Source of the DNA: Peristeroidobacter agariperforans
GTDB taxonomy: Bacteria; Pseudomonadota; Gammaproteobacteria; Steroidobacterales; Steroidobacteraceae
Direction of reading: 5' to 3'
Length of the DNA: 64,000 bases
Assembly (NCBI RefSeq): GCF_004138335.1
Contig: NZ_RYFW01000002.1
Coordinates: 663,501-727,500 of the forward strand
The first letter of the stretch is position 1, and the number at the start of each line of letters is the position of its first letter. A program made the translations under genes and the position numbers. The notes under the pieces were generated by a model that had not been told where the DNA came from, did not search any database, and was given only the letters and a program-made list of their open reading frames with translations. Shown here piece after piece: positions 1-64,000 of the stretch.

Positions 1-963
1 CTGTCCGGTGCGCACGAGGTCGTGCTGGTGATGGCGAGCGACGGCACCGTCGCTGCCGACGTGCGTCCGCTGGTGCGCATGAATGTTTCTGTGATCGTCG
101 AGAAAGACGGTCGACGCGAACAGGGCTATGCGGGCACGGGCGGCCGCTACGGCTTTGCCAAATTTCTGGAAAAAGATCGTTGGAAAGAGCTGGTGCACGA
201 AGCGGTGCGCAGCGCACTGGTGAATGTCGACGCGATCCCTGCGCCGGCGGGCACGATGACTGTGGTGCTCGGCCCGGGCTGGCCCGGCGTGTTGTTGCAC
301 GAGGCCGTGGGTCACGGTCTGGAAGGCGACTTCAATCGCAAGGGCACTTCGGCGTTCTCCGGTCGCATCGGCGAACAAGTGGCTTCCGAGCTTTGCACCA
401 TCGTGGACGACGGCACGCTCGGCTCGCGTCGTGGCTCGCTGAACATCGATGACGAAGGTGTGCCGACCCAGTGCACGACACTCATCGAGAACGGCATCCT
501 GCGCGGTTACATGCAGGACAAGCTGAACGCGCGGCTGATGGGCGTCGCGCCGACCGGCAATGGTCGTCGCGAATCGTTCGCGCACATGACCATGCCGCGT
601 ATGACCAATACATACATGCTGGCTGGCAAGCACGACCCGCAGGAAATCATCGGCTCGGTGCAGAAGGGCTTGTATTGCCGCAACTTCGGCGGCGGCCAGG
701 TGGATATCACTTCCGGCAAGTTCGTGTTCTCCGCCAGCGAGGCTTACCTGATCGAGAACGGCAAGCTGGGCGCGCCGGTGCGCGGCGCCACGCTGATCGG
801 CAATGGCCCCGAGGTCATGCGCCGCGTGTCCATGGTCGGCAACGATCTGAAGCTGGACGAGGGCGTCGGCACTTGCGGCAAGGAAGGGCAGGACATCCCG
901 GTGGGTGTCGGTCAACCGACCCTGCGAGTCGATGGTTTGACCGTGGGCGGTACCGCAGCCTAG
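1..963 (+). CDS. tldD: Metalloprotease TldD, C-terminal part (cut by the window edge)
   Basis: Open from the first base in frame 1, so the true start lies upstream; about 320 C-terminal residues are visible. The zinc-protease signature [12 protein letters not shown] (H-E-x-x-x-H, bases 298-315) is the hallmark of TldD. TldD and PmbA/TldE form a cytoplasmic heterodimeric protease known from microcin B17 maturation and CcdA turnover. TldD carries the metal-binding HExxxH and PmbA lacks it, which matches the pmbA gene at 5072. The fragment ends at a TAG stop. The family assignment is secure; the substrate in this organism is unknown. Confidence 0.96.
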
Positions 964-1040
964 TCCTTTCGGTCTGCCGTTTCCCCGGACAGTGGCCGCG
1001 CTGCTAGGATGTCGCGGTCGCTGGCCGTGACCTTTTCCTT

Positions 1041-1268
1041 ATGTGGATTTCTCGTCCCATCTACGAGCTGCTGCCCTACCTGTACATGCTGGCAGGCGCC
1101 GGTCTGTTGGCCGGGGCGTGGCTGATCGAGACGGAAATCTGGCCCAGCATATTTCTTGGCGTGGGCGCGCTCAGCCTGATGGGCGGGCTGGTGTTATGGC
1201 TGCGCCGGAAGGACTATCGAACCAAGCAGGCCGAGTACGACAGTCGCTCGCTCGACGACAAGATCTGA
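1041..1268 (+). CDS. Small two-helix membrane protein, function unknown
   Basis: A 75-residue protein starting about 80 bp after tldD. Two hydrophobic segments (about residues 10-26 and 33-53) are followed by a basic RRKDYR stretch and a charged C-terminus, which suggests two membrane helices with the tail in the cytoplasm. I do not recognise a family. The ATG sits in a plausible position and the gene is followed almost at once by a convergent gene. It may be co-transcribed with tldD. Base use looks like its neighbours. A real small gene is likely, but nothing supports a specific role. Confidence 0.6.
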   Translation: MWISRPIYELLPYLYMLAGAGLLAGAWLIETEIWPSIFLGVGALSLMGGLVLWLRRKDYRTKQAEYDSRSLDDKI

Positions 1269-1278
1269 GGGCCGTGGC

Positions 1279-2676
1279 CTAGCGGCCGCCCCCGAGCTCA
1301 TTTGCCCGCTGCTCTTCCTCTTCGTCCTCTTCACGCTCGGCGTGTTCCGCCAGCGAGCCGCCTTCCTGCGCCAGCGTCGCCGCGTGACCGCGATCCGGGC
1401 CGTCGTGCAAGGGCGCAGCGTCGTCGTCCATTTCGTGGAACTGCGTGCGGCTGCGGTTGGTGCGCTCGTCGAAATACATGATCTCGTGCTGACCGATCTG
1501 CACGACGTCGCCGTCGTTCAGCATGCGGCGGCGGACGCGTTTGGAGCGCACGTAAATGCCGTTGGTGCTGTTCAGGTCTTCGAGCACCGAGGTGTGAATC
1601 GAAGTGATGATCTGCGCGTGATGACGGCTGATGTATTTGCTGTCGATCTGCAGATCGTTGTCGGGCGTGCGGCCGATGATGAACCGTCCCGGCGTGAGCT
1701 CGCGCTCGGCGATGGTCTGGCCGTTGAAGCCGACCAGGATGCGGCCGAGCACGATGCGGCGCGAACCGGTGCTCGGTTCTTCACCGCCGTTCATGCCCCC
1801 GTGCATGCCGCCATTCATGCTGCCCGGCATGCCGTGCAGTGCCTGTAACTTAACGGAACGCTCGGCGTATTCGACCCACTGCAGTTCTTCGACTGCCGCT
1901 TTCACATCGTCGACCGTCACGGAGGGCCGATCCTGTGCGAATGCCGCCATCATCGAGGTATCGGCGAGTGTGTTCACGAGACGTGGCACGCCGCCGGTGT
2001 AGCGGTAGATCAACGGGAATGTTTCCGGATCGAAAATCTGCCGGCCCTGCGAGCCCGCCACTTCCAGGCGATGCTGGATGTAGGCGGCCATATCGGTCTT
2101 GGACAGCGCGGTCAGATGGAAGCGCAGGCGGATACGTTGCGCCAGCTGCACCAGGCCAGGGCCGTTGAGCTTGTCGTTCAGCTCCGGCTGGCCGGCGAGA
2201 ATGATGCGCAGGACCTTCTCCTTGGTGGTCTCCACGCCCGAGAGCATGCGGATCTCTTCCAGCACCTTATGTGAAAGATTCTGCGCTTCGTCGACGATCA
2301 GCAGCACGCGGCGGCCGTTGGCGTATTGCTCGACCAGGAACTCGTTCAGGGTCGAGAGCAACTCGGCCTTCTTCATCTTGAACGGCGAAAAGCCGAACTG
2401 CACCAGCACGCTCTGCAGGAATTCGATCGCGGTGACCTGGGTCTGATTGATCTGTGCGACCACCACATCCTTCTCCAGCTCCTTCAGGAAGGTCTCGATC
2501 AGGGTGGTCTTGCCGGAGCCGATCTCGCCGGTGATGACGACGAAGCCATCGGTGAACCAGATGGTCGACTCCATGTACGCCTTGGCGCGCGCATGGTGCT
2601 TGGACAGGTACAGGAACTGCGGGTCCGGGGTGAGCCGGAAAGGCAATTCGTGCAGCTTGAACAGTTCTAGATACAT
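1279..2676 (-). CDS. ExeA/GspA-type AAA ATPase fused to a C-terminal FHA domain
   Basis: 465 residues. The N-terminus matches ExeA-like ATPases, with an FxLTPDPxF-type opening, Walker A GEIGSGKTT (about 50-58), Walker B LLIVDEAQ (125-132) and AGQPEL (161-166). A Met/Gly/His-rich linker (about 282-299) leads to an FHA domain (about 325-400) with GR (335-336), SRHH (350-353) and STNG (370-373), the phosphothreonine-binding loop residues. The C-terminus is strongly acidic. ExeA works with ExeB in secretin assembly across peptidoglycan, but no exeB or secretin gene is nearby, so that role is not implied. The FHA fusion suggests control by Ser/Thr phosphorylation (inference). Confidence 0.88.
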   Translation of the reverse strand: MYLELFKLHELPFRLTPDPQFLYLSKHHARAKAYMESTIWFTDGFVVITGEIGSGKTTLIETFLKELEKDVVVAQINQTQVTAIEFLQSVLVQFGFSPFKMKKAELLSTLNEFLVEQYANGRRVLLIVDEAQNLSHKVLEEIRMLSGVETTKEKVLRIILAGQPELNDKLNGPGLVQLAQRIRLRFHLTALSKTDMAAYIQHRLEVAGSQGRQIFDPETFPLIYRYTGGVPRLVNTLADTSMMAAFAQDRPSVTVDDVKAAVEELQWVEYAERSVKLQALHGMPGSMNGGMHGGMNGGEEPSTGSRRIVLGRILVGFNGQTIAERELTPGRFIIGRTPDNDLQIDSKYISRHHAQIITSIHTSVLEDLNSTNGIYVRSKRVRRRMLNDGDVVQIGQHEIMYFDERTNRSRTQFHEMDDDAAPLHDGPDRGHAATLAQEGGSLAEHAEREEDEEEEQRANELGGGR

Positions 2677-2836
2677 GCGGTTGGGTATCTGGTCCGTGGC
2701 CTGTCGAGGGCTTGGTGGGGAGGTGCCCCGGAAGCCCGCGATCGAGGCGGTGCAAGTTTACGCAAGAACCGGCGCCGGACACAAAAACACCGGCTCGATT
2801 CACCAGAATCTGGCGATGCGCCGGTTCCCGCTGGAG

Positions 2837-3919
2837 CTACATCTTCAGCCGGAGCAACTGCTGCAATGCCCTGTCCCTGGCGGTCGGCGATGGGGCGTTG
2901 ATGGTGCAATGTCCGAGCTTGCGGTTGGGCCGAGGTTCTTTCCCGTAGCTGTGAAAGTGTACGCCCGACACCTGCAGAATGTTCCCGAGCTCGGGAATGC
3001 TACCGATGAAGTTCATCATCGCCGAGTGACCGTTCGGACGCGTACTTCCGAGCGGCAATCCCAGAATGGCGCGCACATGATTTTCGAATTGACTGGTCTG
3101 CGCACCCTCGATGGTCCAGTGCCCGGAGTTGTGCACGCGCGGCGCCATCTCGTTGGCGATCAGCTTGCCGCCGCGCACGAAGAACTCGATGGTGAGCACC
3201 CCGGCGTAGTCGAGATGTTTCAACAGCCGGCGCATGTATGTTTCCGCCTGCTTCTGCAAAGAGGCATTGCGATACGGCGCGATTGAGTAACGCAAAATAC
3301 CCTGCGAATGTGTGTTCGCCGAGAGCGGATAAAACAAAGTTTCTCCGCGCGTGCTGCGCACGCCGATGATGGAAACCTCGCGCGAGAAATCGACGAAGCC
3401 TTCGTAGATCAACGGCACGGTGCCGAGCGTCTGCCAGGCAGTTTCGATGTCGGCGGGCTTCTTCAAATAGAACTGGCCGCGGCCGTCATAGCCGAGACGG
3501 CGAGTCTTGAGCACGCCGGGCAGGCCGATGTTTTCAACGGCGGCGCGCAGGTCTTCGATCGAGTCGACGGCCATGAACTCCGGCGTCGGAATCTTCAGCT
3601 GCCGGAACAATGTTTTCTCGTGCAACCGGTCCTGCGACGCACCGAGTGCTTGCACCGGCGGCAGGAAAGGTTTCTTGGCCGCGACTGGCTCGACCGCCGC
3701 AACCGGCACGTTCTCGACGTCGAAGGTCACGACATCGACTTCATCGGCCAGCTCCGCGAGCTTCGCCGCATCGTCGAAGGCACCCGGAATGATGCGGCCG
3801 ACCTGGCCGCCGGGCGCGTCGCTGCTCTGATCCAGGAACACGAAACGCAGGCCGAGCGGATAGCCCGCCAGGGCCAGCATGCGTCCCAGCTGGCCCGCAC
3901 CGATAATGCCGATTTTCAT
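2837..3919 (-). CDS. purK: 5-(carboxyamino)imidazole ribonucleotide synthase PurK
   Basis: 360 residues. The start is the ATG overlapping the purE stop (ATGA), which gives the family N-terminus [15 protein letters not shown], the dinucleotide-like fold entry of PurK. The ATP-grasp core follows, with [12 protein letters not shown] and the [13 protein letters not shown] signature typical of PurK. The enzyme makes N5-CAIR from AIR, bicarbonate and ATP in purine synthesis and hands it to PurE. Translational coupling to purE matches that partnership. Length is normal (about 355-380). Confidence 0.97.
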
Positions 3920-4422
3920 GGCCGGGAAATGGAGGTGATGGACGGATCGGGATTGGCCAGCACGGTCGCGGTCTGGTCTGTCCGGAACTTGTCGAGGGCG
4001 GTACGCACCGGCTCGTATTTGTTGGCGAGGATGGAGGCGGCGAACAGCGCCGCATTGGTCGCGCCGGCCTGACCGATCGCGAGTGTGCCCACCGGAATGC
4101 CGGCGGGCATCTGCACGATGGACAGCAACGAATCGATGCCACTGAGCATCTTCGACTGCACCGGCACGCCCAACACGGGCAGGCTGGTCTTGGCGGCGGT
4201 CATGCCCGGCAAATGGGCAGCGCCACCGGCGCCGGCGATGATGACTTCCAGACCGCGCTCGCGCGCCGTTTCGGCGTACTCGAACAGCAAGTCCGGTGTG
4301 CGATGGGCCGAGACCACACGCGTCTCGAATGCGATTCCCAGGCGCTGCAGAGTGTCCGCGGCAGGCTGCAAAGTCTCCCAATCGGACTTCGAGCCCATGA
4401 TGATGCCAACTAACGGTTTCAT
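3916..4422 (-). CDS. purE: N5-carboxyaminoimidazole ribonucleotide mutase PurE
   Basis: 168 residues. The start was placed at [14 protein letters not shown] because this motif begins the family fold; an upstream in-frame ATG (4473) would add 17 non-conserved residues and overlap the preceding gene. SAHRTPD contains the catalytic histidine (about 40), and [14 protein letters not shown] is the substrate loop of class I PurE. The enzyme converts N5-CAIR to CAIR. It lies 13 bp after darP and overlaps purK by 4 bp, so darP-purE-purK appears to be one minus-strand operon. No clear Shine-Dalgarno precedes the start. Confidence 0.97.
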
Positions 4423-4435
4423 AAGGGGGATTGTA

Positions 4436-4963
4436 TCAGGGGGCTGTGTTCGACAGGGCGTCGCGTAAGACACGGAACAGCTCGCGACCGGCGGGCGTGA
4501 CCTTCTGCGCTGACTGCTGCTGTTCCTTGCGCGCCCGCTCGGTCAGTTTGCCGATGGCTTTGCTGTCGATGTGAGGAAACTCGGCGGCCAGAGCGACTAC
4601 GCCTTCGCCGCCTTCGCGCAATAACCGGTCGCGCCATTGCTCGATGCGATGAAAACGGATCGCTTCGACCCGTTCCCGGTCGCGCCTGGCTTCGAGCGCC
4701 TCTCTGATGGGCTCGGCGTCGATCTTGCGCATCAGCTTGCCGATGTACTGTTTCTGCCGGTACAGGCCACCATGGGCGGTGATCCGACGAGCCAGCAGCA
4801 CGGCGTCGCGCAGTTGTTCGGGCAGGGGCAGGGCGTCCAGCTCGCTATCCGACAGCTCGATCAACGCCTCGCCCAGCGCTTGCAGGTCGTCGCTCTGCCG
4901 CTTGCGCGCGCTTTTACTGGGGCGCTCGTCGTAGGAGCCGTCTTGGTCGGCGTCGTCGGTCAT
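4436..4963 (-). CDS. darP: Ribosome-associated protein DarP/YjgA (DUF615)
   Basis: 175 residues from the ATG at 4963 (MTDDADQDG), close to the usual length of about 180. The conserved segments [27 protein letters not shown] and the arginine-rich [13 protein letters not shown] are the DUF615 signature. DarP binds late 50S precursors and helps their maturation. An upstream in-frame start at 5080 would add 39 unconserved residues running through the pmbA start region, so the shorter form is preferred. It leads the purE-purK cluster. Confidence 0.92.
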
Positions 4964-5071
4964 GTCAGGACAGGCCGTTTCTGGGGGCGCAAGGATGCGG
5001 GCATGGCGGCGACCATGCAAGTCGGCTGGTACTAGCGCCGGAGGCGACAGGCGCACTGATACAATCAAGCC

Positions 5072-6430
5072 ATGGCCCAAGTTCCCAGCACTTCATCCAC
5101 CCAGCTCAGCCACTCGCAACAGGACCTGCAGGACCTGGTTGCCCTTGCGATCGAGGAGGGGCGCAAGCTCGGCGCCACCGAATCCGAGGTCGGCGTCAGC
5201 GTCGACACCGGGCTGTCGGTCACCGCGCGCCTCGGCGAAGTCGAGACGCTCGAGTATCAACGCGATCGCGGCATGGGCATCACCGTCTATCGTGGCAAGC
5301 GCAAGGGGACGGCGAGCACCGCCGACCTGCGGCCGCAAGCAATTCGCGAGACCGTCGCGAAAGCATTCAGCATTGCTGGATTCACGGCGGAAGATGAGTG
5401 CGCGGGCTTGCCCGATCGCGAAGATCTCGCCACTGAGATTCCGGATCTGCAGTTGTCACATCCGTGGGGCATCGAGCCCGATGCGGCGCGCGATCTCGCG
5501 GTCGCTTGCGAGGCGGCGGCGCTCAAGGCTGACAAGCGTATCGGCAATTCCGAAGGCGCGACGCTGTCGAGTCATACAGGCCTGCGCGTGTTCGGCAATT
5601 CGCTGGGATTCCTCGCCGGCTTTCCCAGCAGCATTCATAGCCTGAGCTGTGTCGTCGTCGCTCAAGAGGATGGCGAGATGCAGCGGGACTACTGGTACAG
5701 CTCAGTGCGCGATTGGCGCGAGCTCGAAGATGGGGAATCGATCGGCAAGACGGCAGCGGCGCGCGCACTGCGTCGTTTGAACGCGAAGAAGCTGTCGACG
5801 CTGACCGCACCCGTGTTGTTCGTTCCCGAGCTGGCTCGTGGGCTCATGGGTCATTTTCTCGGTGCAATTCGCGGCGGCAGCCAGTATCGCCGCGCGTCGT
5901 TCCTGCTCGACGCTGCCGGTCAGCAAATCTTTCCATCGTGGCTGCAGATTTCGGAGCGGCCGCATATTCCCAAGGCGCTCGCCAGCTCGCCGTTCGATAG
6001 CGAAGGCGTGGTTACGCGCGATCGCGAGTTGATCAAGGATGGCGTGCTCACCGGGTACATCCTGAGCACCTACTCGGCGCGCAAGCTCGGCCTGCGCACC
6101 ACGGGCAATGCCGGTGGCGTGCACAATCTCATCGTGTCGCACGGCGCCGATGATTTCCAGGCGCTGCTGAAGAAGATGAACCGAGGCCTGATGGTGACCG
6201 AGCTGATGGGCCAGGGCATCAACGGCGTGACCGGCGACTATTCGCGCGGCGCCGCGGGCTTCTGGATCGAGAACGGCGAGATTCAATATCCGGTGAACGA
6301 GATCACCATCGCCGGCAACCTCAAGGACATGTATCGGGAAATCGTTGCCATCGGCAGCGACGTCGATGCGCGCGGCGGCATTCGGACCGGTTCGGTGCTG
6401 CTGGAGAAGATGACGATCGCGGGCGAGTAG
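5072..6430 (+). CDS. pmbA: Metalloprotease-associated protein PmbA/TldE
   Basis: 452 residues, the family's normal length. It contains RDRGMGITVYRGKRKG near residue 70, LLDAAGQQIFP in the middle and the C-terminal NLKDMYREIVAIGSD block that typifies PmbA. It lacks HExxxH, as expected for the non-metal subunit of the TldD/TldE protease. The partner tldD is about 4 kb upstream on the same strand, separated by an inverted block (ExeA-like to darP). The end converges with the YihY gene, leaving a 16 bp gap. Confidence 0.96.
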   Translation: MAQVPSTSSTQLSHSQQDLQDLVALAIEEGRKLGATESEVGVSVDTGLSVTARLGEVETLEYQRDRGMGITVYRGKRKGTASTADLRPQAIRETVAKAFSIAGFTAEDECAGLPDREDLATEIPDLQLSHPWGIEPDAARDLAVACEAAALKADKRIGNSEGATLSSHTGLRVFGNSLGFLAGFPSSIHSLSCVVVAQEDGEMQRDYWYSSVRDWRELEDGESIGKTAAARALRRLNAKKLSTLTAPVLFVPELARGLMGHFLGAIRGGSQYRRASFLLDAAGQQIFPSWLQISERPHIPKALASSPFDSEGVVTRDRELIKDGVLTGYILSTYSARKLGLRTTGNAGGVHNLIVSHGADDFQALLKKMNRGLMVTELMGQGINGVTGDYSRGAAGFWIENGEIQYPVNEITIAGNLKDMYREIVAIGSDVDARGGIRTGSVLLEKMTIAGE

Positions 6431-6446
6431 TCGCGAAGATCAAGTC

Positions 6447-7811
6447 TCATTGATTGGATGCGTGCTGACCGGGTATGTGATGGCCATGCGTGTGGTGCAC
6501 GACGCTGGTCTGTTCGACCAACTGCGCCACCGTCTTGCCCTTCAAGCTGTTCTGTAGCGCCTGCTCTGCAATCCGCGCCGCTTCCACTGCCGGTGCGACA
6601 TCTCTGCACTTGCTGAGGCGCGGGCCGGCGATGTCGTGACGCACGGCATCCAGCACGTCGCCCAGTTCGATCGTGTGCGGGTCGCGCGCCGGCACCCAGC
6701 TGTCGTCTTCCGCGACCAGCAGCAGCTTGCGATGTTCGAGCGCATCCAGGAGTGGCGTGAGCGCGGCGCCCGGCAGATCCAGATGTTCGGCGAGGCGATT
6801 CGTCGTCCAGCTGTGCTTTGCGGTTTGGTAGTCGCAGACGATGAGATACATGATGGACAGCGCGACCCGCTCGCGCATGCTCGAATTCAGCGCGATCACT
6901 TCGCGTCCTGGGCGCAGGTACTGCGGGTTCTGCACATAGAACGCCAGCTGCGCGCCGAGCAGCAGGATGAGCCAGGAAACATACAGCCAGATGAGCGCCA
7001 CGATGACGAAGGCGAAGCCGGCGTAGATGACCATGGTGGTGGTCGTGCTGGCGACGAACTGCGCCATCACCATGCCGCTGAAAGCCCATGCGGCTCCGGC
7101 AGACGCGCCGCCAATCAGCGCCGCACGCAACCGCACCTTCGTGTTCGGCACGAAGCCGTACATGAACGTGAACACGGCCGAGACCAGCAGATAGGGCGTG
7201 ATACGCCCCAGGATCAGCAGCATGGTGTCGAACGGCCGGTAGTGCGAGAGCGTTTCCACGAACGTGGTGCTGCCGAGCGTTGCGATCAATCCCAATGCCG
7301 CGACGATGACGGCCGGCCCGACCACCATGACGCTCAGATACTCGCTGAAGCGACGCCCGATGCTGCGGGGCTGCTCGACGCGCCACACGAAATTGAAGCT
7401 TTCCTCGACCTTCTGCACGGTCGAGATCAACGTGTAGAGCAGGAAGATCAAGCCGAGCGAGCCGAGTACGCCGCCGCGCACGTTGTCGACGAACGACATC
7501 ACCTGTTGAGTGATCTCGTAGGCGCGGTCGCCGAGCGGCTCCAGGAAGCTGTACAGTACCGGCTCGAGCTCGCGGTGATAGCCCAGGCCTTTGAGCACCG
7601 AGAAGGACAGGGCGATGATGGGCACGATCGACAGCAGCGTCGTGTACACCAGGCTCATGCCGCGAAGGGTGAGCTCGCCTCGGGCGATATCGCGCATCAG
7701 CGCATAGGGATAGCGCAGGATGCGCGTAAGTTTCCACAACGGCCGGCCGATGATGGATTCCGGCGGCTCGAACAGCCATTGTTCCAGGCGAGCTAGCAGC
7801 GGCGCGATCAT
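6447..7811 (-). CDS. YihY/UPF0761 (BrkB-like) inner-membrane protein with C-terminal helical domain
   Basis: About 454 residues from the ATG at 7811 (MIAPLLARLEQ); an ATG at 7829 would add six. The N-terminal 310 residues hold about six hydrophobic segments and the GMSLVYTTLLSIVPIIAL block typical of YihY/BrkB (formerly misnamed RNase BN). A soluble part (about 325-454) resembles a small winged-helix-like region and ends in a histidine-rich tail (HHTHGHH). Function in this family is not settled. It is divergent from the binding-protein gene at 7853, so both promoters must lie in the 41 bp between them or inside the coding ends. Confidence 0.88.
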   Translation of the reverse strand: MIAPLLARLEQWLFEPPESIIGRPLWKLTRILRYPYALMRDIARGELTLRGMSLVYTTLLSIVPIIALSFSVLKGLGYHRELEPVLYSFLEPLGDRAYEITQQVMSFVDNVRGGVLGSLGLIFLLYTLISTVQKVEESFNFVWRVEQPRSIGRRFSEYLSVMVVGPAVIVAALGLIATLGSTTFVETLSHYRPFDTMLLILGRITPYLLVSAVFTFMYGFVPNTKVRLRAALIGGASAGAAWAFSGMVMAQFVASTTTTMVIYAGFAFVIVALIWLYVSWLILLLGAQLAFYVQNPQYLRPGREVIALNSSMRERVALSIMYLIVCDYQTAKHSWTTNRLAEHLDLPGAALTPLLDALEHRKLLLVAEDDSWVPARDPHTIELGDVLDAVRHDIAGPRLSKCRDVAPAVEAARIAEQALQNSLKGKTVAQLVEQTSVVHHTHGHHIPGQHASNQ

Positions 7812-7852
7812 GCGAGCGCAGCCTGACACGCGTGCGCCGACCGAGCAAGTTT

Positions 7853-8671
7853 ATGAATTACGCCTCTGGCAACTTTCCTTCCCGCATCGTCTGCCTCACC
7901 GAGGAGACCACTGAAACGCTGTACCTGCTGGAAGAGGACTGGCGCATCGTAGGTATTTCTGGCTTCACGGTGCGGCCGCCGCGCGCCCGCAAGGAGAAGC
8001 CCAAGGTGTCGGCGTTCACCAGCGCCAAAGTCGATCGGATCCGCGAACTCGAGCCCGATCTGGTGCTCGGCTTCTCCGACCTGCAGGCCGACATCGCCGC
8101 CGACCTGGTGCGCCACGGGCTGAACGTTCACATTTTCAATCACCGCGACATCGCCGGCATCTTCGGCATGATCGGCATCCTCGGCGGCATGATCGGTTGC
8201 GAGGCCAAGGCGGCGCAGCTGTGCGCGAGGCTCGCAGCGAATCTGGACAGCATCCGCGCATCGGCGGCGCAGTTCACGACCCGGCCGCGCGTTTACTTCG
8301 AGGAATGGGACGAGCCGATGATTTCGGGGATCCGCTGGGTGTCGGAACTGATCGGCGTCGCCGGCGGCGACGATTGTTTCGACGACAACTCCCGTCAGTC
8401 GCTGGCCAAGAATCGCATCATCGCCGATCCGCAGGAGGTCGTGCGGCGCGCGCCCGATATCATTCTGGGGTCCTGGTGCGGCAAGAAATTTCAGCCCAAG
8501 AGCGTGGCTGCACGCGAAGGCTGGGGCGAAGTGCCGGCGGTCGCCGACGCGCAGCTGCACGAGATCAAGTCATCGATTATTTTGCAGCCCGGGCCGGCGG
8601 CGCTGACCGACGGCATTGCCGAGATTCACAACATCTTCAAGGCGTGGCAGGCGAGCCGAGCGGCGCGTTGA
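7853..8671 (+). CDS. BtuF-like (TroA-fold) ABC-type substrate-binding protein without a signal peptide
   Basis: 272 residues from the ATG at 7853 (an ATG at 7832 adds seven). SRIVCLTEETTETLYLL, GISGFTVRPPRAR and RIRELEPDLVLGFSDLQ match the cobalamin/iron-siderophore binding protein superfamily (COG0614). No signal peptide or lipobox is visible, and no permease or ATPase gene is adjacent, so export and a transport role are unproven. Such orphan homologues are common. It may be a cytosolic corrinoid-binding or sensing protein (inference). The 3' end overlaps the convergent histidine kinase gene by 35 bp. Confidence 0.82.
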   Translation: MNYASGNFPSRIVCLTEETTETLYLLEEDWRIVGISGFTVRPPRARKEKPKVSAFTSAKVDRIRELEPDLVLGFSDLQADIAADLVRHGLNVHIFNHRDIAGIFGMIGILGGMIGCEAKAAQLCARLAANLDSIRASAAQFTTRPRVYFEEWDEPMISGIRWVSELIGVAGGDDCFDDNSRQSLAKNRIIADPQEVVRRAPDIILGSWCGKKFQPKSVAAREGWGEVPAVADAQLHEIKSSIILQPGPAALTDGIAEIHNIFKAWQASRAAR

Positions 8672-9629
8672 TGGTGAAATAAAACGTCGCGCCTTCGTTC
8701 ACCTGGGCCTCGGCCCAGATGCGCCCGCCGTGGCGTGCGATGACGCGCTGGGCGGTCACCAGCCCGATGCCGCTGCCCTGGAATTCCGCGTCCGGGTGCA
8801 GCCGCTGGAACGGCACGAACAGTTTGTTCGCATAAGCCATGTCGAAGCCGACGCCGTTGTCACGTACGAAGTAGATGTGACCGCCGGTGACGCCGGTTTG
8901 CACGCCGACGGTCACGGCTGGCTGTTCGGCCTTGATCGTGAATTTCCAGGCGTTCCCGAGCAAACAGTCCATGGCAATACGGAGCAATCGCGCATCGCCT
9001 TCGACGTGCATGTTGGGTGCGATGTCGAGTTGCACGTTGTGACTCGGATGTTTCTCTCGCAGCGCTGCCGCGGCGTCTATACAGACTTGGGTGAGATTGA
9101 CCGGCCGAATGGCCAGCTCCGCCGTACTGATGCGCGACAAGCCAAGCAGCGCCTCGATGAGGCTCGACATGCGCTGACTCGCATCGTGAATGCGCCGCAG
9201 ATAGTGCAGCGACTTTTCATCCAGCTGTTCGGCGGCGGTTTCCTGAAGGATCTGACTGAAGCCCGACAGGCTGCGCAGCGGTGCGCGCAGGTCGTGAGAG
9301 ACGGCGTAAGCAAACGACTCCAGCTCGCGATTCGCCGCCTGCAGCTGACGCGTGCGCTCGACCACACGCTTTTCCAGCTCGGCATTCATCTGCTGCACTT
9401 CGCGCTGGGATTCGAGCAGCGCGGAGACGGCAGCATCGTCGCGCCGTTTGTGTCGACGGAGCAGGATGTACAGCAGGACCGCGGAGCCGAGGATGGCGAG
9501 CCAGCCCTTGCTGGTGTGCAAGAGCTGCAGCGTTTCGGGATCCAGGTCCAGCCACGCCAGCCAGCGATCGGTCACGAATATCCAGAGGATGCCAGCCGCC
9601 AGATAGATCAGTGCGATCGTTCTTGGCAT
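8637..9629 (-). CDS. Membrane sensor histidine kinase
   Basis: 330 residues. Two membrane segments (about 5-19 and 43-57) flank a short loop, then a coiled coil (65-105). The H-box FAYAVSHDLRAPLRS carries the phosphorylated His112, followed by the N-box with Asn226, the G1 box DNGVGFD (257-263) and GSGIGL (285-290). It therefore has the dimerisation and ATPase parts of a two-component kinase but no sizeable sensory domain. No response regulator gene is adjacent. It lies 12 bp downstream of purC on the same strand, so the two may be co-transcribed. Signal and partner are unknown. Confidence 0.92.
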   Translation of the reverse strand: MPRTIALIYLAAGILWIFVTDRWLAWLDLDPETLQLLHTSKGWLAILGSAVLLYILLRRHKRRDDAAVSALLESQREVQQMNAELEKRVVERTRQLQAANRELESFAYAVSHDLRAPLRSLSGFSQILQETAAEQLDEKSLHYLRRIHDASQRMSSLIEALLGLSRISTAELAIRPVNLTQVCIDAAAALREKHPSHNVQLDIAPNMHVEGDARLLRIAMDCLLGNAWKFTIKAEQPAVTVGVQTGVTGGHIYFVRDNGVGFDMAYANKLFVPFQRLHPDAEFQGSGIGLVTAQRVIARHGGRIWAEAQVNEGATFYFTINAPLGSPATP

Positions 9630-9641
9630 GCGCGCGGCGAG

Positions 9642-10535
9642 TTATCCGGTCAGACGGCGCAGTGCTTCGGCGTACTTCTCGCCGGTCTTCTGGATGACCT
9701 CAGCCGGCAGCTTGGGTCCGGGCGGGCGCTTGTCCCACACCAGTGTTTCCAGATAGTCGCGCACGAATTGTTTGTCGAAGCTCGGTGGGCTGGTGCCGGG
9801 CCGATACGTATCGGTCGGCCAGAAACGGGACGAATCGGGCGTCAGCGCTTCGTCGATCAGCGTCAGGTGGCCGGCTTCGTCGACGCCGAACTCGAACTTG
9901 GTGTCGGCGATGATGATGCCGCGGGTGAGCGCATATTCGGCAGCAAAGCGATACAACGCGAGCGCAGTGGCTCGCACTTGTTCGGCGAGGCCGCGGCCGA
10001 TGATTGCGACCATGCGGTCATAATCGATGTTCTCATCGTGCTCGCCGAGCTCGGCCTTGGTCGCCGGCGTGAACAAGGGCTCGGCCAGGCGATCGGCCTG
10101 CCGCAATCCTGGCGGGAGCTGGATGCCGCAGACGGCGCCGTTTTGCTGGTAATCCTTCCAACCCGAGCCGATCAGGTAGCCGCGCACCACCGCTTCGATG
10201 GGCAGCGCCTTGAGGCGCTTCACGATCATGCTGCGATCGGCAATCGACGCACGCTCCGCCGGATCCTTCACCACGCTTTCCAGCGGCGTGTCCAGGATGT
10301 GATTGGGCACGATGTGCTTGGTGCGCTCGAACCAGAAGCGCGAGATCTTGGTCAGCACTGCACCCTTGCCGGGAATCGGATCGGGCAGCACCACGTCGAA
10401 CGCGCTCAGGCGGTCGGTGGTGACGATCAGCATCTGTTGGTCGTCGATGGCGTAGATGTCGCGGACCTTGCCCTGGTGGATGCGCTTGAGGCCGCTCAGA
10501 CGCGACTCGAGCATGGGCGGGGAGGGCTGGGTCAC
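9642..10535 (-). CDS. purC: Phosphoribosylaminoimidazole-succinocarboxamide synthase (SAICAR synthetase)
   Basis: 297 residues. IHQGKVRDIYAIDD is the ATP-binding start of the family, with TDRLSAFDVVLPDPIPGKG, EAVVRGYLIGSGWKDY, IIADTKFEFGVD and LIDEALTPDSSRFWP following. This long form (about 295) resembles the yeast/Xanthomonas type rather than the 237-residue E. coli form. It joins CAIR and aspartate with ATP to give SAICAR, the step after PurK/PurE. It lies upstream of the histidine kinase gene. Confidence 0.97.
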   Translation of the reverse strand: MTQPSPPMLESRLSGLKRIHQGKVRDIYAIDDQQMLIVTTDRLSAFDVVLPDPIPGKGAVLTKISRFWFERTKHIVPNHILDTPLESVVKDPAERASIADRSMIVKRLKALPIEAVVRGYLIGSGWKDYQQNGAVCGIQLPPGLRQADRLAEPLFTPATKAELGEHDENIDYDRMVAIIGRGLAEQVRATALALYRFAAEYALTRGIIIADTKFEFGVDEAGHLTLIDEALTPDSSRFWPTDTYRPGTSPPSFDKQFVRDYLETLVWDKRPPGPKLPAEVIQKTGEKYAEALRRLTG

Positions 10536-10680
10536 TGGTTTACTCGATGAAAATTGAAAGGAAAAACACTGTTAACCGTCGGGCGAATGGTGGTGCAGCA
10601 CGAGGCTGGTACCATACCGCGCGTGGGCCATTTTCGGCCCAGCGATTGTCGCAGCGGGTGACGAGGGCTTCAAGGCGTCG

Positions 10681-11505
10681 ATGATCTGGCAAGGTAAAGC
10701 ACTGGGCGCGCTGATTGGCGTGGTGACTGCGGGTCCGTTCGGCGCATTGCTCGGCACCTTCATCGGCCATTTGTTCGACGTGCAGGCCGAAAACGGGCTC
10801 GCAGGCCGCTTCGGCAGCAATGACGAAGACGATGCCGCCGCCGCTCAGATGTCCGGCATGGGCGTGCAGGAGGCTTTCTTCCGCGCCACGTTCCAGGTCA
10901 TGGGGCACATGGCGAAGGCCGACGGTCACGTTTCCGAAAATGAGATTCGCGCGGCGCGCGCCATCATGGCCGAGTTCCGGCTCGGCGAACGGGAAGTCGA
11001 GTTCGCCATTCAATTGTTCACGCAGGGCAAGGAGAAAGAGTTTCCGCTGGAGGCGACGCTGCGCAGCCTGCGTCGAATGCTGAGCGGCCGCCCCGACGTC
11101 CTGCGCATGTTCATACAGATTCAACTTCAGACCGCGTTGTGGAGCGGCAGCTTCGCTCCAGCGGCGCGACAAGTGATGGCGCGCGTTGCGGCGTCATTGG
11201 GCGTGTCGGCTTACGAGGTCGTGCAGATGGAGGCGCTACTGCGGATGCAGCAGTCCTCCCGCCAGCCGTACGAAGCGCGCCCCAAAGTCGATCGAGTCGC
11301 GCAGGCGTACGAAGTGCTCGGCGTCACGAGCGATGCGTCCGATGCCGAAGTCACGAAGGCATATCGCCGCTTGATGAATCAGAATCATCCCGACAAGCTG
11401 GTAGCGCGCGGCCTGCCGGAGTCGATGATGAAAGTTGCCGAGGAGAAAACCCGGCAAGTGCGTGCCGCCTACGAAGTGCTGCGTGAAGCGCGCGCGATGC
11501 GATAG
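10681..11505 (+). CDS. djlA: Co-chaperone DjlA (membrane-anchored DnaJ-like protein)
   Basis: 274 residues. A glycine-rich N-terminal membrane segment (about 5-28, with the [13 protein letters not shown] motif typical of DjlA) is followed by an acidic linker, a TerB-like helical domain (about 58-165) and a C-terminal J domain with the essential HPD (NQNHPDKL, about 236-242). DjlA stimulates DnaK and is linked to envelope stress and capsule regulation in E. coli. It precedes rpe by 17 bp on the same strand. The start is divergent from purC. Confidence 0.94.
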
Positions 11506-11522
11506 ATCACGAGGTTCCTCTC

Positions 11523-12200
11523 ATGCCCAACCAACCCTGGATCGCTCCGTCCATTCTGTCCGCCGACTTCGCCCGCCTCGGCGAAGAAGTGAAAGCGGTG
11601 CTCGACGCCGGCGCCGACACCATCCACTTCGACGTGATGGACAATCACTATGTGCCCAATCTCACCATCGGGCCGCTGGTGTGCGAGGCATTGCGCAAGC
11701 ACGGCATCACGGCGCCCATCGATGTGCACTTGATGGTAAAGCCGGTCGATCGAATCATTCCCGACTTCGCGGCCGCCGGCGCCTCCTGGATCAGCTTTCA
11801 CCCCGAAGCGAGCGAGCATATCGATCGCACCATCGGGTTGATTCGCGAGCATGGCTGCCATCCCGGCATCGTGCTCAATCCCGCGACGCCGTTGAATGTG
11901 CTCGACTACGTGCTCGACAAGGTCGACATGATTCTGCTGATGTCGGTGAACCCCGGCTTCGGCGGGCAGAAGTTCATTCCATCCGCGCTTACGAAGCTCA
12001 AGAAAACGCGCGAGATGATCGCAGCGAGCGGCCGTGACATTCGGCTGCAGATCGATGGGGGAGTGAAGGTCGATAACATCGGAGAGATCGCCGCCGCAGG
12101 CGCCGATACCTTCGTCGCGGGCTCGGCCATTTTCGGCTCGAAGGATTACCGCAAAACGATCAGCGATATGAAGGCGGCGATTGCCGCCGCAGCGAAATAA
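11523..12200 (+). CDS. rpe: Ribulose-phosphate 3-epimerase
   Basis: 225 residues, normal length. It contains [31 protein letters not shown] with the metal-binding His and Asp, [23 protein letters not shown] and the C-terminal phosphate loop [17 protein letters not shown]. The enzyme interconverts ribulose-5-phosphate and xylulose-5-phosphate in the pentose phosphate pathway, complementing rpiA at 16.9 kb. A GAGG ribosome-binding site lies just before the start (bases 11510-11513). The gene ends at a strong bidirectional terminator. Confidence 0.98.
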
Positions 12201-12226
12201 CTAACGGCCAAGCTGACGCCTGACGA

Positions 12227-12254
12227 CGAAAGGGCCGCTTGCGCGGCCCTTTCG
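12227..12254. terminator. Bidirectional rho-independent terminator between rpe and crp
   Basis: Perfect 12 bp stem CGAAAGGGCCGC / GCGGCCCTTTCG with a TTGC loop. GTTTA follows on the plus strand, and the sequence is symmetrical enough to stop transcription from both sides. It sits 26 bp after the rpe stop and directly after the stop of the convergent crp-like gene. Confidence 0.88.
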
Positions 12255-12256
12255 GT

Positions 12257-13035
12257 TTATTCCTCGTCCTCGTCGTCGAAGTCATCGTCATCATCGTCGT
12301 CGTCATCGTCGGTGCGACGATTGGCGGGAGTCGTGCCCGCCGTAGCGGCGCCAGCGCGGCCCGCAGCAGCTGCCAGCGGCGGCTTGGTCTTCATCTTCGG
12401 ACGAGCGCCGAACACGACGATGGTCTTGCCCGTCGCGCGCAGCAGGCCCTGGTCTTCCAGCACCTTCAACACACGGCCGGCCATCTCACGCGAGCAACCG
12501 ACCAGACGCGACAGCTCCTGGCGGCTGACCTTGATCTGCATGCCTTCCGGATGAGTCATCGCATCGGGCTCGCTGCAAGATCCATGATGGCGTGTGCGAC
12601 CCGACCGGTGACATCGACGAACGCGAGATCGCCGAGCTTGCGATTGGTGCGATCGAGGCGGGTGGCGAGCTGCGTGGCGAGCTCGAACACCAGGCCCGGG
12701 CTTTCGGCCGCGAGCTGACGGAAGCGGGGATAGGTCATTTCGGCGAGCTCGCACTGCTGCCGCGTGCGGACCCAGGCGCTGCGGGTGGGCTGTTCGTAGA
12801 ACAGGCCCATTTCACCGAAGAACTGACCTTTGTTGAGGTAGGCGAGCACCATCTCGTTGCCTTCCTCGTCTTCGATCATGACTTCGACCGAGCCGCTGAC
12901 GATGTAATACAGCACATCGGGCAGGTCGCCGGCATGGATGACGACGGTCTTGGAGGGCACCGTGCGAATCCGGCAGTAGCTCAGGAACCGGTTGATCGCC
13001 GGAATATCGCTCAATGGCCTTGCGCCCTCTTCCAT
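12257..13035 (-). CDS. crp: CRP/Vfr-family cyclic-nucleotide-responsive regulator, reading frame interrupted by a one-base frameshift
   Basis: The start at 13035 has AGGGG five bases upstream. The first frame encodes the cNMP-binding domain ([23 protein letters not shown] matches the cAMP phosphate-binding cassette) and continues to [16 protein letters not shown], then hits a TGA at 12556. The adjacent frame continues exactly where homologues do ([21 protein letters not shown], then the recognition helix [11 protein letters not shown]), so one base is missing near the G run at 12566-12568. If restored, the protein has about 259 residues: a normal CRP plus a tail of some 47 residues ending in ten aspartates. 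It may be a sequencing error or a true lesion. Confidence 0.85.
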
Positions 13036-13231
13036 ACCCGCCCCTATTCGCCTTGTGCTTGTAACTAAATGACTTTAGTGGGATGACTTGACGACAATAT
13101 GTCTTGCCGCGCCTTTTAATACAGTATGACCCAACATCGCAAGCTTTTGCTTGCACGGCAAAACTTTACGTCGACTATTTGACGGCCCGACCCAATGTCG
13201 TTCAGCCCCAATGTGTCGATCGGCTCACATT

Positions 13232-13897
13232 TCACAGCCAGTACGCCGTTCGCGTCATGACTTTGGCGGTGAGCTTCATCAACGCCCGAACCGGCCCCGG
13301 CAGATCGGCGCCGCCGGCCAGTTCAGCATTGCGTCCATGACGTTCTTCGTCGGCGCTCATTTGCTGGATGATGGCCCGCGTGCGCACATCCTCTGCCGGC
13401 AATCGTTGCAAATGTCCGCCCAGATGCTCGACCACCTGGCGCTCCGTCTCGGCGACGAAGCCCAGGCTGACCTTGTCGCCCGCCAGGCCGGCGAGGGCAC
13501 CGATCGTGAAAGAGCCCGCATACCAGAGCGGATTCAGCACGCTGGTCCGGCCTCCCAACTGTCGGATGCGCTCCGCACACCAGGCGAGATGGTCAGTCTC
13601 CTCGCGCGCCGCTTCCATCAGCGAAGCCCTGGTTGCATCGGCTCGTGAAGCGAACGCCTGGCCCTGATAGAGCGCCTGAGCGGCAACTTCCCCCGAATGA
13701 TTGATCCGCATCAGCGCGGCCACGTGGCGGCGCGTCGCCGGGTTGTCGGCAATTTCGGGCGTTTCGGGCTGGTTTTCGGCCGGATTCGGCCGGCCCGCCA
13801 CATGGCTCGCGAACAGGGTGCGAAGGGTCTGGTCGGCCGGGGTCAGCAGGCGGTCGAGGAGGGTGTAACGACGGCCGTTGGAGCTCGAGAATTCCAT
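13232..13897 (-). CDS. coq7: Demethoxyubiquinone hydroxylase Coq7
   Basis: 221 residues. The carboxylate-bridged di-iron ligands of the Coq7/ferritin-like fold are visible in order: MRINHSGEVAAQALYQGQ, EAAREETDHLAW, VAETERQVVEHLGGHL and MSADEERH. The enzyme adds the last ring hydroxyl in ubiquinone synthesis, so it works with the ubiH/ubiI pair at 21.9-24.4 kb. The N-terminal 60 residues, before the iron site, are less conserved. It is divergent from rplM. A TATAAT box only eight bases upstream of the ATG suggests a near-leaderless message. Confidence 0.96.
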   Translation of the reverse strand: MEFSSSNGRRYTLLDRLLTPADQTLRTLFASHVAGRPNPAENQPETPEIADNPATRRHVAALMRINHSGEVAAQALYQGQAFASRADATRASLMEAAREETDHLAWCAERIRQLGGRTSVLNPLWYAGSFTIGALAGLAGDKVSLGFVAETERQVVEHLGGHLQRLPAEDVRTRAIIQQMSADEERHGRNAELAGGADLPGPVRALMKLTAKVMTRTAYWL

Positions 13898-13905
13898 GGG
13901 GATTC

Positions 13906-13911
13906 ATTATA
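13906..13911 (-). promoter_or_regulatory. Perfect -10 box immediately upstream of coq7
   Basis: TATAAT on the minus strand lies eight bases before the coq7 ATG, with no purine-rich ribosome-binding site between. A start of transcription six to seven bases downstream would fall at or next to the ATG. No good -35 hexamer is seen 16-18 bases further upstream. Confidence 0.4.
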
Positions 13912-13995
13912 TATGTCCCTCTGCGCCGGCCGGGCCCCGGGCAGTCCCGGGGTGAGCTAGGGGATTCCTTCCCAAATCCAACGCTTGACTTGCGT

Positions 13996-14024
13996 TTGCA
14001 TTGACCTCGGTCGTCCATTAGACT
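13996..14024 (+). promoter_or_regulatory. Sigma-70-type promoter for rplM-rpsI
   Basis: TTGCAT (13996-14001), a 17 bp spacer and TAGACT (14019-14024) precede rplM by about 57 bases. The leader can form a hairpin (CGCCCC at 14037-14042 with GGGGCG at 14053-14058) before the GGAG ribosome-binding site, a possible site for L13 feedback control. The control is inference. Confidence 0.6.
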
Positions 14025-14081
14025 TGCCGGCCTTTTCGCCCCCTGGCTGGCAGGGGCGCATGAGTTTTCCCGGAGATTTCA

Positions 14082-14510
14082 ATGAGTACCGTCTTCGCCA
14101 ATGCGCAAACGGTCCGTCGTGACTGGTATGTGGTCGACGCGACCGGCAAGACCCTGGGCCGCCTGGCTTCGCAGGTCGCCTCGCGTCTGCGCGGCAAGCA
14201 CAAGGCGGCTTACACGCCCAACTGCGACACCGGCGACCACATCGTCATCGTCAACGCGGGCAAGATCCGCGTGACCGGTCGCAAGCTGACGGACAAGTTC
14301 TATCATCAGCACACCGGCTACATGGGTAACTTGAAGAGCACCAGCTTGGAAAAGCTGCTCGACAAGCACCCCGAGCGCGCCATCGAGTTCGCGGTCAAGG
14401 GCATGCTCCCGAAGAACCCGCTCGGTCGGAAGATGTTCAAGAAGCTGCACGTGTTCGCGGGCGACAAGCACCCGCACACCGCGCAGCAGCCGAAGGCGCT
14501 CGAGATTTAA
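14082..14510 (+). CDS. rplM: 50S ribosomal protein L13
   Basis: 142 residues, exactly the usual length. [44 protein letters not shown] and the C-terminal [17 protein letters not shown] are L13 signatures. L13 is an early-assembly protein of the large subunit. GGAG lies eight bases before the ATG. The downstream rpsI is separated by 22 bp and forms the usual rplM-rpsI operon. Confidence 0.99.
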
Positions 14511-14532
14511 TTCTTAAGGTACGCATTCAGAC

Positions 14533-14925
14533 ATGGCCACCCAGACCAACTACGGCACCGGCCGCCGCAAGACCTCCACCGCCCGCGTGTTCCTGCGCAA
14601 GGGCACCGGCAACATCCGCGTGAACGACCGCACGCTGGATGAGTTCTTCGGCCGCAAGACCGCGCGCATGATCGTCCGTCAGCCGCTGGAAGCCGTGAAC
14701 ATGGACAACACTTTCGATGTGGAAGTGACGGTCAAGGGTGGCGGCATCACCGGCCAGGCCGGCGCGATTCGCCATGGCCTGACCCGTGCCTTGATGGAGT
14801 ACGACGAGACGCTGCGCAAGACCCTGCGCGACGCCGGTTACGTGACCCGCGACGCCCGCGAAGTCGAGCGTAAGAAGGTCGGTTTCCGCAAGGCCCGTCG
14901 CGGAACTCAGTTCTCGAAGCGCTAA
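14533..14925 (+). CDS. rpsI: 30S ribosomal protein S9
   Basis: 130 residues, normal length. It has [31 protein letters not shown] and the C-terminal tail [12 protein letters not shown]. The final Lys-Arg reaches the P-site tRNA in known ribosome structures. It is co-transcribed with rplM and is followed 12 bp later by a tRNA gene. Confidence 0.99.
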
Positions 14926-14937
14926 TCGTTCGATTGC

Positions 14938-15011
14938 TGGGGGATCGTCTAGCGGTAGGACTACGGACTCTGACTCCGTCAACCTAGGTTCGAATCCTAG
15001 TCCCCCAACCA
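14938..15011 (+). tRNA. tRNA-Gln, anticodon CTG
   Basis: A full cloverleaf can be folded. The acceptor stem TGGGGGA (14938-14944) pairs with TCCCCCA (15001-15007), the anticodon arm ACGGA/TCCGT encloses CTCTGAC, so the anticodon is CTG, and GGTTCGAATCC is the T arm. The 3' CCA is encoded (15009-15011). The sequence closely follows bacterial tRNA-Gln. It lies directly behind rpsI and is followed by a terminator, so it may be processed from the rplM-rpsI transcript. Confidence 0.97.
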
Positions 15012-15017
15012 ACACAG

Positions 15018-15040
15018 CAAGCCCGCCTTCGGCGGGCTTG
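15018..15040 (+). terminator. Rho-independent terminator after tRNA-Gln
   Basis: Stem CAAGCCCGCC / GGCGGGCTTG (10 bp) with a TTC loop, followed by TTCGTTTC. It closes the rplM-rpsI-tRNA unit. Confidence 0.88.
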
Positions 15041-15132
15041 TTCGTTTCTGGGCCTGCCAGTGTTTCCTTGGCGGGCCTTTTTGCTTTTCGGCGTTGTGGA
15101 TTTCGGAGTGGTGGCGTTTCGCTCGGTGGCGG

Positions 15133-15301
15133 GCAGCGCCTGGGGGAGGGATGTCCTCCCCGGCACCGCGACGCACGCCGTCGCATCGCTTCGCTCGCGC
15201 TAACGCGCGCGACTTTGCTGTACTTGCCCTGTAGCTGCTACTGGAAAAACGTCCCTGTTTGATCCAGTTGCCGGGGAGAACATCCCTCCCCCAGGCGCTG
15301 C
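15133..15301. repeat. Inverted repeat element, 33 bp arms (copy 1)
   Basis: The arm at 15133-15165 (core GGGGGAGGGATGTCCTCCCC, then GGCA) is repeated inverted at 15269-15301 with one mismatch in 33. The 103-base loop includes GCGCTAACGCGCGCG. The arms also contain a shorter internal symmetry (GGGGAGG...CCTCCCC), so each arm may fold on its own. Confidence 0.8.
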
Positions 15302-15639
15302 CTACAGCGTTGCTTTGGCAGCTGAGCTTTCTCGGGGTGCCAGATGTGATGCCCACTTCTAACGCAGCAGTAATTTGAAGTTCTACTCCGCCGCTCGCTC
15401 GGAGGTGTCCGGTGCGGACGCCCTCCGCTTGATCGGAGCAGAGGCGCTCAGTTCGGATGAGAGTTGCCTAGTGCTGTGGCAGTCGACATTTCTCGGAACG
15501 AAGGGTTGGCAAATTCCGAGCGGACGCCAAATTCACCCCCCGTTACAAGCGACAGCGAGAAACGCCGACGCTCGTTAGAGCGCGATAGCAGCGAACGAAG
15601 TTCGCGTGGTCTGATTTCGCTCTTACCTTTCGGCAGCGT

Positions 15640-15778
15640 CAGGAGTGGGGTATCTCCTTCCGGCAGCTTTTCGGCACAGGGACGGGGCCGAAACAGCAGG
15701 GCTCATCATGGACGTGCGGCGAGGAGCGCAGTGCGCTCCGGCCGGCGCCCGGTGCCGGAAGGAGATACCCCACCCCTG
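15640..15778. repeat. Inverted repeat element, 26 bp arms (copy 2, related to copy 1)
   Basis: Arms at 15640-15665 (core GTGGGGTATCTCCTTCCGGC) and 15753-15778 are inverted copies with one mismatch in 26. The loop carries the perfect hairpin at 15723-15739. Allowing a one-base gap, the arm core GGGTATCTCCTTCCGGCA resembles the copy-1 core GGGATGTCCTCCCCGGCA, and both continue with CCG. This points to one family of mobile or amplified palindromes (inference). Confidence 0.75.
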
Positions 15779-15867
15779 GCGATGCGAGCCACCACGCCTC
15801 TTCTCCGCAAGCCACCGAGCTTCGATAATCGCGCCGCGCCCATCAACTAAGCCGAAGCCGAACAAAG

Positions 15868-16893
15868 ATGATCAACTCCCTCTACCCACTCATCCGTCCG
15901 TTCCTCTTCTCGCTGGAAGGTGAGCGAGCGCATGAAGTGACCTTCTCCATGCTCGAGCTGGCAAACTCACTCGGCATGCTCGGCGCGCATGAGTCGAGGC
16001 CGGAAGAGGGCGTCACGCTCATGGGCCTTCGCTTCCCGAACCGCGTCGGTCTCGCCGCCGGTCTCGACAAGAACGCCAGGCACATCGATGCACTCGGTGC
16101 ACTCGGTTTTGGTTTTATCGAAGCAGGCACCGTCACAGCACAGCCGCAAGCCGGTAACGCGAAGCCGCGTTTGTTTCGACTCCCCGAAGCGAGCGCGCTC
16201 ATCAACCGCATGGGCTTCCCGAATGAAGGGGCCGAGGTGATCGCGCAGCGACTGGCGCAGCGCAAGTTCAAAGGACCGTGCGGGATCAACATCGGCAAGA
16301 ACGCGACGACTCCCCTCGAAGATGCCGCGCGAAATTACGTCGAATGTTTTCGCGTCGTCGCCCCTCACGCCGACTACGTAACCGTCAACGTTTCGTCACC
16401 GAACACGACCAACCTGCGCCAGCTGCAGCAGGTCGATCAGTTGCGTCCCATCCTCGATGCGCTCCTCGAAGCTCGCGTGCAGTTGACCTCAAGCTCCGGC
16501 AAGCAGCTGCCGATATTGGTGAAGGTGTCACCCGATCTGTCGAGTGACGATCTTGCCGCGATCGCGCGACTGGTTCGCGAGTTGCGCATCGACGGCATGA
16601 TCGCCACCAACACCACGATCACGCGCGATGTGGTGAAGGGTGTGCCGAATAGCGAGCAGCAAGGTGGATTGAGCGGTGCGCCGATTCGCGCACTGGCGCT
16701 GCAGTCCATCCCGGTCCTGCGTGAGCATCTGGGCAAGGACGTGCCGTTGATCGCGGTGGGAGGAATCGATTCAGGTGCGGCGGCGGTTGCTGCCTTGCAG
16801 GCAGGTGCAGATCTGATTCAGATCTACACCGGCCTTATTTATCGCGGTCCGAAGTTGGTCACAGAGATCCTGACCGCCGTCAGAAAGTCTTAA
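15868..16893 (+). CDS. pyrD: Dihydroorotate dehydrogenase (quinone), class 2
   Basis: 341 residues. The N-terminal helix [16 protein letters not shown] is the membrane-associating extension of class 2 enzymes. It contains [39 protein letters not shown], the NVSSPNT substrate motif with the catalytic serine, and the FMN phosphate site AVGGIDSG and [11 protein letters not shown]. It oxidises dihydroorotate in pyrimidine synthesis and passes electrons to ubiquinone. Its 3' end overlaps rpiA (convergent) by 14 bp. Confidence 0.98.
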
Positions 16894-17533
16894 CGCCCGC
16901 TGGCGAGCCCAGGATCACGAGATCCGCGGGGCGGCGTGCGAACAGGCCAACGGTCACCACGCCGGCGAGCTGATTGAGCTCGCTCTCCATCGTCACCGGG
17001 TCGACGATCGACAGACCGTGCACGTCGAGGATCTGATTGCCGTTGTCGGTGACGAAGCCTTCTCGATAGACCGGTTGTCCCCCCAAAGCAACCAACTGGC
17101 GGGCGACATACGAGCGCGCCATCGGAATCACCTCGACCGGCAGCGGAAACTTGCCGAGCACATTCACCAGCTTGGATTCATCGGCGATGCAGATGAAGCG
17201 CCGCGATGCGGCGGCGACGATCTTCTCGCGGGTCAGTGCGCCGCCGCCGCCCTTGATCAGCCGTCGGTGAGGATCCGACTCGTCGGCGCCATCGATGTAG
17301 AGGTCGAGCTCGCCTGCGGTATTGAGGTCGAGCACATCGATGCCGTGCCGGCGTAAGCGCGTCGTCGAGCGCTCCGAACTGGAGACTGCGCCTCGAATGC
17401 GCAGCTTTTGCGCAGCCATCGCATCGATAAAGAGATCCACCGTCGACCCGGTTCCGATGCCGAGGATCGAGTCCTCCTCGACGTGGGCGAGGGCGGCGAG
17501 GGCGGCTTGCTGCTTCAGTTGATCGGCGTTCAT
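16880..17533 (-). CDS. rpiA: Ribose-5-phosphate isomerase A
   Basis: 217 residues from the ATG at 17533 (MNADQLKQ, matching the E. coli length of 219); an in-frame start at 17545 adds four. [41 protein letters not shown] with the catalytic Asp/Glu/Lys loop, and [12 protein letters not shown] are diagnostic. It interconverts ribose-5-phosphate and ribulose-5-phosphate. It converges on pyrD and overlaps its end. Confidence 0.98.
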
Positions 17534-17591
17534 GGTGTGCGGCACGCAGGCGAGGTATTCGGAAAAGCCTATTTTTCCAGGGTCCGGAAAC

Positions 17592-17619
17592 GACTGTGCC
17601 CGCTTTCGCGGGCACAGTC
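17592..17619 (-). terminator. Hairpin terminator after the lysine-rich micro-gene
   Basis: Perfect 12 bp stem GACTGTGCCCGC / GCGGGCACAGTC with a TTTC (plus strand) loop. It lies about 25 bases beyond the stop of the 22-codon gene and 58 bases upstream of rpiA. The downstream T run on the minus strand is short (GTTTCC). Confidence 0.75.
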
Positions 17620-17644
17620 TTCATCGTCATCTACTCAGAAGAAC

Positions 17645-17713
17645 TTACTTCTTCTTGGCAGCCTTCTTCTTGCCGCCTTTCTTCTTCGCAGACTTCTTTG
17701 CTTTCGTTGCCAT
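17645..17713 (-). CDS. 22-residue lysine/alanine/glycine-rich micro-protein (histone-tail-like)
   Basis: An ATG-to-TAA frame of 22 codons: MATKAKKSAKKKGG followed by KKKAAKKK. Half of the residues are lysine. It has its own signals: GGAG ten bases before the ATG, a TTGCTT-N17-TATATA promoter (17751-17779) and a strong hairpin after it. Promoter, ribosome-binding site, short frame and terminator together argue for an expressed gene. The composition resembles the tails of bacterial histone H1-like proteins, so nucleic-acid binding is a fair guess but unproven. It could also be a remnant of a longer histone-like gene. Confidence 0.6.
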   Translation of the reverse strand: MATKAKKSAKKKGGKKKAAKKK

Positions 17714-17750
17714 GATACTAGATCTCCATGTCGAGTTAGTCCGGGCGCAG

Positions 17751-17779
17751 TATATACATAAATTAAAAATGGCAAGCAA
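17751..17779 (-). promoter_or_regulatory. Sigma-70-like promoter of the lysine-rich micro-gene
   Basis: On the minus strand TTGCTT (17779-17774), a 17 bp A/T-rich spacer and TATATA (17756-17751) lie about 38 bases upstream of the ATG. The AT-richness stands out from the GC-rich surroundings. Confidence 0.6.
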
Positions 17780-17854
17780 GAGGCGCGTGCAATTTTGTTG
17801 TGCCCGTTCTCATCGCGAGGCGCATCGGCGACGCATCGGTGCAGTGTGCGACGC

Positions 17855-18316
17855 TCATTCGAGCGACTCGATGAAGCTCCATTCGCTCTTGGTGACCGGC
17901 GTGATCGACAGTCGATTGCCGCGCTTGAGCACGATCATGTCCTTGAGCTTGCCGTCGGCGTGCTTACGCAGCTCATCGAGTGCGATGACCCTGTCGAATT
18001 TCCTGACGAGCTTCACATCGACCATGTACCAGCGCGGCTGCTCCGGATCGCTGTCGGCATCGTAGTGATCGTTCTTCTTGTCGAACTGCGTGGGGTCGGG
18101 ATACGCCTCGCGTTGTACGGCGGCAACGCCGGCGATTCCAGGGATTTCGCAGCTCGAGTGATAGAAGAACACCAGGTCGCCCTTGCGCATCTCCTTGAGG
18201 TAGTTGCGCGCCTGGAAATTGCGCACGCCATCCCAACCGGTGGTGCTGTTCTTGGCCTTCGCGAGCTGCTCGATACCGAACACCGAAGGCTCGGACTTCA
18301 TCAACCAGTAGTTCAT
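17855..18316 (-). CDS. EVE domain-containing protein
   Basis: 153 residues, the usual single-domain length. MNYWLMKSEPSVFGIEQL, GWDGVRNFQARNYL, MRKGDLVFFYHSSCEIPGIAG and DPEQPRWYMVDVKLV are the EVE (PUA-like) signature shared with human THYN1. EVE domains bind modified bases in DNA or RNA; the cellular role in bacteria is not settled. It overlaps the 3' end of the cyclo-ligase gene by 4 bp (ATGA), so the two are translationally coupled. Confidence 0.94.
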   Translation of the reverse strand: MNYWLMKSEPSVFGIEQLAKAKNSTTGWDGVRNFQARNYLKEMRKGDLVFFYHSSCEIPGIAGVAAVQREAYPDPTQFDKKNDHYDADSDPEQPRWYMVDVKLVRKFDRVIALDELRKHADGKLKDMIVLKRGNRLSITPVTKSEWSFIESLE

Positions 18317-18981
18317 GACGACTCCGTGGAATGAGCGTGATGTGTGAAGTATCGCAGACCGCGTTCAGTCAGCATCCCATCCAGCGGCACATCCCAGCGA
18401 TCGGGTTGCAGACGAGCGACGCGCTGGCACTCGTAGCCAACGCCGATGAGCTTCGGCCGGCGCCATCGGCGTCCTGCGCGCAGGTGATGCAGACTGCGAT
18501 CGTAGAAGCCCGCGCCGCTGCCGAGACGCCAGCCGCGCTCGTCGAATGCGACCAGCGGCAGCAGTATCAGGTCGAGTTTGCGCACCGGAATGGCTGCGGT
18601 ATGACGCCGATCGGGTTCGGCGATGCCGTACCGGTTTACGCGCATCACGCTATCGGTTCGATAACGCACGAAGCGCATGCGGCTATGACGGAAGTCGGTG
18701 ATGACTGGTAAGTACAGCAGGCAGCCGCGGCGACGTGCGACGTCGATCACATAGTGCAGATCGGCCTCGTGACCGTAGGCGAAATACACCGCGATACGAG
18801 ACCCAGGACGCAAGCGATGCGTCCCGTTCAACAGACGGGCGAATCGTCGATGGGCTTCGTCGCGTACAGAGGGTGAGAGCGCGCGACGGAGTTGCCGCAT
18901 CTGCCGGCGCAGCTGCTGGCGTTCCAGCAGTGCCGTCGATGCGGAAGAGAGAGAGGAGGCGCTACCCGCCTGTGCCGTCAT
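18313..18981 (-). CDS. 5-formyltetrahydrofolate cyclo-ligase (YgfA/Fau)
   Basis: 222 residues, slightly long because of a Ser/Ala-rich N-terminal 20. RQQLRRQMRQLRRAL, IAVYFAYGHEADL, LDLILLPLVAFDERGWRLGSGAGFYDRSL and PKLIGVGYECQ match the family, including the GxGxGxYD-type ATP/folate loop. The enzyme converts 5-formyl-THF to methenyl-THF and prevents 5-formyl-THF (an inhibitor of glycine/serine one-carbon enzymes) from accumulating. The zapA - spacer - ygfA order matches E. coli, where the spacer encodes 6S RNA. Confidence 0.94.
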   Translation of the reverse strand: MTAQAGSASSLSSASTALLERQQLRRQMRQLRRALSPSVRDEAHRRFARLLNGTHRLRPGSRIAVYFAYGHEADLHYVIDVARRRGCLLYLPVITDFRHSRMRFVRYRTDSVMRVNRYGIAEPDRRHTAAIPVRKLDLILLPLVAFDERGWRLGSGAGFYDRSLHHLRAGRRWRRPKLIGVGYECQRVARLQPDRWDVPLDGMLTERGLRYFTHHAHSTESS

Positions 18982-18989
18982 GAGCCATT

Positions 18990-19275
18990 GCTCTCGACAC
19001 GGAGCAATAGGTGGGACGCAGCCATGATAGCTAAGGCTTTCCGTTCGAGACGGACTTGCACACGGCTACCACGAAACCGAATCCCTGGGGTATTAACGTT
19101 AGGGTCGAGAGGTAACCCGACACACGTCGAACACCGCAGGCAGCGCCATAACAAAACCATTTACGAGTCTGCGTCCGTAACGCGCATCCGCAGTCCCAAG
19201 TTCATCCCAAGCTTCGATTGACCCACCGAGCGAGAGACTCACCGTGCCCGATATCAGGGTGGATACCGGGGCTTC
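18990..19275 (-). ncRNA. Interval where 6S RNA (ssrS) is expected; candidate only
   Basis: The 299-base gap between zapA and the cyclo-ligase gene, with all three on one strand, is the position of ssrS in many gammaproteobacteria. On the minus strand TGGCGCTGCCTGCGG resembles the E. coli 6S piece TGGCGCTCCGCGG. CTCTCG near the 5' side can pair with CGAGAG near the 3' side to close a long rod. I could not fold a convincing central bubble by hand, so the ends are loose. No protein gene is credible here. Confidence 0.35.
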
Positions 19276-19280
19276 AATGC

Positions 19281-19592
19281 CTACAACGGCAATTGTTGTC
19301 CTCGGCTCAGCGCCGATTCGACACGCTCGCGCATCTCGCGGACGCGCTCGCTGACTTCGCTCTCGATGGCGTCGTTACGATTGCGCTTGAGCAGCTCGTG
19401 CGCCAGGTTGAGCGCCGCCATCACCGCGATCCGGTCCAGGCCGACGATATTGCCGGCGTCGCGGATGTCGCGCATCTTGCCGTTGAGAAATTCCGCCGAG
19501 TCGAGCAGCTCGGAGCGCTCTTCGGGCAGGCAGGCAACCTGGTACTCCTTTTCCAGGATTCGCACACTGACACGGACCATACGGTCGCTCAT
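19281..19592 (-). CDS. zapA: Cell division protein ZapA
   Basis: 103 residues. VRVSVRILEKEYQVACLPEERSELLDSAEFLNGKMR and the later IAVMAALNLAHELL match ZapA, with a C-terminal coiled coil. ZapA cross-links FtsZ filaments at the division site. It overlaps the upstream ZapB-like gene by 4 bp, so the pair is translationally coupled. Confidence 0.95.
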   Translation of the reverse strand: MSDRMVRVSVRILEKEYQVACLPEERSELLDSAEFLNGKMRDIRDAGNIVGLDRIAVMAALNLAHELLKRNRNDAIESEVSERVREMRERVESALSRGQQLPL

Positions 19593-19843
19593 GCGTTGTG
19601 CTCCATCGCCTTCAGGCGGCCAATCATCGCTTCGACCCGGGCGCGCACCTGCTCATTCTTCTGTAGCAGCGTGGCGCGCTCCGTCATCATCGAGTCCTGT
19701 CGCTGGCGCAGGGCGCGGTTCTCTTCCTGCAACTGGGAGAGCAGCGCGACCAGCTCATCCACGCGTCGTTCGAGCTGTTTCAGCTCTTGATCGACACTCG
19801 CCCGGGACGACCCGGTACTGCCAGTGGACGATAAAGGATTCAT
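19589..19843 (-). CDS. ZapB-like coiled-coil protein (TIGR02449 type)
   Basis: 84 residues from the ATG at 19843; an in-frame start at 19879 would add 12 unconserved residues. A Ser/Gly-rich N-terminus leads into heptads (LKQLERRVDELVALLSQLQ and on) running nearly to the end, with ENRALRQRQ and ALLQKNEQVRARVEAMI-like repeats. Small coiled-coil proteins of this type sit next to zapA in many gammaproteobacteria and are taken to act with it at the Z ring. Confidence 0.85.
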   Translation of the reverse strand: MNPLSSTGSTGSSRASVDQELKQLERRVDELVALLSQLQEENRALRQRQDSMMTERATLLQKNEQVRARVEAMIGRLKAMEHNA

Positions 19844-19939
19844 GCGGTCGATTATGCGGCCCGCTCCCCGACCGGTCAAACCAGCGCCCGAAATCCGTCA
19901 AATCAATCGTCCGGGAGGCACAGTGCTAAGATAGGCGGG

Positions 19940-20563
19940 ATGTTGCAAGTCACATTCGCTGAAGTCGCCCGCGTCCTGGAAGGACTGGGCTCGTCGGTGC
20001 CGGCCGCGGAAGCCCACGGTTGTCTGGTCGGCGCGTTGTGCACGTCGCCCGACTATCCGATGGAACGCTGGCTGGAAGAAATTATTCCGGATGCCGAGCA
20101 GCGCGACGACGAACAGAGCCAGCAGCCACTGCGTCTGTTGTACGCCGACACGCTCAATGCGCTGCGCGGCGAGGACCTGGAATTCGAAGCGCTGCTGCCG
20201 GATGACGATATTTCACTGGCGACGCGCGCCGGTGGCCTCTCGCAGTGGTGCCAGGGCTTCCTGTATGGATTCGGCACCGGTCAAGTCGGCAAGCGGGCCG
20301 TGAAGCAGGAAGAGCTGCCCGGCAACGTCAACGAAATTCTCAACGACCTCACGCACATCGGCCGCGCCAGCGTCGAGCTCGACGGCGACGGCAACGAGAG
20401 CGAAGAAGAAGCCTACGCCGAAGTAGTCGAATACGTGCGCGTGGGCGTGCAATTGATCCACGACGAACTGATTCCCGTCGCTGCCCACCGCATCGATGTG
20501 GGCGACGAAGGCGGCGAGCCTGCCGATCCGGATGACGACAGCGATCCGGGCACCCTGCACTGA
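19940..20563 (+). CDS. ygfB: UPF0149/YgfB family protein
   Basis: 207 residues. AEAHGCLVGALCTSPDYPMERWLEEI, GLSQWCQGFLYGFG and a C-terminal AEVVEYVRVGVQLIHDEL are YgfB signatures. The C-terminus is unusually Asp/Glu-rich. In Pseudomonas aeruginosa YgfB modulates an antiterminator that controls a peptidoglycan amidase; whether that applies here is unknown. The position before pepP-ubiH-ubiI and opposite zapA is conserved in gammaproteobacteria. Confidence 0.93.
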   Translation: MLQVTFAEVARVLEGLGSSVPAAEAHGCLVGALCTSPDYPMERWLEEIIPDAEQRDDEQSQQPLRLLYADTLNALRGEDLEFEALLPDDDISLATRAGGLSQWCQGFLYGFGTGQVGKRAVKQEELPGNVNEILNDLTHIGRASVELDGDGNESEEEAYAEVVEYVRVGVQLIHDELIPVAAHRIDVGDEGGEPADPDDDSDPGTLH

Positions 20564-20583
20564 TCAACCCACCAGCGTAGAAC

Positions 20584-21888
20584 ATGCGCAAAGACGAATT
20601 CGCCCGCCGGCGCCGGCAGCTCATGAAGATGATGGGCCGCGGCGCCATCGCCATCCTGCCCGCGGTTCCCGAAAAGACGCGCAACAGCGACGTCAGCTAT
20701 CACTATCGGCCCGATAGCGATTTCTTCTATCTGACCGGCTTTGGCGAGCCCGAATCGGTGGCCGTGCTGATACCGGGACGCGCCCATGCCGAATATGTGC
20801 TGTTCACGCGCGAGCGCGATCCAACTCGCGAGACATGGGATGGCAGACGCGCCGGACCGGAAGGCGCGGTGCGCGACTACGGCGCTGACGATGCGTTCCC
20901 CATCAACGACATCGACGACATCCTTCCGGGACTGATGGAGCACTGCTCGCGTGTTTACTACACGATGGGCCTGCACCAGGAGTTCGATCAACGCGTGATC
21001 GGCTGGGTCAACTCGCTCAAGACGCAGGCGCGCACCGGCGTGCATCCTCCGCAGGAATTCGTGGCGCTGGATCACTTGCTCCACGACATGCGCTTGTACA
21101 AATCGCGCCCCGAGTTGGACGCCATGCGCGAGTCGGCCCGAATCGCGGTTGCTGCCCACAAGCGCGCGATGCAGTTCGTCGAACCGGGCCGCAAGGAATA
21201 CCAGGTGATGGCCGAGCTGCTGCACGAGTTCAAGATGAACGATGCGGATATCTCGTATCACCCCATCGTCGGCGGCGGCGCCAACACGTGCATCCTGCAC
21301 TATCACGAGAACTCCGAAGAGTTGCGCGATGGCGATCTGCTGTTGATCGACGCCGGCTGCGAATACCGGCTGTATGCCTCCGATATCACGCGCACTTTCC
21401 CAGTGGGCGGCCGTTTCACGCCCGAGCAGCGGGCCGTGTATGAAGTCGTATTGGAGGCGCAGCACGCCGCGATCGACAAGACCAAACCCGGCAATCATTG
21501 GAACGAGCCGCACGAGGCGGCGGTGAAAGCCATCACCCAGGGGCTCGTAAAACTCGGCTTGCTGAAAGGCAAGGTGCCGAACCTGATCAAGGAGGGCGCT
21601 TATCGCCGCTTCTACATGCACCGGACCGGTCATTGGCTGGGCATGGATGTGCACGATGTCGGCGACTACAAGATCGGCGATCAATGGCGCGTGCTCGAGC
21701 CCGGCATGGCCATGACGGTCGAGCCGGGGATTTATATTCCGGCCGGCCTCAAGGGCGTGCCGAAGCGTTGGTGGAATATCGGCGTGCGCATCGAGGATGA
21801 CGTGGTGGTGACCAAGGACGGCAACGAAGTGCTGACGGCCGGGCTGGTCAAAGACGCCGATGGCATCGAAAAGCTGATGAATGCATGA
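20584..21888 (+). CDS. pepP: Xaa-Pro aminopeptidase PepP
   Basis: 434 residues. The N-terminal creatinase-like domain has FARRRRQLMKMM and YHYRPDSDFFYLTGFGEPE. The C-terminal pita-bread domain carries the metal ligands in LLIDAGCEYRLYASDITRTFP (two Asp), HRTGHWLGMDVHD (His), TVEPGIY (Glu) and IRIEDDVVV-type Glu. It removes N-terminal residues before proline in the cytosol. It overlaps ubiH by 4 bp, the widespread pepP-ubiH-ubiI arrangement. Confidence 0.97.
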   Translation: MRKDEFARRRRQLMKMMGRGAIAILPAVPEKTRNSDVSYHYRPDSDFFYLTGFGEPESVAVLIPGRAHAEYVLFTRERDPTRETWDGRRAGPEGAVRDYGADDAFPINDIDDILPGLMEHCSRVYYTMGLHQEFDQRVIGWVNSLKTQARTGVHPPQEFVALDHLLHDMRLYKSRPELDAMRESARIAVAAHKRAMQFVEPGRKEYQVMAELLHEFKMNDADISYHPIVGGGANTCILHYHENSEELRDGDLLLIDAGCEYRLYASDITRTFPVGGRFTPEQRAVYEVVLEAQHAAIDKTKPGNHWNEPHEAAVKAITQGLVKLGLLKGKVPNLIKEGAYRRFYMHRTGHWLGMDVHDVGDYKIGDQWRVLEPGMAMTVEPGIYIPAGLKGVPKRWWNIGVRIEDDVVVTKDGNEVLTAGLVKDADGIEKLMNA

Positions 21889-23135
21889 GTGACCCGGACG
21901 CCACGCCTCTAGTCGTCGATGTCGCCATCGCTGGCGGCGGATTGGTCGGCGCCAGCCTGGCGCTCGCGCTGGCCCAGTTGCAGCTCAAAGTCGCACTGAT
22001 CGAGGCGGCGCCCTTCGGCGCTGTCGATCAACCGAGCTTCGACGATCGCAGTACCGCGATATCGAACGGCAGTCGCCGCATTTTCGAAGCGCTCGGGGTC
22101 TGGCCGCTGATCGAGCGCGAGGCCACTGCGATCCGTCGCATTCACGTTTCCGATCAAGGGCGCTTCGGCTTCACGCGCATCGATGCGAAGGAACAGGGCC
22201 TGAGTGCGCTGGGCTACGTCGTCGTGAATCGGATCATGGGCGCGGCTCTGTGGCGCCGGCTGCAGGCCGAGCCCTCAATCAATGTGCTCGCGCCGGCCAA
22301 AGTGCAGTCGATGCAATTGCAACAGCACAGCCAGCGTATTGAATGCGCGATGGCGGGTGGCGTGCGCATCGTGCAAGCGAAGCTCGCGATCGCCGCCGAC
22401 GGTGCTCGTTCCACCGTGCGGCAATCGGCCGGCATCGGCTCGAGCACTTGGGACTACGAGCAGGTCGCGCTGGTCAGCAACGTGCTCTCACAGCACTTCC
22501 ACGATCACGTCGCATACGAGCGTTTCACCGATGCGGGCCCGTTGGCGCTGCTGCCGTTGACCGAAGGGCGGTTGGGCGTGGTGTGGACCTTCCGTCCCGA
22601 CACCGCCAAAGAAATGACGCTGCTGAACGATGCTGAATTCCTGGCGCGCTTGCAGGACACGTTCGGTTTCCGCCTCGGTCGCTTTACGCGAGTGGGGCAG
22701 CGGCAGTTGTATCCCCTGTCGTTGACGCGTTCCGACGAATACGTCGCCGAGCGCCTCGCTATCGTCGGTAATGCCGCGCAGACGCTCCATCCAATCGCAG
22801 GACAAGGATTCAACCTCGGCCTGCGAGACGCAGTGAGCCTCGCCGAGGTGCTGGCGGATGGGCTCGCGCAAGGAGCAGGCGAGTTCGATGCGGGCGACGG
22901 CATGTGGCTGCAGCGCTATCGCGAATGGCGGGCCGCCGATCGCAGCAACATCGTGCGCTTCACCGACGGATTGGTGAGGGTGTTCTCTCAGCCGCTCGGT
23001 CCGGTCAAGTTGCTACGTAATGCGGGCATGCTGGCGTTCGATCTCATGCCGGCGGCGAAAGATGCGTTATCGCAGTTGTCGTTGGGGGCTGCGGGTCGGG
23101 TGCCACGTCTGGCGCGAGGCGCGCCGCTGAAATGA
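21885..23135 (+). CDS. ubiH: 2-octaprenyl-6-methoxyphenyl hydroxylase UbiH
   Basis: 416 residues. An N-terminal FAD site VAIAGGGLVGASLALALA is followed by the DDRSTAISNGSRRIFEALGVW motif and the second FAD motif GNAAQTLHPIAGQGFNLGLRD, whose NAAQTLHP form is typical of UbiH rather than UbiI. It is an aerobic flavin monooxygenase that hydroxylates the ubiquinone ring at C1. It is coupled to pepP and ubiI by ATGA overlaps on both sides. Confidence 0.95.
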   Translation: MSDPDATPLVVDVAIAGGGLVGASLALALAQLQLKVALIEAAPFGAVDQPSFDDRSTAISNGSRRIFEALGVWPLIEREATAIRRIHVSDQGRFGFTRIDAKEQGLSALGYVVVNRIMGAALWRRLQAEPSINVLAPAKVQSMQLQQHSQRIECAMAGGVRIVQAKLAIAADGARSTVRQSAGIGSSTWDYEQVALVSNVLSQHFHDHVAYERFTDAGPLALLPLTEGRLGVVWTFRPDTAKEMTLLNDAEFLARLQDTFGFRLGRFTRVGQRQLYPLSLTRSDEYVAERLAIVGNAAQTLHPIAGQGFNLGLRDAVSLAEVLADGLAQGAGEFDAGDGMWLQRYREWRAADRSNIVRFTDGLVRVFSQPLGPVKLLRNAGMLAFDLMPAAKDALSQLSLGAAGRVPRLARGAPLK

Positions 23136-24382
23136 AGAACGGCTTTCACATTCTGGTCATCGGCGGCGGCATGGTCGGCGCCTGCGTCGCTGCGTTGGCC
23201 GCTGCCGATCGTCGCTTCGCCGACCTGCGCATCGCCGTGTTGGAATCGAACCCGCCAGCGCTGCCGCCGCCCGATGCAGTAGACGATATCGATCTGCGCG
23301 TATCCGCGATCTCACGCGCTTCAGAGCGCATCCTGAGCGAGATCGGGGCGTGGCAGCTGATACCGCGTCAACACGTTTGTGCGTACGACGACATGAGCGT
23401 CTGGGACGCTGCCGGCAAGCCGCGCGGTCCGGGGTCGATTCACTTCTCCGCCGGCGAATCGGGTGAGCCCAATCTTGGATATATCGTCGAGAACCGCCGC
23501 GTGCTGTGGTCGATCTATGACTGCGCCGCCTTTCGCAATCGTGTGACGTTGCTACGAGGTGAGCTGAGCGGGCTCGAGTTCGAGGAGGATCGGGCCACGG
23601 CGATCCTGAGCGACGGTCGTCGCATCGACGCCGCGCTGATCGTGGGATCGGATGGCTCGGGTTCGTTGAGCCGCAAGCTCGCCGGCATCGAGACGCGAGG
23701 CTGGGAATACGACCAACGCGCCTTCGTCACCCACGTTCGCACCGAGCGTCCCCATGCCCGAACGGCGTGGCAACGATTCCTGCCGGATGGACCGATCGCA
23801 TTCCTGCCGCTCGCCGACGGGCGCAGCTCCATCGTGTGGACGACCACGCCCGAACATGCCGAGCGCCTGGTGGGAGAAGCACCAGAGCAAGTCGCGAAAG
23901 AGTTGACGCTGGCGCTCGACGGCACGCTCGGCAACGTCGAGCTGGCCGGACCTCGCGGGCAATTTCCTCTGCGACTCACCCACGCCAAAGACTATTGCCG
24001 CGAGCGATTCGTCCTGGTCGGCGATGCGGCTCACGCCATTCACCCGCTGGCAGGGCAGGGCGTGAACCTCGGGTTCCTCGATGGCGCCGCGTTGGTCGAG
24101 GTGCTGGCCGAGGAGCTGGATGGCGGCCTGGCTCCCGCATTCATTGGCGAGCGCCGCGTCCTGCGTCGTTACGAGCGCTGGCGCAAGAGCGAGAATGCGG
24201 TGGCGTTAGGTCTGGTCGATGGATTGAACAAGCTGTTTGGCAGCCGTGCCGATACTCTCGGCTGGGCGCGTCGCACCGGCTTGAGCATTCTCGACGGGCA
24301 CGGGCTCGCGAAACGTTTCTTGATGGGGCGCGCGCTCGGAATTCGAGGCGCGGCGCCAGCGCTGGTTCGCTCGCATCGTTAA
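23132..24382 (+). CDS. ubiI: UbiI/VisC-type ubiquinone biosynthesis hydroxylase
   Basis: 416 residues. FHILVIGGGMVGACVAALA is the FAD entry, DIDLRVSAISRASERIL the conserved substrate-side helix and VGDAAHAIHPLAGQGVNLGFLDGAALVEVL the C-terminal FAD motif. This is the second flavin monooxygenase of the pair and probably hydroxylates C5 of the ring. UbiI, UbiF and UbiL are hard to separate by eye, so the exact ring position is inferred from gene order. Confidence 0.88.
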   Translation: MKNGFHILVIGGGMVGACVAALAAADRRFADLRIAVLESNPPALPPPDAVDDIDLRVSAISRASERILSEIGAWQLIPRQHVCAYDDMSVWDAAGKPRGPGSIHFSAGESGEPNLGYIVENRRVLWSIYDCAAFRNRVTLLRGELSGLEFEEDRATAILSDGRRIDAALIVGSDGSGSLSRKLAGIETRGWEYDQRAFVTHVRTERPHARTAWQRFLPDGPIAFLPLADGRSSIVWTTTPEHAERLVGEAPEQVAKELTLALDGTLGNVELAGPRGQFPLRLTHAKDYCRERFVLVGDAAHAIHPLAGQGVNLGFLDGAALVEVLAEELDGGLAPAFIGERRVLRRYERWRKSENAVALGLVDGLNKLFGSRADTLGWARRTGLSILDGHGLAKRFLMGRALGIRGAAPALVRSHR

Positions 24383-24421
24383 ACTGCACGGGCGCAATGT
24401 CACTAAGGGGTGGACCGGGGG

Positions 24422-26059
24422 ATGCAAAGCACGCTCTTCATCCAATCCCCGCCGCAGCTGGGCAACCAGTATGGCGACGATCCCTTTTTGCGTGCCTATT
24501 TGCAGCGGCGCCTGCCGGCCGAGATGCTGGCGCAGATCGAGCCGTCGCTCACCGAGCTCGGCGAGCTGGCCGGCGGTGAGTTGTATCGACTGCAGCTGCA
24601 GGACCGGCTCAACGAGCCGACGCTGACGCAGTGGGATGCCTGGGGTAATCGCATCGATCGCATCGAAGTGTCGCCGCTGTGGCGTCGCGCCGCTGAGATC
24701 GCGGCCACTCAGGGGCTCATCGCGATTCCGTATGAGCGCCGTCACGGCCGCTACTCCCGCATCCATCAGTTTGCCGCCGTTTATTTGTTCCATCCCTCAT
24801 CGGATGTTTATACCTGTCCGTTGGCCATGACCGATGGCGCCGCCCGCACGCTGACAGTGTCGGGCAACCAGGCGCTGATCGATCGCGCCGTCACACGCTT
24901 GACGCACCGTGACCCTTCAGAGGCTTGGACCAGCGGTCAATGGATGACCGAAGCGACCGGCGGCTCCGACGTGGGCGCCTCGCTCACGCAAGCCGTGCGC
25001 GATGAGTCGGGCCAATGGCGGCTGTATGGCAAGAAGTGGTTCACCTCGGCGATTACGTCACAAATGGCGCTGACGCTCGCCCGGCCCGAGGGCAACGGTC
25101 CTGGCGGCAGCGGTCTCGCCATGTTCTACGTCGAGACTCACAACGACGATGGCGCCTTGAACGGCATCCGCGTCGAGCGCCTCAAGGATAAATTGGGGAC
25201 TCGCAAGGTTCCGACCGCCGAGCTCACGTTGGACGGTGCGCGCGCCGTGCTGGTGGGCGACACCCGCCATGGCACTCGAAACATTGAGCCCATGCTGACG
25301 GTGACCCGCGCCTGGAACAGCGTGACGTCGGTCAGCTTCATGCGTCGCGCGCTCGCGTTGGCCCGTGCTTATGCCCGTCAGCGGCGCGCCTTCGGTGCAA
25401 AGCTCGAGGAGTTGCCGTTACACGTCGATACCCTCGCGGGGCTGGAAGCGGAAACGCGGGGTGCGTTCCTGCTGGCCTTCGAACTGGTCGAGTTGATGGG
25501 CCGGCAAGAGGCGGGCGAGATCGATGATGCTCAGAAAGCATTGCTCCGGGTAATCACGCCGATCGCCAAGCTGCTGACCGCCAAACAAGCCGTCCATGTC
25601 GTGAGCGAGTGCATAGAAGCGTTTGGGGGCGCCGGTTATGTAGAAGATACCGGTCTGCCGCTGCTGTTACGTGACACGCAGGTGTTGCCGATCTGGGAAG
25701 GCACCACGAACGTGCTGGCGTTGGATACCGTACTGCGTGGAGAGCTCAGCGTCGGATTGCCGGCATTGCGACAACGAATCCAGCAAGGTATCTCAGCCCA
25801 TACTGAAGGTCGCCTGGCCGAGGCAGGCCAGCAGGCGCTTGCCGCCGTCGAACATGTGTTCAGCTGGTTGAGTCACAATGACGACCCGCGCCGCCTGCAG
25901 GCCCACGCCCGCCGGCTGGCGATGACTCTGGGACGCGCGCTGGAGCTGGCGTTGCTGGTCGAAGCTGGCGATGCAGCCGCGGCCTGCCGGTTCGCCGCTG
26001 CGCCCTTGGATTTGCTGGTCGATATCAATAGCGAAGATTCCGCCCGCCTGATCGAATGA
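24422..26059 (+). CDS. AidB/ACAD-like acyl-CoA dehydrogenase family protein
   Basis: 545 residues from the ATG at 24422 (a GTG at 24410 is possible). TSGQWMTEATGGSDVGASL is the flavin-binding segment, KLGTRKVPTAELTLDGARA the central beta part and EAFGGAGYVEDTGLPLLLRDTQVLPIWEGTTNVLALD the helical C-terminus of AidB-like enzymes. A C-terminal extension of about 110 residues follows. Substrate unknown. Its stop overlaps the next gene by 4 bp (ATGA), tying it to an inactive-transglutaminase/7TM protein, which is an unexpected partner for a flavin dehydrogenase. Confidence 0.9.
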   Translation: MQSTLFIQSPPQLGNQYGDDPFLRAYLQRRLPAEMLAQIEPSLTELGELAGGELYRLQLQDRLNEPTLTQWDAWGNRIDRIEVSPLWRRAAEIAATQGLIAIPYERRHGRYSRIHQFAAVYLFHPSSDVYTCPLAMTDGAARTLTVSGNQALIDRAVTRLTHRDPSEAWTSGQWMTEATGGSDVGASLTQAVRDESGQWRLYGKKWFTSAITSQMALTLARPEGNGPGGSGLAMFYVETHNDDGALNGIRVERLKDKLGTRKVPTAELTLDGARAVLVGDTRHGTRNIEPMLTVTRAWNSVTSVSFMRRALALARAYARQRRAFGAKLEELPLHVDTLAGLEAETRGAFLLAFELVELMGRQEAGEIDDAQKALLRVITPIAKLLTAKQAVHVVSECIEAFGGAGYVEDTGLPLLLRDTQVLPIWEGTTNVLALDTVLRGELSVGLPALRQRIQQGISAHTEGRLAEAGQQALAAVEHVFSWLSHNDDPRRLQAHARRLAMTLGRALELALLVEAGDAAAACRFAAAPLDLLVDINSEDSARLIE

Positions 26060-27588
26060 ACAATCGTCACATCTATGTGCTGTCAGCGGTGCTGGCGCTG
26101 ATGGGCTTGGCGCTGTTCGCGTACAAGTCGCAAGTGCTCGGCTTTCCGCTGCAGCCGCAGGAACAGACGCGCGTCTGGACCATTGAGGCGGCGGTGCGCT
26201 TCGATCCGGGTCCGGCGGCGGTCAAAGCGACGTTGCGCATTCCCAACCTGACGCCCGGCTTTTCCATCCTGGACGAGAACTTCATTTCGCGCGGCTTCGG
26301 GCATGCCACGCGGTCCGCCCCGGCGGGACGCGAATCTCAATGGACGCTGCGCCAGGCGACCGGCCCGCAGACGCTGTACTACCGAGCGCAGGTGTATCGC
26401 GATGCCAGCCGCATCGCCGAGGACACGACGCCGCCGTTTCCCGAACAGCCGGTGCTGGACGAGCCGTCGCGCATCGCCATGGAAGGATTGATCGCCGAAG
26501 TGCGGCGGCAGTCGGCCGATGTCGCGAGCTTCACGACCGAGCTGCTTCGTCACATCAATCACGCCGAACGCGATCCGTACGTCAGTTTGTTCATGAGCCG
26601 GGGCAGTGCGCCGGCGGACGCAGCCGAGCTGGCCACCATCTTCCTGGCCGGCGCTTCGATTCCCGCACGCATCGCGCACGGCATTCAGCTGCGCAACGTG
26701 GCGGGGCCGGTGCAGTCCCAACAGCTGCTGGAAGTGCACGACGGCGTGCAATGGTTGTACTTCGATCCCAAGACGCTGGAGCAGGGCTTGCCGCCGGACT
26801 TCCTGATCTGGTGGCGCGGCGACGAAGCGATCGCCAGCCTCGAAGGCGGCAGTAATCTGGATGTGACGCTCGCGGTTCAGCAAAACCTGCTGGATTCGAT
26901 GGTGGTGGCCGAGCGCCGGGCCGAGTTGACCGGCTCGCACGCCATGGACTTCTCGCTGTTTGCGTTGCCGATTGCGACCCAGGCGGTGTACGCGGTGCTG
27001 ATGATGATTCCGATCGGCGCACTGGTGATCATGCTGCTGCGTAACTTCATCGGCGTGAAGACGTTCGGCACGTTCATGCCGGTGCTGGTGGCGCTGGCGT
27101 TTCGCGAGACGCGGCTGCTGTGGGGCATCGTGCTGTTTGCCATCATCGTCTCGCTGGGACTGCTGATCCGGTTCTATCTGGAAAAGCTGCGGCTGCTGCT
27201 GGTGCCGCGTTTGACCACTGTGCTCACCGTGGTGGTGCTGTTGATGGCTGGCATCAGCGTGCTGAGTCAGAAACTGGAGCTGCAGCCGGGCCTGTCGATC
27301 GCGCTGTTCCCGATGGTCATCCTGTCGATGACGATCGAGCGCATGTCGATCGTGTGGGAGGAGCGCGGCGCGTCGGAGGCCATCCAGGAAGGCATCGGCA
27401 GCTTGCTGGTGGCTGCGGTCGCCTACGTCATCATGGGCATCGCGTGGCTGGAACACTTGATCTTCGTGTTCCCGGAACTGTTGCTGCTGGTGATCGCGAT
27501 GTCGCTGCTGGCCGGTCGTTACACCGGCTATCGATTGCTCGAGTTGCGCCGCTTCAAGGCGCTGACGCCATCGCGGAGCGAACCCTGA
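26056..27588 (+). CDS. Inactive transglutaminase fused to seven transmembrane helices (UUP1 family)
   Basis: 510 residues. One N-terminal membrane anchor (about 7-24) is followed by an extracytoplasmic region with a transglutaminase-like core (about 140-260: ELATIFLAGASIPARIAHG, then WLYFDPKT) whose catalytic Cys-His-Asp set is not evident, so it is probably a binding module. The C-terminal 200 residues carry seven hydrophobic segments with IGVKTFGTFMPVLVALAFRET and LELQPGLSIALFPMVILSMTIER, the signature of this family. It is coupled to the downstream ATP-grasp gene by a one-base TGATG overlap. A peptide-modification or surface role has been proposed from gene context; no product is known to me. 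Confidence 0.9.
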   Translation: MNNRHIYVLSAVLALMGLALFAYKSQVLGFPLQPQEQTRVWTIEAAVRFDPGPAAVKATLRIPNLTPGFSILDENFISRGFGHATRSAPAGRESQWTLRQATGPQTLYYRAQVYRDASRIAEDTTPPFPEQPVLDEPSRIAMEGLIAEVRRQSADVASFTTELLRHINHAERDPYVSLFMSRGSAPADAAELATIFLAGASIPARIAHGIQLRNVAGPVQSQQLLEVHDGVQWLYFDPKTLEQGLPPDFLIWWRGDEAIASLEGGSNLDVTLAVQQNLLDSMVVAERRAELTGSHAMDFSLFALPIATQAVYAVLMMIPIGALVIMLLRNFIGVKTFGTFMPVLVALAFRETRLLWGIVLFAIIVSLGLLIRFYLEKLRLLLVPRLTTVLTVVVLLMAGISVLSQKLELQPGLSIALFPMVILSMTIERMSIVWEERGASEAIQEGIGSLLVAAVAYVIMGIAWLEHLIFVFPELLLLVIAMSLLAGRYTGYRLLELRRFKALTPSRSEP

Positions 27589-28574
27589 TGTTTGGCCGCT
27601 ACCGAGGGTTGTCCGACGAGGGCGTGCTTGGGCTCAACAAGCGCAACGGCGATTACATCCTGCGTTTCAATCCGCGGCGGCTGTATCCGCTGGTCGATGA
27701 CAAGCTGAAAACCAAACGGCTGGCGCTGGCGGCCGGCATCGCGGTTCCGCAGTTGTACGGCGTCATCGAGACTCAGCATGACATCCGGCGGCTGCCGGAG
27801 ATCGTCAAGGACCATCCGGAGTTCGCGCTCAAGCCAGCGCACGGCAGCGCGGGGGACGGCATCGTCGTCATCTCCGGCCGCAGCTCGCAGCGTTATCGAA
27901 CCATCAGCGGCACGCTGCTCGATGACGATTTCCTGTATCACCACCTTTCCAACGCCATCAACGGGCAGTTCAGTCTGGGCGGCGTGCAGGATGTGGTCAT
28001 CGTCGAATACATGGTGCGCTTCTCGCCGCTGTTCGAGCGCATCAGTTATCTGGGCGTGCCGGATATCCGAGTGATCGTGTATCGCGGCTTCCCGATCATG
28101 TCGATGGTGCGTCTGCCGACACGCGCGTCGCACGGCAAAGCGAATTTGCACCAGGGCGCGGTGGGCGCGGGCATCGATCTCGCCAGCGGCGTCACCTTGG
28201 ATGGCGTGGTCGGGACACAGGTCGTCACGCATCACCCGGATACCACGCATGCGATCTCAGGGCTGAAGATTCCGGACTGGGATGTGATTCTGGATATTTC
28301 GGCGCGGTGCTACGAGCTGACCGGCATGGGCTATATCGGCGTCGATATCGTGCTCGATCGCGACCTGGGACCGTTGGTGCTCGAGTTGAATGCGCGGCCG
28401 GGGCTGGCGATCCAGATCGCCAATCGGCAGGGGTTGTTACGTCGTTTGAAAATCTGCGACGAGCGCGCCAACTTCTCCGCTGCCGCCGCCGAGCGCATTG
28501 CCTTCGCTCAGCACGAATTTCGCCATCCCGTCGGTCCGGTGCTCGCTACGGAAGCGGTGGCGAGTGTCGCCTAG
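27588..28574 (+). CDS. Alpha-L-glutamate ligase-like ATP-grasp protein
   Basis: 328 residues. LGLNKRNGDYILRFNPRRLYPLVDDKLKTK is split by ordinary ATP-grasp spacing from EFALKPAHGSAGDGIVVI (ATP loop with Lys) and GYIGVDIVLDRDLGPLVLELNARPGLAIQIAN (Mg-binding Asp/Glu/Asn). This is the RimK-related ligase type that forms amide bonds between an amino acid and a carboxylate. It is cytoplasmic and paired with the upstream 7TM protein. The aspartyl protease gene that often joins this pair in other genomes is not present here. Confidence 0.92.
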   Translation: MFGRYRGLSDEGVLGLNKRNGDYILRFNPRRLYPLVDDKLKTKRLALAAGIAVPQLYGVIETQHDIRRLPEIVKDHPEFALKPAHGSAGDGIVVISGRSSQRYRTISGTLLDDDFLYHHLSNAINGQFSLGGVQDVVIVEYMVRFSPLFERISYLGVPDIRVIVYRGFPIMSMVRLPTRASHGKANLHQGAVGAGIDLASGVTLDGVVGTQVVTHHPDTTHAISGLKIPDWDVILDISARCYELTGMGYIGVDIVLDRDLGPLVLELNARPGLAIQIANRQGLLRRLKICDERANFSAAAAERIAFAQHEFRHPVGPVLATEAVASVA

Positions 28575-29018
28575 CTAAGGAGCGTTGCGCGGATCGGTAC
28601 TAGGCTGGAGCGGAGACCCCTTGGTCCTTGCCGCCGGCACATCCACCGAGGCAAAGAATCCCGCCGACGTTCTGATCGTCACCTTCGACGGTCGGCAGCT
28701 GAAATCCCGCAGATCGATGTGCAGCGGCGTGGTGAATTCCTCGCGGGCCAGGTCATCGGGCTGACTATCCACCAACAGTCCGAGAATCTGCATGCGCTCA
28801 TCATCGAGCTGCCTGCAGGCATCCCATGCGACCCTGAATTGATGATCCGGATTCGTGCCACGGTAGGCGATGGTCATGACCAGCTGATCCTTGCCCGGAT
28901 CATAGGTCAGCGCGGTTACCGAGACGGCCGCGGCGGGGGTGACGTAGAGCAGGGCGGCGAAACAGACTGACCAAATACGCAGGTGCTGAACGAGTCGACC
29001 TAACGTAGCGCGGCGCAT
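28575..29018 (-). CDS. Secreted protein of unknown function
   Basis: 147 residues from the ATG at 29018, which has GGAGA seven bases upstream; an in-frame ATG at 29051 would overlap phhB and lacks such a site. A basic N-terminus and the hydrophobic stretch IWSVCFAALLYVTPAAA give a clear signal peptide, cleaved near AAA. The mature part is about 120 residues with two cysteines (WDACRQLDD and DFSCRPSK) that could form a disulfide. I do not recognise a family. It is last in the ispG-phhB unit and abuts the convergent ligase gene. Confidence 0.75.
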   Translation of the reverse strand: MRRATLGRLVQHLRIWSVCFAALLYVTPAAAVSVTALTYDPGKDQLVMTIAYRGTNPDHQFRVAWDACRQLDDERMQILGLLVDSQPDDLAREEFTTPLHIDLRDFSCRPSKVTIRTSAGFFASVDVPAARTKGSPLQPSTDPRNAP

Positions 29019-29031
29019 GTGAGTTCTCCGG

Positions 29032-29370
29032 CTAGGTGCGGGGTAACGCATCCACCTTGGCGGCGCAGATGAAATCGTTCTGCGACAGACCGCCGATGGC
29101 GTGAGTGTTGAAGTTCATGCGGCAATAGCCATAGCCGACTTCCATATCGGGATGGTGATCTTCGGCATTGGCGATGTGGGCCACCGCGTTTACGAAGCTC
29201 ATCGTGTGATAGAAATTACGGAACTTCCATTCCGCGCGGAGGCTCTTGCCGTCGGCGGCGAGCTTCCAGTCGCCGCTCACCTGTTTCATCAGCGCTTGCG
29301 CTTCATCGAGCGTCAGCGGCGCGACGCCGCCTTCGCAAGGCTTGCAGCGTTGTTCGGCGAGTGAGGTCAT
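29032..29370 (-). CDS. phhB: Pterin-4a-carbinolamine dehydratase
   Basis: 112 residues. The signature [31 protein letters not shown] contains the catalytic histidines (HH and NTH). It dehydrates the pterin product of aromatic amino acid hydroxylases and so regenerates the cofactor. No phenylalanine hydroxylase gene is in this window. It overlaps ispG by 4 bp (ATGA). Confidence 0.95.
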
Positions 29371-30593
29371 GCTGTTTCCCTCCGCGCGTAGGTCCTGGCG
29401 ATGTAGTCCTCGACCAGCGACTGGAATTCTTCAGCGATGTGCTCGCCCTTGAGGGTCGGGCCTTTCTCGCCGTCCACATAAACCGGCGCGACCGGGCGCT
29501 CGCCGGTGCCGGGCAGGCTGATGCCGATGTTGGCGTGTTTGCTCTCGCCCGGACCGTTGACTACGCAGCCCATCACGGCGACCGTCATGTCTTCGACGCC
29601 GACGTATTGCTTGCGCCATTCTGGCATCTGGTGGCGAATGTGAGATTGGATCTTTTGCGCCAGTTCCTGGAAATACGTCGAAGTGGTGCGGCCACAGCCA
29701 GGGCACGCGACCACCATGGGCATGAACGAACGCAGTCCCATGGTTTGCAGGATCTCCTGCGCCACGATGACTTCCTGGGTGCGATCGCCGCCGGGCTCAG
29801 GCGTCAACGACACTCGAATCGTGTCGCCGATGCCTTCCTGTAACAGCACGGCCATGCCGGCGGTGGAAGCGACGATACCTTTCGACCCCATGCCAGCTTC
29901 GGTCAGGCCGAGGTGCAGCGCGTAGTCGCAGCGTTTCGCCAGGTTGCGATACACGGCGATCAGATCCTGCACGCCGCTGACCTTGCACGAAATCAGGATG
30001 CGATTGGAGCCCAGCCCCAGCTCCTCGGCGCGCTTCGCCGATTCCAAAGCCGAGACGACCAGGGCCTCGCGCGTGACATCGCGGGCGTCCATCGGCTGGG
30101 CCGACCTGGAGTTCTCGTCCATCAACCGCGTCAGCAGGTCCTGATCCAGGCTGCCCCAGTTCACGCCGATGCGCACCGGTTTGTCGTTGCGGATCGCGAC
30201 TTCGATCATTTCGGCGAACTGCGGGTCGCGCTTGCTGCCCCGGCCGACATTGCCTGGGTTGATACGGTATTTGGCCAGCGCTTCGGCGCAGGCCGGGTGC
30301 GCCTTGAGCAGCTTATGACCGTTGAAGTGAAAGTCGCCGACGATGGGCACGTGAATGCCCATCTGTGCGAGCCGGTCGCGCACGTGGGGTACGGCCGCGG
30401 CGGCTTCGTCGGTATTGACTGTGACGCGCACCAGCTCGGAGCCGGCGCGAGCCAAGGCTTTGATCTGCTGGGTCGTGGAGTCGATATCGGCGGTGTCGGT
30501 GTTGGTCATCGATTGCACGACGACCGGGGCGGGACCGCCCACAGTGACCGAGCCGATGCGAACGGGAATGGAGTGACGTCGGGTTGGGCGCAT
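29367..30593 (-). CDS. ispG: 4-hydroxy-3-methylbut-2-enyl diphosphate synthase IspG
   Basis: 408 residues. It opens with [30 protein letters not shown], whose conserved core VQSMTNTDT marks the family. The [4Fe-4S] ligands are Cys297 and Cys300 (ACPGCGRTT), Cys343 ([10 protein letters not shown]) and Glu350. It carries out the penultimate step of the MEP isoprenoid pathway, which feeds the prenyl tail of the ubiquinone made by coq7/ubiH/ubiI here. Divergent from the riboswitch-gcv operon. Confidence 0.97.
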
Positions 30594-30666
30594 AGATGGG
30601 CGTTATTGTAACGCCTCGCACACGAATCGCTGGCTTCGGCTACCATACGCGCACCCATCGCAAGGC

Positions 30667-30895
30667 ACGGCCGGAGAGAGCGGGATCGACCCCGCCGCCG
30701 AAGGCGCAACCGCCCGGAAACGCTCAGGCAAATGAACGGCGTGCAAGTGGACAGGGCGGAGCTCCGCCCGCCACTCGGCGGGCTCTGGAGAGAAACTGCG
30801 ATTCGCGCCGCGGCGCTCGTCGGCAGTTCACCGAAGGGGAGAGGTGCGCTACTGCAAGTGGCACCGGATCTCTCAGGTCACAGGACAGAGGGGGC
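30667..30895 (+). promoter_or_regulatory. Tandem glycine riboswitch upstream of gcvT
   Basis: Two consecutive glycine aptamers. The first begins at CCGGAGAGAG (30671) and contains CCGCCGAAGGCGCAACCGCC, AACGCTCAGGCAAATG and ends GGCTCTGGAGAGA (30793). The second contains TTCACCGAAGGGG, AGTGGCACCGGATCTCTCAGG and ends ACAGAGGGGG (30893). Both carry the GGAGAG/CTCTGG-type P1 and the CGAAGG/CTCAGG core. It lies 56 bases before gcvT, so glycine binding is expected to switch the cleavage operon on. Confidence 0.95.
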
Positions 30896-30950
30896 GTAGA
30901 ACGCGGCTGCGTTCGCGCTGACCTTTACACTGGCAATCCCGGAGCATTCG

Positions 30951-32033
30951 ATGGGCCTCAAGACTCCCTTGTTCGACACCCATGTCGCCGCTGGCGCCCG
31001 TATGGTCGATTTCGGCGGCTGGGACATGCCGGTCAACTACGGCTCCCAGATCGAAGAACACCACGCCGTCCGTCGCGACGCCGGCATGTTCGACGTTTCC
31101 CACATGCTCATCGCCGATGTCACCGGCGCGCGCGTCCGTGACTACCTGCGTTATCTGCTCGCCAACGACGTCGCCAAACTGAAGGACTCGGGCAAGGCGC
31201 TGTACAGCTGCATGCTGAACGAGCAGGGCGGAGTCGTGGACGATCTCATCGTCTATTTCATCAACGAGTCCTGGTTCCGCGTGGTCGTGAACGCCGGCAC
31301 GCGCGATAAAGACATCGCCTGGTTGAAACGCTTCTCCGATAAGTTCGGCGTCGACATCAAGCCGCGCACCGATCTGGCGATGATCGCGGTGCAAGGGCCG
31401 AACGCGCGCGCGAAGGCAGCGACATTGATCGGCAAGTACGCCGACGAAGCGCTGCAATTGAAGACGTTCGTGGGGCGTGAGCTTGGCCAATATTTCATTG
31501 CTCGCACCGGCTACACCGGCGAAGACGGCTGGGAGGTCATGTTGCCGGTGGGCGAAGCGCCGAAGTTCTGGAGCGATCTGAAAGCCGCCGGCGTTGCTCA
31601 GTGCGGCCTCGGTGCGCGCGACACACTGCGGCTCGAAGCAGGCATGAATCTGTACGGCAACGACATGGATGAGAAGTTGTCGCCGCTCGAATCCGGTCTG
31701 ACCTGGACCGTCGCATTCGATCCCCCCGAGCGTGATTTCGTCGGCCGTGCCGCGCTCGAAGCGCAACGTGCAGCGGGCCTGAAGCGCAAGCTCGTCGGTC
31801 TGATTCTCGACGATCGCGGTGTGCTGCGCGGTCATCAGCGCGTCGTCACGCCAGCGGGCGACGGCGAGCTCACCAGCGGCACGTTCTCGCCGACCATGGA
31901 GAAATCCATTGGCTTTGCCCGTGTGCCGGTGGCGACGGGCGATCGCGTCGAGGTCGATATCCGCGGCAAGCTGTTGCCGGCGCGCGTCGTGAAATATCCG
32001 TTCGTGCGCAACGGCAAGCCCCTCGTTTCCTGA
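30951..32033 (+). CDS. gcvT: Glycine cleavage system aminomethyltransferase (T protein)
   Basis: 360 residues. [28 protein letters not shown] opens the folate-binding fold. [12 protein letters not shown] (E. coli has DVSHM), [23 protein letters not shown] and [23 protein letters not shown] follow. It transfers the methylene group from lipoyl-H protein to tetrahydrofolate and releases ammonia. GGAG lies six bases before the ATG. First gene of a riboswitch-controlled operon. Confidence 0.98.
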
Positions 32034-32075
32034 TTCGTTTTTTTACCCCCGATTTCGTTTCCTCGAGGACATCCC

Positions 32076-32471
32076 ATGTCGAACATTCCTGCCGACCTGA
32101 AATATCTCGACTCTCACGAGTGGGCGCGCGTCGAAAGCGACGGCACGGTCACCATCGGTATTTCCGATCATGCCCAGGGCGCGCTTGGCGACCTGGTGTT
32201 CGTCGAAGTGCCGGAAGTGGGCAAGTCGCTGACCAAGGGCGGCGCTGCGGCCGTGGTCGAATCGGTCAAGGCCGCTTCCGACGTTTACAGCCCGGTGTCC
32301 GGTGAAGTGGTTGCCGCAAACGACGCGCTGAGCGGTTCGCCCGAGCTGGTCAACAGCGATCCGTACGGCGCCGGCTGGTTGTTCAAGATCAAGCCGAGCA
32401 ACAACGGCGAGCTGCAACAGCTGCTCGACGCCAAGGCCTACGAAAAGGTCGTCGCTGACGCCGCCCACTGA
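32076..32471 (+). CDS. gcvH: Glycine cleavage system H protein
   Basis: 131 residues. The lipoylation site is Lys65 in [19 protein letters not shown], and [19 protein letters not shown] precedes it at the usual spacing. The protein shuttles the aminomethyl group among the P, T and L proteins. It sits 42 bases after gcvT and eight bases before gcvPA. A GAGG ribosome-binding site is present (32064-32067). Confidence 0.98.
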
Positions 32472-32479
32472 GTGCCGCC

Positions 32480-33847
32480 ATGCCGTTCATCCCTCATACC
32501 GAAACCGAGATCGGCGAAATGCTGGCTGCCATCGGCGCGCCCAGCATCGATGCGCTGTTCGACGAAATCCCGGCGGCGCTGCGGATCAAATCGCTCGCCG
32601 CGATTCCTGATGCACTGAGCGAAATGGAAGTCGGGCGCCTGATGCAGGCGCGCGCGAACCAGGACGGTCGCCCGCTGAATTTCCTGGGCGCCGGCGCTTA
32701 CGAGCATCACATTCCCGCCGCAGTCTGGGCGATCGTCACGCGTGGCGAGTTCTACAGCGCGTACACGCCGTATCAGGCGGAAGCGAGCCAGGGCACGCTG
32801 CAGCTGTTGTACGAATACCAGACCATGATGAGCAGCCTGACGGGCATGGAAGTCTCGAATGCGTCGCTCTACGACGGCGCATCGGCGCTCGCCGAAGCTT
32901 GTTTGATGGCGGTGCGCGCGCATCGCAAGTCGAAGTCGGCTCGCATCGTCGTGCCGTCGACGTTGAATCCGACTTACCTCTCCGTGTCGCGCGCGGTCGT
33001 GGAGGGTCAGAACCTCAGCTTCACCGTGCTGCCGTACGAAGCGGGCAAGGGCACGCTGCAGTTCTCGAAACTCGAAGCGCTCAAGGGTGAGGATCTCACC
33101 GCCGTCGTGATCCAGCAGCCGAATTTCTTCGGCCAGATGGAAGATGTCGATGCGATCACCGATTGGGCGCACGCCAATAACGCGCTGGTCATCGCGGTCG
33201 TGAACCCGTTGTCGCTGGCGTTGTTCAAGCCGCCGGGCGAGTGGGGTTCGAAGGGCGTCGACATCGTGGTCGGCGACGGTCAGCCGCTCGGCGTCCCGTT
33301 GTCTTCGGGCGGTCCGTACTTCGGCTTCATGACCACGCGCATGGAACATGTGCGGCAGATGCCGGGCCGAATCATCGGCCGCACCGTCGACCTCGACGGC
33401 AAGCAGGGCTTCACGCTGACTCTGCAGGCGCGCGAACAGCACATCCGCCGCAGCAAGGCGACGTCGAACATTTGTACCAACCAGGGCCTGCTGGTGACGG
33501 CGGCGACGATTCACATGTCGCTGCTGGGCGCGGCGGGCCTGGAATCGGTGGCGGCGACTTCGCAACGGCAGGCGGCCAAGCTGGTCGAGAAGCTCACGCG
33601 CATTCCTGGCGTGAAAGTCGTGTTCGACGGTTACCGTTTTCATGAAGCTGTGTTACAGCTGCCGGTCAAGGTGAGCGATGTGCTCGACGCCTTGGCCAAA
33701 CGCAATATCGTCGGTGGATTGGATTTGTCGAAACTCTATCCCGAGCTGGGCAACGCGCTGCTGGTGTGTGCAACGGAAATGCGCACCGATGCGGACCTGG
33801 ATGCGTATGCCTCTGCGTTGGCCGCCGTCCTGGAGCGCAAGCCGTGA
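32480..33847 (+). CDS. gcvPA: Glycine dehydrogenase (decarboxylating) subunit 1
   Basis: 455 residues. [53 protein letters not shown] and [17 protein letters not shown] define the N-terminal half of the P protein. Here P is encoded as two genes, the form seen in Bacillus and some gammaproteobacteria rather than the single large gcvP of E. coli. Subunit 1 carries no PLP lysine itself. It ends with the GTGA overlap that starts gcvPB. Confidence 0.97.
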
Positions 33848-35310
33848 GCATCACTGAACCGTTGATCTTCAAACATTCGCGCTCCGGGCGCAGCGCCGTC
33901 GGCCAGTATCCGCAAGGCGCATCCGCCGAGGTGCCGGAGAAGTTTCGGCGTCGCAAACGCGCAGCGCTGCCGGAAGTGTCCGAGCTGCAGGCCGTGCGTC
34001 ATTTCACGCGTCTGTCGCAGTTGAACTTCTCGATCGACACGCACTTCTACCCGCTGGGCTCGTGCACGATGAAGTACAACCCGCGTGCGTGTAATGCATT
34101 CGCGATGCTGCCCGAATTTCTCGGCCGTCACCCGCTGGCGCCCAACTCGGTCAGCCAGGGCTTCCTCTCCTGCTTGTATGAATTGCAGGAGATGTTGAAG
34201 GAAGTCACTGGCATGAAAGGCGTGTCGCTCACGCCGATGGCCGGCGCACAGGGCGAATTCGCAGGCGTTGCGATGATTCGTGCGTATCACCGCGCACGCA
34301 ACGATTTGGAACGCACTGAAATCATCGTTCCCGACGCCGCGCACGGCACCAACCCCGCGACCGCGACCATGTGCGGTTGCACGGTGGTCGAAATCCCATC
34401 GCTGTCCAATGGCGACATCGACATCGATGCGCTCAAGGCGGCGCTCGGGCCGAAGACGGCCGGCATCATGCTGACCAATCCGTCGACGCTGGGTGTGTTC
34501 GAACGTCGCATTCAAGAGGTCGCCAAGCTCGTGCACGACGCCGGCGGCCTGCTGTATTACGACGGCGCCAATCTCAACGCGATTCTGGGCAAGGTGCGTC
34601 CCGGCGACATGGGCTTCGACGTGATCCACATGAACCTGCACAAGACCTTCTCGACGCCGCACGGCGGCGGCGGTCCGGGTTCGGGTGCGGTCGGCGTCGG
34701 TCAGCGGTTGCTGCCGTTCCTGCCCATTCCGACCGTGGGCAAGGAAGGGGACAACTATCGCTGGCTGGACGAGAAGGATGTGCCGCAGACCATCGGCCGC
34801 CTGTCCGCGTTCATGGGCAACGCCGGCGTGCTGCTGCGTGCGTATGTTTACATGCGCATGCTCGGCCGCGAAGGCATGCACCGAGTTGCGGAATTCTCGG
34901 CGCTCAACGCCAACTATCTGCTGGCGCGCTTGAAGAAGGCGGGCTTCGATGCGGCCTATCCGGAGCGGCGCGCCAGCCACGAGTTCATCATCACCATGAA
35001 ACGCCAGGCCAAGGAGCTGGGCGTGAATGCGATGGACTTTGCCAAGCGCCTGCTCGATTACGGCTTCCATGCGCCGACCACGTACTTTCCATTGCTGGTG
35101 CCGGAGTGCCTGCTGATCGAGCCGACCGAGACCGAGGCCAAGGAGGAACTGGATGCCTTCGTCGATGCACTGATCGCGATTCAGGCCGAGGCCGAACAGG
35201 ACGCGGCCAAGGTCAAGGGTGCTCCTTATACTTTGCCGGTTCGGCGTCTCGACGACGTGCGCGCCGCCAAGCAACTCGATCTGACGTACGGAATGAGAAA
35301 CACTGAATGA
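33844..35310 (+). CDS. gcvPB: Glycine dehydrogenase (decarboxylating) subunit 2
   Basis: 488 residues from the GTG at 33844, which overlaps the gcvPA stop and gives the family N-terminus [15 protein letters not shown]. It holds the PLP site [20 protein letters not shown] with Lys267, plus [14 protein letters not shown] and [17 protein letters not shown]. With subunit 1 it decarboxylates glycine and loads H protein. A much longer upstream frame exists, but it runs inside gcvPA and is not conserved. The end overlaps dgkA by 4 bp. Confidence 0.97.
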
Positions 35311-35678
35311 CAACGATAGAGCGCCCCAAGCTCGCCGGCATGCGCCGGCTGTTGCTCGCCTTCGTCAATTCATGGAAGGGTTTCCGGGGCGCGTTCCGTA
35401 GCGAAGCGGCGTTCAGGCAGGAAGTGGCCCTGGCGGTGGTGTTGCTGCCGCTGGGGAGCTATCTGGGTAGAACGCCGGTGGAAAAGGCCTTGTTGGTCAG
35501 CTCGGTACTGCTGGTGCTGATCGTGGAGCTGCTCAACACGGGCATCGAAACCGTGGTCGATCGCATTGGCCTGGAGCGCCACGAGCTGTCCGGCCTGGCC
35601 AAAGACGTCGGCTCGACCGCCGTGCTGCTATCCTTCGGCGTCCTGGTCGTGATCTGGGGGTTCCTGCTGCTGGGCTGA
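35307..35678 (+). CDS. dgkA: Diacylglycerol kinase DgkA
   Basis: 123 residues, normal length, with three membrane helices (about 37-53, 60-78, 99-119). [22 protein letters not shown] and [35 protein letters not shown] match the prokaryotic DAGK active-site pattern (Glu/Asn/Glu). It phosphorylates diacylglycerol for lipid recycling. The 4 bp overlap with gcvPB suggests it rides on the glycine-controlled transcript, an odd partner functionally. Confidence 0.96.
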
Positions 35679-35738
35679 CGGCCCGCCTCGAGTGACCTCC
35701 GGTCGCGGCTTCCCAACAGCCTCGAACGCGGTTCACTC

Positions 35739-38594
35739 ATGCATAGAACTTTTGCCGTTGCCGGACTGCTGCTGCTTGCCTGCCTGCCTTCTCACTCCCA
35801 GGCGCCCGGATCGGCGCCGAGCGCTTCGCCGGTGCCGCCGGCCGCGGTGCCGGTCCCCGATGTCGAGGACTCACGCTGGACCCGCACGCTGGAACGCGTC
35901 GCCAGCGGCGTGGTCACCATTCAGGTCGACCTGGCCAGGGCCTTCGACACCGAATGGAATATGTCGAGTCAGGCGACCGGCTTCGTGGTCGACGCCCAGC
36001 GCGGCCTGATCCTCACCAATCGTCACGTCGTGACGCCCGGCCCGGTGACGGCCACCGCGGTGTTCCTGAACCGCGAGGAAGTCACGTTGTATCCGGTGTA
36101 TCGCGATCCGGTGCACGACTTCGGCTTCTATCGTTACGACCCGTCCAAGCTGCGCTTCATCAAGCCCACCGAGTTGAAGCTGCACCCGCAGGGCGCCCAG
36201 GTCGGCAGAGAAATCCGGGTCATCGGCAACGATGCCGGCGAACAACTGTCGATTCTCGCCGGCACGCTCGCACGCCTGGATCGCGAGGCGCCGAACTACG
36301 GCCTCGGCAAGTACAACGACTTCAACACGTTTTATTACCAGGCCGCCTCGAGCACCTCCGGCGGCTCGTCCGGCTCGCCGGTGATCGACATCGACGGTCG
36401 CGTGCTGGCGCTCAACGCGGGCGGCAGTAACGCAGCGGCATCGAGTTTCTATCTGCCGCTGGATCGAGTGACGCGCGCGCTCGAGGCGATTCAGAAGAAC
36501 AAGCCGGTCGCGCGCGGCACGCTGCAGACGGTGTTCGGTTACACGCCGTTCGACGAAGTGCGTCGCCTCGGGCTGCGCAACGAGTCCGAGATCGAGGTGC
36601 GCAAGAAGTTTCCGAACAGCGTCGGCATGCTGGTCGTGTCGGAAGTGCAGCGGGGCTCGGCTGCCGAGGACGTGCTCGAGCCGGGCGACGTTCTGGTGCG
36701 CATCAACGGCCAGCTCACCGCCGATTTCTCGCTGCTGGCGAGCACGCTCGACGACAACGTCGGCAAGACCGTGAAGCTCTCCATCGAGCGCGGCGGGCAG
36801 CAGTTCGAGCGCGAGCTGCCCATCCAGGACCTGTATGAAGTGATGCCGGACGAGTTCCTGGAGTTCGGTGACGCGATCGTTCACAACCTGTCCTGGCAGC
36901 AGGCGCGTCACATCAATGTTCCCATCAAAGGCGTGTATGTCGCGAATCCGGGTTACATCCTCGGCGCCGCCGGCGTGCCCCGTGGCGCCGTTATCAGCGA
37001 GGCCGGCAGCAAGGACATCGGCGGCCTGGGCGATCTGGAAGATGTGCTGTCGAAGCTCGGCGACGGCGAGCGCGTGACGGTGCGCTTCTTCACCATCGAC
37101 GACCCGAAGACCGCGCAGTGGCGCAGCGTGCGCATGGATCGCCGCTGGTTCCCGGCCCGAGTGTGCAAACGGGATGACATGCAGGGGTCCTGGCCGTGCA
37201 CCGCCTGGGGCACGGATGGCCTGGCGAAGACGCCGGAGCCCGCCACGACGACGTTTGCGAAAACCTCCGACCCGTTGATCAACAAGCTTGCGCCGTCGCT
37301 GGTGCTGGTGAATTTCGATATGCCGTATTCGGTGTCGGGCATCACCGAGCGCAGCTATTACGGCACGGGCCTGATCGTGGATGCCGAGCGCGGCCTGGTG
37401 ATCGTCGACCGTAATACTGTGCCGTCACCGTTGGGCGATGTGCGGATCACGTTCGCGGGCTCGATCGAAGTGCCCGGCCGTGTCGAATACATTCATCCTT
37501 TGCACAATATCGCCGCGATTTCTTATGACCCGAAATTGGTCGGCGCCACCCCCGCCAAGGCCGCCACGTTGAAATCGGTGGACGTGCTGCCGGGCCAGGA
37601 AGTGTGGGCGGTCGGCATGCGTGCCGATGGCAAGGTGCAATCGCGCTCGGCCACGGTCGCTTCGGTAGACCCCGTGGGATTCCCGCTGTCGCGCACGCTG
37701 CAGTTCCGGGACTCCAATCTGGAAACCATTTCTTTGGTCAACGGACCGGCGGACTACGACGGCGTGCTGGTGGACAAGAGCGGCGCCGTGATCGCCACGT
37801 GGGCCAGCTTCGCGTACGAGGCCGGTCGTGAGACTGCGCAGGAGAATCGCGGCATCTCGGCCGAGCTGTTGCAGGAGATGTTGCCGTTACTGCGCGATGG
37901 TCGTGCGCTACATTCCCTCGAGGCGGAGCTGCAGCCGGTGCCGCTGTCGGTCGCGCGCAAACAGGATTTGCCGGACGACTGGATCCGCCGTTTGGAACAA
38001 CACAGCCCCGAGCGCCGTCAGGTGCTGAGCGTGGTGCGCACGGTCGGCGGCTCGCCGGCAGACGGCCTACTGCGCTCGGGCGATCTGATTCTGGATATCG
38101 ATGGCGCGATCGTGAATCGCTTCCGGGAAGTGGAGCGAAGCGTGCAGAAGCCGTCGGTGCGAGTCACCGTCTGGCGTGACAAAGGTGTGCAGGTCATCGA
38201 GGTGCCGACCGTGGCGCTCGGCGGCCGCGATCTGGATCGCATCGTGGTGTGGGCGGGCGCAGTGCTGCAGAAGCCGCACCGTGCGCTGGCTGCGCAGCGT
38301 GGCATCGATCCGGATGGCGTGTTCGTCGCGTATTTCTCGTACGGCTCGCCGGCGACGCGTTATCAGCTGTGGGCCGGCCGGCGCATCGTCGAGGTCGACG
38401 GCAAACCTGTCGCCGATTTGGATCAGTTCATCCAGGCGGTGAGCGGGCGCGAAGACCGCAGCTCACTCAGGCTGCGGACGGTGACGTGGAATGGATCGGT
38501 CGAAGTCATGACACTGAAGCTCGACAAGCGTTTCTGGCCGACCTACGAGCTGCGCCGGACCCCGCAGGGCTGGGCCCGGACGGCGCTCGAATGA
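35739..38594 (+). CDS. Large exported HtrA-like protease with tandem trypsin/PDZ units (Nma111-like layout)
   Basis: 951 residues. A signal peptide (MHRTFAVAGLLLLACLPSHS) is followed by a Pro/Ala-rich linker. Unit 1 has a full trypsin triad: His96 (LTNRHVV), Asp127 (VHDFGFYRYD) and Ser211 (GGSSGSP), then PDZ domains (about 280-370 and 385-460). Unit 2 (about 500-740) repeats the fold, but the matching residues are Asn559, Asn590 and Asp674, so it is catalytically dead. A further PDZ-like segment lies at about 770-830, then a C-terminal domain. The order active unit - dead unit matches the yeast nuclear protease Nma111. Substrates unknown. It should act in the periplasm or envelope. Confidence 0.88.
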   Translation: MHRTFAVAGLLLLACLPSHSQAPGSAPSASPVPPAAVPVPDVEDSRWTRTLERVASGVVTIQVDLARAFDTEWNMSSQATGFVVDAQRGLILTNRHVVTPGPVTATAVFLNREEVTLYPVYRDPVHDFGFYRYDPSKLRFIKPTELKLHPQGAQVGREIRVIGNDAGEQLSILAGTLARLDREAPNYGLGKYNDFNTFYYQAASSTSGGSSGSPVIDIDGRVLALNAGGSNAAASSFYLPLDRVTRALEAIQKNKPVARGTLQTVFGYTPFDEVRRLGLRNESEIEVRKKFPNSVGMLVVSEVQRGSAAEDVLEPGDVLVRINGQLTADFSLLASTLDDNVGKTVKLSIERGGQQFERELPIQDLYEVMPDEFLEFGDAIVHNLSWQQARHINVPIKGVYVANPGYILGAAGVPRGAVISEAGSKDIGGLGDLEDVLSKLGDGERVTVRFFTIDDPKTAQWRSVRMDRRWFPARVCKRDDMQGSWPCTAWGTDGLAKTPEPATTTFAKTSDPLINKLAPSLVLVNFDMPYSVSGITERSYYGTGLIVDAERGLVIVDRNTVPSPLGDVRITFAGSIEVPGRVEYIHPLHNIAAISYDPKLVGATPAKAATLKSVDVLPGQEVWAVGMRADGKVQSRSATVASVDPVGFPLSRTLQFRDSNLETISLVNGPADYDGVLVDKSGAVIATWASFAYEAGRETAQENRGISAELLQEMLPLLRDGRALHSLEAELQPVPLSVARKQDLPDDWIRRLEQHSPERRQVLSVVRTVGGSPADGLLRSGDLILDIDGAIVNRFREVERSVQKPSVRVTVWRDKGVQVIEVPTVALGGRDLDRIVVWAGAVLQKPHRALAAQRGIDPDGVFVAYFSYGSPATRYQLWAGRRIVEVDGKPVADLDQFIQAVSGREDRSSLRLRTVTWNGSVEVMTLKLDKRFWPTYELRRTPQGWARTALE

Positions 38595-38649
38595 GACCGT
38601 CCGTCGTGCGCGACGAACGGCTGGAGCCCTACTTGCTATCATCGCTCCC

Positions 38650-39696
38650 ATGGCTATAGGACGAGTTCTACAACAGGAGATCCAGGAGGCCGTCGAAGCG
38701 CTGCGCGCCGGCGAGCTCGTGGCATTTCCTACCGAGACGGTGTACGGCCTGGGCGCGAATGCCAACAACCCGGACGCGGTGCGTAAGATTTTCCGGCTCA
38801 AAGGTCGGCCGTCGACGCATCCGGTGATCGTGCACATCGATCATCCGCGTTATTTGCAACGCTGGGTGCGAGATATGACGCCGGAAGCGAAAAAGCTCGC
38901 CGATGCGTTCTGGCCGGGCCCGCTCACGCTGGTCGCGAAGCGAGCGCCGGCGGTCAACGATGTGATTACCGGCGGGCAGGACACGGTCGCGATTCGCGTG
39001 CCGAATCATCCGGTCGCGCAGCAGCTGCTCAATGCGTTTGGCGGCGGCATCGCTGCGCCATCGGCGAACAAATATGGCCACGTGAGTCCGACGCGCGCGG
39101 AACATGTGCGCGAGGAGTTTGGCGACGAGCTGAAATTCGTCCTCGATGGCGGTGACTGCAAGGTCGGTCTCGAGTCGACGATCATCAGCTGTCTCGCCGA
39201 CGGTCCGCGGGTGTTGCGGCCGGGGAGCATCAGCCTGTCGCAGCTGAAGGCCGTCGTGCCGACGATCCAGATCGGCCCGAATCCGAACACGCCGCGCGTG
39301 CCGGGCTCGACGTCGCGGCACTACTCGCCGGCGACGCCGGTCAACGTCGTGCCGAGCCGCCGGCTCGAGACGGTGATGAACGAGTTCACGCAGAATCATG
39401 AGAAGGTCGCGGTGCTGGCACAGCGCCCGCCGGAACGGGCGAACCCTTTCATGACATGGATCAACGCCGGCATCCGGCCGGATATTTACGCGCGCAACCT
39501 TTACGCGAATTTGCGCACGCTCGATAAGGCGTCGGCGAAGATCATCCTCGTCGAGGAAGTCCCCGAAGGTGAGAAGTGGGACGCCGTGCGCGATCGTCTC
39601 CGCCGCTCGGCCAGCGCCGAGAACATCGTCACTTACGACCAGGACATCGCTGCCTGGGTCGCCGACTTCGGCGAAGAGGGTGGGCCTCCCGGCTGA
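38650..39696 (+). CDS. L-threonylcarbamoyladenylate synthase, long Sua5 form
   Basis: 348 residues. The YrdC fold shows LRAGELVAFPTETVYGLGANA, IFRLKGRPSTHPVIVHI, FWPGPLTLVAKR and AAPSANKYGHVSPTRAEHV with the SxSA-type substrate loop. The extra C-terminal Sua5 domain (about 215-345) distinguishes it from short TsaC. It makes threonylcarbamoyl-AMP for the t6A modification of ANN-decoding tRNAs. Start ATG at 38650. Confidence 0.95.
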   Translation: MAIGRVLQQEIQEAVEALRAGELVAFPTETVYGLGANANNPDAVRKIFRLKGRPSTHPVIVHIDHPRYLQRWVRDMTPEAKKLADAFWPGPLTLVAKRAPAVNDVITGGQDTVAIRVPNHPVAQQLLNAFGGGIAAPSANKYGHVSPTRAEHVREEFGDELKFVLDGGDCKVGLESTIISCLADGPRVLRPGSISLSQLKAVVPTIQIGPNPNTPRVPGSTSRHYSPATPVNVVPSRRLETVMNEFTQNHEKVAVLAQRPPERANPFMTWINAGIRPDIYARNLYANLRTLDKASAKIILVEEVPEGEKWDAVRDRLRRSASAENIVTYDQDIAAWVADFGEEGGPPG

Positions 39697-40162
39697 CGCC
39701 GTTGCGCTTTCGCGATGGCTGCCGCACGATTTAGTCAGTGGCCGCTTCACGGTCAGTGTCGCTCGGTGCGCGCTAACGCGCTGCGAGCTGCAACGCGCGT
39801 CCTCATCGGTACTGGCAACGTGCAACGGCTTGCTCGAATGGCGGCGGTGACCGAGTCACCGCGGTTGCGAACTTCCCGAGACCCCACCTTTCCCCAGCTC
39901 GAAGATGCGCGACTCGATGCTTTGTAGCGCGGGCCGCGTTGGTGAGCATTGAGCGGGGCGCTTCGCGTCTGGTGCGCTCTAGCGGGCGCCTGCGCTTCGC
40001 TGGGCGCGCGCAGAGACGAGCGCGAGGATGACGGCGTGCGGGCTGCCAGGCGAAGAGGGCGGGTTCCCTGTGCTTAACCCGAGCGCTGCCCGTCGATGTG
40101 GCTAGCGCGTGATCGGGGTGCGGTCCTCGTCTCTGCAAAACTTTTTCTCTGAACGGGAAGTG
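39697..40162. other. Gene-free intergenic region with several palindromes
   Basis: 466 bases between the Sua5 and AAA-ATPase genes. No frame has protein-like motifs. GCGGTGAC-CGA-GTCACCGC forms a perfect hairpin (39844-39862), and GCAGAGACGAG near 40008 is complementary to CTCGTCTCTGC near 40128. A GCGCTAACGCGC string (around 39770) also occurs in the loop of the 15.1 kb element. Probably repeat-derived and perhaps containing the AAA gene's terminator. Confidence 0.5.
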
Positions 40163-41668
40163 CTAGTCAGCAGGGACGGTGCGCTCTGCTGCCCACTCCC
40201 GCAGCTCTGAAATCTTCTCCGCCATCGTGACCGAGAGCGGGCGAGTGGCGCGGATCTCCTGGAGGACGTGCGGGGCGGTGGCGGGTGTGCCGCTCGAGTG
40301 AGCGGCGTACACGGCCGACACAACGGCCTGTTCGATCTCCGCGCCCGAGAATCCTTCGCAGGCCGTGGCCAGTTGCCGCACGTGGTTGTCGGCGAGGGTG
40401 AGGCTGCGCTTCTTCGAGTGGATGCGCAGGATGTCTTCGCGGATGGCGGCGCTCGGCAGGTCGACGAAGAAGATCTCGTCCAGCCGTCCCTTTCGCACCA
40501 GCTCGGGCGGCAGCGAAGAGATGTCGTTTGCCGTCGCCACCACGAACACGCGCGACTTCTTCTCCGCGAGCCAGGTGAGGAACGTGCCGAGCAGCCGGCG
40601 AGAGGTGCCGTTGTCGCCGTCGCCGACGGAGACGCCTTTCTCGATCTCGTCGATCCACAGCACGCACGGCGCCATCGTTTCTGCCGTGGCCAACGACTCG
40701 CGCAAATTGCGCTCCGACTCGCCGATGTACTTGTTGTGGATGGCGGCGAAGTCCAGCCGGAGCAGAGGCACGCCATAAATGCCGGCCGCACATTTTGCCG
40801 CGACACTCTTGCCGCAGCCCTGCACGCCGAGCAGGAGCATGCCTTTGGGCGCTTCGAGCTGAGGCGCGCTGCCGTCGAAGGCGGGCTTCCGCACGCGGAG
40901 CCATTCCTTCAGCCGCGTCATGCCGCCGAGATCGGCGAACTGCGCAGTGTCGTACTCGTACGCGAGCACGCCGCCACGGTTTAGCAATTCATACTTCGCC
41001 TGCATGACCGCGGGCAGATCTTCCGGCTTCAGCGCGCCGTCGTCGAAAATCACTTTGCGCGCCAGTCGCTCGGTGTCGCCGGTGGAAAGTCCGCCGAGAT
41101 TTTCCACGAGCAGTTCCAGCGACTTGCGATCGGTCTTTACACGTGAACCGTAAGTTTGTGTCCACTCGGACGCGACCCGTTCGACGATCGCGTGGCGCTC
41201 GGCGCGGTCCGGAAACGCGAGGTTGAATCGAGCGCAGAAGTGGTCGAGCTCGCGCGGCACCTGAACTTCGTGGCTGATCAGCACGACGGTGCGAGCGAGG
41301 CGATCGTAGTCCTGGCAGACGTCCTTCAGCAGTCGCACGTTCACCGGATCGGCGAGAAACGGATGGAAGTCGAGCAGGACGTACACGCCGCCGGTCGGCG
41401 TCGAGCGTATCGATTTCAGCACCGCGGTCGGCTCGGCATTGTGTTGCTGCGCGCCGCCCAAACTAATGTCGAGCCGGCGCAAACCTTCCGTGACAGTCCA
41501 CTGGAACACCGGCGTGTGCGCGGCGGCGGCGAGCTTCGGCGCCAGCGAGGAGAGCAGAGCGACTGCGCGCGGCTCGTCGCGCGTCTCGATGACGATGAGC
41601 GGCACGCGGCTTTTCAGCAGTGCTTCCAGCTCTCTGCGCGTGTCCGTCGTCGTTGTTGTGGCTGTCAT
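40163..41668 (-). CDS. Ycf46-like AAA family ATPase
   Basis: 501 residues. The N-terminal 230 residues are a degenerate P-loop-like region ([44 protein letters not shown]) characteristic of the Ycf46 group. The C-terminal AAA module has Walker A GVQGCGKS (281-288), Walker B VLWIDEIE (336-343), an [14 protein letters not shown] second-region-of-homology arginine stretch and a sensor-2-like [11 protein letters not shown]. In cyanobacteria Ycf46 is linked to CO2-uptake regulation; the role in heterotrophs is unknown. It stands alone, flanked by long intergenic regions. Confidence 0.9.
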
Positions 41669-41790
41669 GTGGTGAATCTAACTCCGCATTCCTTACGTAA
41701 AGAGAGCAGCGAGAGCGCTCCCGAGCCCGTGCTGTAGTTCGCGCGCCAGAATTTTTTTCGTCCACGGGGATAAAAACTGTGACGCGCTTC

Positions 41791-41818
41791 TTGCATCGCC
41801 GGACATTTTTGCTAAATT
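41791..41818 (+). promoter_or_regulatory. Candidate promoter of the decarboxylase operon
   Basis: TTGCAT (41791-41796), a 16 bp spacer and TAAATT (41813-41818), in an AT-richer patch. It would give a leader of about 135 bases before the decarboxylase start, long enough for a regulatory structure. The 293-base gap (41669-41961) holds nothing else I can identify. Confidence 0.5.
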
Positions 41819-41961
41819 TCGCGCCGGCCTGTGTAAGAGAGCACCACGCGTAAGCTGCAGTGCCGCTCGACCAGAACTTGTGAGAGCTTCAGACGTTCAC
41901 GAAATCTGTCGCTCTTGTTGGTTGGTTAAGTGTTCGCAGCTTTTTGAGAGGTGCCCAACAG

Positions 41962-43203
41962 GTGTTGCCCCGCGCAGCCAAGCAGTCACTCGCCGTTTCT
42001 CCGGCCCACGCCTTCGATTCCACCACGCTGACGGAGACCGAAATCCGTGCGCTGGTCGCCCGTTTCGGTTCGCCGCTGCTGGTGGTGGACTGCGAGCAGG
42101 TGCGCCGCCAGTACCGCGCCCTCAAGGCCGCGCTGCCTGGCGTCGATCTTCACTACGCGCTCAAGCCGCTGCCGCACGCTGCGGTCGTCGCGTGCTTGCG
42201 CGATGAAGGTGCATATTTCGACCTCGCCACCACCGGCGAAGTCGAGCTGGTGAAGCAGCAGGGCATTGCCCCGAGCCGCTGCATCCACACTCACCCGATC
42301 AAGCGCGACAGCGACATCCGCGACGCGCTCCGCTACGGCGTCACGACGTTCGTCGCGGACAATCCCGACGAGCTGAAGAAGTTCGTGCGCTATCGCAAGC
42401 GTGCCGAGCTGCTGATCCGCGTGTCGTTCCGTAGCCCGAACGCCGTCGTCGACCTGTCGAAGAAGTTCGGCTGCGCGCCTGGCGACGTGCTTGGGCTGAT
42501 CGAACAGGCGCGCCGCCTCGGCGTGCGCGTGAAAGGTCTGTCGTTCCATGTCGGCTCGCAGGCGACCGACCCGGCGAAGTACGTCGAAGCTGTACAGGCG
42601 TGCACCAACATCATGGCGGAAGCCGTGCTGGCGGGCCTGCCGTCGCTCGACGTGCTCGACATCGGTGGCGGTTACCCGGTGGCTTACAACGAAGACGTGA
42701 CGCCGATCGACGAGTTCTGCCGTCCGATCCGTGCCGCGCTCGCCAAGCTGCCGCCGCACGTCCGTGTGATCGCCGAGCCGGGCCGCTTCATCGCCGCGCC
42801 TGCCGCCATCGCCGTGTCGTCGGTGATGGGCAAGGCCAAGCGTGACGGTCGCTGGTGGTACTACCTGGACGACGGTCTGTACGGCTCGTACAGCGGTCAG
42901 ATGTTCGACCACGCCAAGTATCCGGTGTCGGTGCTGCGCGAAGGCGGGGAACTGCACGAGAGCGTGCTCTCGGGTCCGACTTGCGACTCCATCGACGTGA
43001 TCGACGAGTGCATCATGCTGCCGGAGCTGGAGATGGGCGATCTGGTCGTGGGCCGCATGATGGGCGCCTACACCTGGGCCAGCGCCACCGACTTCAACTT
43101 CTTCAAGCGCGCCAAGGTCGTCGTGATGAACGAGACCGCCGACGCGCGGCGTGTGGTTCGCCTGCAGCGCAAGGCTGCCGGCGGTCGAGGCCGCGCTGCC
43201 TGA
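41962..43203 (+). CDS. Type III PLP-dependent decarboxylase (ornithine/lysine decarboxylase family)
   Basis: 413 residues from the GTG at 41962, ten bases after GAGAGG; a TTG at 41944 would add six. The PLP lysine is Lys68 (DLHYALKPLPH). HVGSQ (196-200), IGGGYPV (234-240), EPGRF (272-276) and the active-site cysteine Cys341 (GPTCDSIDVID) mark a eukaryotic-type ornithine decarboxylase fold. It yields polyamines (putrescine or cadaverine). The product specificity cannot be told from sequence. It is followed 27 bp later by a ComB homologue. Confidence 0.93.
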   Translation: MLPRAAKQSLAVSPAHAFDSTTLTETEIRALVARFGSPLLVVDCEQVRRQYRALKAALPGVDLHYALKPLPHAAVVACLRDEGAYFDLATTGEVELVKQQGIAPSRCIHTHPIKRDSDIRDALRYGVTTFVADNPDELKKFVRYRKRAELLIRVSFRSPNAVVDLSKKFGCAPGDVLGLIEQARRLGVRVKGLSFHVGSQATDPAKYVEAVQACTNIMAEAVLAGLPSLDVLDIGGGYPVAYNEDVTPIDEFCRPIRAALAKLPPHVRVIAEPGRFIAAPAAIAVSSVMGKAKRDGRWWYYLDDGLYGSYSGQMFDHAKYPVSVLREGGELHESVLSGPTCDSIDVIDECIMLPELEMGDLVVGRMMGAYTWASATDFNFFKRAKVVVMNETADARRVVRLQRKAAGGRGRAA

Positions 43204-43230
43204 GCGCGGCGGCCTGAATGAGGTCGCCGC

Positions 43231-43944
43231 TTGCAGGTTAAGGTCGCAGACCACGTCGCGGGCGCGCAGAGCGCCGAAGGCATCGTGGTCGTCATTGATG
43301 TGTTTCGTGCCTTCTCGGTCGCCGCGTACGCGTTCTCACGCGGCGCGGCGGCCGTCATTCCTGTCGCTGAAGTCGACTACGCGCGCCAACTGAAGCGTGA
43401 GCATCCGGACTGGTTTCTGATCGGCGAGCGTCACGCGCGCCCGTTACCCGGTTTCGACTGCGGCAATTCGCCCGCCGACCTCGAGAAGCTCGATGTCGCC
43501 GGACGCACCCTCATCCACACCACGCACGCCGGAACCCAGGGCCTCACCAACGCCAGGCAGGCCGACGAGGTGCTCACCGGTGCGCTGGTGAATGCGGGCG
43601 CGATCGTCCGTTACATCCAGGCCCGTCAGCCCTCGATCGTCACGCTGGTGCGCATGGGGCACGAGGCGCGCGAGAACTGCGACGAAGACGACCTGTGCGC
43701 CGAGCTGCTGCGCTCTCGTCTGCTGGGCGAGCCGATGACCGCGATGGGCATTCGCGAGCGGTTGCGCAAGGCGTCGAGCGCGGAGAAGTTCTTCGATCCC
43801 GCCTGCGATTGGGCGCCCGAGCGTGATTTCGATCTGTGTACGCGGGTCGATGAGTTCGATTTCGTGTTACAGCTGGAGACCGGCGTGTCACCGCCGCGCC
43901 TGCGCAAGATCGACGTGCCCAAACCCCCTATCGAAATCGTATGA
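43231..43944 (+). CDS. ComB-family 2-phosphosulfolactate phosphatase homologue
   Basis: 237 residues from a TTG at 43231 with GAGG seven bases upstream. IVVVIDVFRAFSVAAYAFSRGAAAVIPV, LPGFDCGNSPADL and TLIHTTHAGTQGL are the ComB fold with its Mg-phosphate site. The founding enzyme belongs to archaeal coenzyme M synthesis, which no gene here supports, so the bacterial substrate is probably a different phosphorylated acid. It overlaps the next gene by 4 bp and lies in an operon with a decarboxylase, a DUF486 protein and a HIT protein. Confidence 0.88.
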   Translation: MQVKVADHVAGAQSAEGIVVVIDVFRAFSVAAYAFSRGAAAVIPVAEVDYARQLKREHPDWFLIGERHARPLPGFDCGNSPADLEKLDVAGRTLIHTTHAGTQGLTNARQADEVLTGALVNAGAIVRYIQARQPSIVTLVRMGHEARENCDEDDLCAELLRSRLLGEPMTAMGIRERLRKASSAEKFFDPACDWAPERDFDLCTRVDEFDFVLQLETGVSPPRLRKIDVPKPPIEIV

Positions 43945-44282
43945 GCCCGGTTCTCCGCACCATCATCTTGCTGACGCTATCGAACGTGTTCATGACGTTC
44001 GCCTGGTATGCGCACCTGAAGGAGCTGAATCAAAAGCCGTGGATCGTCGCGGCGCTGGTCAGCTGGGGCATCGCGCTGTTCGAATATTTGTTGCAGGTGC
44101 CGGCGAACCGCATCGGTTACACGGTCATGACCTTGCCGCAGCTGAAAATCCTGCAGGAAGTGATCACGCTGACGGTGTTCGTGCCGTTCGTGATGTTGTA
44201 CATGCGCCAGCCGATCAAGCTCGACTACCTGTGGGCGGCGCTGTGTATGCTGGGTGCGGTTTATTTCGTATTTCGCAAATGA
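43941..44282 (+). CDS. DUF486 (DMT-like) small membrane protein
   Basis: 113 residues with four hydrophobic helices (about 5-22, 33-50, 68-90, 94-111). ILLTLSNVFMTFAWYAHLK and LLQVPANRIGYTVMTLPQLKILQEVITL are the DUF486 signature. The family is distantly related to small drug/metabolite exporters and works as a dimer if so. Substrate unknown; a polyamine would fit the operon (inference). It overlaps both neighbours by 4 bp. Confidence 0.92.
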   Translation: MSPVLRTIILLTLSNVFMTFAWYAHLKELNQKPWIVAALVSWGIALFEYLLQVPANRIGYTVMTLPQLKILQEVITLTVFVPFVMLYMRQPIKLDYLWAALCMLGAVYFVFRK

Positions 44283-44728
44283 GCACCGCCATTCATCGCC
44301 TGGTCGAAGGCTGCCGTGCCGGCAACGATCCCACCGTGGTCGCACGCCTGCGCTCGGGCTGGGCGGTGATGGGACAGAAGCAGGTGCTGACGGGCTACTG
44401 TCTGCTGTTACCCGATCCCGTGGTCCCGCACTTGAACGCACTGGCGCGTGCCGACCGCGATTTGTTCCTCTCCGAGCTCGGCCTGCTGGGCGACGCTGTG
44501 CTGGCGGCCACCGGTGCATTGCGTATCAATTACGCGATCTTCGGAAACGTGGAGCCGGCGCTGCACGCTCACGTGCATCCGCGCTTCGTCGATGAGCCGG
44601 AGCCGATGCGCACCGCGAATCCTTGGGGCTATGACTGGCAGCGAGCGCCCGCGTTCGACGTCCAGGTGCACGCGCAGTTGCGTGACTTAATTCGCCAGCA
44701 CCTGGTCCGGCTCGGCGCGGCCGTATAA
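44279..44728 (+). CDS. HIT-family nucleotide hydrolase-like protein
   Basis: 149 residues from the ATG at 44279 (ATGA overlap with the DUF486 gene). The histidine triad HAHVH (His96, 98, 100) lies in the NYAIFGNVEPALHAHVHPRF segment, with GYCLLLPDPVV as the nucleotide-side strand. HIT proteins hydrolyse nucleotide-phosphate or phosphoramidate bonds such as Ap4A or AMP-lysine. The substrate is unknown. Last gene of the decarboxylase operon. Confidence 0.9.
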   Translation: MSTAIHRLVEGCRAGNDPTVVARLRSGWAVMGQKQVLTGYCLLLPDPVVPHLNALARADRDLFLSELGLLGDAVLAATGALRINYAIFGNVEPALHAHVHPRFVDEPEPMRTANPWGYDWQRAPAFDVQVHAQLRDLIRQHLVRLGAAV

Positions 44729-44822
44729 TTTTTCCTGCGTGCTTTCCCGCGCGTTTTTGGCGGATTTCCCAGCAAGTCCCTGTCGACTGGCGCACAGTGT
44801 CGCCGCCTGGTGACGATCTCGG

Positions 44823-44850
44823 GTTTACACTCGGGGCTCGCGATGTAAAC
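44823..44850. promoter_or_regulatory. Inverted repeat GTTTACA-N14-TGTAAAC upstream of the TfoX-like gene
   Basis: Perfect 7 bp arms (44823-44829 and 44844-44850) with a 14-base GC-rich spacer, 45 bases before the next start. The symmetry suits a dimeric DNA-binding protein. TTTACA/TGTAAAC could also be part of a promoter. No regulator is identified. Confidence 0.4.
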
Positions 44851-44894
44851 TCTGCGTTGCTTGGAAGCATTCTTCGAAGAGTGAGTAGCTCGAT

Positions 44895-45299
44895 ATGCGG
44901 GTCAAGTCGAGCCTGGCCAGTTACGTCGCAGAACAATTCGCGCCGCTCGGGCGCATTTCCAGTCGTGCGATTTTCGGTGGCGTCGGTGTGTTCATCGACG
45001 ACCGTCTGCTCGCCATCGTGATGGGCGAGAAACTGTATCTGCACACCGATAAGAGCAACCTCGACGATTATGTCGCGCGGGGCATGCAGCAGTTCAAGCC
45101 GTATCCGAATGCGTTCGATCTCACTACCGATCATCACGAAGTGCCGCAGGAGATCGTCAACGACGCCGAACAGCTGAAAATCTGGGGCGAGCGCGCACTC
45201 AATGCGGCGATCGAGTCGGCGCGCGCCAAACAAATGGCGGGCATCGAGCGCTCCCGCCACATGAAGCAGGCGAAGAAGCGCGCGAAACAACAGAAATAG
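44895..45299 (+). CDS. TfoX/Sxy N-terminal-domain protein
   Basis: 134 residues. VAEQFAPLGRISSRAIFGGVGVFIDDRLLAIVMGEKLYLHTD matches the TfoX N-terminal domain. The second TfoX domain is missing, so this is the stand-alone form whose link to competence is uncertain. The C-terminus is a Lys/Arg-rich helix (KQAKKRAKQQK) that could bind nucleic acid. It is convergent with the DUF255 gene (5 bp gap). Confidence 0.9.
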   Translation: MRVKSSLASYVAEQFAPLGRISSRAIFGGVGVFIDDRLLAIVMGEKLYLHTDKSNLDDYVARGMQQFKPYPNAFDLTTDHHEVPQEIVNDAEQLKIWGERALNAAIESARAKQMAGIERSRHMKQAKKRAKQQK

Positions 45300-45304
45300 C
45301 CGGG

Positions 45305-47377
45305 TCAGCTGCGAGTCAGCGCCACCAGAGAAGACAGCGAGCGCACCGGCGCCGAGCAGGTCATCCCGCGACACACATAAGCCGCGGTCTCCGCCAGAGG
45401 TTTCTTATCCGAGATTGCGGTCGGCAATCCGACAGCATCCGCTGCAATAGCGAACACCAGTCGCCGCGGCGCATAGACTCTCGACAACTCGTCACGCCAG
45501 CTCTCGGCCTCGGTTCGCTCGCCGCGCACGATGACGATTTCCGGCGGTTCCAGATGTTCTTCCAGAGCAACGAGCAAAGCCGTGTGCGCATGAGGATAGT
45601 GCTGCAAGGCGGGCCAAGCGGCGCGCAGCGTCTTTGCCGCTGCATCGAGGTATCGCGTTTCACCCAGCAAGAGGCCGAGCCTGGTGAGTGCCTGCGCCGC
45701 GATGGCGTTACCTGCGGGCACCGCTTCGTCACTGAACGATCGGGAGCGATGCATGAGCTGCTCGTGATCGTCGGCCGTGAAAAAGAAACCGCCGGCCTCG
45801 CGATCCTCGAAATGCGCCAGCAGCGCTTCGGCCAGCTCGGTCGCGAACGCCAGGTCCTCGCTGCGCCAGCAGGTTTGCATCAGTTCCAGCACGCCGTCGA
45901 GCAGGAATGCGTAATCGTCGAGATAAGCCGCGAAGCGCGCCCGCCCATCCTTGTACGTCGCGAGCAAACGCCCATCGCGCCAGCATTGCTGACGAATGAA
46001 ATCGATGGCGCGAGCTGCTGCATCGGCCAGGTCGGGCCGACGTAAGGCGCGAGCCGCAACGGCGAGCCCACTGATCGCGAGGCCATTCCACGAAGTCAGC
46101 ACCTTCTCATCGCGTCCCGGCCAGACACGGCGGTTGCGCACTTCCAGCAGCGCGCGACGCGCACGCTCCAGGCGTTTTGTGACTTCGGCGGGCTCGATGC
46201 CGAGCTCCGCGGCGATGTCGTCTTCCGACCGGAACACGTGCAGATGCCAGTCCTGGCCTTCGAAGTTCGCCGGGCGGTCGAGGCCGAAGTGGGGCGCGAA
46301 AACGGCATAGTCATCCGCACCGAGCACGCGCGACACTTCGTCTGGTTGCCACACGTAGAACTTACCTTCGTGACCTTCGGAATCGGCATCGAGCGCCGAC
46401 CAATAGGCGCCTTCGGAAGAGCGCATGTCACGAATCATCCAATCGGCCGTCTCGCTCGCGATGCGGCTGAACAACGGTTCGCCGGTCGCCAGCGCGGCGT
46501 GCGCATAAACACGCAGCAGCTGTCCGTTGTCGTACAGCATTTTTTCGAAGTGCGGGATCATCCAGTAAGCATCGACACTGTAGCGTGCGAAGCCGCCGCC
46601 CAGTTGATCGTAGATGCCGCCGTCGGCCATGCGCTTGAGCGTCAGCGTCGCCATGTAGAGCGAGTGCAGATCAGGTTCTTCGGCGCCGGCCGTCGCGCGC
46701 CACTGTCGTAACAGGAACTCGATGTTGGTTGGGTGCGGGAACTTCGGCGCGCCGCCGAAGCCGCCGAATTCCGGATCGAACGCGCCAGCCAGCTGCTCGC
46801 GAGCCGCGTGTGCCGGCGCCAATGTCAATGCCGTGTCGCCCGACGCCGGCGCTGCGTGCAGCTGGTCGAAGGCTTGTTGTAGCGCCTCGCTCTGCTGGGC
46901 AATGTCGGCACGGCGTTCGCTATAGAACGCGGCGACTCGTTGTAACAAGTCGGTGAAGGCGGGCAGGCCATGGCGGGCTTCCTTGGGAAAATAGGTGCCG
47001 CCGAAGAACGGCCGCTGATCCGTCGGCGATAGAAACATCGTGAGCGGCCAGCCGCCGCCGCGCTGGGTCAGCATCTGTTGCGCGATCTGGTAAATGCGAT
47101 CCAGGTCGGGCCGCTCCTCGCGGTCCACTTTGATGTTCACGAACAGCTCGTTCATCACCGCCGCGCTGGCCGGATCCTCGAAGGATTCGTGCGCCATGAC
47201 GTGGCACCAATGGCACGCGGAGTAGCCGATCGACAGTAAAATCGGCTTGTTTTCGCGGCGGGCCAGCTCCAGGGCCTCGGCGCCCCAGGGGTGCCAGTCG
47301 ACCGGGTTGGCGGCGTGTTGCAGCAGGTACGGGCTCGTCTCCTGCGCGAGACGGTTGCGATGTGTTGATTCGTGCAT
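45305..47377 (-). CDS. YyaL/DUF255 thioredoxin-domain protein (SPATA20-like)
   Basis: 690 residues, normal length. It opens with [25 protein letters not shown] and a thioredoxin-like domain with Cys55-His-Trp-Cys58 ([16 protein letters not shown]). A long alpha/alpha-barrel part follows ([42 protein letters not shown]), as in N-acylglucosamine 2-epimerase-like enzymes. Homologues are found from bacteria to man, but the reaction is unknown. Divergent from rlmI with only 18 bp between the starts. Confidence 0.93.
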
Positions 47378-47382
47378 AGAAT
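47355..47382 (+). promoter_or_regulatory. Candidate promoter for rlmI inside the 5' end of the divergent gene
   Basis: TTGCGA (47355-47360), a 16 bp spacer and TAGAAT (47377-47382). The transcript would start around 47389, only about seven bases before the rlmI ATG, and no ribosome-binding site fits between. The promoter overlaps the start codon region of the DUF255 gene. Confidence 0.4.
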
Positions 47383-47395
47383 GCGCCCACTTTAA

Positions 47396-48628
47396 ATGAA
47401 CAACTCCCCCGATACACCGACCCCCGCGTTCTCTACGCCCGCCGAGCTGCCCGAGTTGCGCTTGAAGCGTGGCGAGGACCGTCGTCTAGCCGCTGGCCAC
47501 CTGTGGGTGTTTTCCAACGAAGTGGACACTGCGCGCACGCCGCTGACGGCTTTTCAGCCGGGCGCGCTGTGCCGTGTGGTTTCCGATCGCGACAAATTCA
47601 TGGGCTACGCCTATGTGAATCCACGGTCGCTGATCAGCGCGCGAATCCTGGGGCGCAGCGCCCAGCACCCGCCGGGCAAATCGCTGTTCGTGCACCGCCT
47701 GCAGGTGGCGCAGTCATTGCGCCAGGCGCTCTACGACAAACCGTTCTACCGACTGGTGTATGGCGAATCCGATGCGTTGCCAGGCCTGGTGCTGGATAGA
47801 TTTGGCGACGTGATCGTCGGCCAGATCGCCACGGCGGGTATGGAGGCCTTGCGGCCAGAAATCGAAGCGGCGGTGAAAAAGGTCATCAATCCCACGGCGC
47901 TGGTGTGGAAGAACGACGCTGGCGTGCGCGATCTGGAAGGCTTGTCGCATTACGTCGAGACCGTGTTCGGCGAGGCGCCGGAGTCCGTGCTCGTGGAAGA
48001 GGGCGGTGTCGGCTTCCAGGTGCCGCTCGGCGGCGGGCAAAAAACCGGCTGGTTCTTCGATCAGGCCGCCAATCGCCTGGCCCTGCGCAAATACGTCGGC
48101 GGCGCGCGCGTGCTCGACGTTTTCAGTTATCTCGGCGCCTGGGGATTGGGCGCGCTCAAGGCGGGCGCGACCGAGGTCACCTGCGTGGATTCCTCGGCAT
48201 CGGCTCTGGAGCAGTTGCAGGCGAGTGCGGCCGGCAACGGCCTGAAGCCCTCGGTGATCAAGGGCGATGCGTTCGATGTGATGGAGAAGCTGCACGCCGA
48301 AGGCCGCCGCTTCGATGTAGTGGTGATCGATCCGCCGGCGTTCATCAAGCGCAAGAAAGATGTGCCCAAAGGCGAGGCGGCGTACAAGCGGCTCAACCAG
48401 CTCGCCATGCAGTTGCTGGATCGCGACGGCTTCCTGGTGTCGTGCTCCTGCTCGTACCACCTGGAGCCGGAGCACTTGCTGACCGCCATTCAGCGAGGCG
48501 CGCGTCATCTCGGCCGTTTCGCGCAGGTGGTGGAAGTCGGCGGCCAGGCGCCCGATCATCCGCTGCACCCGGCGATTCCGGAAACGCGCTACCTGAAGGC
48601 GTATTTCTGCCGGGTCGTGACCGACTGA
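47396..48628 (+). CDS. rlmI: 23S rRNA (cytosine-5)-methyltransferase RlmI-type
   Basis: 410 residues. An N-terminal PUA domain ([23 protein letters not shown]) is followed by an RlmI middle domain ([42 protein letters not shown]) and a SAM-binding domain ([20 protein letters not shown]). The catalytic parts are [14 protein letters not shown] and [10 protein letters not shown]. It would methylate C1962 of 23S rRNA. The family has several close paralogues, so the exact base is inferred. Confidence 0.9.
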
Positions 48629-48677
48629 AAGCTGCCCGGGCGGGCGAAGTCAGGGCATTGGTATACTCGCACCGATC

Positions 48678-49561
48678 ATGATTCCCTACCCCGCGATCGA
48701 TCCGATCATCTTCTCGGTGGGCCCGCTGGCCGTGCGCTGGTATGGGCTCATGTATGTCATTGGCTTCGCGGCAGGGTGGTGGCTGGCGCGCCGGCGGGCG
48801 GCCCGCGCTGACTCGACCTGGCAGGCAGCCGAAGTCGACGATCTGATTTTCTTCGCGGCCATTGGCGTGATACTCGGCGGGCGCCTGGGCTGGATCCTGT
48901 TCTACGGGGGCGAGCAGGTGATCGCGGACCCGCTCACCATCGTCCGCATCTGGGAAGGCGGCATGTCGTTCCATGGCGGCCTGATCGGCGTGGTTCTCGC
49001 GGTGGTGCTATTCGCCCGCCAGCGGCAGCGCCGTTTTGCCGACGTGCTCGACTTCCTCGCGCCGTTACCGGGCATCGGCATCTTTGCCGGCCGCATCGGC
49101 AACTTCATCAATGGCGAGTTGTGGGGCAAGCCCACCGATGTGCCTTGGGGTTTCATCGTCGATCCTGCGCCGCTCTATCCCGTGCAGCGGGCCGAGGCCG
49201 AAAACCTGTGCCAGCGCTTCGGCGTCGATCCGTGTGTGTTACACGTGCACGCCTCGCAGCTCTATGAAGGCGTGCTCGAAGGGCTGGTGCTGTTCATCGT
49301 GCTCTGGCTGTTCACTCGCAAGCCGCGGCCGCGCCTGGCGCCGTCCGGGCTGTTTCTGATCCTGTACGGCACGTTTCGCTTCCTGGTGGAATTCGTGCGG
49401 GTGCCGGATGCGAATCGGGGCTACCTGCTGTTCGACTGGGTGACCATGGGCCAGATCCTGTCGCTGCCGATGATCCTGCTCGGCGTCATCCTGATGGCGT
49501 GGGCGTATCGCAGCCAGCAGGCCAGCGGCAACTATGGCGCCAAGCAGCTCGCGACCGCGTC

Positions 49562-49565
<4 letters not shown>
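48678..49565 (+). CDS. lgt: Phosphatidylglycerol-prolipoprotein diacylglyceryl transferase
   Basis: 295 residues with about seven membrane helices. [34 protein letters not shown] and the signature [21 protein letters not shown] contain the essential Arg and His/Gly residues. [17 protein letters not shown] is the C-terminal conserved Arg site. It attaches diacylglycerol to the lipobox cysteine in the inner membrane. Coupled to thyA by a 4 bp overlap, the common lgt-thyA order. Confidence 0.97.
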
Positions 49566-50356
<791 letters not shown>

Positions 50357-50360
50357 TTAA

Positions 50361-50999
50361 ATGGCCAAGCAGAACCGTCGCACTCAGTCGCGCAATAAGA
50401 CTCGCTCGTCCGGTAAAACCACTCGCTCTCAAAAGAAGTCGGCGCCACGGCCCAAGCCGCGCCGCCCCTTGCCCAAGAAACGAGCGGTGTCGCTGGCGGC
50501 TTCGCCGCTGGTCGAAGCCCGCAATTCCGCGATCCACGGTCGTGGCGTGTATGCGATCGCGCCCATCAAGAAGGGCACGCGCGTCCTCGAATATCTCGGC
50601 GAGCGTATCTCGCACGGCGAAGCCGACTCTCGTTACGAGAAGAAGGGCGATGACGACGGCCATACCTTCCTGTTCATCGCCAGCAATCGCACCGTGATCG
50701 ATGCCGGCGTCGACGGCAATGACGCGCGCTTCATCAATCACAGCTGCGCGCCGAATTGCGAAACAGTGATCGAGAACAGCCGCGTGTTCATCGACGCCAT
50801 TCGCAACATCAAGCCGGGCGAAGAACTGGGTTACGACTATCAGCTCACCTGGGAGAGCACCGACGATCCGGCCGAGCTGGCGTTGTACGCCTGCCGTTGC
50901 GGCGCGAAGAAATGTCGCGGCACCATGCTGGACAAGGAGCCGACCGACAAGCGCGAGGTCGATAAGAAAAAGGCCAAGAAGAAGGCCAAGAAGCGCTGA
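50361..50999 (+). CDS. SET-domain protein lysine methyltransferase with lysine-rich tails
   Basis: 212 residues. A basic N-terminal tail (about 1-42, Lys/Arg/Ser) leads into a SET domain: HGRGVYAIAPIKKG (59-72), RFINHSCAPNCE (123-134, SAM and active-site knot) and EELGYDYQL with the catalytic tyrosine. A post-SET CxCx4C cluster (Cys178, 180, 185) should bind zinc with the SET cysteine. A lysine-rich tail (DKKKAKKKAKKR) ends the protein. Eukaryote-like SET proteins occur sporadically in bacteria; the target is unknown, and its own tails are possible substrates. It lies four bases from both thyA and folA in one operon. Confidence 0.93.
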   Translation: MAKQNRRTQSRNKTRSSGKTTRSQKKSAPRPKPRRPLPKKRAVSLAASPLVEARNSAIHGRGVYAIAPIKKGTRVLEYLGERISHGEADSRYEKKGDDDGHTFLFIASNRTVIDAGVDGNDARFINHSCAPNCETVIENSRVFIDAIRNIKPGEELGYDYQLTWESTDDPAELALYACRCGAKKCRGTMLDKEPTDKREVDKKKAKKKAKKR

Positions 51000-51865
<866 letters not shown>

Positions 51866-51879
51866 TGTTTTGATTCGTA

Positions 51880-52581
51880 GTGAGGCTGAATAAGTACATC
51901 AGCGAGACAGGGCTGTGCTCGCGGCGCGAGGCTGATGCCCGCATCGAAGCGGGCCGGGTCACCATCAACGGCGCGGTCGCGACGCTGGGCACCAAGGTCA
52001 ACGAAGGCGACGTTGTTTGCGTCGATGGCCAGCCGGTCGGCGGCGAGCAGAAGCACGTCTATATCGCGCTCAACAAGCCGGTCGGCGTCATCTGCACCAC
52101 TGATCGTGAGATTCCCGGAAACATCACCGACTTCGTCAACTACCGCGAGCGGATCTTTCCGATCGGCCGGCTGGACAAGGAGTCCGAAGGACTGATCCTG
52201 CTGACCAATAACGGCGACATCGTCAACGAGATCCTGCGGGTCGAGAACGCCCACGAAAAGGAATATGTCGTAACGGTCGACCGGCCCGTGACTGAGATCT
52301 TTCTCAACGGCATGGCGAGCGGGGTGCGGATCCTCGGCACCGTCACGCGGCCCTGTAAAGTCACACGCGTGGCGCCGGCGACCTTCCGGATCGTGCTGAC
52401 CCAGGGCTTGAACCGGCAGATCCGGCGGATGTGCTCGTTCTTCGGCTACAAAGTGTTGCGCCTGCAACGCGTGCGGATCATCAATTTGACATTGGACGGT
52501 CTCAAAGTGGGGCAGTGGCGCGAGCTGAAGGACAGCGAAGTGCGCGGATTGCTGCCCCATAAGCCCGGATTCAATTTTTAG
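51880..52581 (+). CDS. RluB/RluF-type pseudouridine synthase
   Basis: 233 residues from the GTG at 51880. An N-terminal S4 RNA-binding domain ([30 protein letters not shown]) precedes the catalytic domain with [18 protein letters not shown] (catalytic Asp99) and the C-terminal [23 protein letters not shown]. It isomerises uridines in 23S rRNA. The short C-terminus and [11 protein letters not shown] motif favour RluF over RluB, but I leave the symbol open. Confidence 0.9.
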
Positions 52582-52645
52582 CGGCCGCCAGTCGGAACAT
52601 AAAAAACTCGGGATCGGGCATCCTGCCACGACCCTCGTGCGAACC

Positions 52646-52710
52646 GGCAAAAGGCGCGACTTTTGCCTCTCGCTCGCCGCCGGACGGCGGTGGGGTACAT
52701 CCATGTACCC
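52646..52710. repeat. Three adjacent perfect hairpins between rlu and the FHA-GGDEF gene
   Basis: GGCAAAA (52646-52652) with TTTTGCC (52661-52667), then CCGCCG-GA-CGGCGG (52677-52690), then GGGTACAT-CC-ATGTACCC (52693-52710). Three perfect palindromes within 65 bases are unlikely by chance. They may be a terminator, a leader structure or a repeated extragenic element. Confidence 0.7.
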
Positions 52711-52759
52711 ATGCGGGTCGGCTAGACGTTTCCTCGCGCCGCACAGTATCTTGCGCGCC

Positions 52760-53653
52760 GTGGACCACGATTACGACGTACAAACCCGGGTCACGGGGCT
52801 CGATGAGCTGCGCGTCAGGCGGCCGGGGGAGGCGTGCCTGGTCGTCATCCATGCGCCCGTGCAGGCCGACCTGGGCCGACGTTATGTCCTCGACAAGTCC
52901 GAGACCACGGTCGGGCGCGGACGTGACAACGACATCGTCCTGCCGAGCGACTGCGTCTCCCGCCGGCACGCCCGCCTCGAGCAGCGTGGCGGCAATCTGT
53001 TCGTCGTCGACCTGGTGTCCACCAACGGCACCTTCATCAACGATGACGTCCACACCGTCCGCGAGCGTCAGTTGCAGCGGGGCGATCGCCTGAAGATCGG
53101 CGACACGATTTTCAAATATCTGTCCGGCTCGGACATCGAGCTGCAGTACCACGAGATCATTCATCGCATGGCCGTGACCGACGGCCTGACCGATCTCGCC
53201 AACCGCAAGCGGCTGGATTTGCTGTTGGAAGAAGAGATTCCACGCGCACGCCGTCATGGTCGCGAGCTGTCGGTGCTGATGCTGGATATCGACCATTTCA
53301 AGAGCGTCAACGATACGCACGGTCACCTCACCGGCGATTCGGTGCTGCGCGGCCTTGCCGGCATCCTGCAACGGCGCCTGCGTCCCAGCGATCGATTGGG
53401 TCGATACGGCGGCGAAGAGTTCTGCGTGATCCTGCCCGAGACCTCACTTCGCAACGCCGCCAAGATCGGCGAGGAACTGCGCTCGCTCGTCGAAGCGCAC
53501 GCGTTCGTCGCCGAGGACAAGAACATCCGCGTCACGATCTCCGTCGGCGTGGGCTCGCTGCAAGAGAGCATGTCATCGGCCGATCTGTACAAGACCGCGG
53601 ACGAGATGCTCTATAAAGCGAAGCGCACCGGAAGAAATAAAGTCTGTTCCTGA
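52760..53653 (+). CDS. FHA domain-GGDEF diguanylate cyclase
   Basis: 297 residues from the GTG at 52760; earlier in-frame starts (52637, 52703) would run through the hairpin cluster and add unconserved residues. The FHA domain (about 41-115) has VGRGRDNDIVL, SRRHARL and VSTNGTF. The cyclase domain (about 135-297) has LDIDHFKSVNDTHGHLTGD and the active site RYGGEEF (216-221). The RxxD product-inhibition site (Arg208-Asp211) precedes it by five residues. No membrane segment. It should make c-di-GMP under control of a phosphothreonine partner (inference). Confidence 0.93.
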   Translation: MDHDYDVQTRVTGLDELRVRRPGEACLVVIHAPVQADLGRRYVLDKSETTVGRGRDNDIVLPSDCVSRRHARLEQRGGNLFVVDLVSTNGTFINDDVHTVRERQLQRGDRLKIGDTIFKYLSGSDIELQYHEIIHRMAVTDGLTDLANRKRLDLLLEEEIPRARRHGRELSVLMLDIDHFKSVNDTHGHLTGDSVLRGLAGILQRRLRPSDRLGRYGGEEFCVILPETSLRNAAKIGEELRSLVEAHAFVAEDKNIRVTISVGVGSLQESMSSADLYKTADEMLYKAKRTGRNKVCS

Positions 53654-53667
53654 GTCGGCTCAGGCGA

Positions 53668-55488
53668 TCACTCCACCGTCACCGACTTGGCCAGGTTCCT
53701 TGGCTGATCGATATTCCGGTCCTTGGCCAGCGCAACGTGATACGCCAGCAGCTGTAAAGGAATATTCAACAGCAGCGGGTCCAGCTCGGGCTCGGACTTT
53801 GGCACTTCGAGAATGCCATTGATCTGAACGGGCAAGGGCTCGCCCCGGTGGGTGATGGCGTAGATCGGGCCGCTGCGAGCGCGGATTTCTTCGAGAGTGG
53901 AGATGTTCTTCGAGAACAAATCGTCGCGGGGCATGATGACCACGGTCGGCGTTTCCGGACTGATGAGGGCGAGCGGGCCGTGTTTCAGTTCGGAAGCCGG
54001 GTAGGCCTCGGCGTGGATGTAGCTGATCTCTTTCAGCTTCAAGGCTCCTTCCATCGCGACCGGATAGCCGGCGGCGCGGCCGACGAAATAGGCGCTTTCG
54101 TGAGACGCTAGTTCCTGCGCCAGTTTCGCGATCTGCGGCTCCATCGCCAGTATTTCTTCCACCTGTGAGGGTAATGCTTCCAGCGCCTTGAGCAGGCGCG
54201 AGCCGTGCGCGGTGGACATGTCGCGAATACGGCCGAGGTGGATGGCGAGCAGCGCAAACGCGACGGCCGTGGAGGTGAAGGTCTTGGTCGAAACGACCGC
54301 GACCTCGGGGCCGGAGTGCAAATAAATGCCACGGCCGCATTCGCGAGCGATGGTGCTGCCGACGACATTGACGATGCCCAGGACACGGCCGCCTTTACGC
54401 TTCACTTCCTGGACAGCGGCGAGCGTGTCGAACGTCTCTCCGGACTGGCTGACCGCGATGTACAGCGTGTCCTGCTCGATCACCGGATTGCGATATCGAA
54501 ACTCGGAGGCGGGCTCCGCATGCGCCGGCACGCGAGCCATTTGCTCGATCAGGTGCGCGCCGAAGCAGCCTGCGATGTACGCCGAGCCGCAACCGAGAAT
54601 TTTGACGCGGCGGATTTCCAGCAGCTCGCGCGCTGCCATTTCCAGGCCGCCGATGTGAGTTGTCTGGAAGCGGGTGTCGAGCCGCCCGCTCAAAGTGCGG
54701 CGGATCGATTCCGGCTGCTCGGCAATCTCCTTGCGCATGTAGTGCGAGTAGCCTTCCTTGTCGAACGATTGGTCGGTAAAGGGAATCGTCGAGGGCTTCT
54801 TGGCGGTCGCGCCGCCATCGAGCGTCGAGGTCTCGAAGCCGTCGGCGCGAACCACTGCGACTTCGCCATCGTCCAGGTGCACGACGCTTTGCGTATGTCG
54901 CACCAGCGCGGAGGGGTCGGAGGCAATGAACATTTCACGCTCTCCGATGCCGAGCACGACGGGGCTGCCGTTGCGTGCGACCACGATGGTCTCAGGTCGC
55001 TCGGCATCGATCACGGCCAGTCCATACGTGCCGGTAATGAGGCGCAAAGCGCCGCGCACGCGCCCTTCGAGCGTGTCGGCAGGCATGGCGCCGATCAGAT
55101 GCGCCAGCACCTCCGAATCGGTCTCTGAGCGAAACGTCACGCCGCTGGCTTGAAGCTTCGAGCGCAGCTGCGCGGCGTTTTCGACAATGCCGTTGTGAAC
55201 GATGGCGAAACGTTCGTGAGTGTCGGTATGCGGATGCGCGTTCCGATCGCTGGGCTCGCCGTGCGTGGCCCAGCGCGTATGGGCGATGCCGGTCGTTCCT
55301 TTCAGCCGTTCCGGCAGCGCGCGCTCCAGGTCACGAACTTTTCCTTTGCTCTTGAAGATGGTGAGCTTGTCGTTGCGCGCACAGGCGATGCCTGCCGAGT
55401 CGTAGCCGCGATATTCCAACCGTCGCAGACCTTCAACGAGGATCGGCGCCGCTTCGCGCTTGCCGATATAACCGACGATGCCGCACAT
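53668..55488 (-). CDS. glmS: Glutamine-fructose-6-phosphate aminotransferase (isomerizing)
   Basis: 606 residues, normal length. MCGIVGYIGKREA gives the nucleophile Cys2 of the glutaminase domain; HTRWATHGEPSDRNAHPH is its second motif. Two SIS domains follow (ILGCGSAYIAG, AVSQSGETFDTLAAVQEVK, VVSTKTFTSTAVAF). The C-terminus KDRNIDQPRNLAKSVTVE is the conserved isomerase tail. It makes glucosamine-6-phosphate for peptidoglycan and lipopolysaccharide. The leader is too short (about 24 bases to the upstream gene) to hold a glmS ribozyme. Confidence 0.98.
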   Translation of the reverse strand: MCGIVGYIGKREAAPILVEGLRRLEYRGYDSAGIACARNDKLTIFKSKGKVRDLERALPERLKGTTGIAHTRWATHGEPSDRNAHPHTDTHERFAIVHNGIVENAAQLRSKLQASGVTFRSETDSEVLAHLIGAMPADTLEGRVRGALRLITGTYGLAVIDAERPETIVVARNGSPVVLGIGEREMFIASDPSALVRHTQSVVHLDDGEVAVVRADGFETSTLDGGATAKKPSTIPFTDQSFDKEGYSHYMRKEIAEQPESIRRTLSGRLDTRFQTTHIGGLEMAARELLEIRRVKILGCGSAYIAGCFGAHLIEQMARVPAHAEPASEFRYRNPVIEQDTLYIAVSQSGETFDTLAAVQEVKRKGGRVLGIVNVVGSTIARECGRGIYLHSGPEVAVVSTKTFTSTAVAFALLAIHLGRIRDMSTAHGSRLLKALEALPSQVEEILAMEPQIAKLAQELASHESAYFVGRAAGYPVAMEGALKLKEISYIHAEAYPASELKHGPLALISPETPTVVIMPRDDLFSKNISTLEEIRARSGPIYAITHRGEPLPVQINGILEVPKSEPELDPLLLNIPLQLLAYHVALAKDRNIDQPRNLAKSVTVE

Positions 55489-55512
55489 GATGAATTCCGC
55501 CCTGGTAAACGC

Positions 55513-55869
55513 TCAGCCGTAAATGATTCTGCGGATCTGTCGCTCGCTGTACTCGGGCGCGCGGAAGCGTCGCGCCGCCAGCTCGTCGCTGATCTGCAGA
55601 TAGATCGCTCGGTTCGAAAGGCCCTGGGCCTGCAGGGCGAGGTGGCGGCGGCGGACGAAGTCCTCGGGCATCTCGCTCATGAATGCCAGCACTTCGTTGA
55701 CCAGTCGGGCCGCTTCCTGGGGAGTCAGGCGGCTGGAGCGGGCCAGGTAGTCCACCAGCTCTCCCATGTCGTCCTGCGCCCCCTTTGGATTCGATGCGGA
55801 GGCGAAGTCTGCCGGCTCGTGCGTCATTTCCCAACGATCCTGCCCGATTTCGGGCAAGGATAGCGTCAT
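55513..55869 (-). CDS. Small helical protein of unknown function upstream of glmS
   Basis: 118 residues. The ATG at 55869 overlaps the stop of the methyltransferase gene (ATGA), which supports that start over an internal ATG at 55827. The sequence is helical and charged, with ELVDYLARSSRLTPQEAARLV and LSNRAIYLQISDELAARRF resembling short DNA-binding-like helices, ending SERQIRRIIYG. I do not recognise the family. Its place 24 bp before glmS suggests one transcript. Confidence 0.7.
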   Translation of the reverse strand: MTLSLPEIGQDRWEMTHEPADFASASNPKGAQDDMGELVDYLARSSRLTPQEAARLVNEVLAFMSEMPEDFVRRRHLALQAQGLSNRAIYLQISDELAARRFRAPEYSERQIRRIIYG

Positions 55870-56567
55870 TTCTGGAACAGGACGAGGTGCTGGAGGGGGA
55901 GGGTGCGAATGGTTTTCTGGTGGCGGAAGCCGGCCGCGGTCAGCTCCTTGATGATCTGCTGCTCGGTCATCTTGTGGACCGGCTTGATCATCACCGCCGG
56001 ATCCTCGGCGCGATATTCGATCAGCGCGACCCGCCCGCCCGGCTTCAGCGCCTCGCGCACTTTCGTCATCACTTCGAAGGGGTACTCGAGCTCGTGGTAG
56101 ACGTCGACCATGAACAACAGGTCGACGCTGTTCGGTTCCAGATTCGGATCGCTGGGCGTGCCCAGCACGGTGGTGATGTTCTTCACGCCGTCGCGTCGGG
56201 CACGCTCGGAAATAACCCTCAGCATGCGCGGTTCGACGTCGATCGCGAGCACGCTGCCTCGCTCACCGACCAGCGGTGCAACCCGAAAACTGTAATAACC
56301 AGAACCGGCGCCCAGGTCGGCGACGGTCTGGCCCGGTTTGATTTCCAGCGCAGCGACGGTCAGCTGCGGACGTTCTTCGCTCTCACGCTGCGCTCGTTCC
56401 AGCCACGGCACACCGCCTGGCCCCATGACGTGTGCGATTTCGCGGCCCAGATAGAACTTGCCGATGCCGTCGGGATCGTGCGCGGCGCGTGTTTCGTAGC
56501 GTTCAGGAGCAGCGGCGCAAGCCAGGCCGCTGCCGACCAGCAGCAGGGCGGCGAGCAGTGAGCGCAT
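55866..56567 (-). CDS. Exported class I SAM-dependent methyltransferase (COG4798-like)
   Basis: 233 residues from the ATG at 56567, which overlaps the upstream stop by one base (TGATG). MRSLLAALLLVGSGLACAAAPE looks like a signal peptide. The methyltransferase fold has motif I VADLGAGSGYYSFRVAPLVG, then VLAIDVEPRMLRVI, LEPNSVDLLFMVDVYHELEYP and PGGRVALIEYR. A methyltransferase with an export signal is puzzling because SAM is cytoplasmic. Homologues with the same feature exist. It might be an uncleaved anchor with the enzyme facing inward. Confidence 0.85.
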   Translation of the reverse strand: MRSLLAALLLVGSGLACAAAPERYETRAAHDPDGIGKFYLGREIAHVMGPGGVPWLERAQRESEERPQLTVAALEIKPGQTVADLGAGSGYYSFRVAPLVGERGSVLAIDVEPRMLRVISERARRDGVKNITTVLGTPSDPNLEPNSVDLLFMVDVYHELEYPFEVMTKVREALKPGGRVALIEYRAEDPAVMIKPVHKMTEQQIIKELTAAGFRHQKTIRTLPLQHLVLFQK

Positions 56568-56959
56568 CAAGCGTCGTTGCGGCTCAAATAGAAATAGATG
56601 TAACTGGTGATGAACAGCACGCAGACGCTGCACGCGAAAACGATGCCCCAGCCGGCGGCAATGATGGCGAACACATCGAGCGAGCGCTCGGTGCTCGCCG
56701 CCTGCGCTGTCGAGAGCGAGCCGAAACCCGCCGTGATGCCGAACGTGGTGACGCAATTGAACATCCATTTCATCAGATAGCCCGGCAGATAGATTCGCAT
56801 ACTGCGGTTGTGGCGGTAAGCGGCGGCACGCGTCATGCGATCGCCGCGGCTGGCGTCCTTGAACAGCCAGAACGGCCACAGATAGCGGAACAGCACCAGT
56901 GACAGCGGCATGTCCTCGTAATGCGAGGCGAGGGCTGCACCAGAAGAGCGCGACGTCAT
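56567..56959 (-). CDS. Small membrane protein of unknown function
   Basis: 130 residues. Two long hydrophobic segments (about 63-84 and 95-121) follow a basic region KDASRGDRMTRAAAYRHNRSMR. The segment ends in a Tyr/Phe-rich YIYFYLSRNDA. No family recognised. It is translationally coupled to the methyltransferase gene. No clear ribosome-binding site precedes the ATG. Confidence 0.65.
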   Translation of the reverse strand: MTSRSSGAALASHYEDMPLSLVLFRYLWPFWLFKDASRGDRMTRAAAYRHNRSMRIYLPGYLMKWMFNCVTTFGITAGFGSLSTAQAASTERSLDVFAIIAAGWGIVFACSVCVLFITSYIYFYLSRNDA

Positions 56960-57117
56960 GCTGAGTTACCCGGGCTCATAGTGGTGGGTATCGAGGGATA
57001 GATGTCCCGCGGCCTTGGATGGTTCCCGTATGCGGGCGGGGCTTTGAAATTCCAGCACGTTGCGGAAAGAGGCCCTGCCCCGAAACAGCGCGCGCGTCGC
57101 TATTCTGCCGGCGATCG

Positions 57118-58260
57118 CTAGTGCGGTCGATCGCACGCAGGAGTCCAGCGCACGCTCAACAGGCCGGAGCGATTGAAACGATAGCGCTGCTCCAGCCAGC
57201 CGAGCCCGAACAGCGAGAGTGCGTCGCTGTAATAACTTCGATTGTTCTGTAACGAGCCCTCGGCGGCTCGCTGCCGATGGGACTGAAGGGCGGCGGTCAT
57301 TCTGGCGTTGGCCAGCATCGGCAACAACGCCGCCGAAAAACCAGGCGGGCCATCGCCGCGCGTTTCCAGTGTTTGGGTGTCGACGATTTCAACTGGAGCG
57401 GTGCGCTTGGCGACGCTCTCCAGCGCCGGCTTCAAGACGTCGACGATCTTGTCGCGTACGGGATCGGATGCCGGCAACATGCCGGCCCAGAGATATACGC
57501 GAATCGCGTCGTAACTGCCGACGCCCCGGCTGCGACGATCGGCGATGAAACCATTGCGTGTGAATTCGACCCAGTCGGCCGCGAAACCTTTGGGCGCAGC
57601 GCCGAGGATGACTTGCTCCGAGGACCGGATGATTTCGCCCCAGAGTGGTTCCTTGGTCTGCCTTTCGAGTCCGCGGAGCACTGATAGCGGTACATAGCTG
57701 GGATTCAGTCGCCAGCTGTCGTCTGTAACAAAGCCCTGCGGCCCGGGCAGCAGCACCGTACCCAGGCCCGGCACGGTCGCCACCGCCCGGCGCAGAATGT
57801 TTCTTGCGATCTCGGCGCCCAGGCTGGAATAGCGTTGCTCTTTCCACAGCCGCGCCGCTTCGCCGAGCGTGTAGGCAATCCAGAGGTCGGCATCGCTCGC
57901 CGAGTTGCCATCGAGCACGCGCCAGGAACTTTCGTCAGCGCGGCCCCATTTCCACGCCGGCAAGTTCTTGTCCAGCTGGCTGCCGGAGAGATTGCTGTGG
58001 GTCCAACGCAGGGCTCGGTCGAAGGCCTCGCGGTCGTTGCTGACCAGCGAGAAGAACAATGCATAGGACTGGCCTTCCGATGTGGTGATCTGGGCCTCGG
58101 TGCTGGCGTCGACGATGCGGCCGTCGTGACTCATGTACAGCAGCTTGAAGCGCTGCCAGGCCGGCCACGCCTCGCATTTCACGCCAGCGCCCAAGGCGCT
58201 GTCGGCAAGTAGTAGTGAAGTGCTTAACACGAGCACCCCCAAGAGGCACCGGGCGGTCAC
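57118..58260 (-). CDS. bcsZ: GH8 endo-1,4-beta-glucanase (BcsZ-like), isolated from any cellulose operon
   Basis: About 380 residues from the GTG at 58260, which gives a clean signal peptide (TARCLLGVLVLSTSLLLADSALGA); the frame is open to a GTG at 58413, so the start is uncertain. CEAWPAWQRFKLLYMSHDGRIVD, ITTSEGQSYALFFSLVSNDR (general acid Glu), VPGLGTVLLPGPQGF and SYDAIRVYLWAGM (catalytic Asp) match E. coli BcsZ closely. It cleaves cellulose in the periplasm and normally travels with bcsA/B/C, none of which is here. Confidence 0.9.
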   Translation of the reverse strand: MTARCLLGVLVLSTSLLLADSALGAGVKCEAWPAWQRFKLLYMSHDGRIVDASTEAQITTSEGQSYALFFSLVSNDREAFDRALRWTHSNLSGSQLDKNLPAWKWGRADESSWRVLDGNSASDADLWIAYTLGEAARLWKEQRYSSLGAEIARNILRRAVATVPGLGTVLLPGPQGFVTDDSWRLNPSYVPLSVLRGLERQTKEPLWGEIIRSSEQVILGAAPKGFAADWVEFTRNGFIADRRSRGVGSYDAIRVYLWAGMLPASDPVRDKIVDVLKPALESVAKRTAPVEIVDTQTLETRGDGPPGFSAALLPMLANARMTAALQSHRQRAAEGSLQNNRSYYSDALSLFGLGWLEQRYRFNRSGLLSVRWTPACDRPH

Positions 58261-58576
58261 TGCGAGCCGTCGGCGACGACCGCCAAAGTCACGACCATGA
58301 ATAGCACCACGTGCTGCCACAGATGGATCCACGATCGTTCCATAACGATAGTGAGCCCACAAAGTGGCCGAGTCACCCTGGAAACTCTGTACGGTGTCGC
58401 CGCGCACGATCACAAGATCGCGGAGGATCAGGGGTAATTTGGCGTCGGCGAACCGCGGTGTCGGCCATCTACGCTCCCAGGCGCTACCGAAATCCTTGGC
58501 AGGACCTTAGGGACTGCGCAAGCGGTTGCCAATCCGGAAGAGATCGTAGATGGCGGCAAAAACCTCGCTGTCGTTG

Positions 58577-59422
58577 TTACAACTGCAGCGTGCCGCGCGC
58601 GATTTCGATCACGTCGCCGCTGACCAGGATGCGTCGTTGTGCGTCCACCTGGAGGTAGAGCGTCGACGGCCGCGCGACGTACTCGCCTTGTGATATTTGC
58701 AGCTGACAGGGCAGGGGCTGATTCGTGGCAAGCCACCAGCCGCCGAAGTTGGCGGTTGCCGAGCCGGTGGCGGGATCCTCGAGGATCGCGGGCCCGTCCG
58801 GGAAGAAGAAGCGCGCCAAGGTGCGGCCGTTTGCCGGCGGGGCGAAGATATAAGCCATGCTGTGGCCATCCTCGCTCTTTACGGCGCCGAACAGATCGGG
58901 CCGGGGCATGGCGCGCCGGACCGCGGCCTCGCTGGTCAAGGGAATGACGAGTTGTTCCTTGCCGGCCTTGATCCAGAGCGGCTGCTCGCCGATGTCGCCG
59001 GTTTCGAGCCCGAGCATGGCCGCCAATGCTTCGCGCGGCGCCTCGCATGCGCGCCACGTCGGTTGATTGGCCTGCAGCGTCCAGCGATTGCCTTGGGCTT
59101 CGACCGGAATAATGCCCGCCTTCATTTCCAGCCGCAGACGATCGCTGCCCAGCCCCAGCGCGCGACAAACAAATGCAGTGCCGAGCGTGGGATGGCCGGC
59201 GAACGGCATTTCATAGCTGGGCGTGAAGATGCGCACGTGCGCGTTGGCCGAGCTGGAAGGCTGGATGAACGTCGTTTCAGATAAATTGAACTGGCGCGCA
59301 AGCGCCTGCATGGTTTCGGTGTCCAGGCCGCGGGCGTCCTCGAAGACACACAACGGATTGCCGGTGAGCGTGCCGCCGTTGAACGTGAAGACATTGACGA
59401 TGCGGAAATTCAGAGTGCCCAT
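58577..59422 (-). CDS. PhzF-family isomerase
   Basis: 281 residues from the ATG at 59422 (an ATG at 59434 adds four). FRIVNVFTFNGGTLTGNPLCVFEDA opens the fold. The catalytic Glu49 lies in FNLSETTFI. MPFAGHPTLGTAFV and EDPATGSATANFGGWWLA are the conserved substrate loops. PhzF proteins are cofactor-free isomerases; only a few act in phenazine synthesis. Position behind the kynurenine genes is suggestive, but the 86 bp gap leaves co-transcription open. Confidence 0.92.
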   Translation of the reverse strand: MGTLNFRIVNVFTFNGGTLTGNPLCVFEDARGLDTETMQALARQFNLSETTFIQPSSSANAHVRIFTPSYEMPFAGHPTLGTAFVCRALGLGSDRLRLEMKAGIIPVEAQGNRWTLQANQPTWRACEAPREALAAMLGLETGDIGEQPLWIKAGKEQLVIPLTSEAAVRRAMPRPDLFGAVKSEDGHSMAYIFAPPANGRTLARFFFPDGPAILEDPATGSATANFGGWWLATNQPLPCQLQISQGEYVARPSTLYLQVDAQRRILVSGDVIEIARGTLQL

Positions 59423-59508
59423 GACCCATCCCATGACCGATGCCGCTGTTGTAAACGCAGCAGCGGCTCGGGTAAATGCACAGTCCGGCGAGCGAACGCC
59501 GGCACAGA

Positions 59509-60873
59509 TCAGTTCGGCAAGGGCGGCAGCTTCGCTTCGATCATGTTCGCGGCCGCGTCATAGTCCACCGTGGCGAGCGAGTCGGCTTGCTGTGTCAGCG
59601 TGGACAAGATCTCACTTTGAATGCGGCCGCGTTCATAGGCGACGGAGTAGGGGATGTTGTCACGGAACATGACCATCGAATACCGGGGCACGAAGCGCGT
59701 CGGATGGCGACGCTCCAGCTCGAGCGACAGCGCCTTGTGCAAGTGGAACTTCGGATCGCGCACCGTGTCGCGCATTTCGAGATAGTTCTCGATCGCCATG
59801 TCGGCGATGGCGTTGGTATTCGGTCGACGCCATGTTTCGAACTCGCGGAAGCTGCGTGCCCAGTCGTCACTTCCCGTCAGCAAAGTGTCCAACTCGCGGC
59901 AGTCCTCGAAACAACAGTTCATGCCCTGGCCATGGAACGGCGTGATGGCGTGCGCCGCATCGCCGACCAGCAACAGTCGATCCTCGAACGACCATTGCTG
60001 GCAACGCACGGTGCCCATGATGCCGGTCGGGTGCTGAAGAAACTCCGCCGCCAGCTCCGGCATCAGCTGTTTCACATCGGGGAAGTGCCTGCCGAAGAAT
60101 GTTTCGATGCTGGCCGGCGTCGTCAGCGTCTCGAAACTGTCCGGCCCATTGAGCGGCAGAAACAACGTGACCGTGAAGCTGCCGTCGATATTCGGGAGCG
60201 CGATGAGCATGAAGCCGCCGCGGGGCCAGATGTGCAAGGCGTGCTTGTCGATACGCGGCTGACCGTTGGGCCACGGCGGCAACGTGAGTTCCTTGTAGCC
60301 GTGCTTGAGCAGGTCTTCGGTGCACGCAATGCCGAGCTGATCCACCAGGGTGCGGCGCAATACCGAGCCGGCGCCATCTGTCGCAAACACGCGCTCCATC
60401 GGAATGTCGTGCGGTTGACCGGCGGGATCCTGGAACTTCACTTGCTTGCGCGCGAAGTCCGCACCGATCGCGGGATGGCGGAACAACAGCTCGACGCCTG
60501 CTCGCTCGGCGGCATCGAGCAGAATGCAATTCAAGCCGGGCCGTGACACGGAATAAATGACTTCCTCCGGACGCTGGCCATAAGGCACAAAGGTCAGCGC
60601 GCCGCTCAGGTCGTGCAGCATGCGGCCGGGCAGCGGCACCAGCTCGGGTGTCACGTGTTCCATGACTCCGGCGAGCTCGAGTGCTCGAATGCCGCGGGCC
60701 GCGAGGGCGAGATTGATGGAGCGGCCGGCATCGATGAGCACGCGTCGCATGTCGTCCTGGCGTTCATACAGGCGCACGCGGTGACCGCGGCGAGCCAGGA
60801 TGATGGAAAGCAGCGTGCCTGCCAGCCCCGCGCCGACAACGGTTATCGGTTCGTCACGTCTGTCATCGCTCAT
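59509..60873 (-). CDS. kmo: Kynurenine 3-monooxygenase
   Basis: 454 residues from the ATG at 60873 that overlaps the kynU stop (ATGA); a start at 60909 would run into kynU. ITVVGAGLAGTLLSIILARRGHRVRLYERQDDMRR is the FAD entry with the following GRSINLALAARGIRAL motif specific for this enzyme. LLVGDAAHAITPFHGQGMNCCFED is the second FAD motif. It hydroxylates kynurenine to 3-hydroxykynurenine with NADPH and oxygen. Confidence 0.97.
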   Translation of the reverse strand: MSDDRRDEPITVVGAGLAGTLLSIILARRGHRVRLYERQDDMRRVLIDAGRSINLALAARGIRALELAGVMEHVTPELVPLPGRMLHDLSGALTFVPYGQRPEEVIYSVSRPGLNCILLDAAERAGVELLFRHPAIGADFARKQVKFQDPAGQPHDIPMERVFATDGAGSVLRRTLVDQLGIACTEDLLKHGYKELTLPPWPNGQPRIDKHALHIWPRGGFMLIALPNIDGSFTVTLFLPLNGPDSFETLTTPASIETFFGRHFPDVKQLMPELAAEFLQHPTGIMGTVRCQQWSFEDRLLLVGDAAHAITPFHGQGMNCCFEDCRELDTLLTGSDDWARSFREFETWRRPNTNAIADMAIENYLEMRDTVRDPKFHLHKALSLELERRHPTRFVPRYSMVMFRDNIPYSVAYERGRIQSEILSTLTQQADSLATVDYDAAANMIEAKLPPLPN

Positions 60874-62144
60874 TGCAGCGCCTGCTCCAGCGCGGCGACG
60901 AATTGCCACACATCGAGGAACGAATTGTAGAGCGGCACCGGGGCGACGCGAATGATGTCGGGTTCGCGCCAGTCGCAGAACACCCCTTGTGAGGCGAGGG
61001 CGTCGAAGGCGGCGCGAGCCTCGGCAGCTGAACGGTGCAACCGGATGGACAACTGGCAGCCGCGCGCTTCGGGATCGCTCGGGGTCGTGACCGCCAGCGC
61101 CTTCGACAAGCGAGCCTGAAGCAGCGCTTGCAGATAGGCCGTCAAGTGCAGCGATTTCGCTCGCAACCGGTCCATGCCCGCCTTATCGAAGAGCGGCAAC
61201 GAGGCCAGCAGCGGCGCGGCGGCGAGAATGGGAGGATTCGAAAGCTGCCAGCCTTCCGCGCCCGCAATGGGCTGGAATGAAGCGGGCATCTGAAACCGGC
61301 TCTGCTTGTCGTGGCCCCACCAGCCCGCGAAGCGAGGCAGGTCCACTGAGCGCGCATGACGCTCGTGCACGAAACAGCCGCCGATTGCGCCGGGCCCGGC
61401 GTTCAAATATTTGTAACTGCACCACACGGCGAAATCGACGTTCCAGTCGTGCAGTTTCAATGGCACGTTGCCGATGGCGTGCGCGAGATCGAAACCGACC
61501 GTGCATCCCTGGCCCCGGGCACAGCGCGTGATCGCTTCGATGTCGAAACGCTGCCCCGTCAAGTACTGCACTCCCGGCAACATCACCGTGGCGATGCGCT
61601 GACCTTCGCGCTCGATCAACGAACAAATGTCTTCGGTGCGCAGGATGCTTTCGCCTGCACGTGGAGCGATCTCGATCAGCGCCGTCTTCGGATCGAAGCC
61701 GTGATACTTGATCTGCGAGGCGACAGCGTACTGATCCGACGGGAAGGCCTGCTGCTCGACGAGGATGGCCTCTCGTCCGGGACGCGGACGATAGAAGCTG
61801 GTGAACATCAGATGCAGGTTCACCGTCAGCGAGTTCATCGCGACCACTTCGAGCGGCTGCGCGCCGGCCAGCCTGGCCAGCGAACCCGTCAGCTGTTCGT
61901 GATACGGCAGCCATGGACGCGACGATGCGAAATGGCCTTCGACTGCGAGCTCGGCCCAATGCTGCAATTCTTCATTGAGCACTCGCGCGACGCCGCGGGG
62001 CTGCAGCCCAAGCGAGTGGCCACATAGATAGATGCTGTCGCCGCCATGCTCGCGTTGTGGAATGAAGAACTCGGCACGCAGCGGCGCCAGTGAATCGGCG
62101 GCATCCTGCTGTTCGGCGAAGCTGCGCTCGACGGAAACGTTCAT
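60870..62144 (-). CDS. kynU: Kynureninase
   Basis: 424 residues. YLCGHSLGLQPRGV, MNSLTVNLHLMFTSFYRP and the PLP lysine Lys245 in VWCSYKYLNAGPGAIGGCFVHE are family marks, with LAGAQPLEVVAMN before. It cleaves (3-hydroxy)kynurenine to (3-hydroxy)anthranilate and alanine. ATGA overlaps join it to kynB upstream and kmo downstream. Confidence 0.97.
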   Translation of the reverse strand: MNVSVERSFAEQQDAADSLAPLRAEFFIPQREHGGDSIYLCGHSLGLQPRGVARVLNEELQHWAELAVEGHFASSRPWLPYHEQLTGSLARLAGAQPLEVVAMNSLTVNLHLMFTSFYRPRPGREAILVEQQAFPSDQYAVASQIKYHGFDPKTALIEIAPRAGESILRTEDICSLIEREGQRIATVMLPGVQYLTGQRFDIEAITRCARGQGCTVGFDLAHAIGNVPLKLHDWNVDFAVWCSYKYLNAGPGAIGGCFVHERHARSVDLPRFAGWWGHDKQSRFQMPASFQPIAGAEGWQLSNPPILAAAPLLASLPLFDKAGMDRLRAKSLHLTAYLQALLQARLSKALAVTTPSDPEARGCQLSIRLHRSAAEARAAFDALASQGVFCDWREPDIIRVAPVPLYNSFLDVWQFVAALEQALQ

Positions 62145-62956
62145 GCGGGTGACAGAGGTAACAAAATAGGCCGGCTCGGCGCGGCGTCGATGACGAAGGG
62201 AGCGACCTGCAAGTTCAGCAGGTAGGGGCCATCGGCGACGGCGCCGTCGATGAAGGCCATCTCCGTGATGGTGGCGTGCTGGCGTGTGGCGGTTGCCGCG
62301 GACGTGCTGCCCGCCGGCATGCCCCAGAAAACCCGGTGAGCTGCGAGCTTGCCGCCATCCTGCGCGCGATCGATGGAAGGCAGATCCACCACCAACGTAT
62401 CGATGCCGTGGTCGACGATGTGGCGCATGGCTTCGACGCTGAAATACGGCGGCATGGGCCCAGCATCGTAGTTACAGGTGAGCTTGGATGAATCGTTCGG
62501 CAACGTTCTCACCACCAGCGCCTGATAGTCGCTCAAGGTCGCCTGGCCAATTGCTTCGCGCAGCGTAGCCACTGAGATCACACGGTCGCCAGCCATCTCC
62601 GCTGACTCCTCGGGCGTCACGGAGATCAGCAATGCAGCGCTCAAGTGCCGGATCGCGAGATCGCGCACACTCAAACGCTCCTGAGTGATGTGACCGACAC
62701 ACTCGGTGTGCGTGCCGTTGCAGTGAGGCGCAAGCGTGTGAACGGAACAATTGCAGCTGCCGCCGTGCCGCACGTCGCCGACGAACGAGCCGGCCGTTAT
62801 CGGTTCTGCGCTCGCGGCCGGCGCGCCGAAGAAAGTCGGCTGAGCGTCGTTGAAGCGCAGCGGGATGGAAATGTCGTGACCGTCGGATGACACCCGCCAG
62901 CGTCGGCCGGCAATCTCGACAGCAAGCGCATTGGAAGCAGGGGCCAGGTCACGCAT
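62141..62956 (-). CDS. kynB: Cyclase-fold kynurenine formamidase (KynB type)
   Basis: 271 residues. The metal motif is HCNGTHTEC (His78, His83, Glu85), a variant of the HxGTHxDxP motif of canonical KynB, with ISIPLRFNDAQPTFFGAP before and LVVDLPSIDRAQDGG after. The protein is some 60 residues longer than typical KynB (about 210). By position in the operon it should hydrolyse N-formylkynurenine. It lies 13 bp after haaO and overlaps kynU by 4 bp. Confidence 0.85.
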   Translation of the reverse strand: MRDLAPASNALAVEIAGRRWRVSSDGHDISIPLRFNDAQPTFFGAPAASAEPITAGSFVGDVRHGGSCNCSVHTLAPHCNGTHTECVGHITQERLSVRDLAIRHLSAALLISVTPEESAEMAGDRVISVATLREAIGQATLSDYQALVVRTLPNDSSKLTCNYDAGPMPPYFSVEAMRHIVDHGIDTLVVDLPSIDRAQDGGKLAAHRVFWGMPAGSTSAATATRQHATITEMAFIDGAVADGPYLLNLQVAPFVIDAAPSRPILLPLSPA

Positions 62957-62969
62957 CGAACGTCATCGA

Positions 62970-63482
62970 TCAACGCTTGTGCGCGACTGCGCCGCAAGCC
63001 TGACAGGTGCGCATCTCCAGGGAACCGTAAAAGCGCTCGAACACCGGCGGCAGCTGCTTCTCGATGTCGCTGACGTGCAAGTATTCGGCGTGCAGCGGGT
63101 AGGAGCAGTGTTCGCAGAACCACAGGAAACCGTCCTGTTCCTCGGGCCGCCGCTTGCGCTCGATCACCAGGCCCACCGTGTTTGCATAACGTTGCGGAGA
63201 ATGCGGAACGCGCGCGGGCAGCAGCAGGATCTCGCCCTCGTGGATCGGAATATCGACGCGGGCGCCCTCCTGCATCGTGCGCAGGGTCATGTCGCCTTCG
63301 AGCTGATAGAAGAATTCCTCGCCTGGATCCTCGTGATAATCGGTGCGCGAATTCGGGCCGCCGACCACCATGATGATGAATTCGGACTCGCGGAACACCA
63401 GCCGGTTGTTCACCGGGGGTTTGAGGTATTCGCGGTGCTTGTCGATCCAGTCGCGAAAATTGAAGGCTTTGAGCGGGCTCAT
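62970..63482 (-). CDS. haaO: 3-Hydroxyanthranilate 3,4-dioxygenase
   Basis: 170 residues from the ATG at 63482 (GGAGG seven bases upstream); longer in-frame starts lack homology. Cupin iron ligands are His50, Glu56 and His94 (DYHEDPGEEFFYQLEGDM and RVPHSPQRYA). A C-terminal rubredoxin-like site has Cys123, Cys126, Cys160 and Cys163, as in bacterial enzymes. It opens the ring to give the precursor of quinolinate, so the operon can feed NAD synthesis or degradation. First gene of haaO-kynB-kynU-kmo. Confidence 0.97.
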   Translation of the reverse strand: MSPLKAFNFRDWIDKHREYLKPPVNNRLVFRESEFIIMVVGGPNSRTDYHEDPGEEFFYQLEGDMTLRTMQEGARVDIPIHEGEILLLPARVPHSPQRYANTVGLVIERKRRPEEQDGFLWFCEHCSYPLHAEYLHVSDIEKQLPPVFERFYGSLEMRTCQACGAVAHKR

Positions 63483-63582
63483 GCTGGTCCTCCGCGGGTG
63501 TCCAGTATACAGGCGGGCGGGCCTCGCTTGCGAAAGGGGCGGGCGCGGACCATGCTTGTGAGCCATGCGGAGGACACCGCTC

Positions 63583-64000
63583 ATGTCGCGTCAATGCGTA
63601 ACTTCAGCGCCAATATTGTGGCTGACGCTGCTATTCAGCTTGCCGGCGGCCGGGGCGGCCGAGGATCAGACGGCTGCGGCAGCGGCGCCCGATGCGCAGG
63701 TGGCCGCCGCCGATCCGGTGCAGGCCATCTGGAAGCACCAGGAAATCGCGTTCTATTTTCAAAGCTTCACCACCTTCTATTCCTGCACCAGCCTGGAAGC
63801 AAAGCTCGAGCGCATCTTGCGCGAGCTTGGCGTGCACGCGCGGGTGAAGGCGCGGTCGGCGGATTGTCCGTACTCGGTGGCTCGCATGCCCCGCGTAGTC
63901 ATGCAAGTCATCAGCCCCGTCGAGGCCACACCGGAAGCGCTCGCCGAGCGCGATAAGAACAAGAGTGTGCGCGAGCTGGCTCAGCGCGTTCGAGGCAAGA
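63583..64000 (+). CDS. Exported protein of unknown function, 5' part (cut by the window edge)
   Basis: Open from the ATG at 63583 to the end of the window (139 codons). GGAGGA lies eight bases before the ATG. A signal peptide (SRQCVTSAPILWLTLLFSLPAAGAAE) is followed by an Ala/Asp-rich linker and a region with FYFQSFTTFYSCTSLEAKLERILRELG and RSADCPYSVARMPRVV, holding two cysteines. I do not recognise the family. Divergent from haaO with about 100 bp between. Another long frame on the same strand covers this site but lacks a start signal. Confidence 0.75.
   Translation, partial: MSRQCVTSAPILWLTLLFSLPAAGAAEDQTAAAAAPDAQVAAADPVQAIWKHQEIAFYFQSFTTFYSCTSLEAKLERILRELGVHARVKARSADCPYSVARMPRVVMQVISPVEATPEALAERDKNKSVRELAQRVRGK

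Follow-up and report, generated by a model that had tools for sequence, protein, structure and literature searches.

Introduction

The locus studied here has its closest described counterpart in the rloABC operon, which was reported from Pseudomonas aeruginosa in 2025 (PMC12239564). According to the part of that report available to us, P. aeruginosa without its three secreted RloA retropepsins does not grow in low salt, and the triple loss also leads to poor biofilm, higher sensitivity to beta-lactams and short, wide cells. Deletion of rloB or rloC in the RloA-less background rescues growth fully and the other defects partly, mutants in rloB or rloC alone are mildly impaired themselves, and RloA cleaves polyglutamate in vitro; in Pseudomonas, the secreted RloA acts in opposition to RloBC (PMC12239564). 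In Shewanella vesiculosa, the available part of another report describes a higher vesicle output when an inactive-transglutaminase gene is disrupted (PMC12096838). Here, we have analysed a window, i.e. a whole stretch of 64,000 nucleotides (G000:C10:663501-727500), in which homologues of rloB and rloC lie behind the gene of an acyl-CoA dehydrogenase (ACAD). The RloBC pair itself is known; a lineage that carries rloBC free of RloA, together with a candidate replacement for it, is new as far as the literature searched shows.

Results

Layout of the locus and identity of the pair

In the window, rloB and rloC close a run of genes that all lie on the forward strand. The first gene listed is pepP, for a Xaa-Pro aminopeptidase (20584..21888; NF008131, 480 bits against a cut-off of 465), followed by ubiH (21885..23135; TIGR01984 and NF004356 above cut-off) and by a gene for a ubiI/visC-type ubiquinone hydroxylase (23132..24382; subfamily model TIGR01988 above cut-off), each overlapping its predecessor by 4 bases. 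The ACAD gene (24422..26059) has its ATG at 24422, 39 bases past the ubiI stop, with an alternative in-frame GTG at 24410, and is followed by the rloB homologue (26056..27588) and the rloC homologue (27588..28574). ACAD and rloB share an ATGA overlap at 26056..26059 (ACAD stop TGA at 26057-26059, rloB ATG at 26056-26058), and rloB and rloC a TGATG with a 1-base overlap (rloB stop TGA at 27586-27588, rloC ATG at 27588-27590). These end-to-start overlaps, claimed in a preliminary description of the DNA, were confirmed from the open reading frames and the sequence. The coupled three-gene unit that it had drawn from them stands as to the overlaps but not as to its beginning at ACAD, since pepP, ubiH and ubiI precede in the same direction. 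The run may be transcribed as one unit; predicted promoters and terminators were no more numerous than in shuffled sequence. Past rloC, the open reading frames on the opposite strand are one unassigned frame, a short pcd and ispG, the latter two named by eye. The gap between rloC and pcd holds a gene for an OmpA-like barrel in one relative (L090) and, by eye, a similar frame in another (L093).

The product of rloB, 99% identical to that of Steroidobacter agaridevorans, combines an inactive transglutaminase-like domain (Transglut_i_TM, PF14400) with a 7TM region (7TM_transglut, PF14402), both above the Pfam cut-offs, and its sole NCBIfam match is the RloB model NF052267 (481 bits, under the model cut-off of 900). 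It contains no cysteine at all, which excludes a Cys-type transglutaminase reaction for this protein. The rloC product is an ATP-grasp ligase by alignment, by Pfam (ATPgrasp_ST, PF14397, above cut-off) and by NCBIfam (TIGR02291, 458 bits against a cut-off of 314). The two proteins are thus the RloB/RloC half of the rloABC system. That the 7TM/ATP-grasp pair is widespread, as first proposed, agrees with the presence of PF14402 in 79 of the 369 class genomes, while the first account of the pair is outdated in that RloB and RloC have published genetics within the rloABC operon (PMC12239564).

Absence of the RloA protease

Our search of the class gave 81 places, of which 77 were fetched (G000, G003 and the weak G344 and G225 were left out); 61 of the 77 are canonical RloB loci (L106-L166, with the contig of L153 ending before rloC). 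An RloA gene immediately precedes rloB, in the same orientation, at 59 of these 61; L128, which belongs to the order of the window, and L161 have none adjoining. Two of the class-locus RloA proteins were scanned and both belong to PF05618. In the window genome (97.9% complete), a PF05618 search gave no match. A profile built from 20 RloA proteins (A1) found none, at E values up to 0.1, in all 16 RloBC-bearing Steroidobacteraceae genomes, and recovered RloA in the three positive controls; G315 and G268, searched along with them, have a RimB-grade match. With this profile, matches of the order fall into an RloA grade (E 1e-57 to 3e-39) and a RimB grade (E 4e-22 to 3e-29): 15 of the 41 RloBC-bearing order genomes have an RloA-grade match, 11 a RimB-grade match only and 15 none. 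By family, an RloA-grade match is missing in 12 of 14 genomes of f2 and 12 of 12 of f3, thus in 24 of 26 RloBC-bearing genomes of these two related families, whose rloBC lies behind pepP/ubi genes, and in 2 of 3 of f183. The absence of RloA in this lineage is real, and the aspartyl protease initially noted as absent beside the pair was moreover found nowhere in the window genome.

Two possible substitutes were tried and rejected. The convergent frame at 28575-29051, considered as a hidden protease, has no Pfam or NCBIfam match and is present at only 3 of 15 rloB loci of the family. The place of RloA might instead have been taken by another secreted protease, for example the two-domain Asp_protease_2, whose gene was found in 23 of the 29 genomes searched, that of the window included; its gene was not found in the RloBC-bearing G028 and G123 and is present in G014, G018 and G034, which lack RloBC, and we regard a replacement of this kind as very unlikely.

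History of the locus

Among the 40 further RloB loci fetched from the order (L220-L259, from 78 RloB-bearing order genomes), 27 have pepP or ubi genes on the rloB strand and, of this set, 25 are without RloA, which is present at all 13 loci whose fetched stretch shows neither pepP nor ubi. The two linked loci that keep ubiI-rloA-rloB-rloC are L256 (G517 of f184) and L224 (G563 of f183). In five loci of f3 (L229, L233, L235, L237 and L241) pepP is followed by rloB with no ubi match, so that pepP is the more constant neighbour. In a tree of the concatenated RloB and RloC with 86 rows, made by a quick method, the linked loci form one group (SH-aLRT 97), nested among RloA-bearing rows, whereas a more careful tree, restricted to 51 rows of the order, does not settle its base or recover them as one group; the state of RloA changes 4 times on the former and 2 times on the latter. 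In the simplest reading, rloABC would have moved behind ubiI, rloA would then have been lost, and ACAD would later have taken its slot in Steroidobacter.

The acyl-CoA dehydrogenase as a probably separate neighbour

ACAD has the Pfam domains AidB_N, Acyl-CoA_dh_M and Acyl-CoA_dh_1, all above cut-off, and an EGT motif at residue 426. Its similarity to Bd2924 (6sd8; E 1e-129) and ACDH-11 (4y9j; E 4e-129) is far stronger than to AidB (E 7e-49), for which reason we do not assign it to AidB proper; with the AidB equivalog NF008594 it scores 191 bits, under the cut-off of 545. An AidB identity was accordingly rejected for the ACDH-11/Bd2924 type. The long C-terminal extension seen at the outset is present and is common to the enzyme family, as ACDH-11 aligns over residues 6-521 of 545. 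ACAD may have a role of its own, probably on longer-chain acyl-CoA.

The proximity of ACAD to rloBC was followed in a family sample of 150 genomes, with a cut-off for close ACAD of E at most 1e-100, in which 17 genomes carry RloB and 27 a close ACAD. ACAD stands between ubiI and rloB in 8 of the 14 RloB-bearing genomes of the window's genus (the window, L003, L004, L005, L007, L087, L090 and L091) and is missing at rloB in the other six (L006, L086, L088, L089, L092 and L093). The window has the ATGA overlap in common with L003, L004, L005 and L007, the four relatives closest to it; in L087, L090 and L091 the aligned RloB start lies approximately 70-200 bases past the aligned ACAD end, these being alignment bounds and not true starts. 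These adjacencies are what would favour the reading in which ACAD modifies an acyl group, which RloC couples to an amino acid for handling across the membrane by RloB, i.e. the acyl-modified conjugate of the preliminary description. Against it, the site carries rloBC but no ACAD in 6 of the 14 genus genomes and in both genomes of g17, which also have no genome-wide match at E at most 1e-100; G028, G123 and G135 carry rloBC and have no ACAD at that threshold; and 16 of the 27 ACAD-bearing family genomes have no rloB match at all. Beyond the family, no ACAD was found in the 77 class places fetched (about 6 kb a side, less at contig ends), the 61 canonical RloB loci among them, or in the 40 order loci, so the neighbourhood survey proposed with that description found no recurrence of the dehydrogenase beside the pair there. 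The acyl-conjugate module was rejected on this ground and we consider it highly improbable.

ACAD could alternatively be grouped with the ubiquinone genes, feeding electrons to the quinone pool via ETF. This would fit the sister genus g19, where ACAD is directly behind ubiI in all seven genomes and no rloB was found; but the other nine RloB-less ACAD genomes show no ubiI in the fetched flank (up to 1.5 kb), nor do the fetched flanks of G003 and G060, for which wider stretches were also examined. The neighbours of ACAD in G003 are rtcB and ligD, and those away from rloB comprise rtcB, ligD, a P-type ATPase and DUF1579, with no link to acyl metabolism in the eight frames scanned (coverage of seven of the eleven loci). 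In addition, Bd2924, the closest studied enzyme, is without observable activity in the available part of its description (PMC6851490), which also speaks against this role, and we find it possible though doubtful. The ACAD tree follows the genera, and a single insertion behind ubiI before the g1/g19 split, with later losses or moves, would fit the distribution, as could other histories. The gains and losses of ACAD and of rloBC at this site are independent of each other, and ACAD looks like a recent, unrelated neighbour of rloBC that holds this slot in a single lineage of Steroidobacter. As this case illustrates, genes whose translation overlaps may have come together recently and in one lineage only, and the overlap is then no sign of a shared pathway.

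An AspA-type hydrolase as candidate second eraser

A gene of the AspA/AstE family (PF24827) immediately follows rloC in 9 of the 61 class loci, in five families, and is near rloC in another position in four more; such genes were found with a profile built in this analysis, and one class-locus member was confirmed by a Pfam scan. All nine rloC-adjacent proteins have HGDE and a hydrophobic start, by a crude hydropathy measure that leaves L159 borderline. The copy of the window genome (G000:C9:1889253-1890413) stands away from rloBC and likewise has PF24827 and a hydrophobic start. It carries HGDE and LIDLHTG, which we take to be metal-site motifs.

A strong AspA match (E at most 1e-100, a cut-off set after seeing the gap from 6e-117 to 4e-87) was found in 61 of 196 order genomes. 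AspA and RloB occur together in 60 of them, RloB without AspA in 18, AspA without RloB in one (G652) and neither in 117, i.e. AspA in 60/78 RloB-bearing against 1/118 RloB-less genomes, as raw counts that are not corrected for phylogeny. Among the 41 tested for RloA, AspA is present in 24 of 26 RloA-less and 4 of 15 RloA-bearing genomes, a count that ignores ancestry; on independent pairs the median p is 1, with only two pairs for the sign test and hence no power. As RloA changes only 2 or 4 times on the trees, the complementarity of RloA and AspA is inseparable from shared ancestry. Within the window's genus, AspA is present in all 11 RloB-bearing genomes tested (three others were outside the test); no strong match was found in G017 of g17 or in four RloB-less members of the family. 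In G563, which has RloA, the AspA match is weak. AspA is not obligatory, because RloBC is present while both RloA and a strong AspA match are missing in G017 (99% complete), G542 and G649.

The last three genomes, together with the position of AspA away from rlo in the window genome, would suit the reading that the RloBC product needs no eraser in this lineage, RloA having simply been dropped and AspA being unrelated. It would less readily account for AspA tracking RloB as it does and lying behind rloC in five other families, or for the near-constancy of the pair itself: when 17 RloA-less rows of the window's order were compared with 63 (RloB) and 61 (RloC) other rows, no RloB position switched consistently and only two RloC positions did, both conservatively (124 L to I, 137 A to V). 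We consider a product without an eraser rather unlikely.

AspA also recurs on the Rim side, an AspA paralogue being found within 1.1 kb of the RimB-grade match in 21 of 22 order genomes. The three RimB-linked paralogues analysed form a clade separate from the other class (support 100/100), and the crude hydropathy of their starts is 0.83-1.62, with no clear signal, against 1.78-2.85 in the rlo-linked proteins. A link between AspA and rlo was not seen in the literature searched, most subscription papers lying outside its coverage, and the words deacylase, peptidase and AstE do not occur in the available part of a RimK paper (PMC10092738).

Discussion

Based on our results, we propose, with a probability of roughly 0.6, that the window carries the writer half of the Rlo system in a lineage that has lost RloA, with an AspA-type hydrolase as candidate eraser and ACAD as a separate enzyme. 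RloB and RloC would form this writer half of an envelope system, at the 3' end of a yecA-pepP-ubiH-ubiI run. RloC, predicted to be a cytosolic ligase, would probably join acidic amino acids to an acceptor, as suggested by its family and by the cleavage of polyglutamate by RloA, with glutamate as the likely amino acid by analogy with RimK. RloB, in the inner membrane and with a non-catalytic transglutaminase-like periplasmic domain, would probably bind, present or export the product. At the periplasmic face an eraser would trim it, presumably RloA in most bacteria of the class and, in the window genome, a predicted secreted metallo-amidohydrolase of the AspA/AstE type; trimming by the latter could have made RloA dispensable. 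ACAD, of the ACDH-11/Bd2924 type, would share the slot in one Steroidobacter lineage.

More broadly, and more tentatively, there could be two parallel write/erase systems of shared design, each with an ATP-grasp ligase, a retropepsin and an AspA/AstE-type amidohydrolase: a cytosolic one (RimK, RimB and an AspA without signal) and an envelope one (RloC with RloB, RloA and an AspA with signal). AspA would then be a second eraser that allows whole families to drop the retropepsin, so that RloBC could operate in Steroidobacter and related lineages with no RloA; the odds, in our judgement, lie somewhat against this wider picture. As amidohydrolases of this class act on acidic N-acyl amino acids, the candidate itself hints that the RloBC product is an acidic amino-acid amide. 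Lineages with RloBC and without RloA are a natural counter-example to the severe defects of RloA loss in P. aeruginosa, as given in the available part of that report (PMC12239564), and they make it testable what RloBC makes and what removes the product.

Compared with the rloABC operon of P. aeruginosa, the window has the same two families, RloB (inactive transglutaminase with 7TM) and RloC (ATP-grasp ligase), in the same rloB-rloC order. In contrast to that operon, it has no rloA next to rloBC, nor was one found in the rest of its genome; the pair is placed behind pepP-ubiH-ubiI with ACAD in the position of rloA, and its RloB falls under the NCBIfam RloB cut-off. The RimK-RimB (RimABK) system of ribosome modification resembles it in opposing an ATP-grasp ligase with a retropepsin and in the AspA paralogue that accompanies the RimB-grade match. 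It differs in that RloB is additional here, that no RimB-family protein was found in the window genome, and that the window RloC lacks the pre-ATP-grasp domain PF18030 of the RimK family, which the RimK of L182 has. The AspA-type protein of the window genome differs from the AspA/AstE/DoeB amidohydrolases in its hydrophobic, signal-like start and in scoring far under the NCBIfam equivalog cut-offs, and shares with them the PF24827 domain and both motifs. Finally, ACAD is like ACDH-11 (4y9j), Bd2924 (6sd8) and AidB in its similarity over nearly the whole length, its AidB_N domain and its EGT motif.

Gene neighborhoods of rloB and of divergent PF14402 proteins

In the window, a 158 aa open reading frame on the minus strand (28575-29051) lies convergent to rloC; its start looks signal-like by eye, and it had no match in Pfam or NCBIfam. 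Among the 15 family rloB loci compared, a counterpart was found only at L003, L005 and L007, three of the window's four closest relatives. On the same strand, at 59509-62144, two open reading frames resemble, by eye, a putative kynurenine monooxygenase and kynureninase.

In five relatives, a cyclopropane-fatty-acid-synthase-like gene stands between ubiI and either the acyl-CoA dehydrogenase gene or rloB, assigned through PF02353 for the L087 gene (5980-7092) and by eye, from sequence likeness, in L090 (5642-6826), L091 (5323-6438), L094 (6924-8063) and L095 (10314-11504). At five order loci of family f3 (L229, L233, L235, L237 and L241), rloB comes next after pepP, and ubiH and ubiI had no match in the fetched loci.

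Outside the canonical RloB set, loci L167-L173 carry a divergent group of PF14402 (7TM_transglut) and ATP-grasp proteins, behind which lie two further proteins, one of TPR type and one outer-membrane-barrel-like, labels based on one scanned member of each; RloA had no match at these loci. At L176-L182, proteases of the RimB/RloA type share the fetched stretch with divergent PF14402 proteins, and in L176, L179, L180 and L182 (the last supplying the one ligase scanned) these two are joined by a RimK-type ligase.
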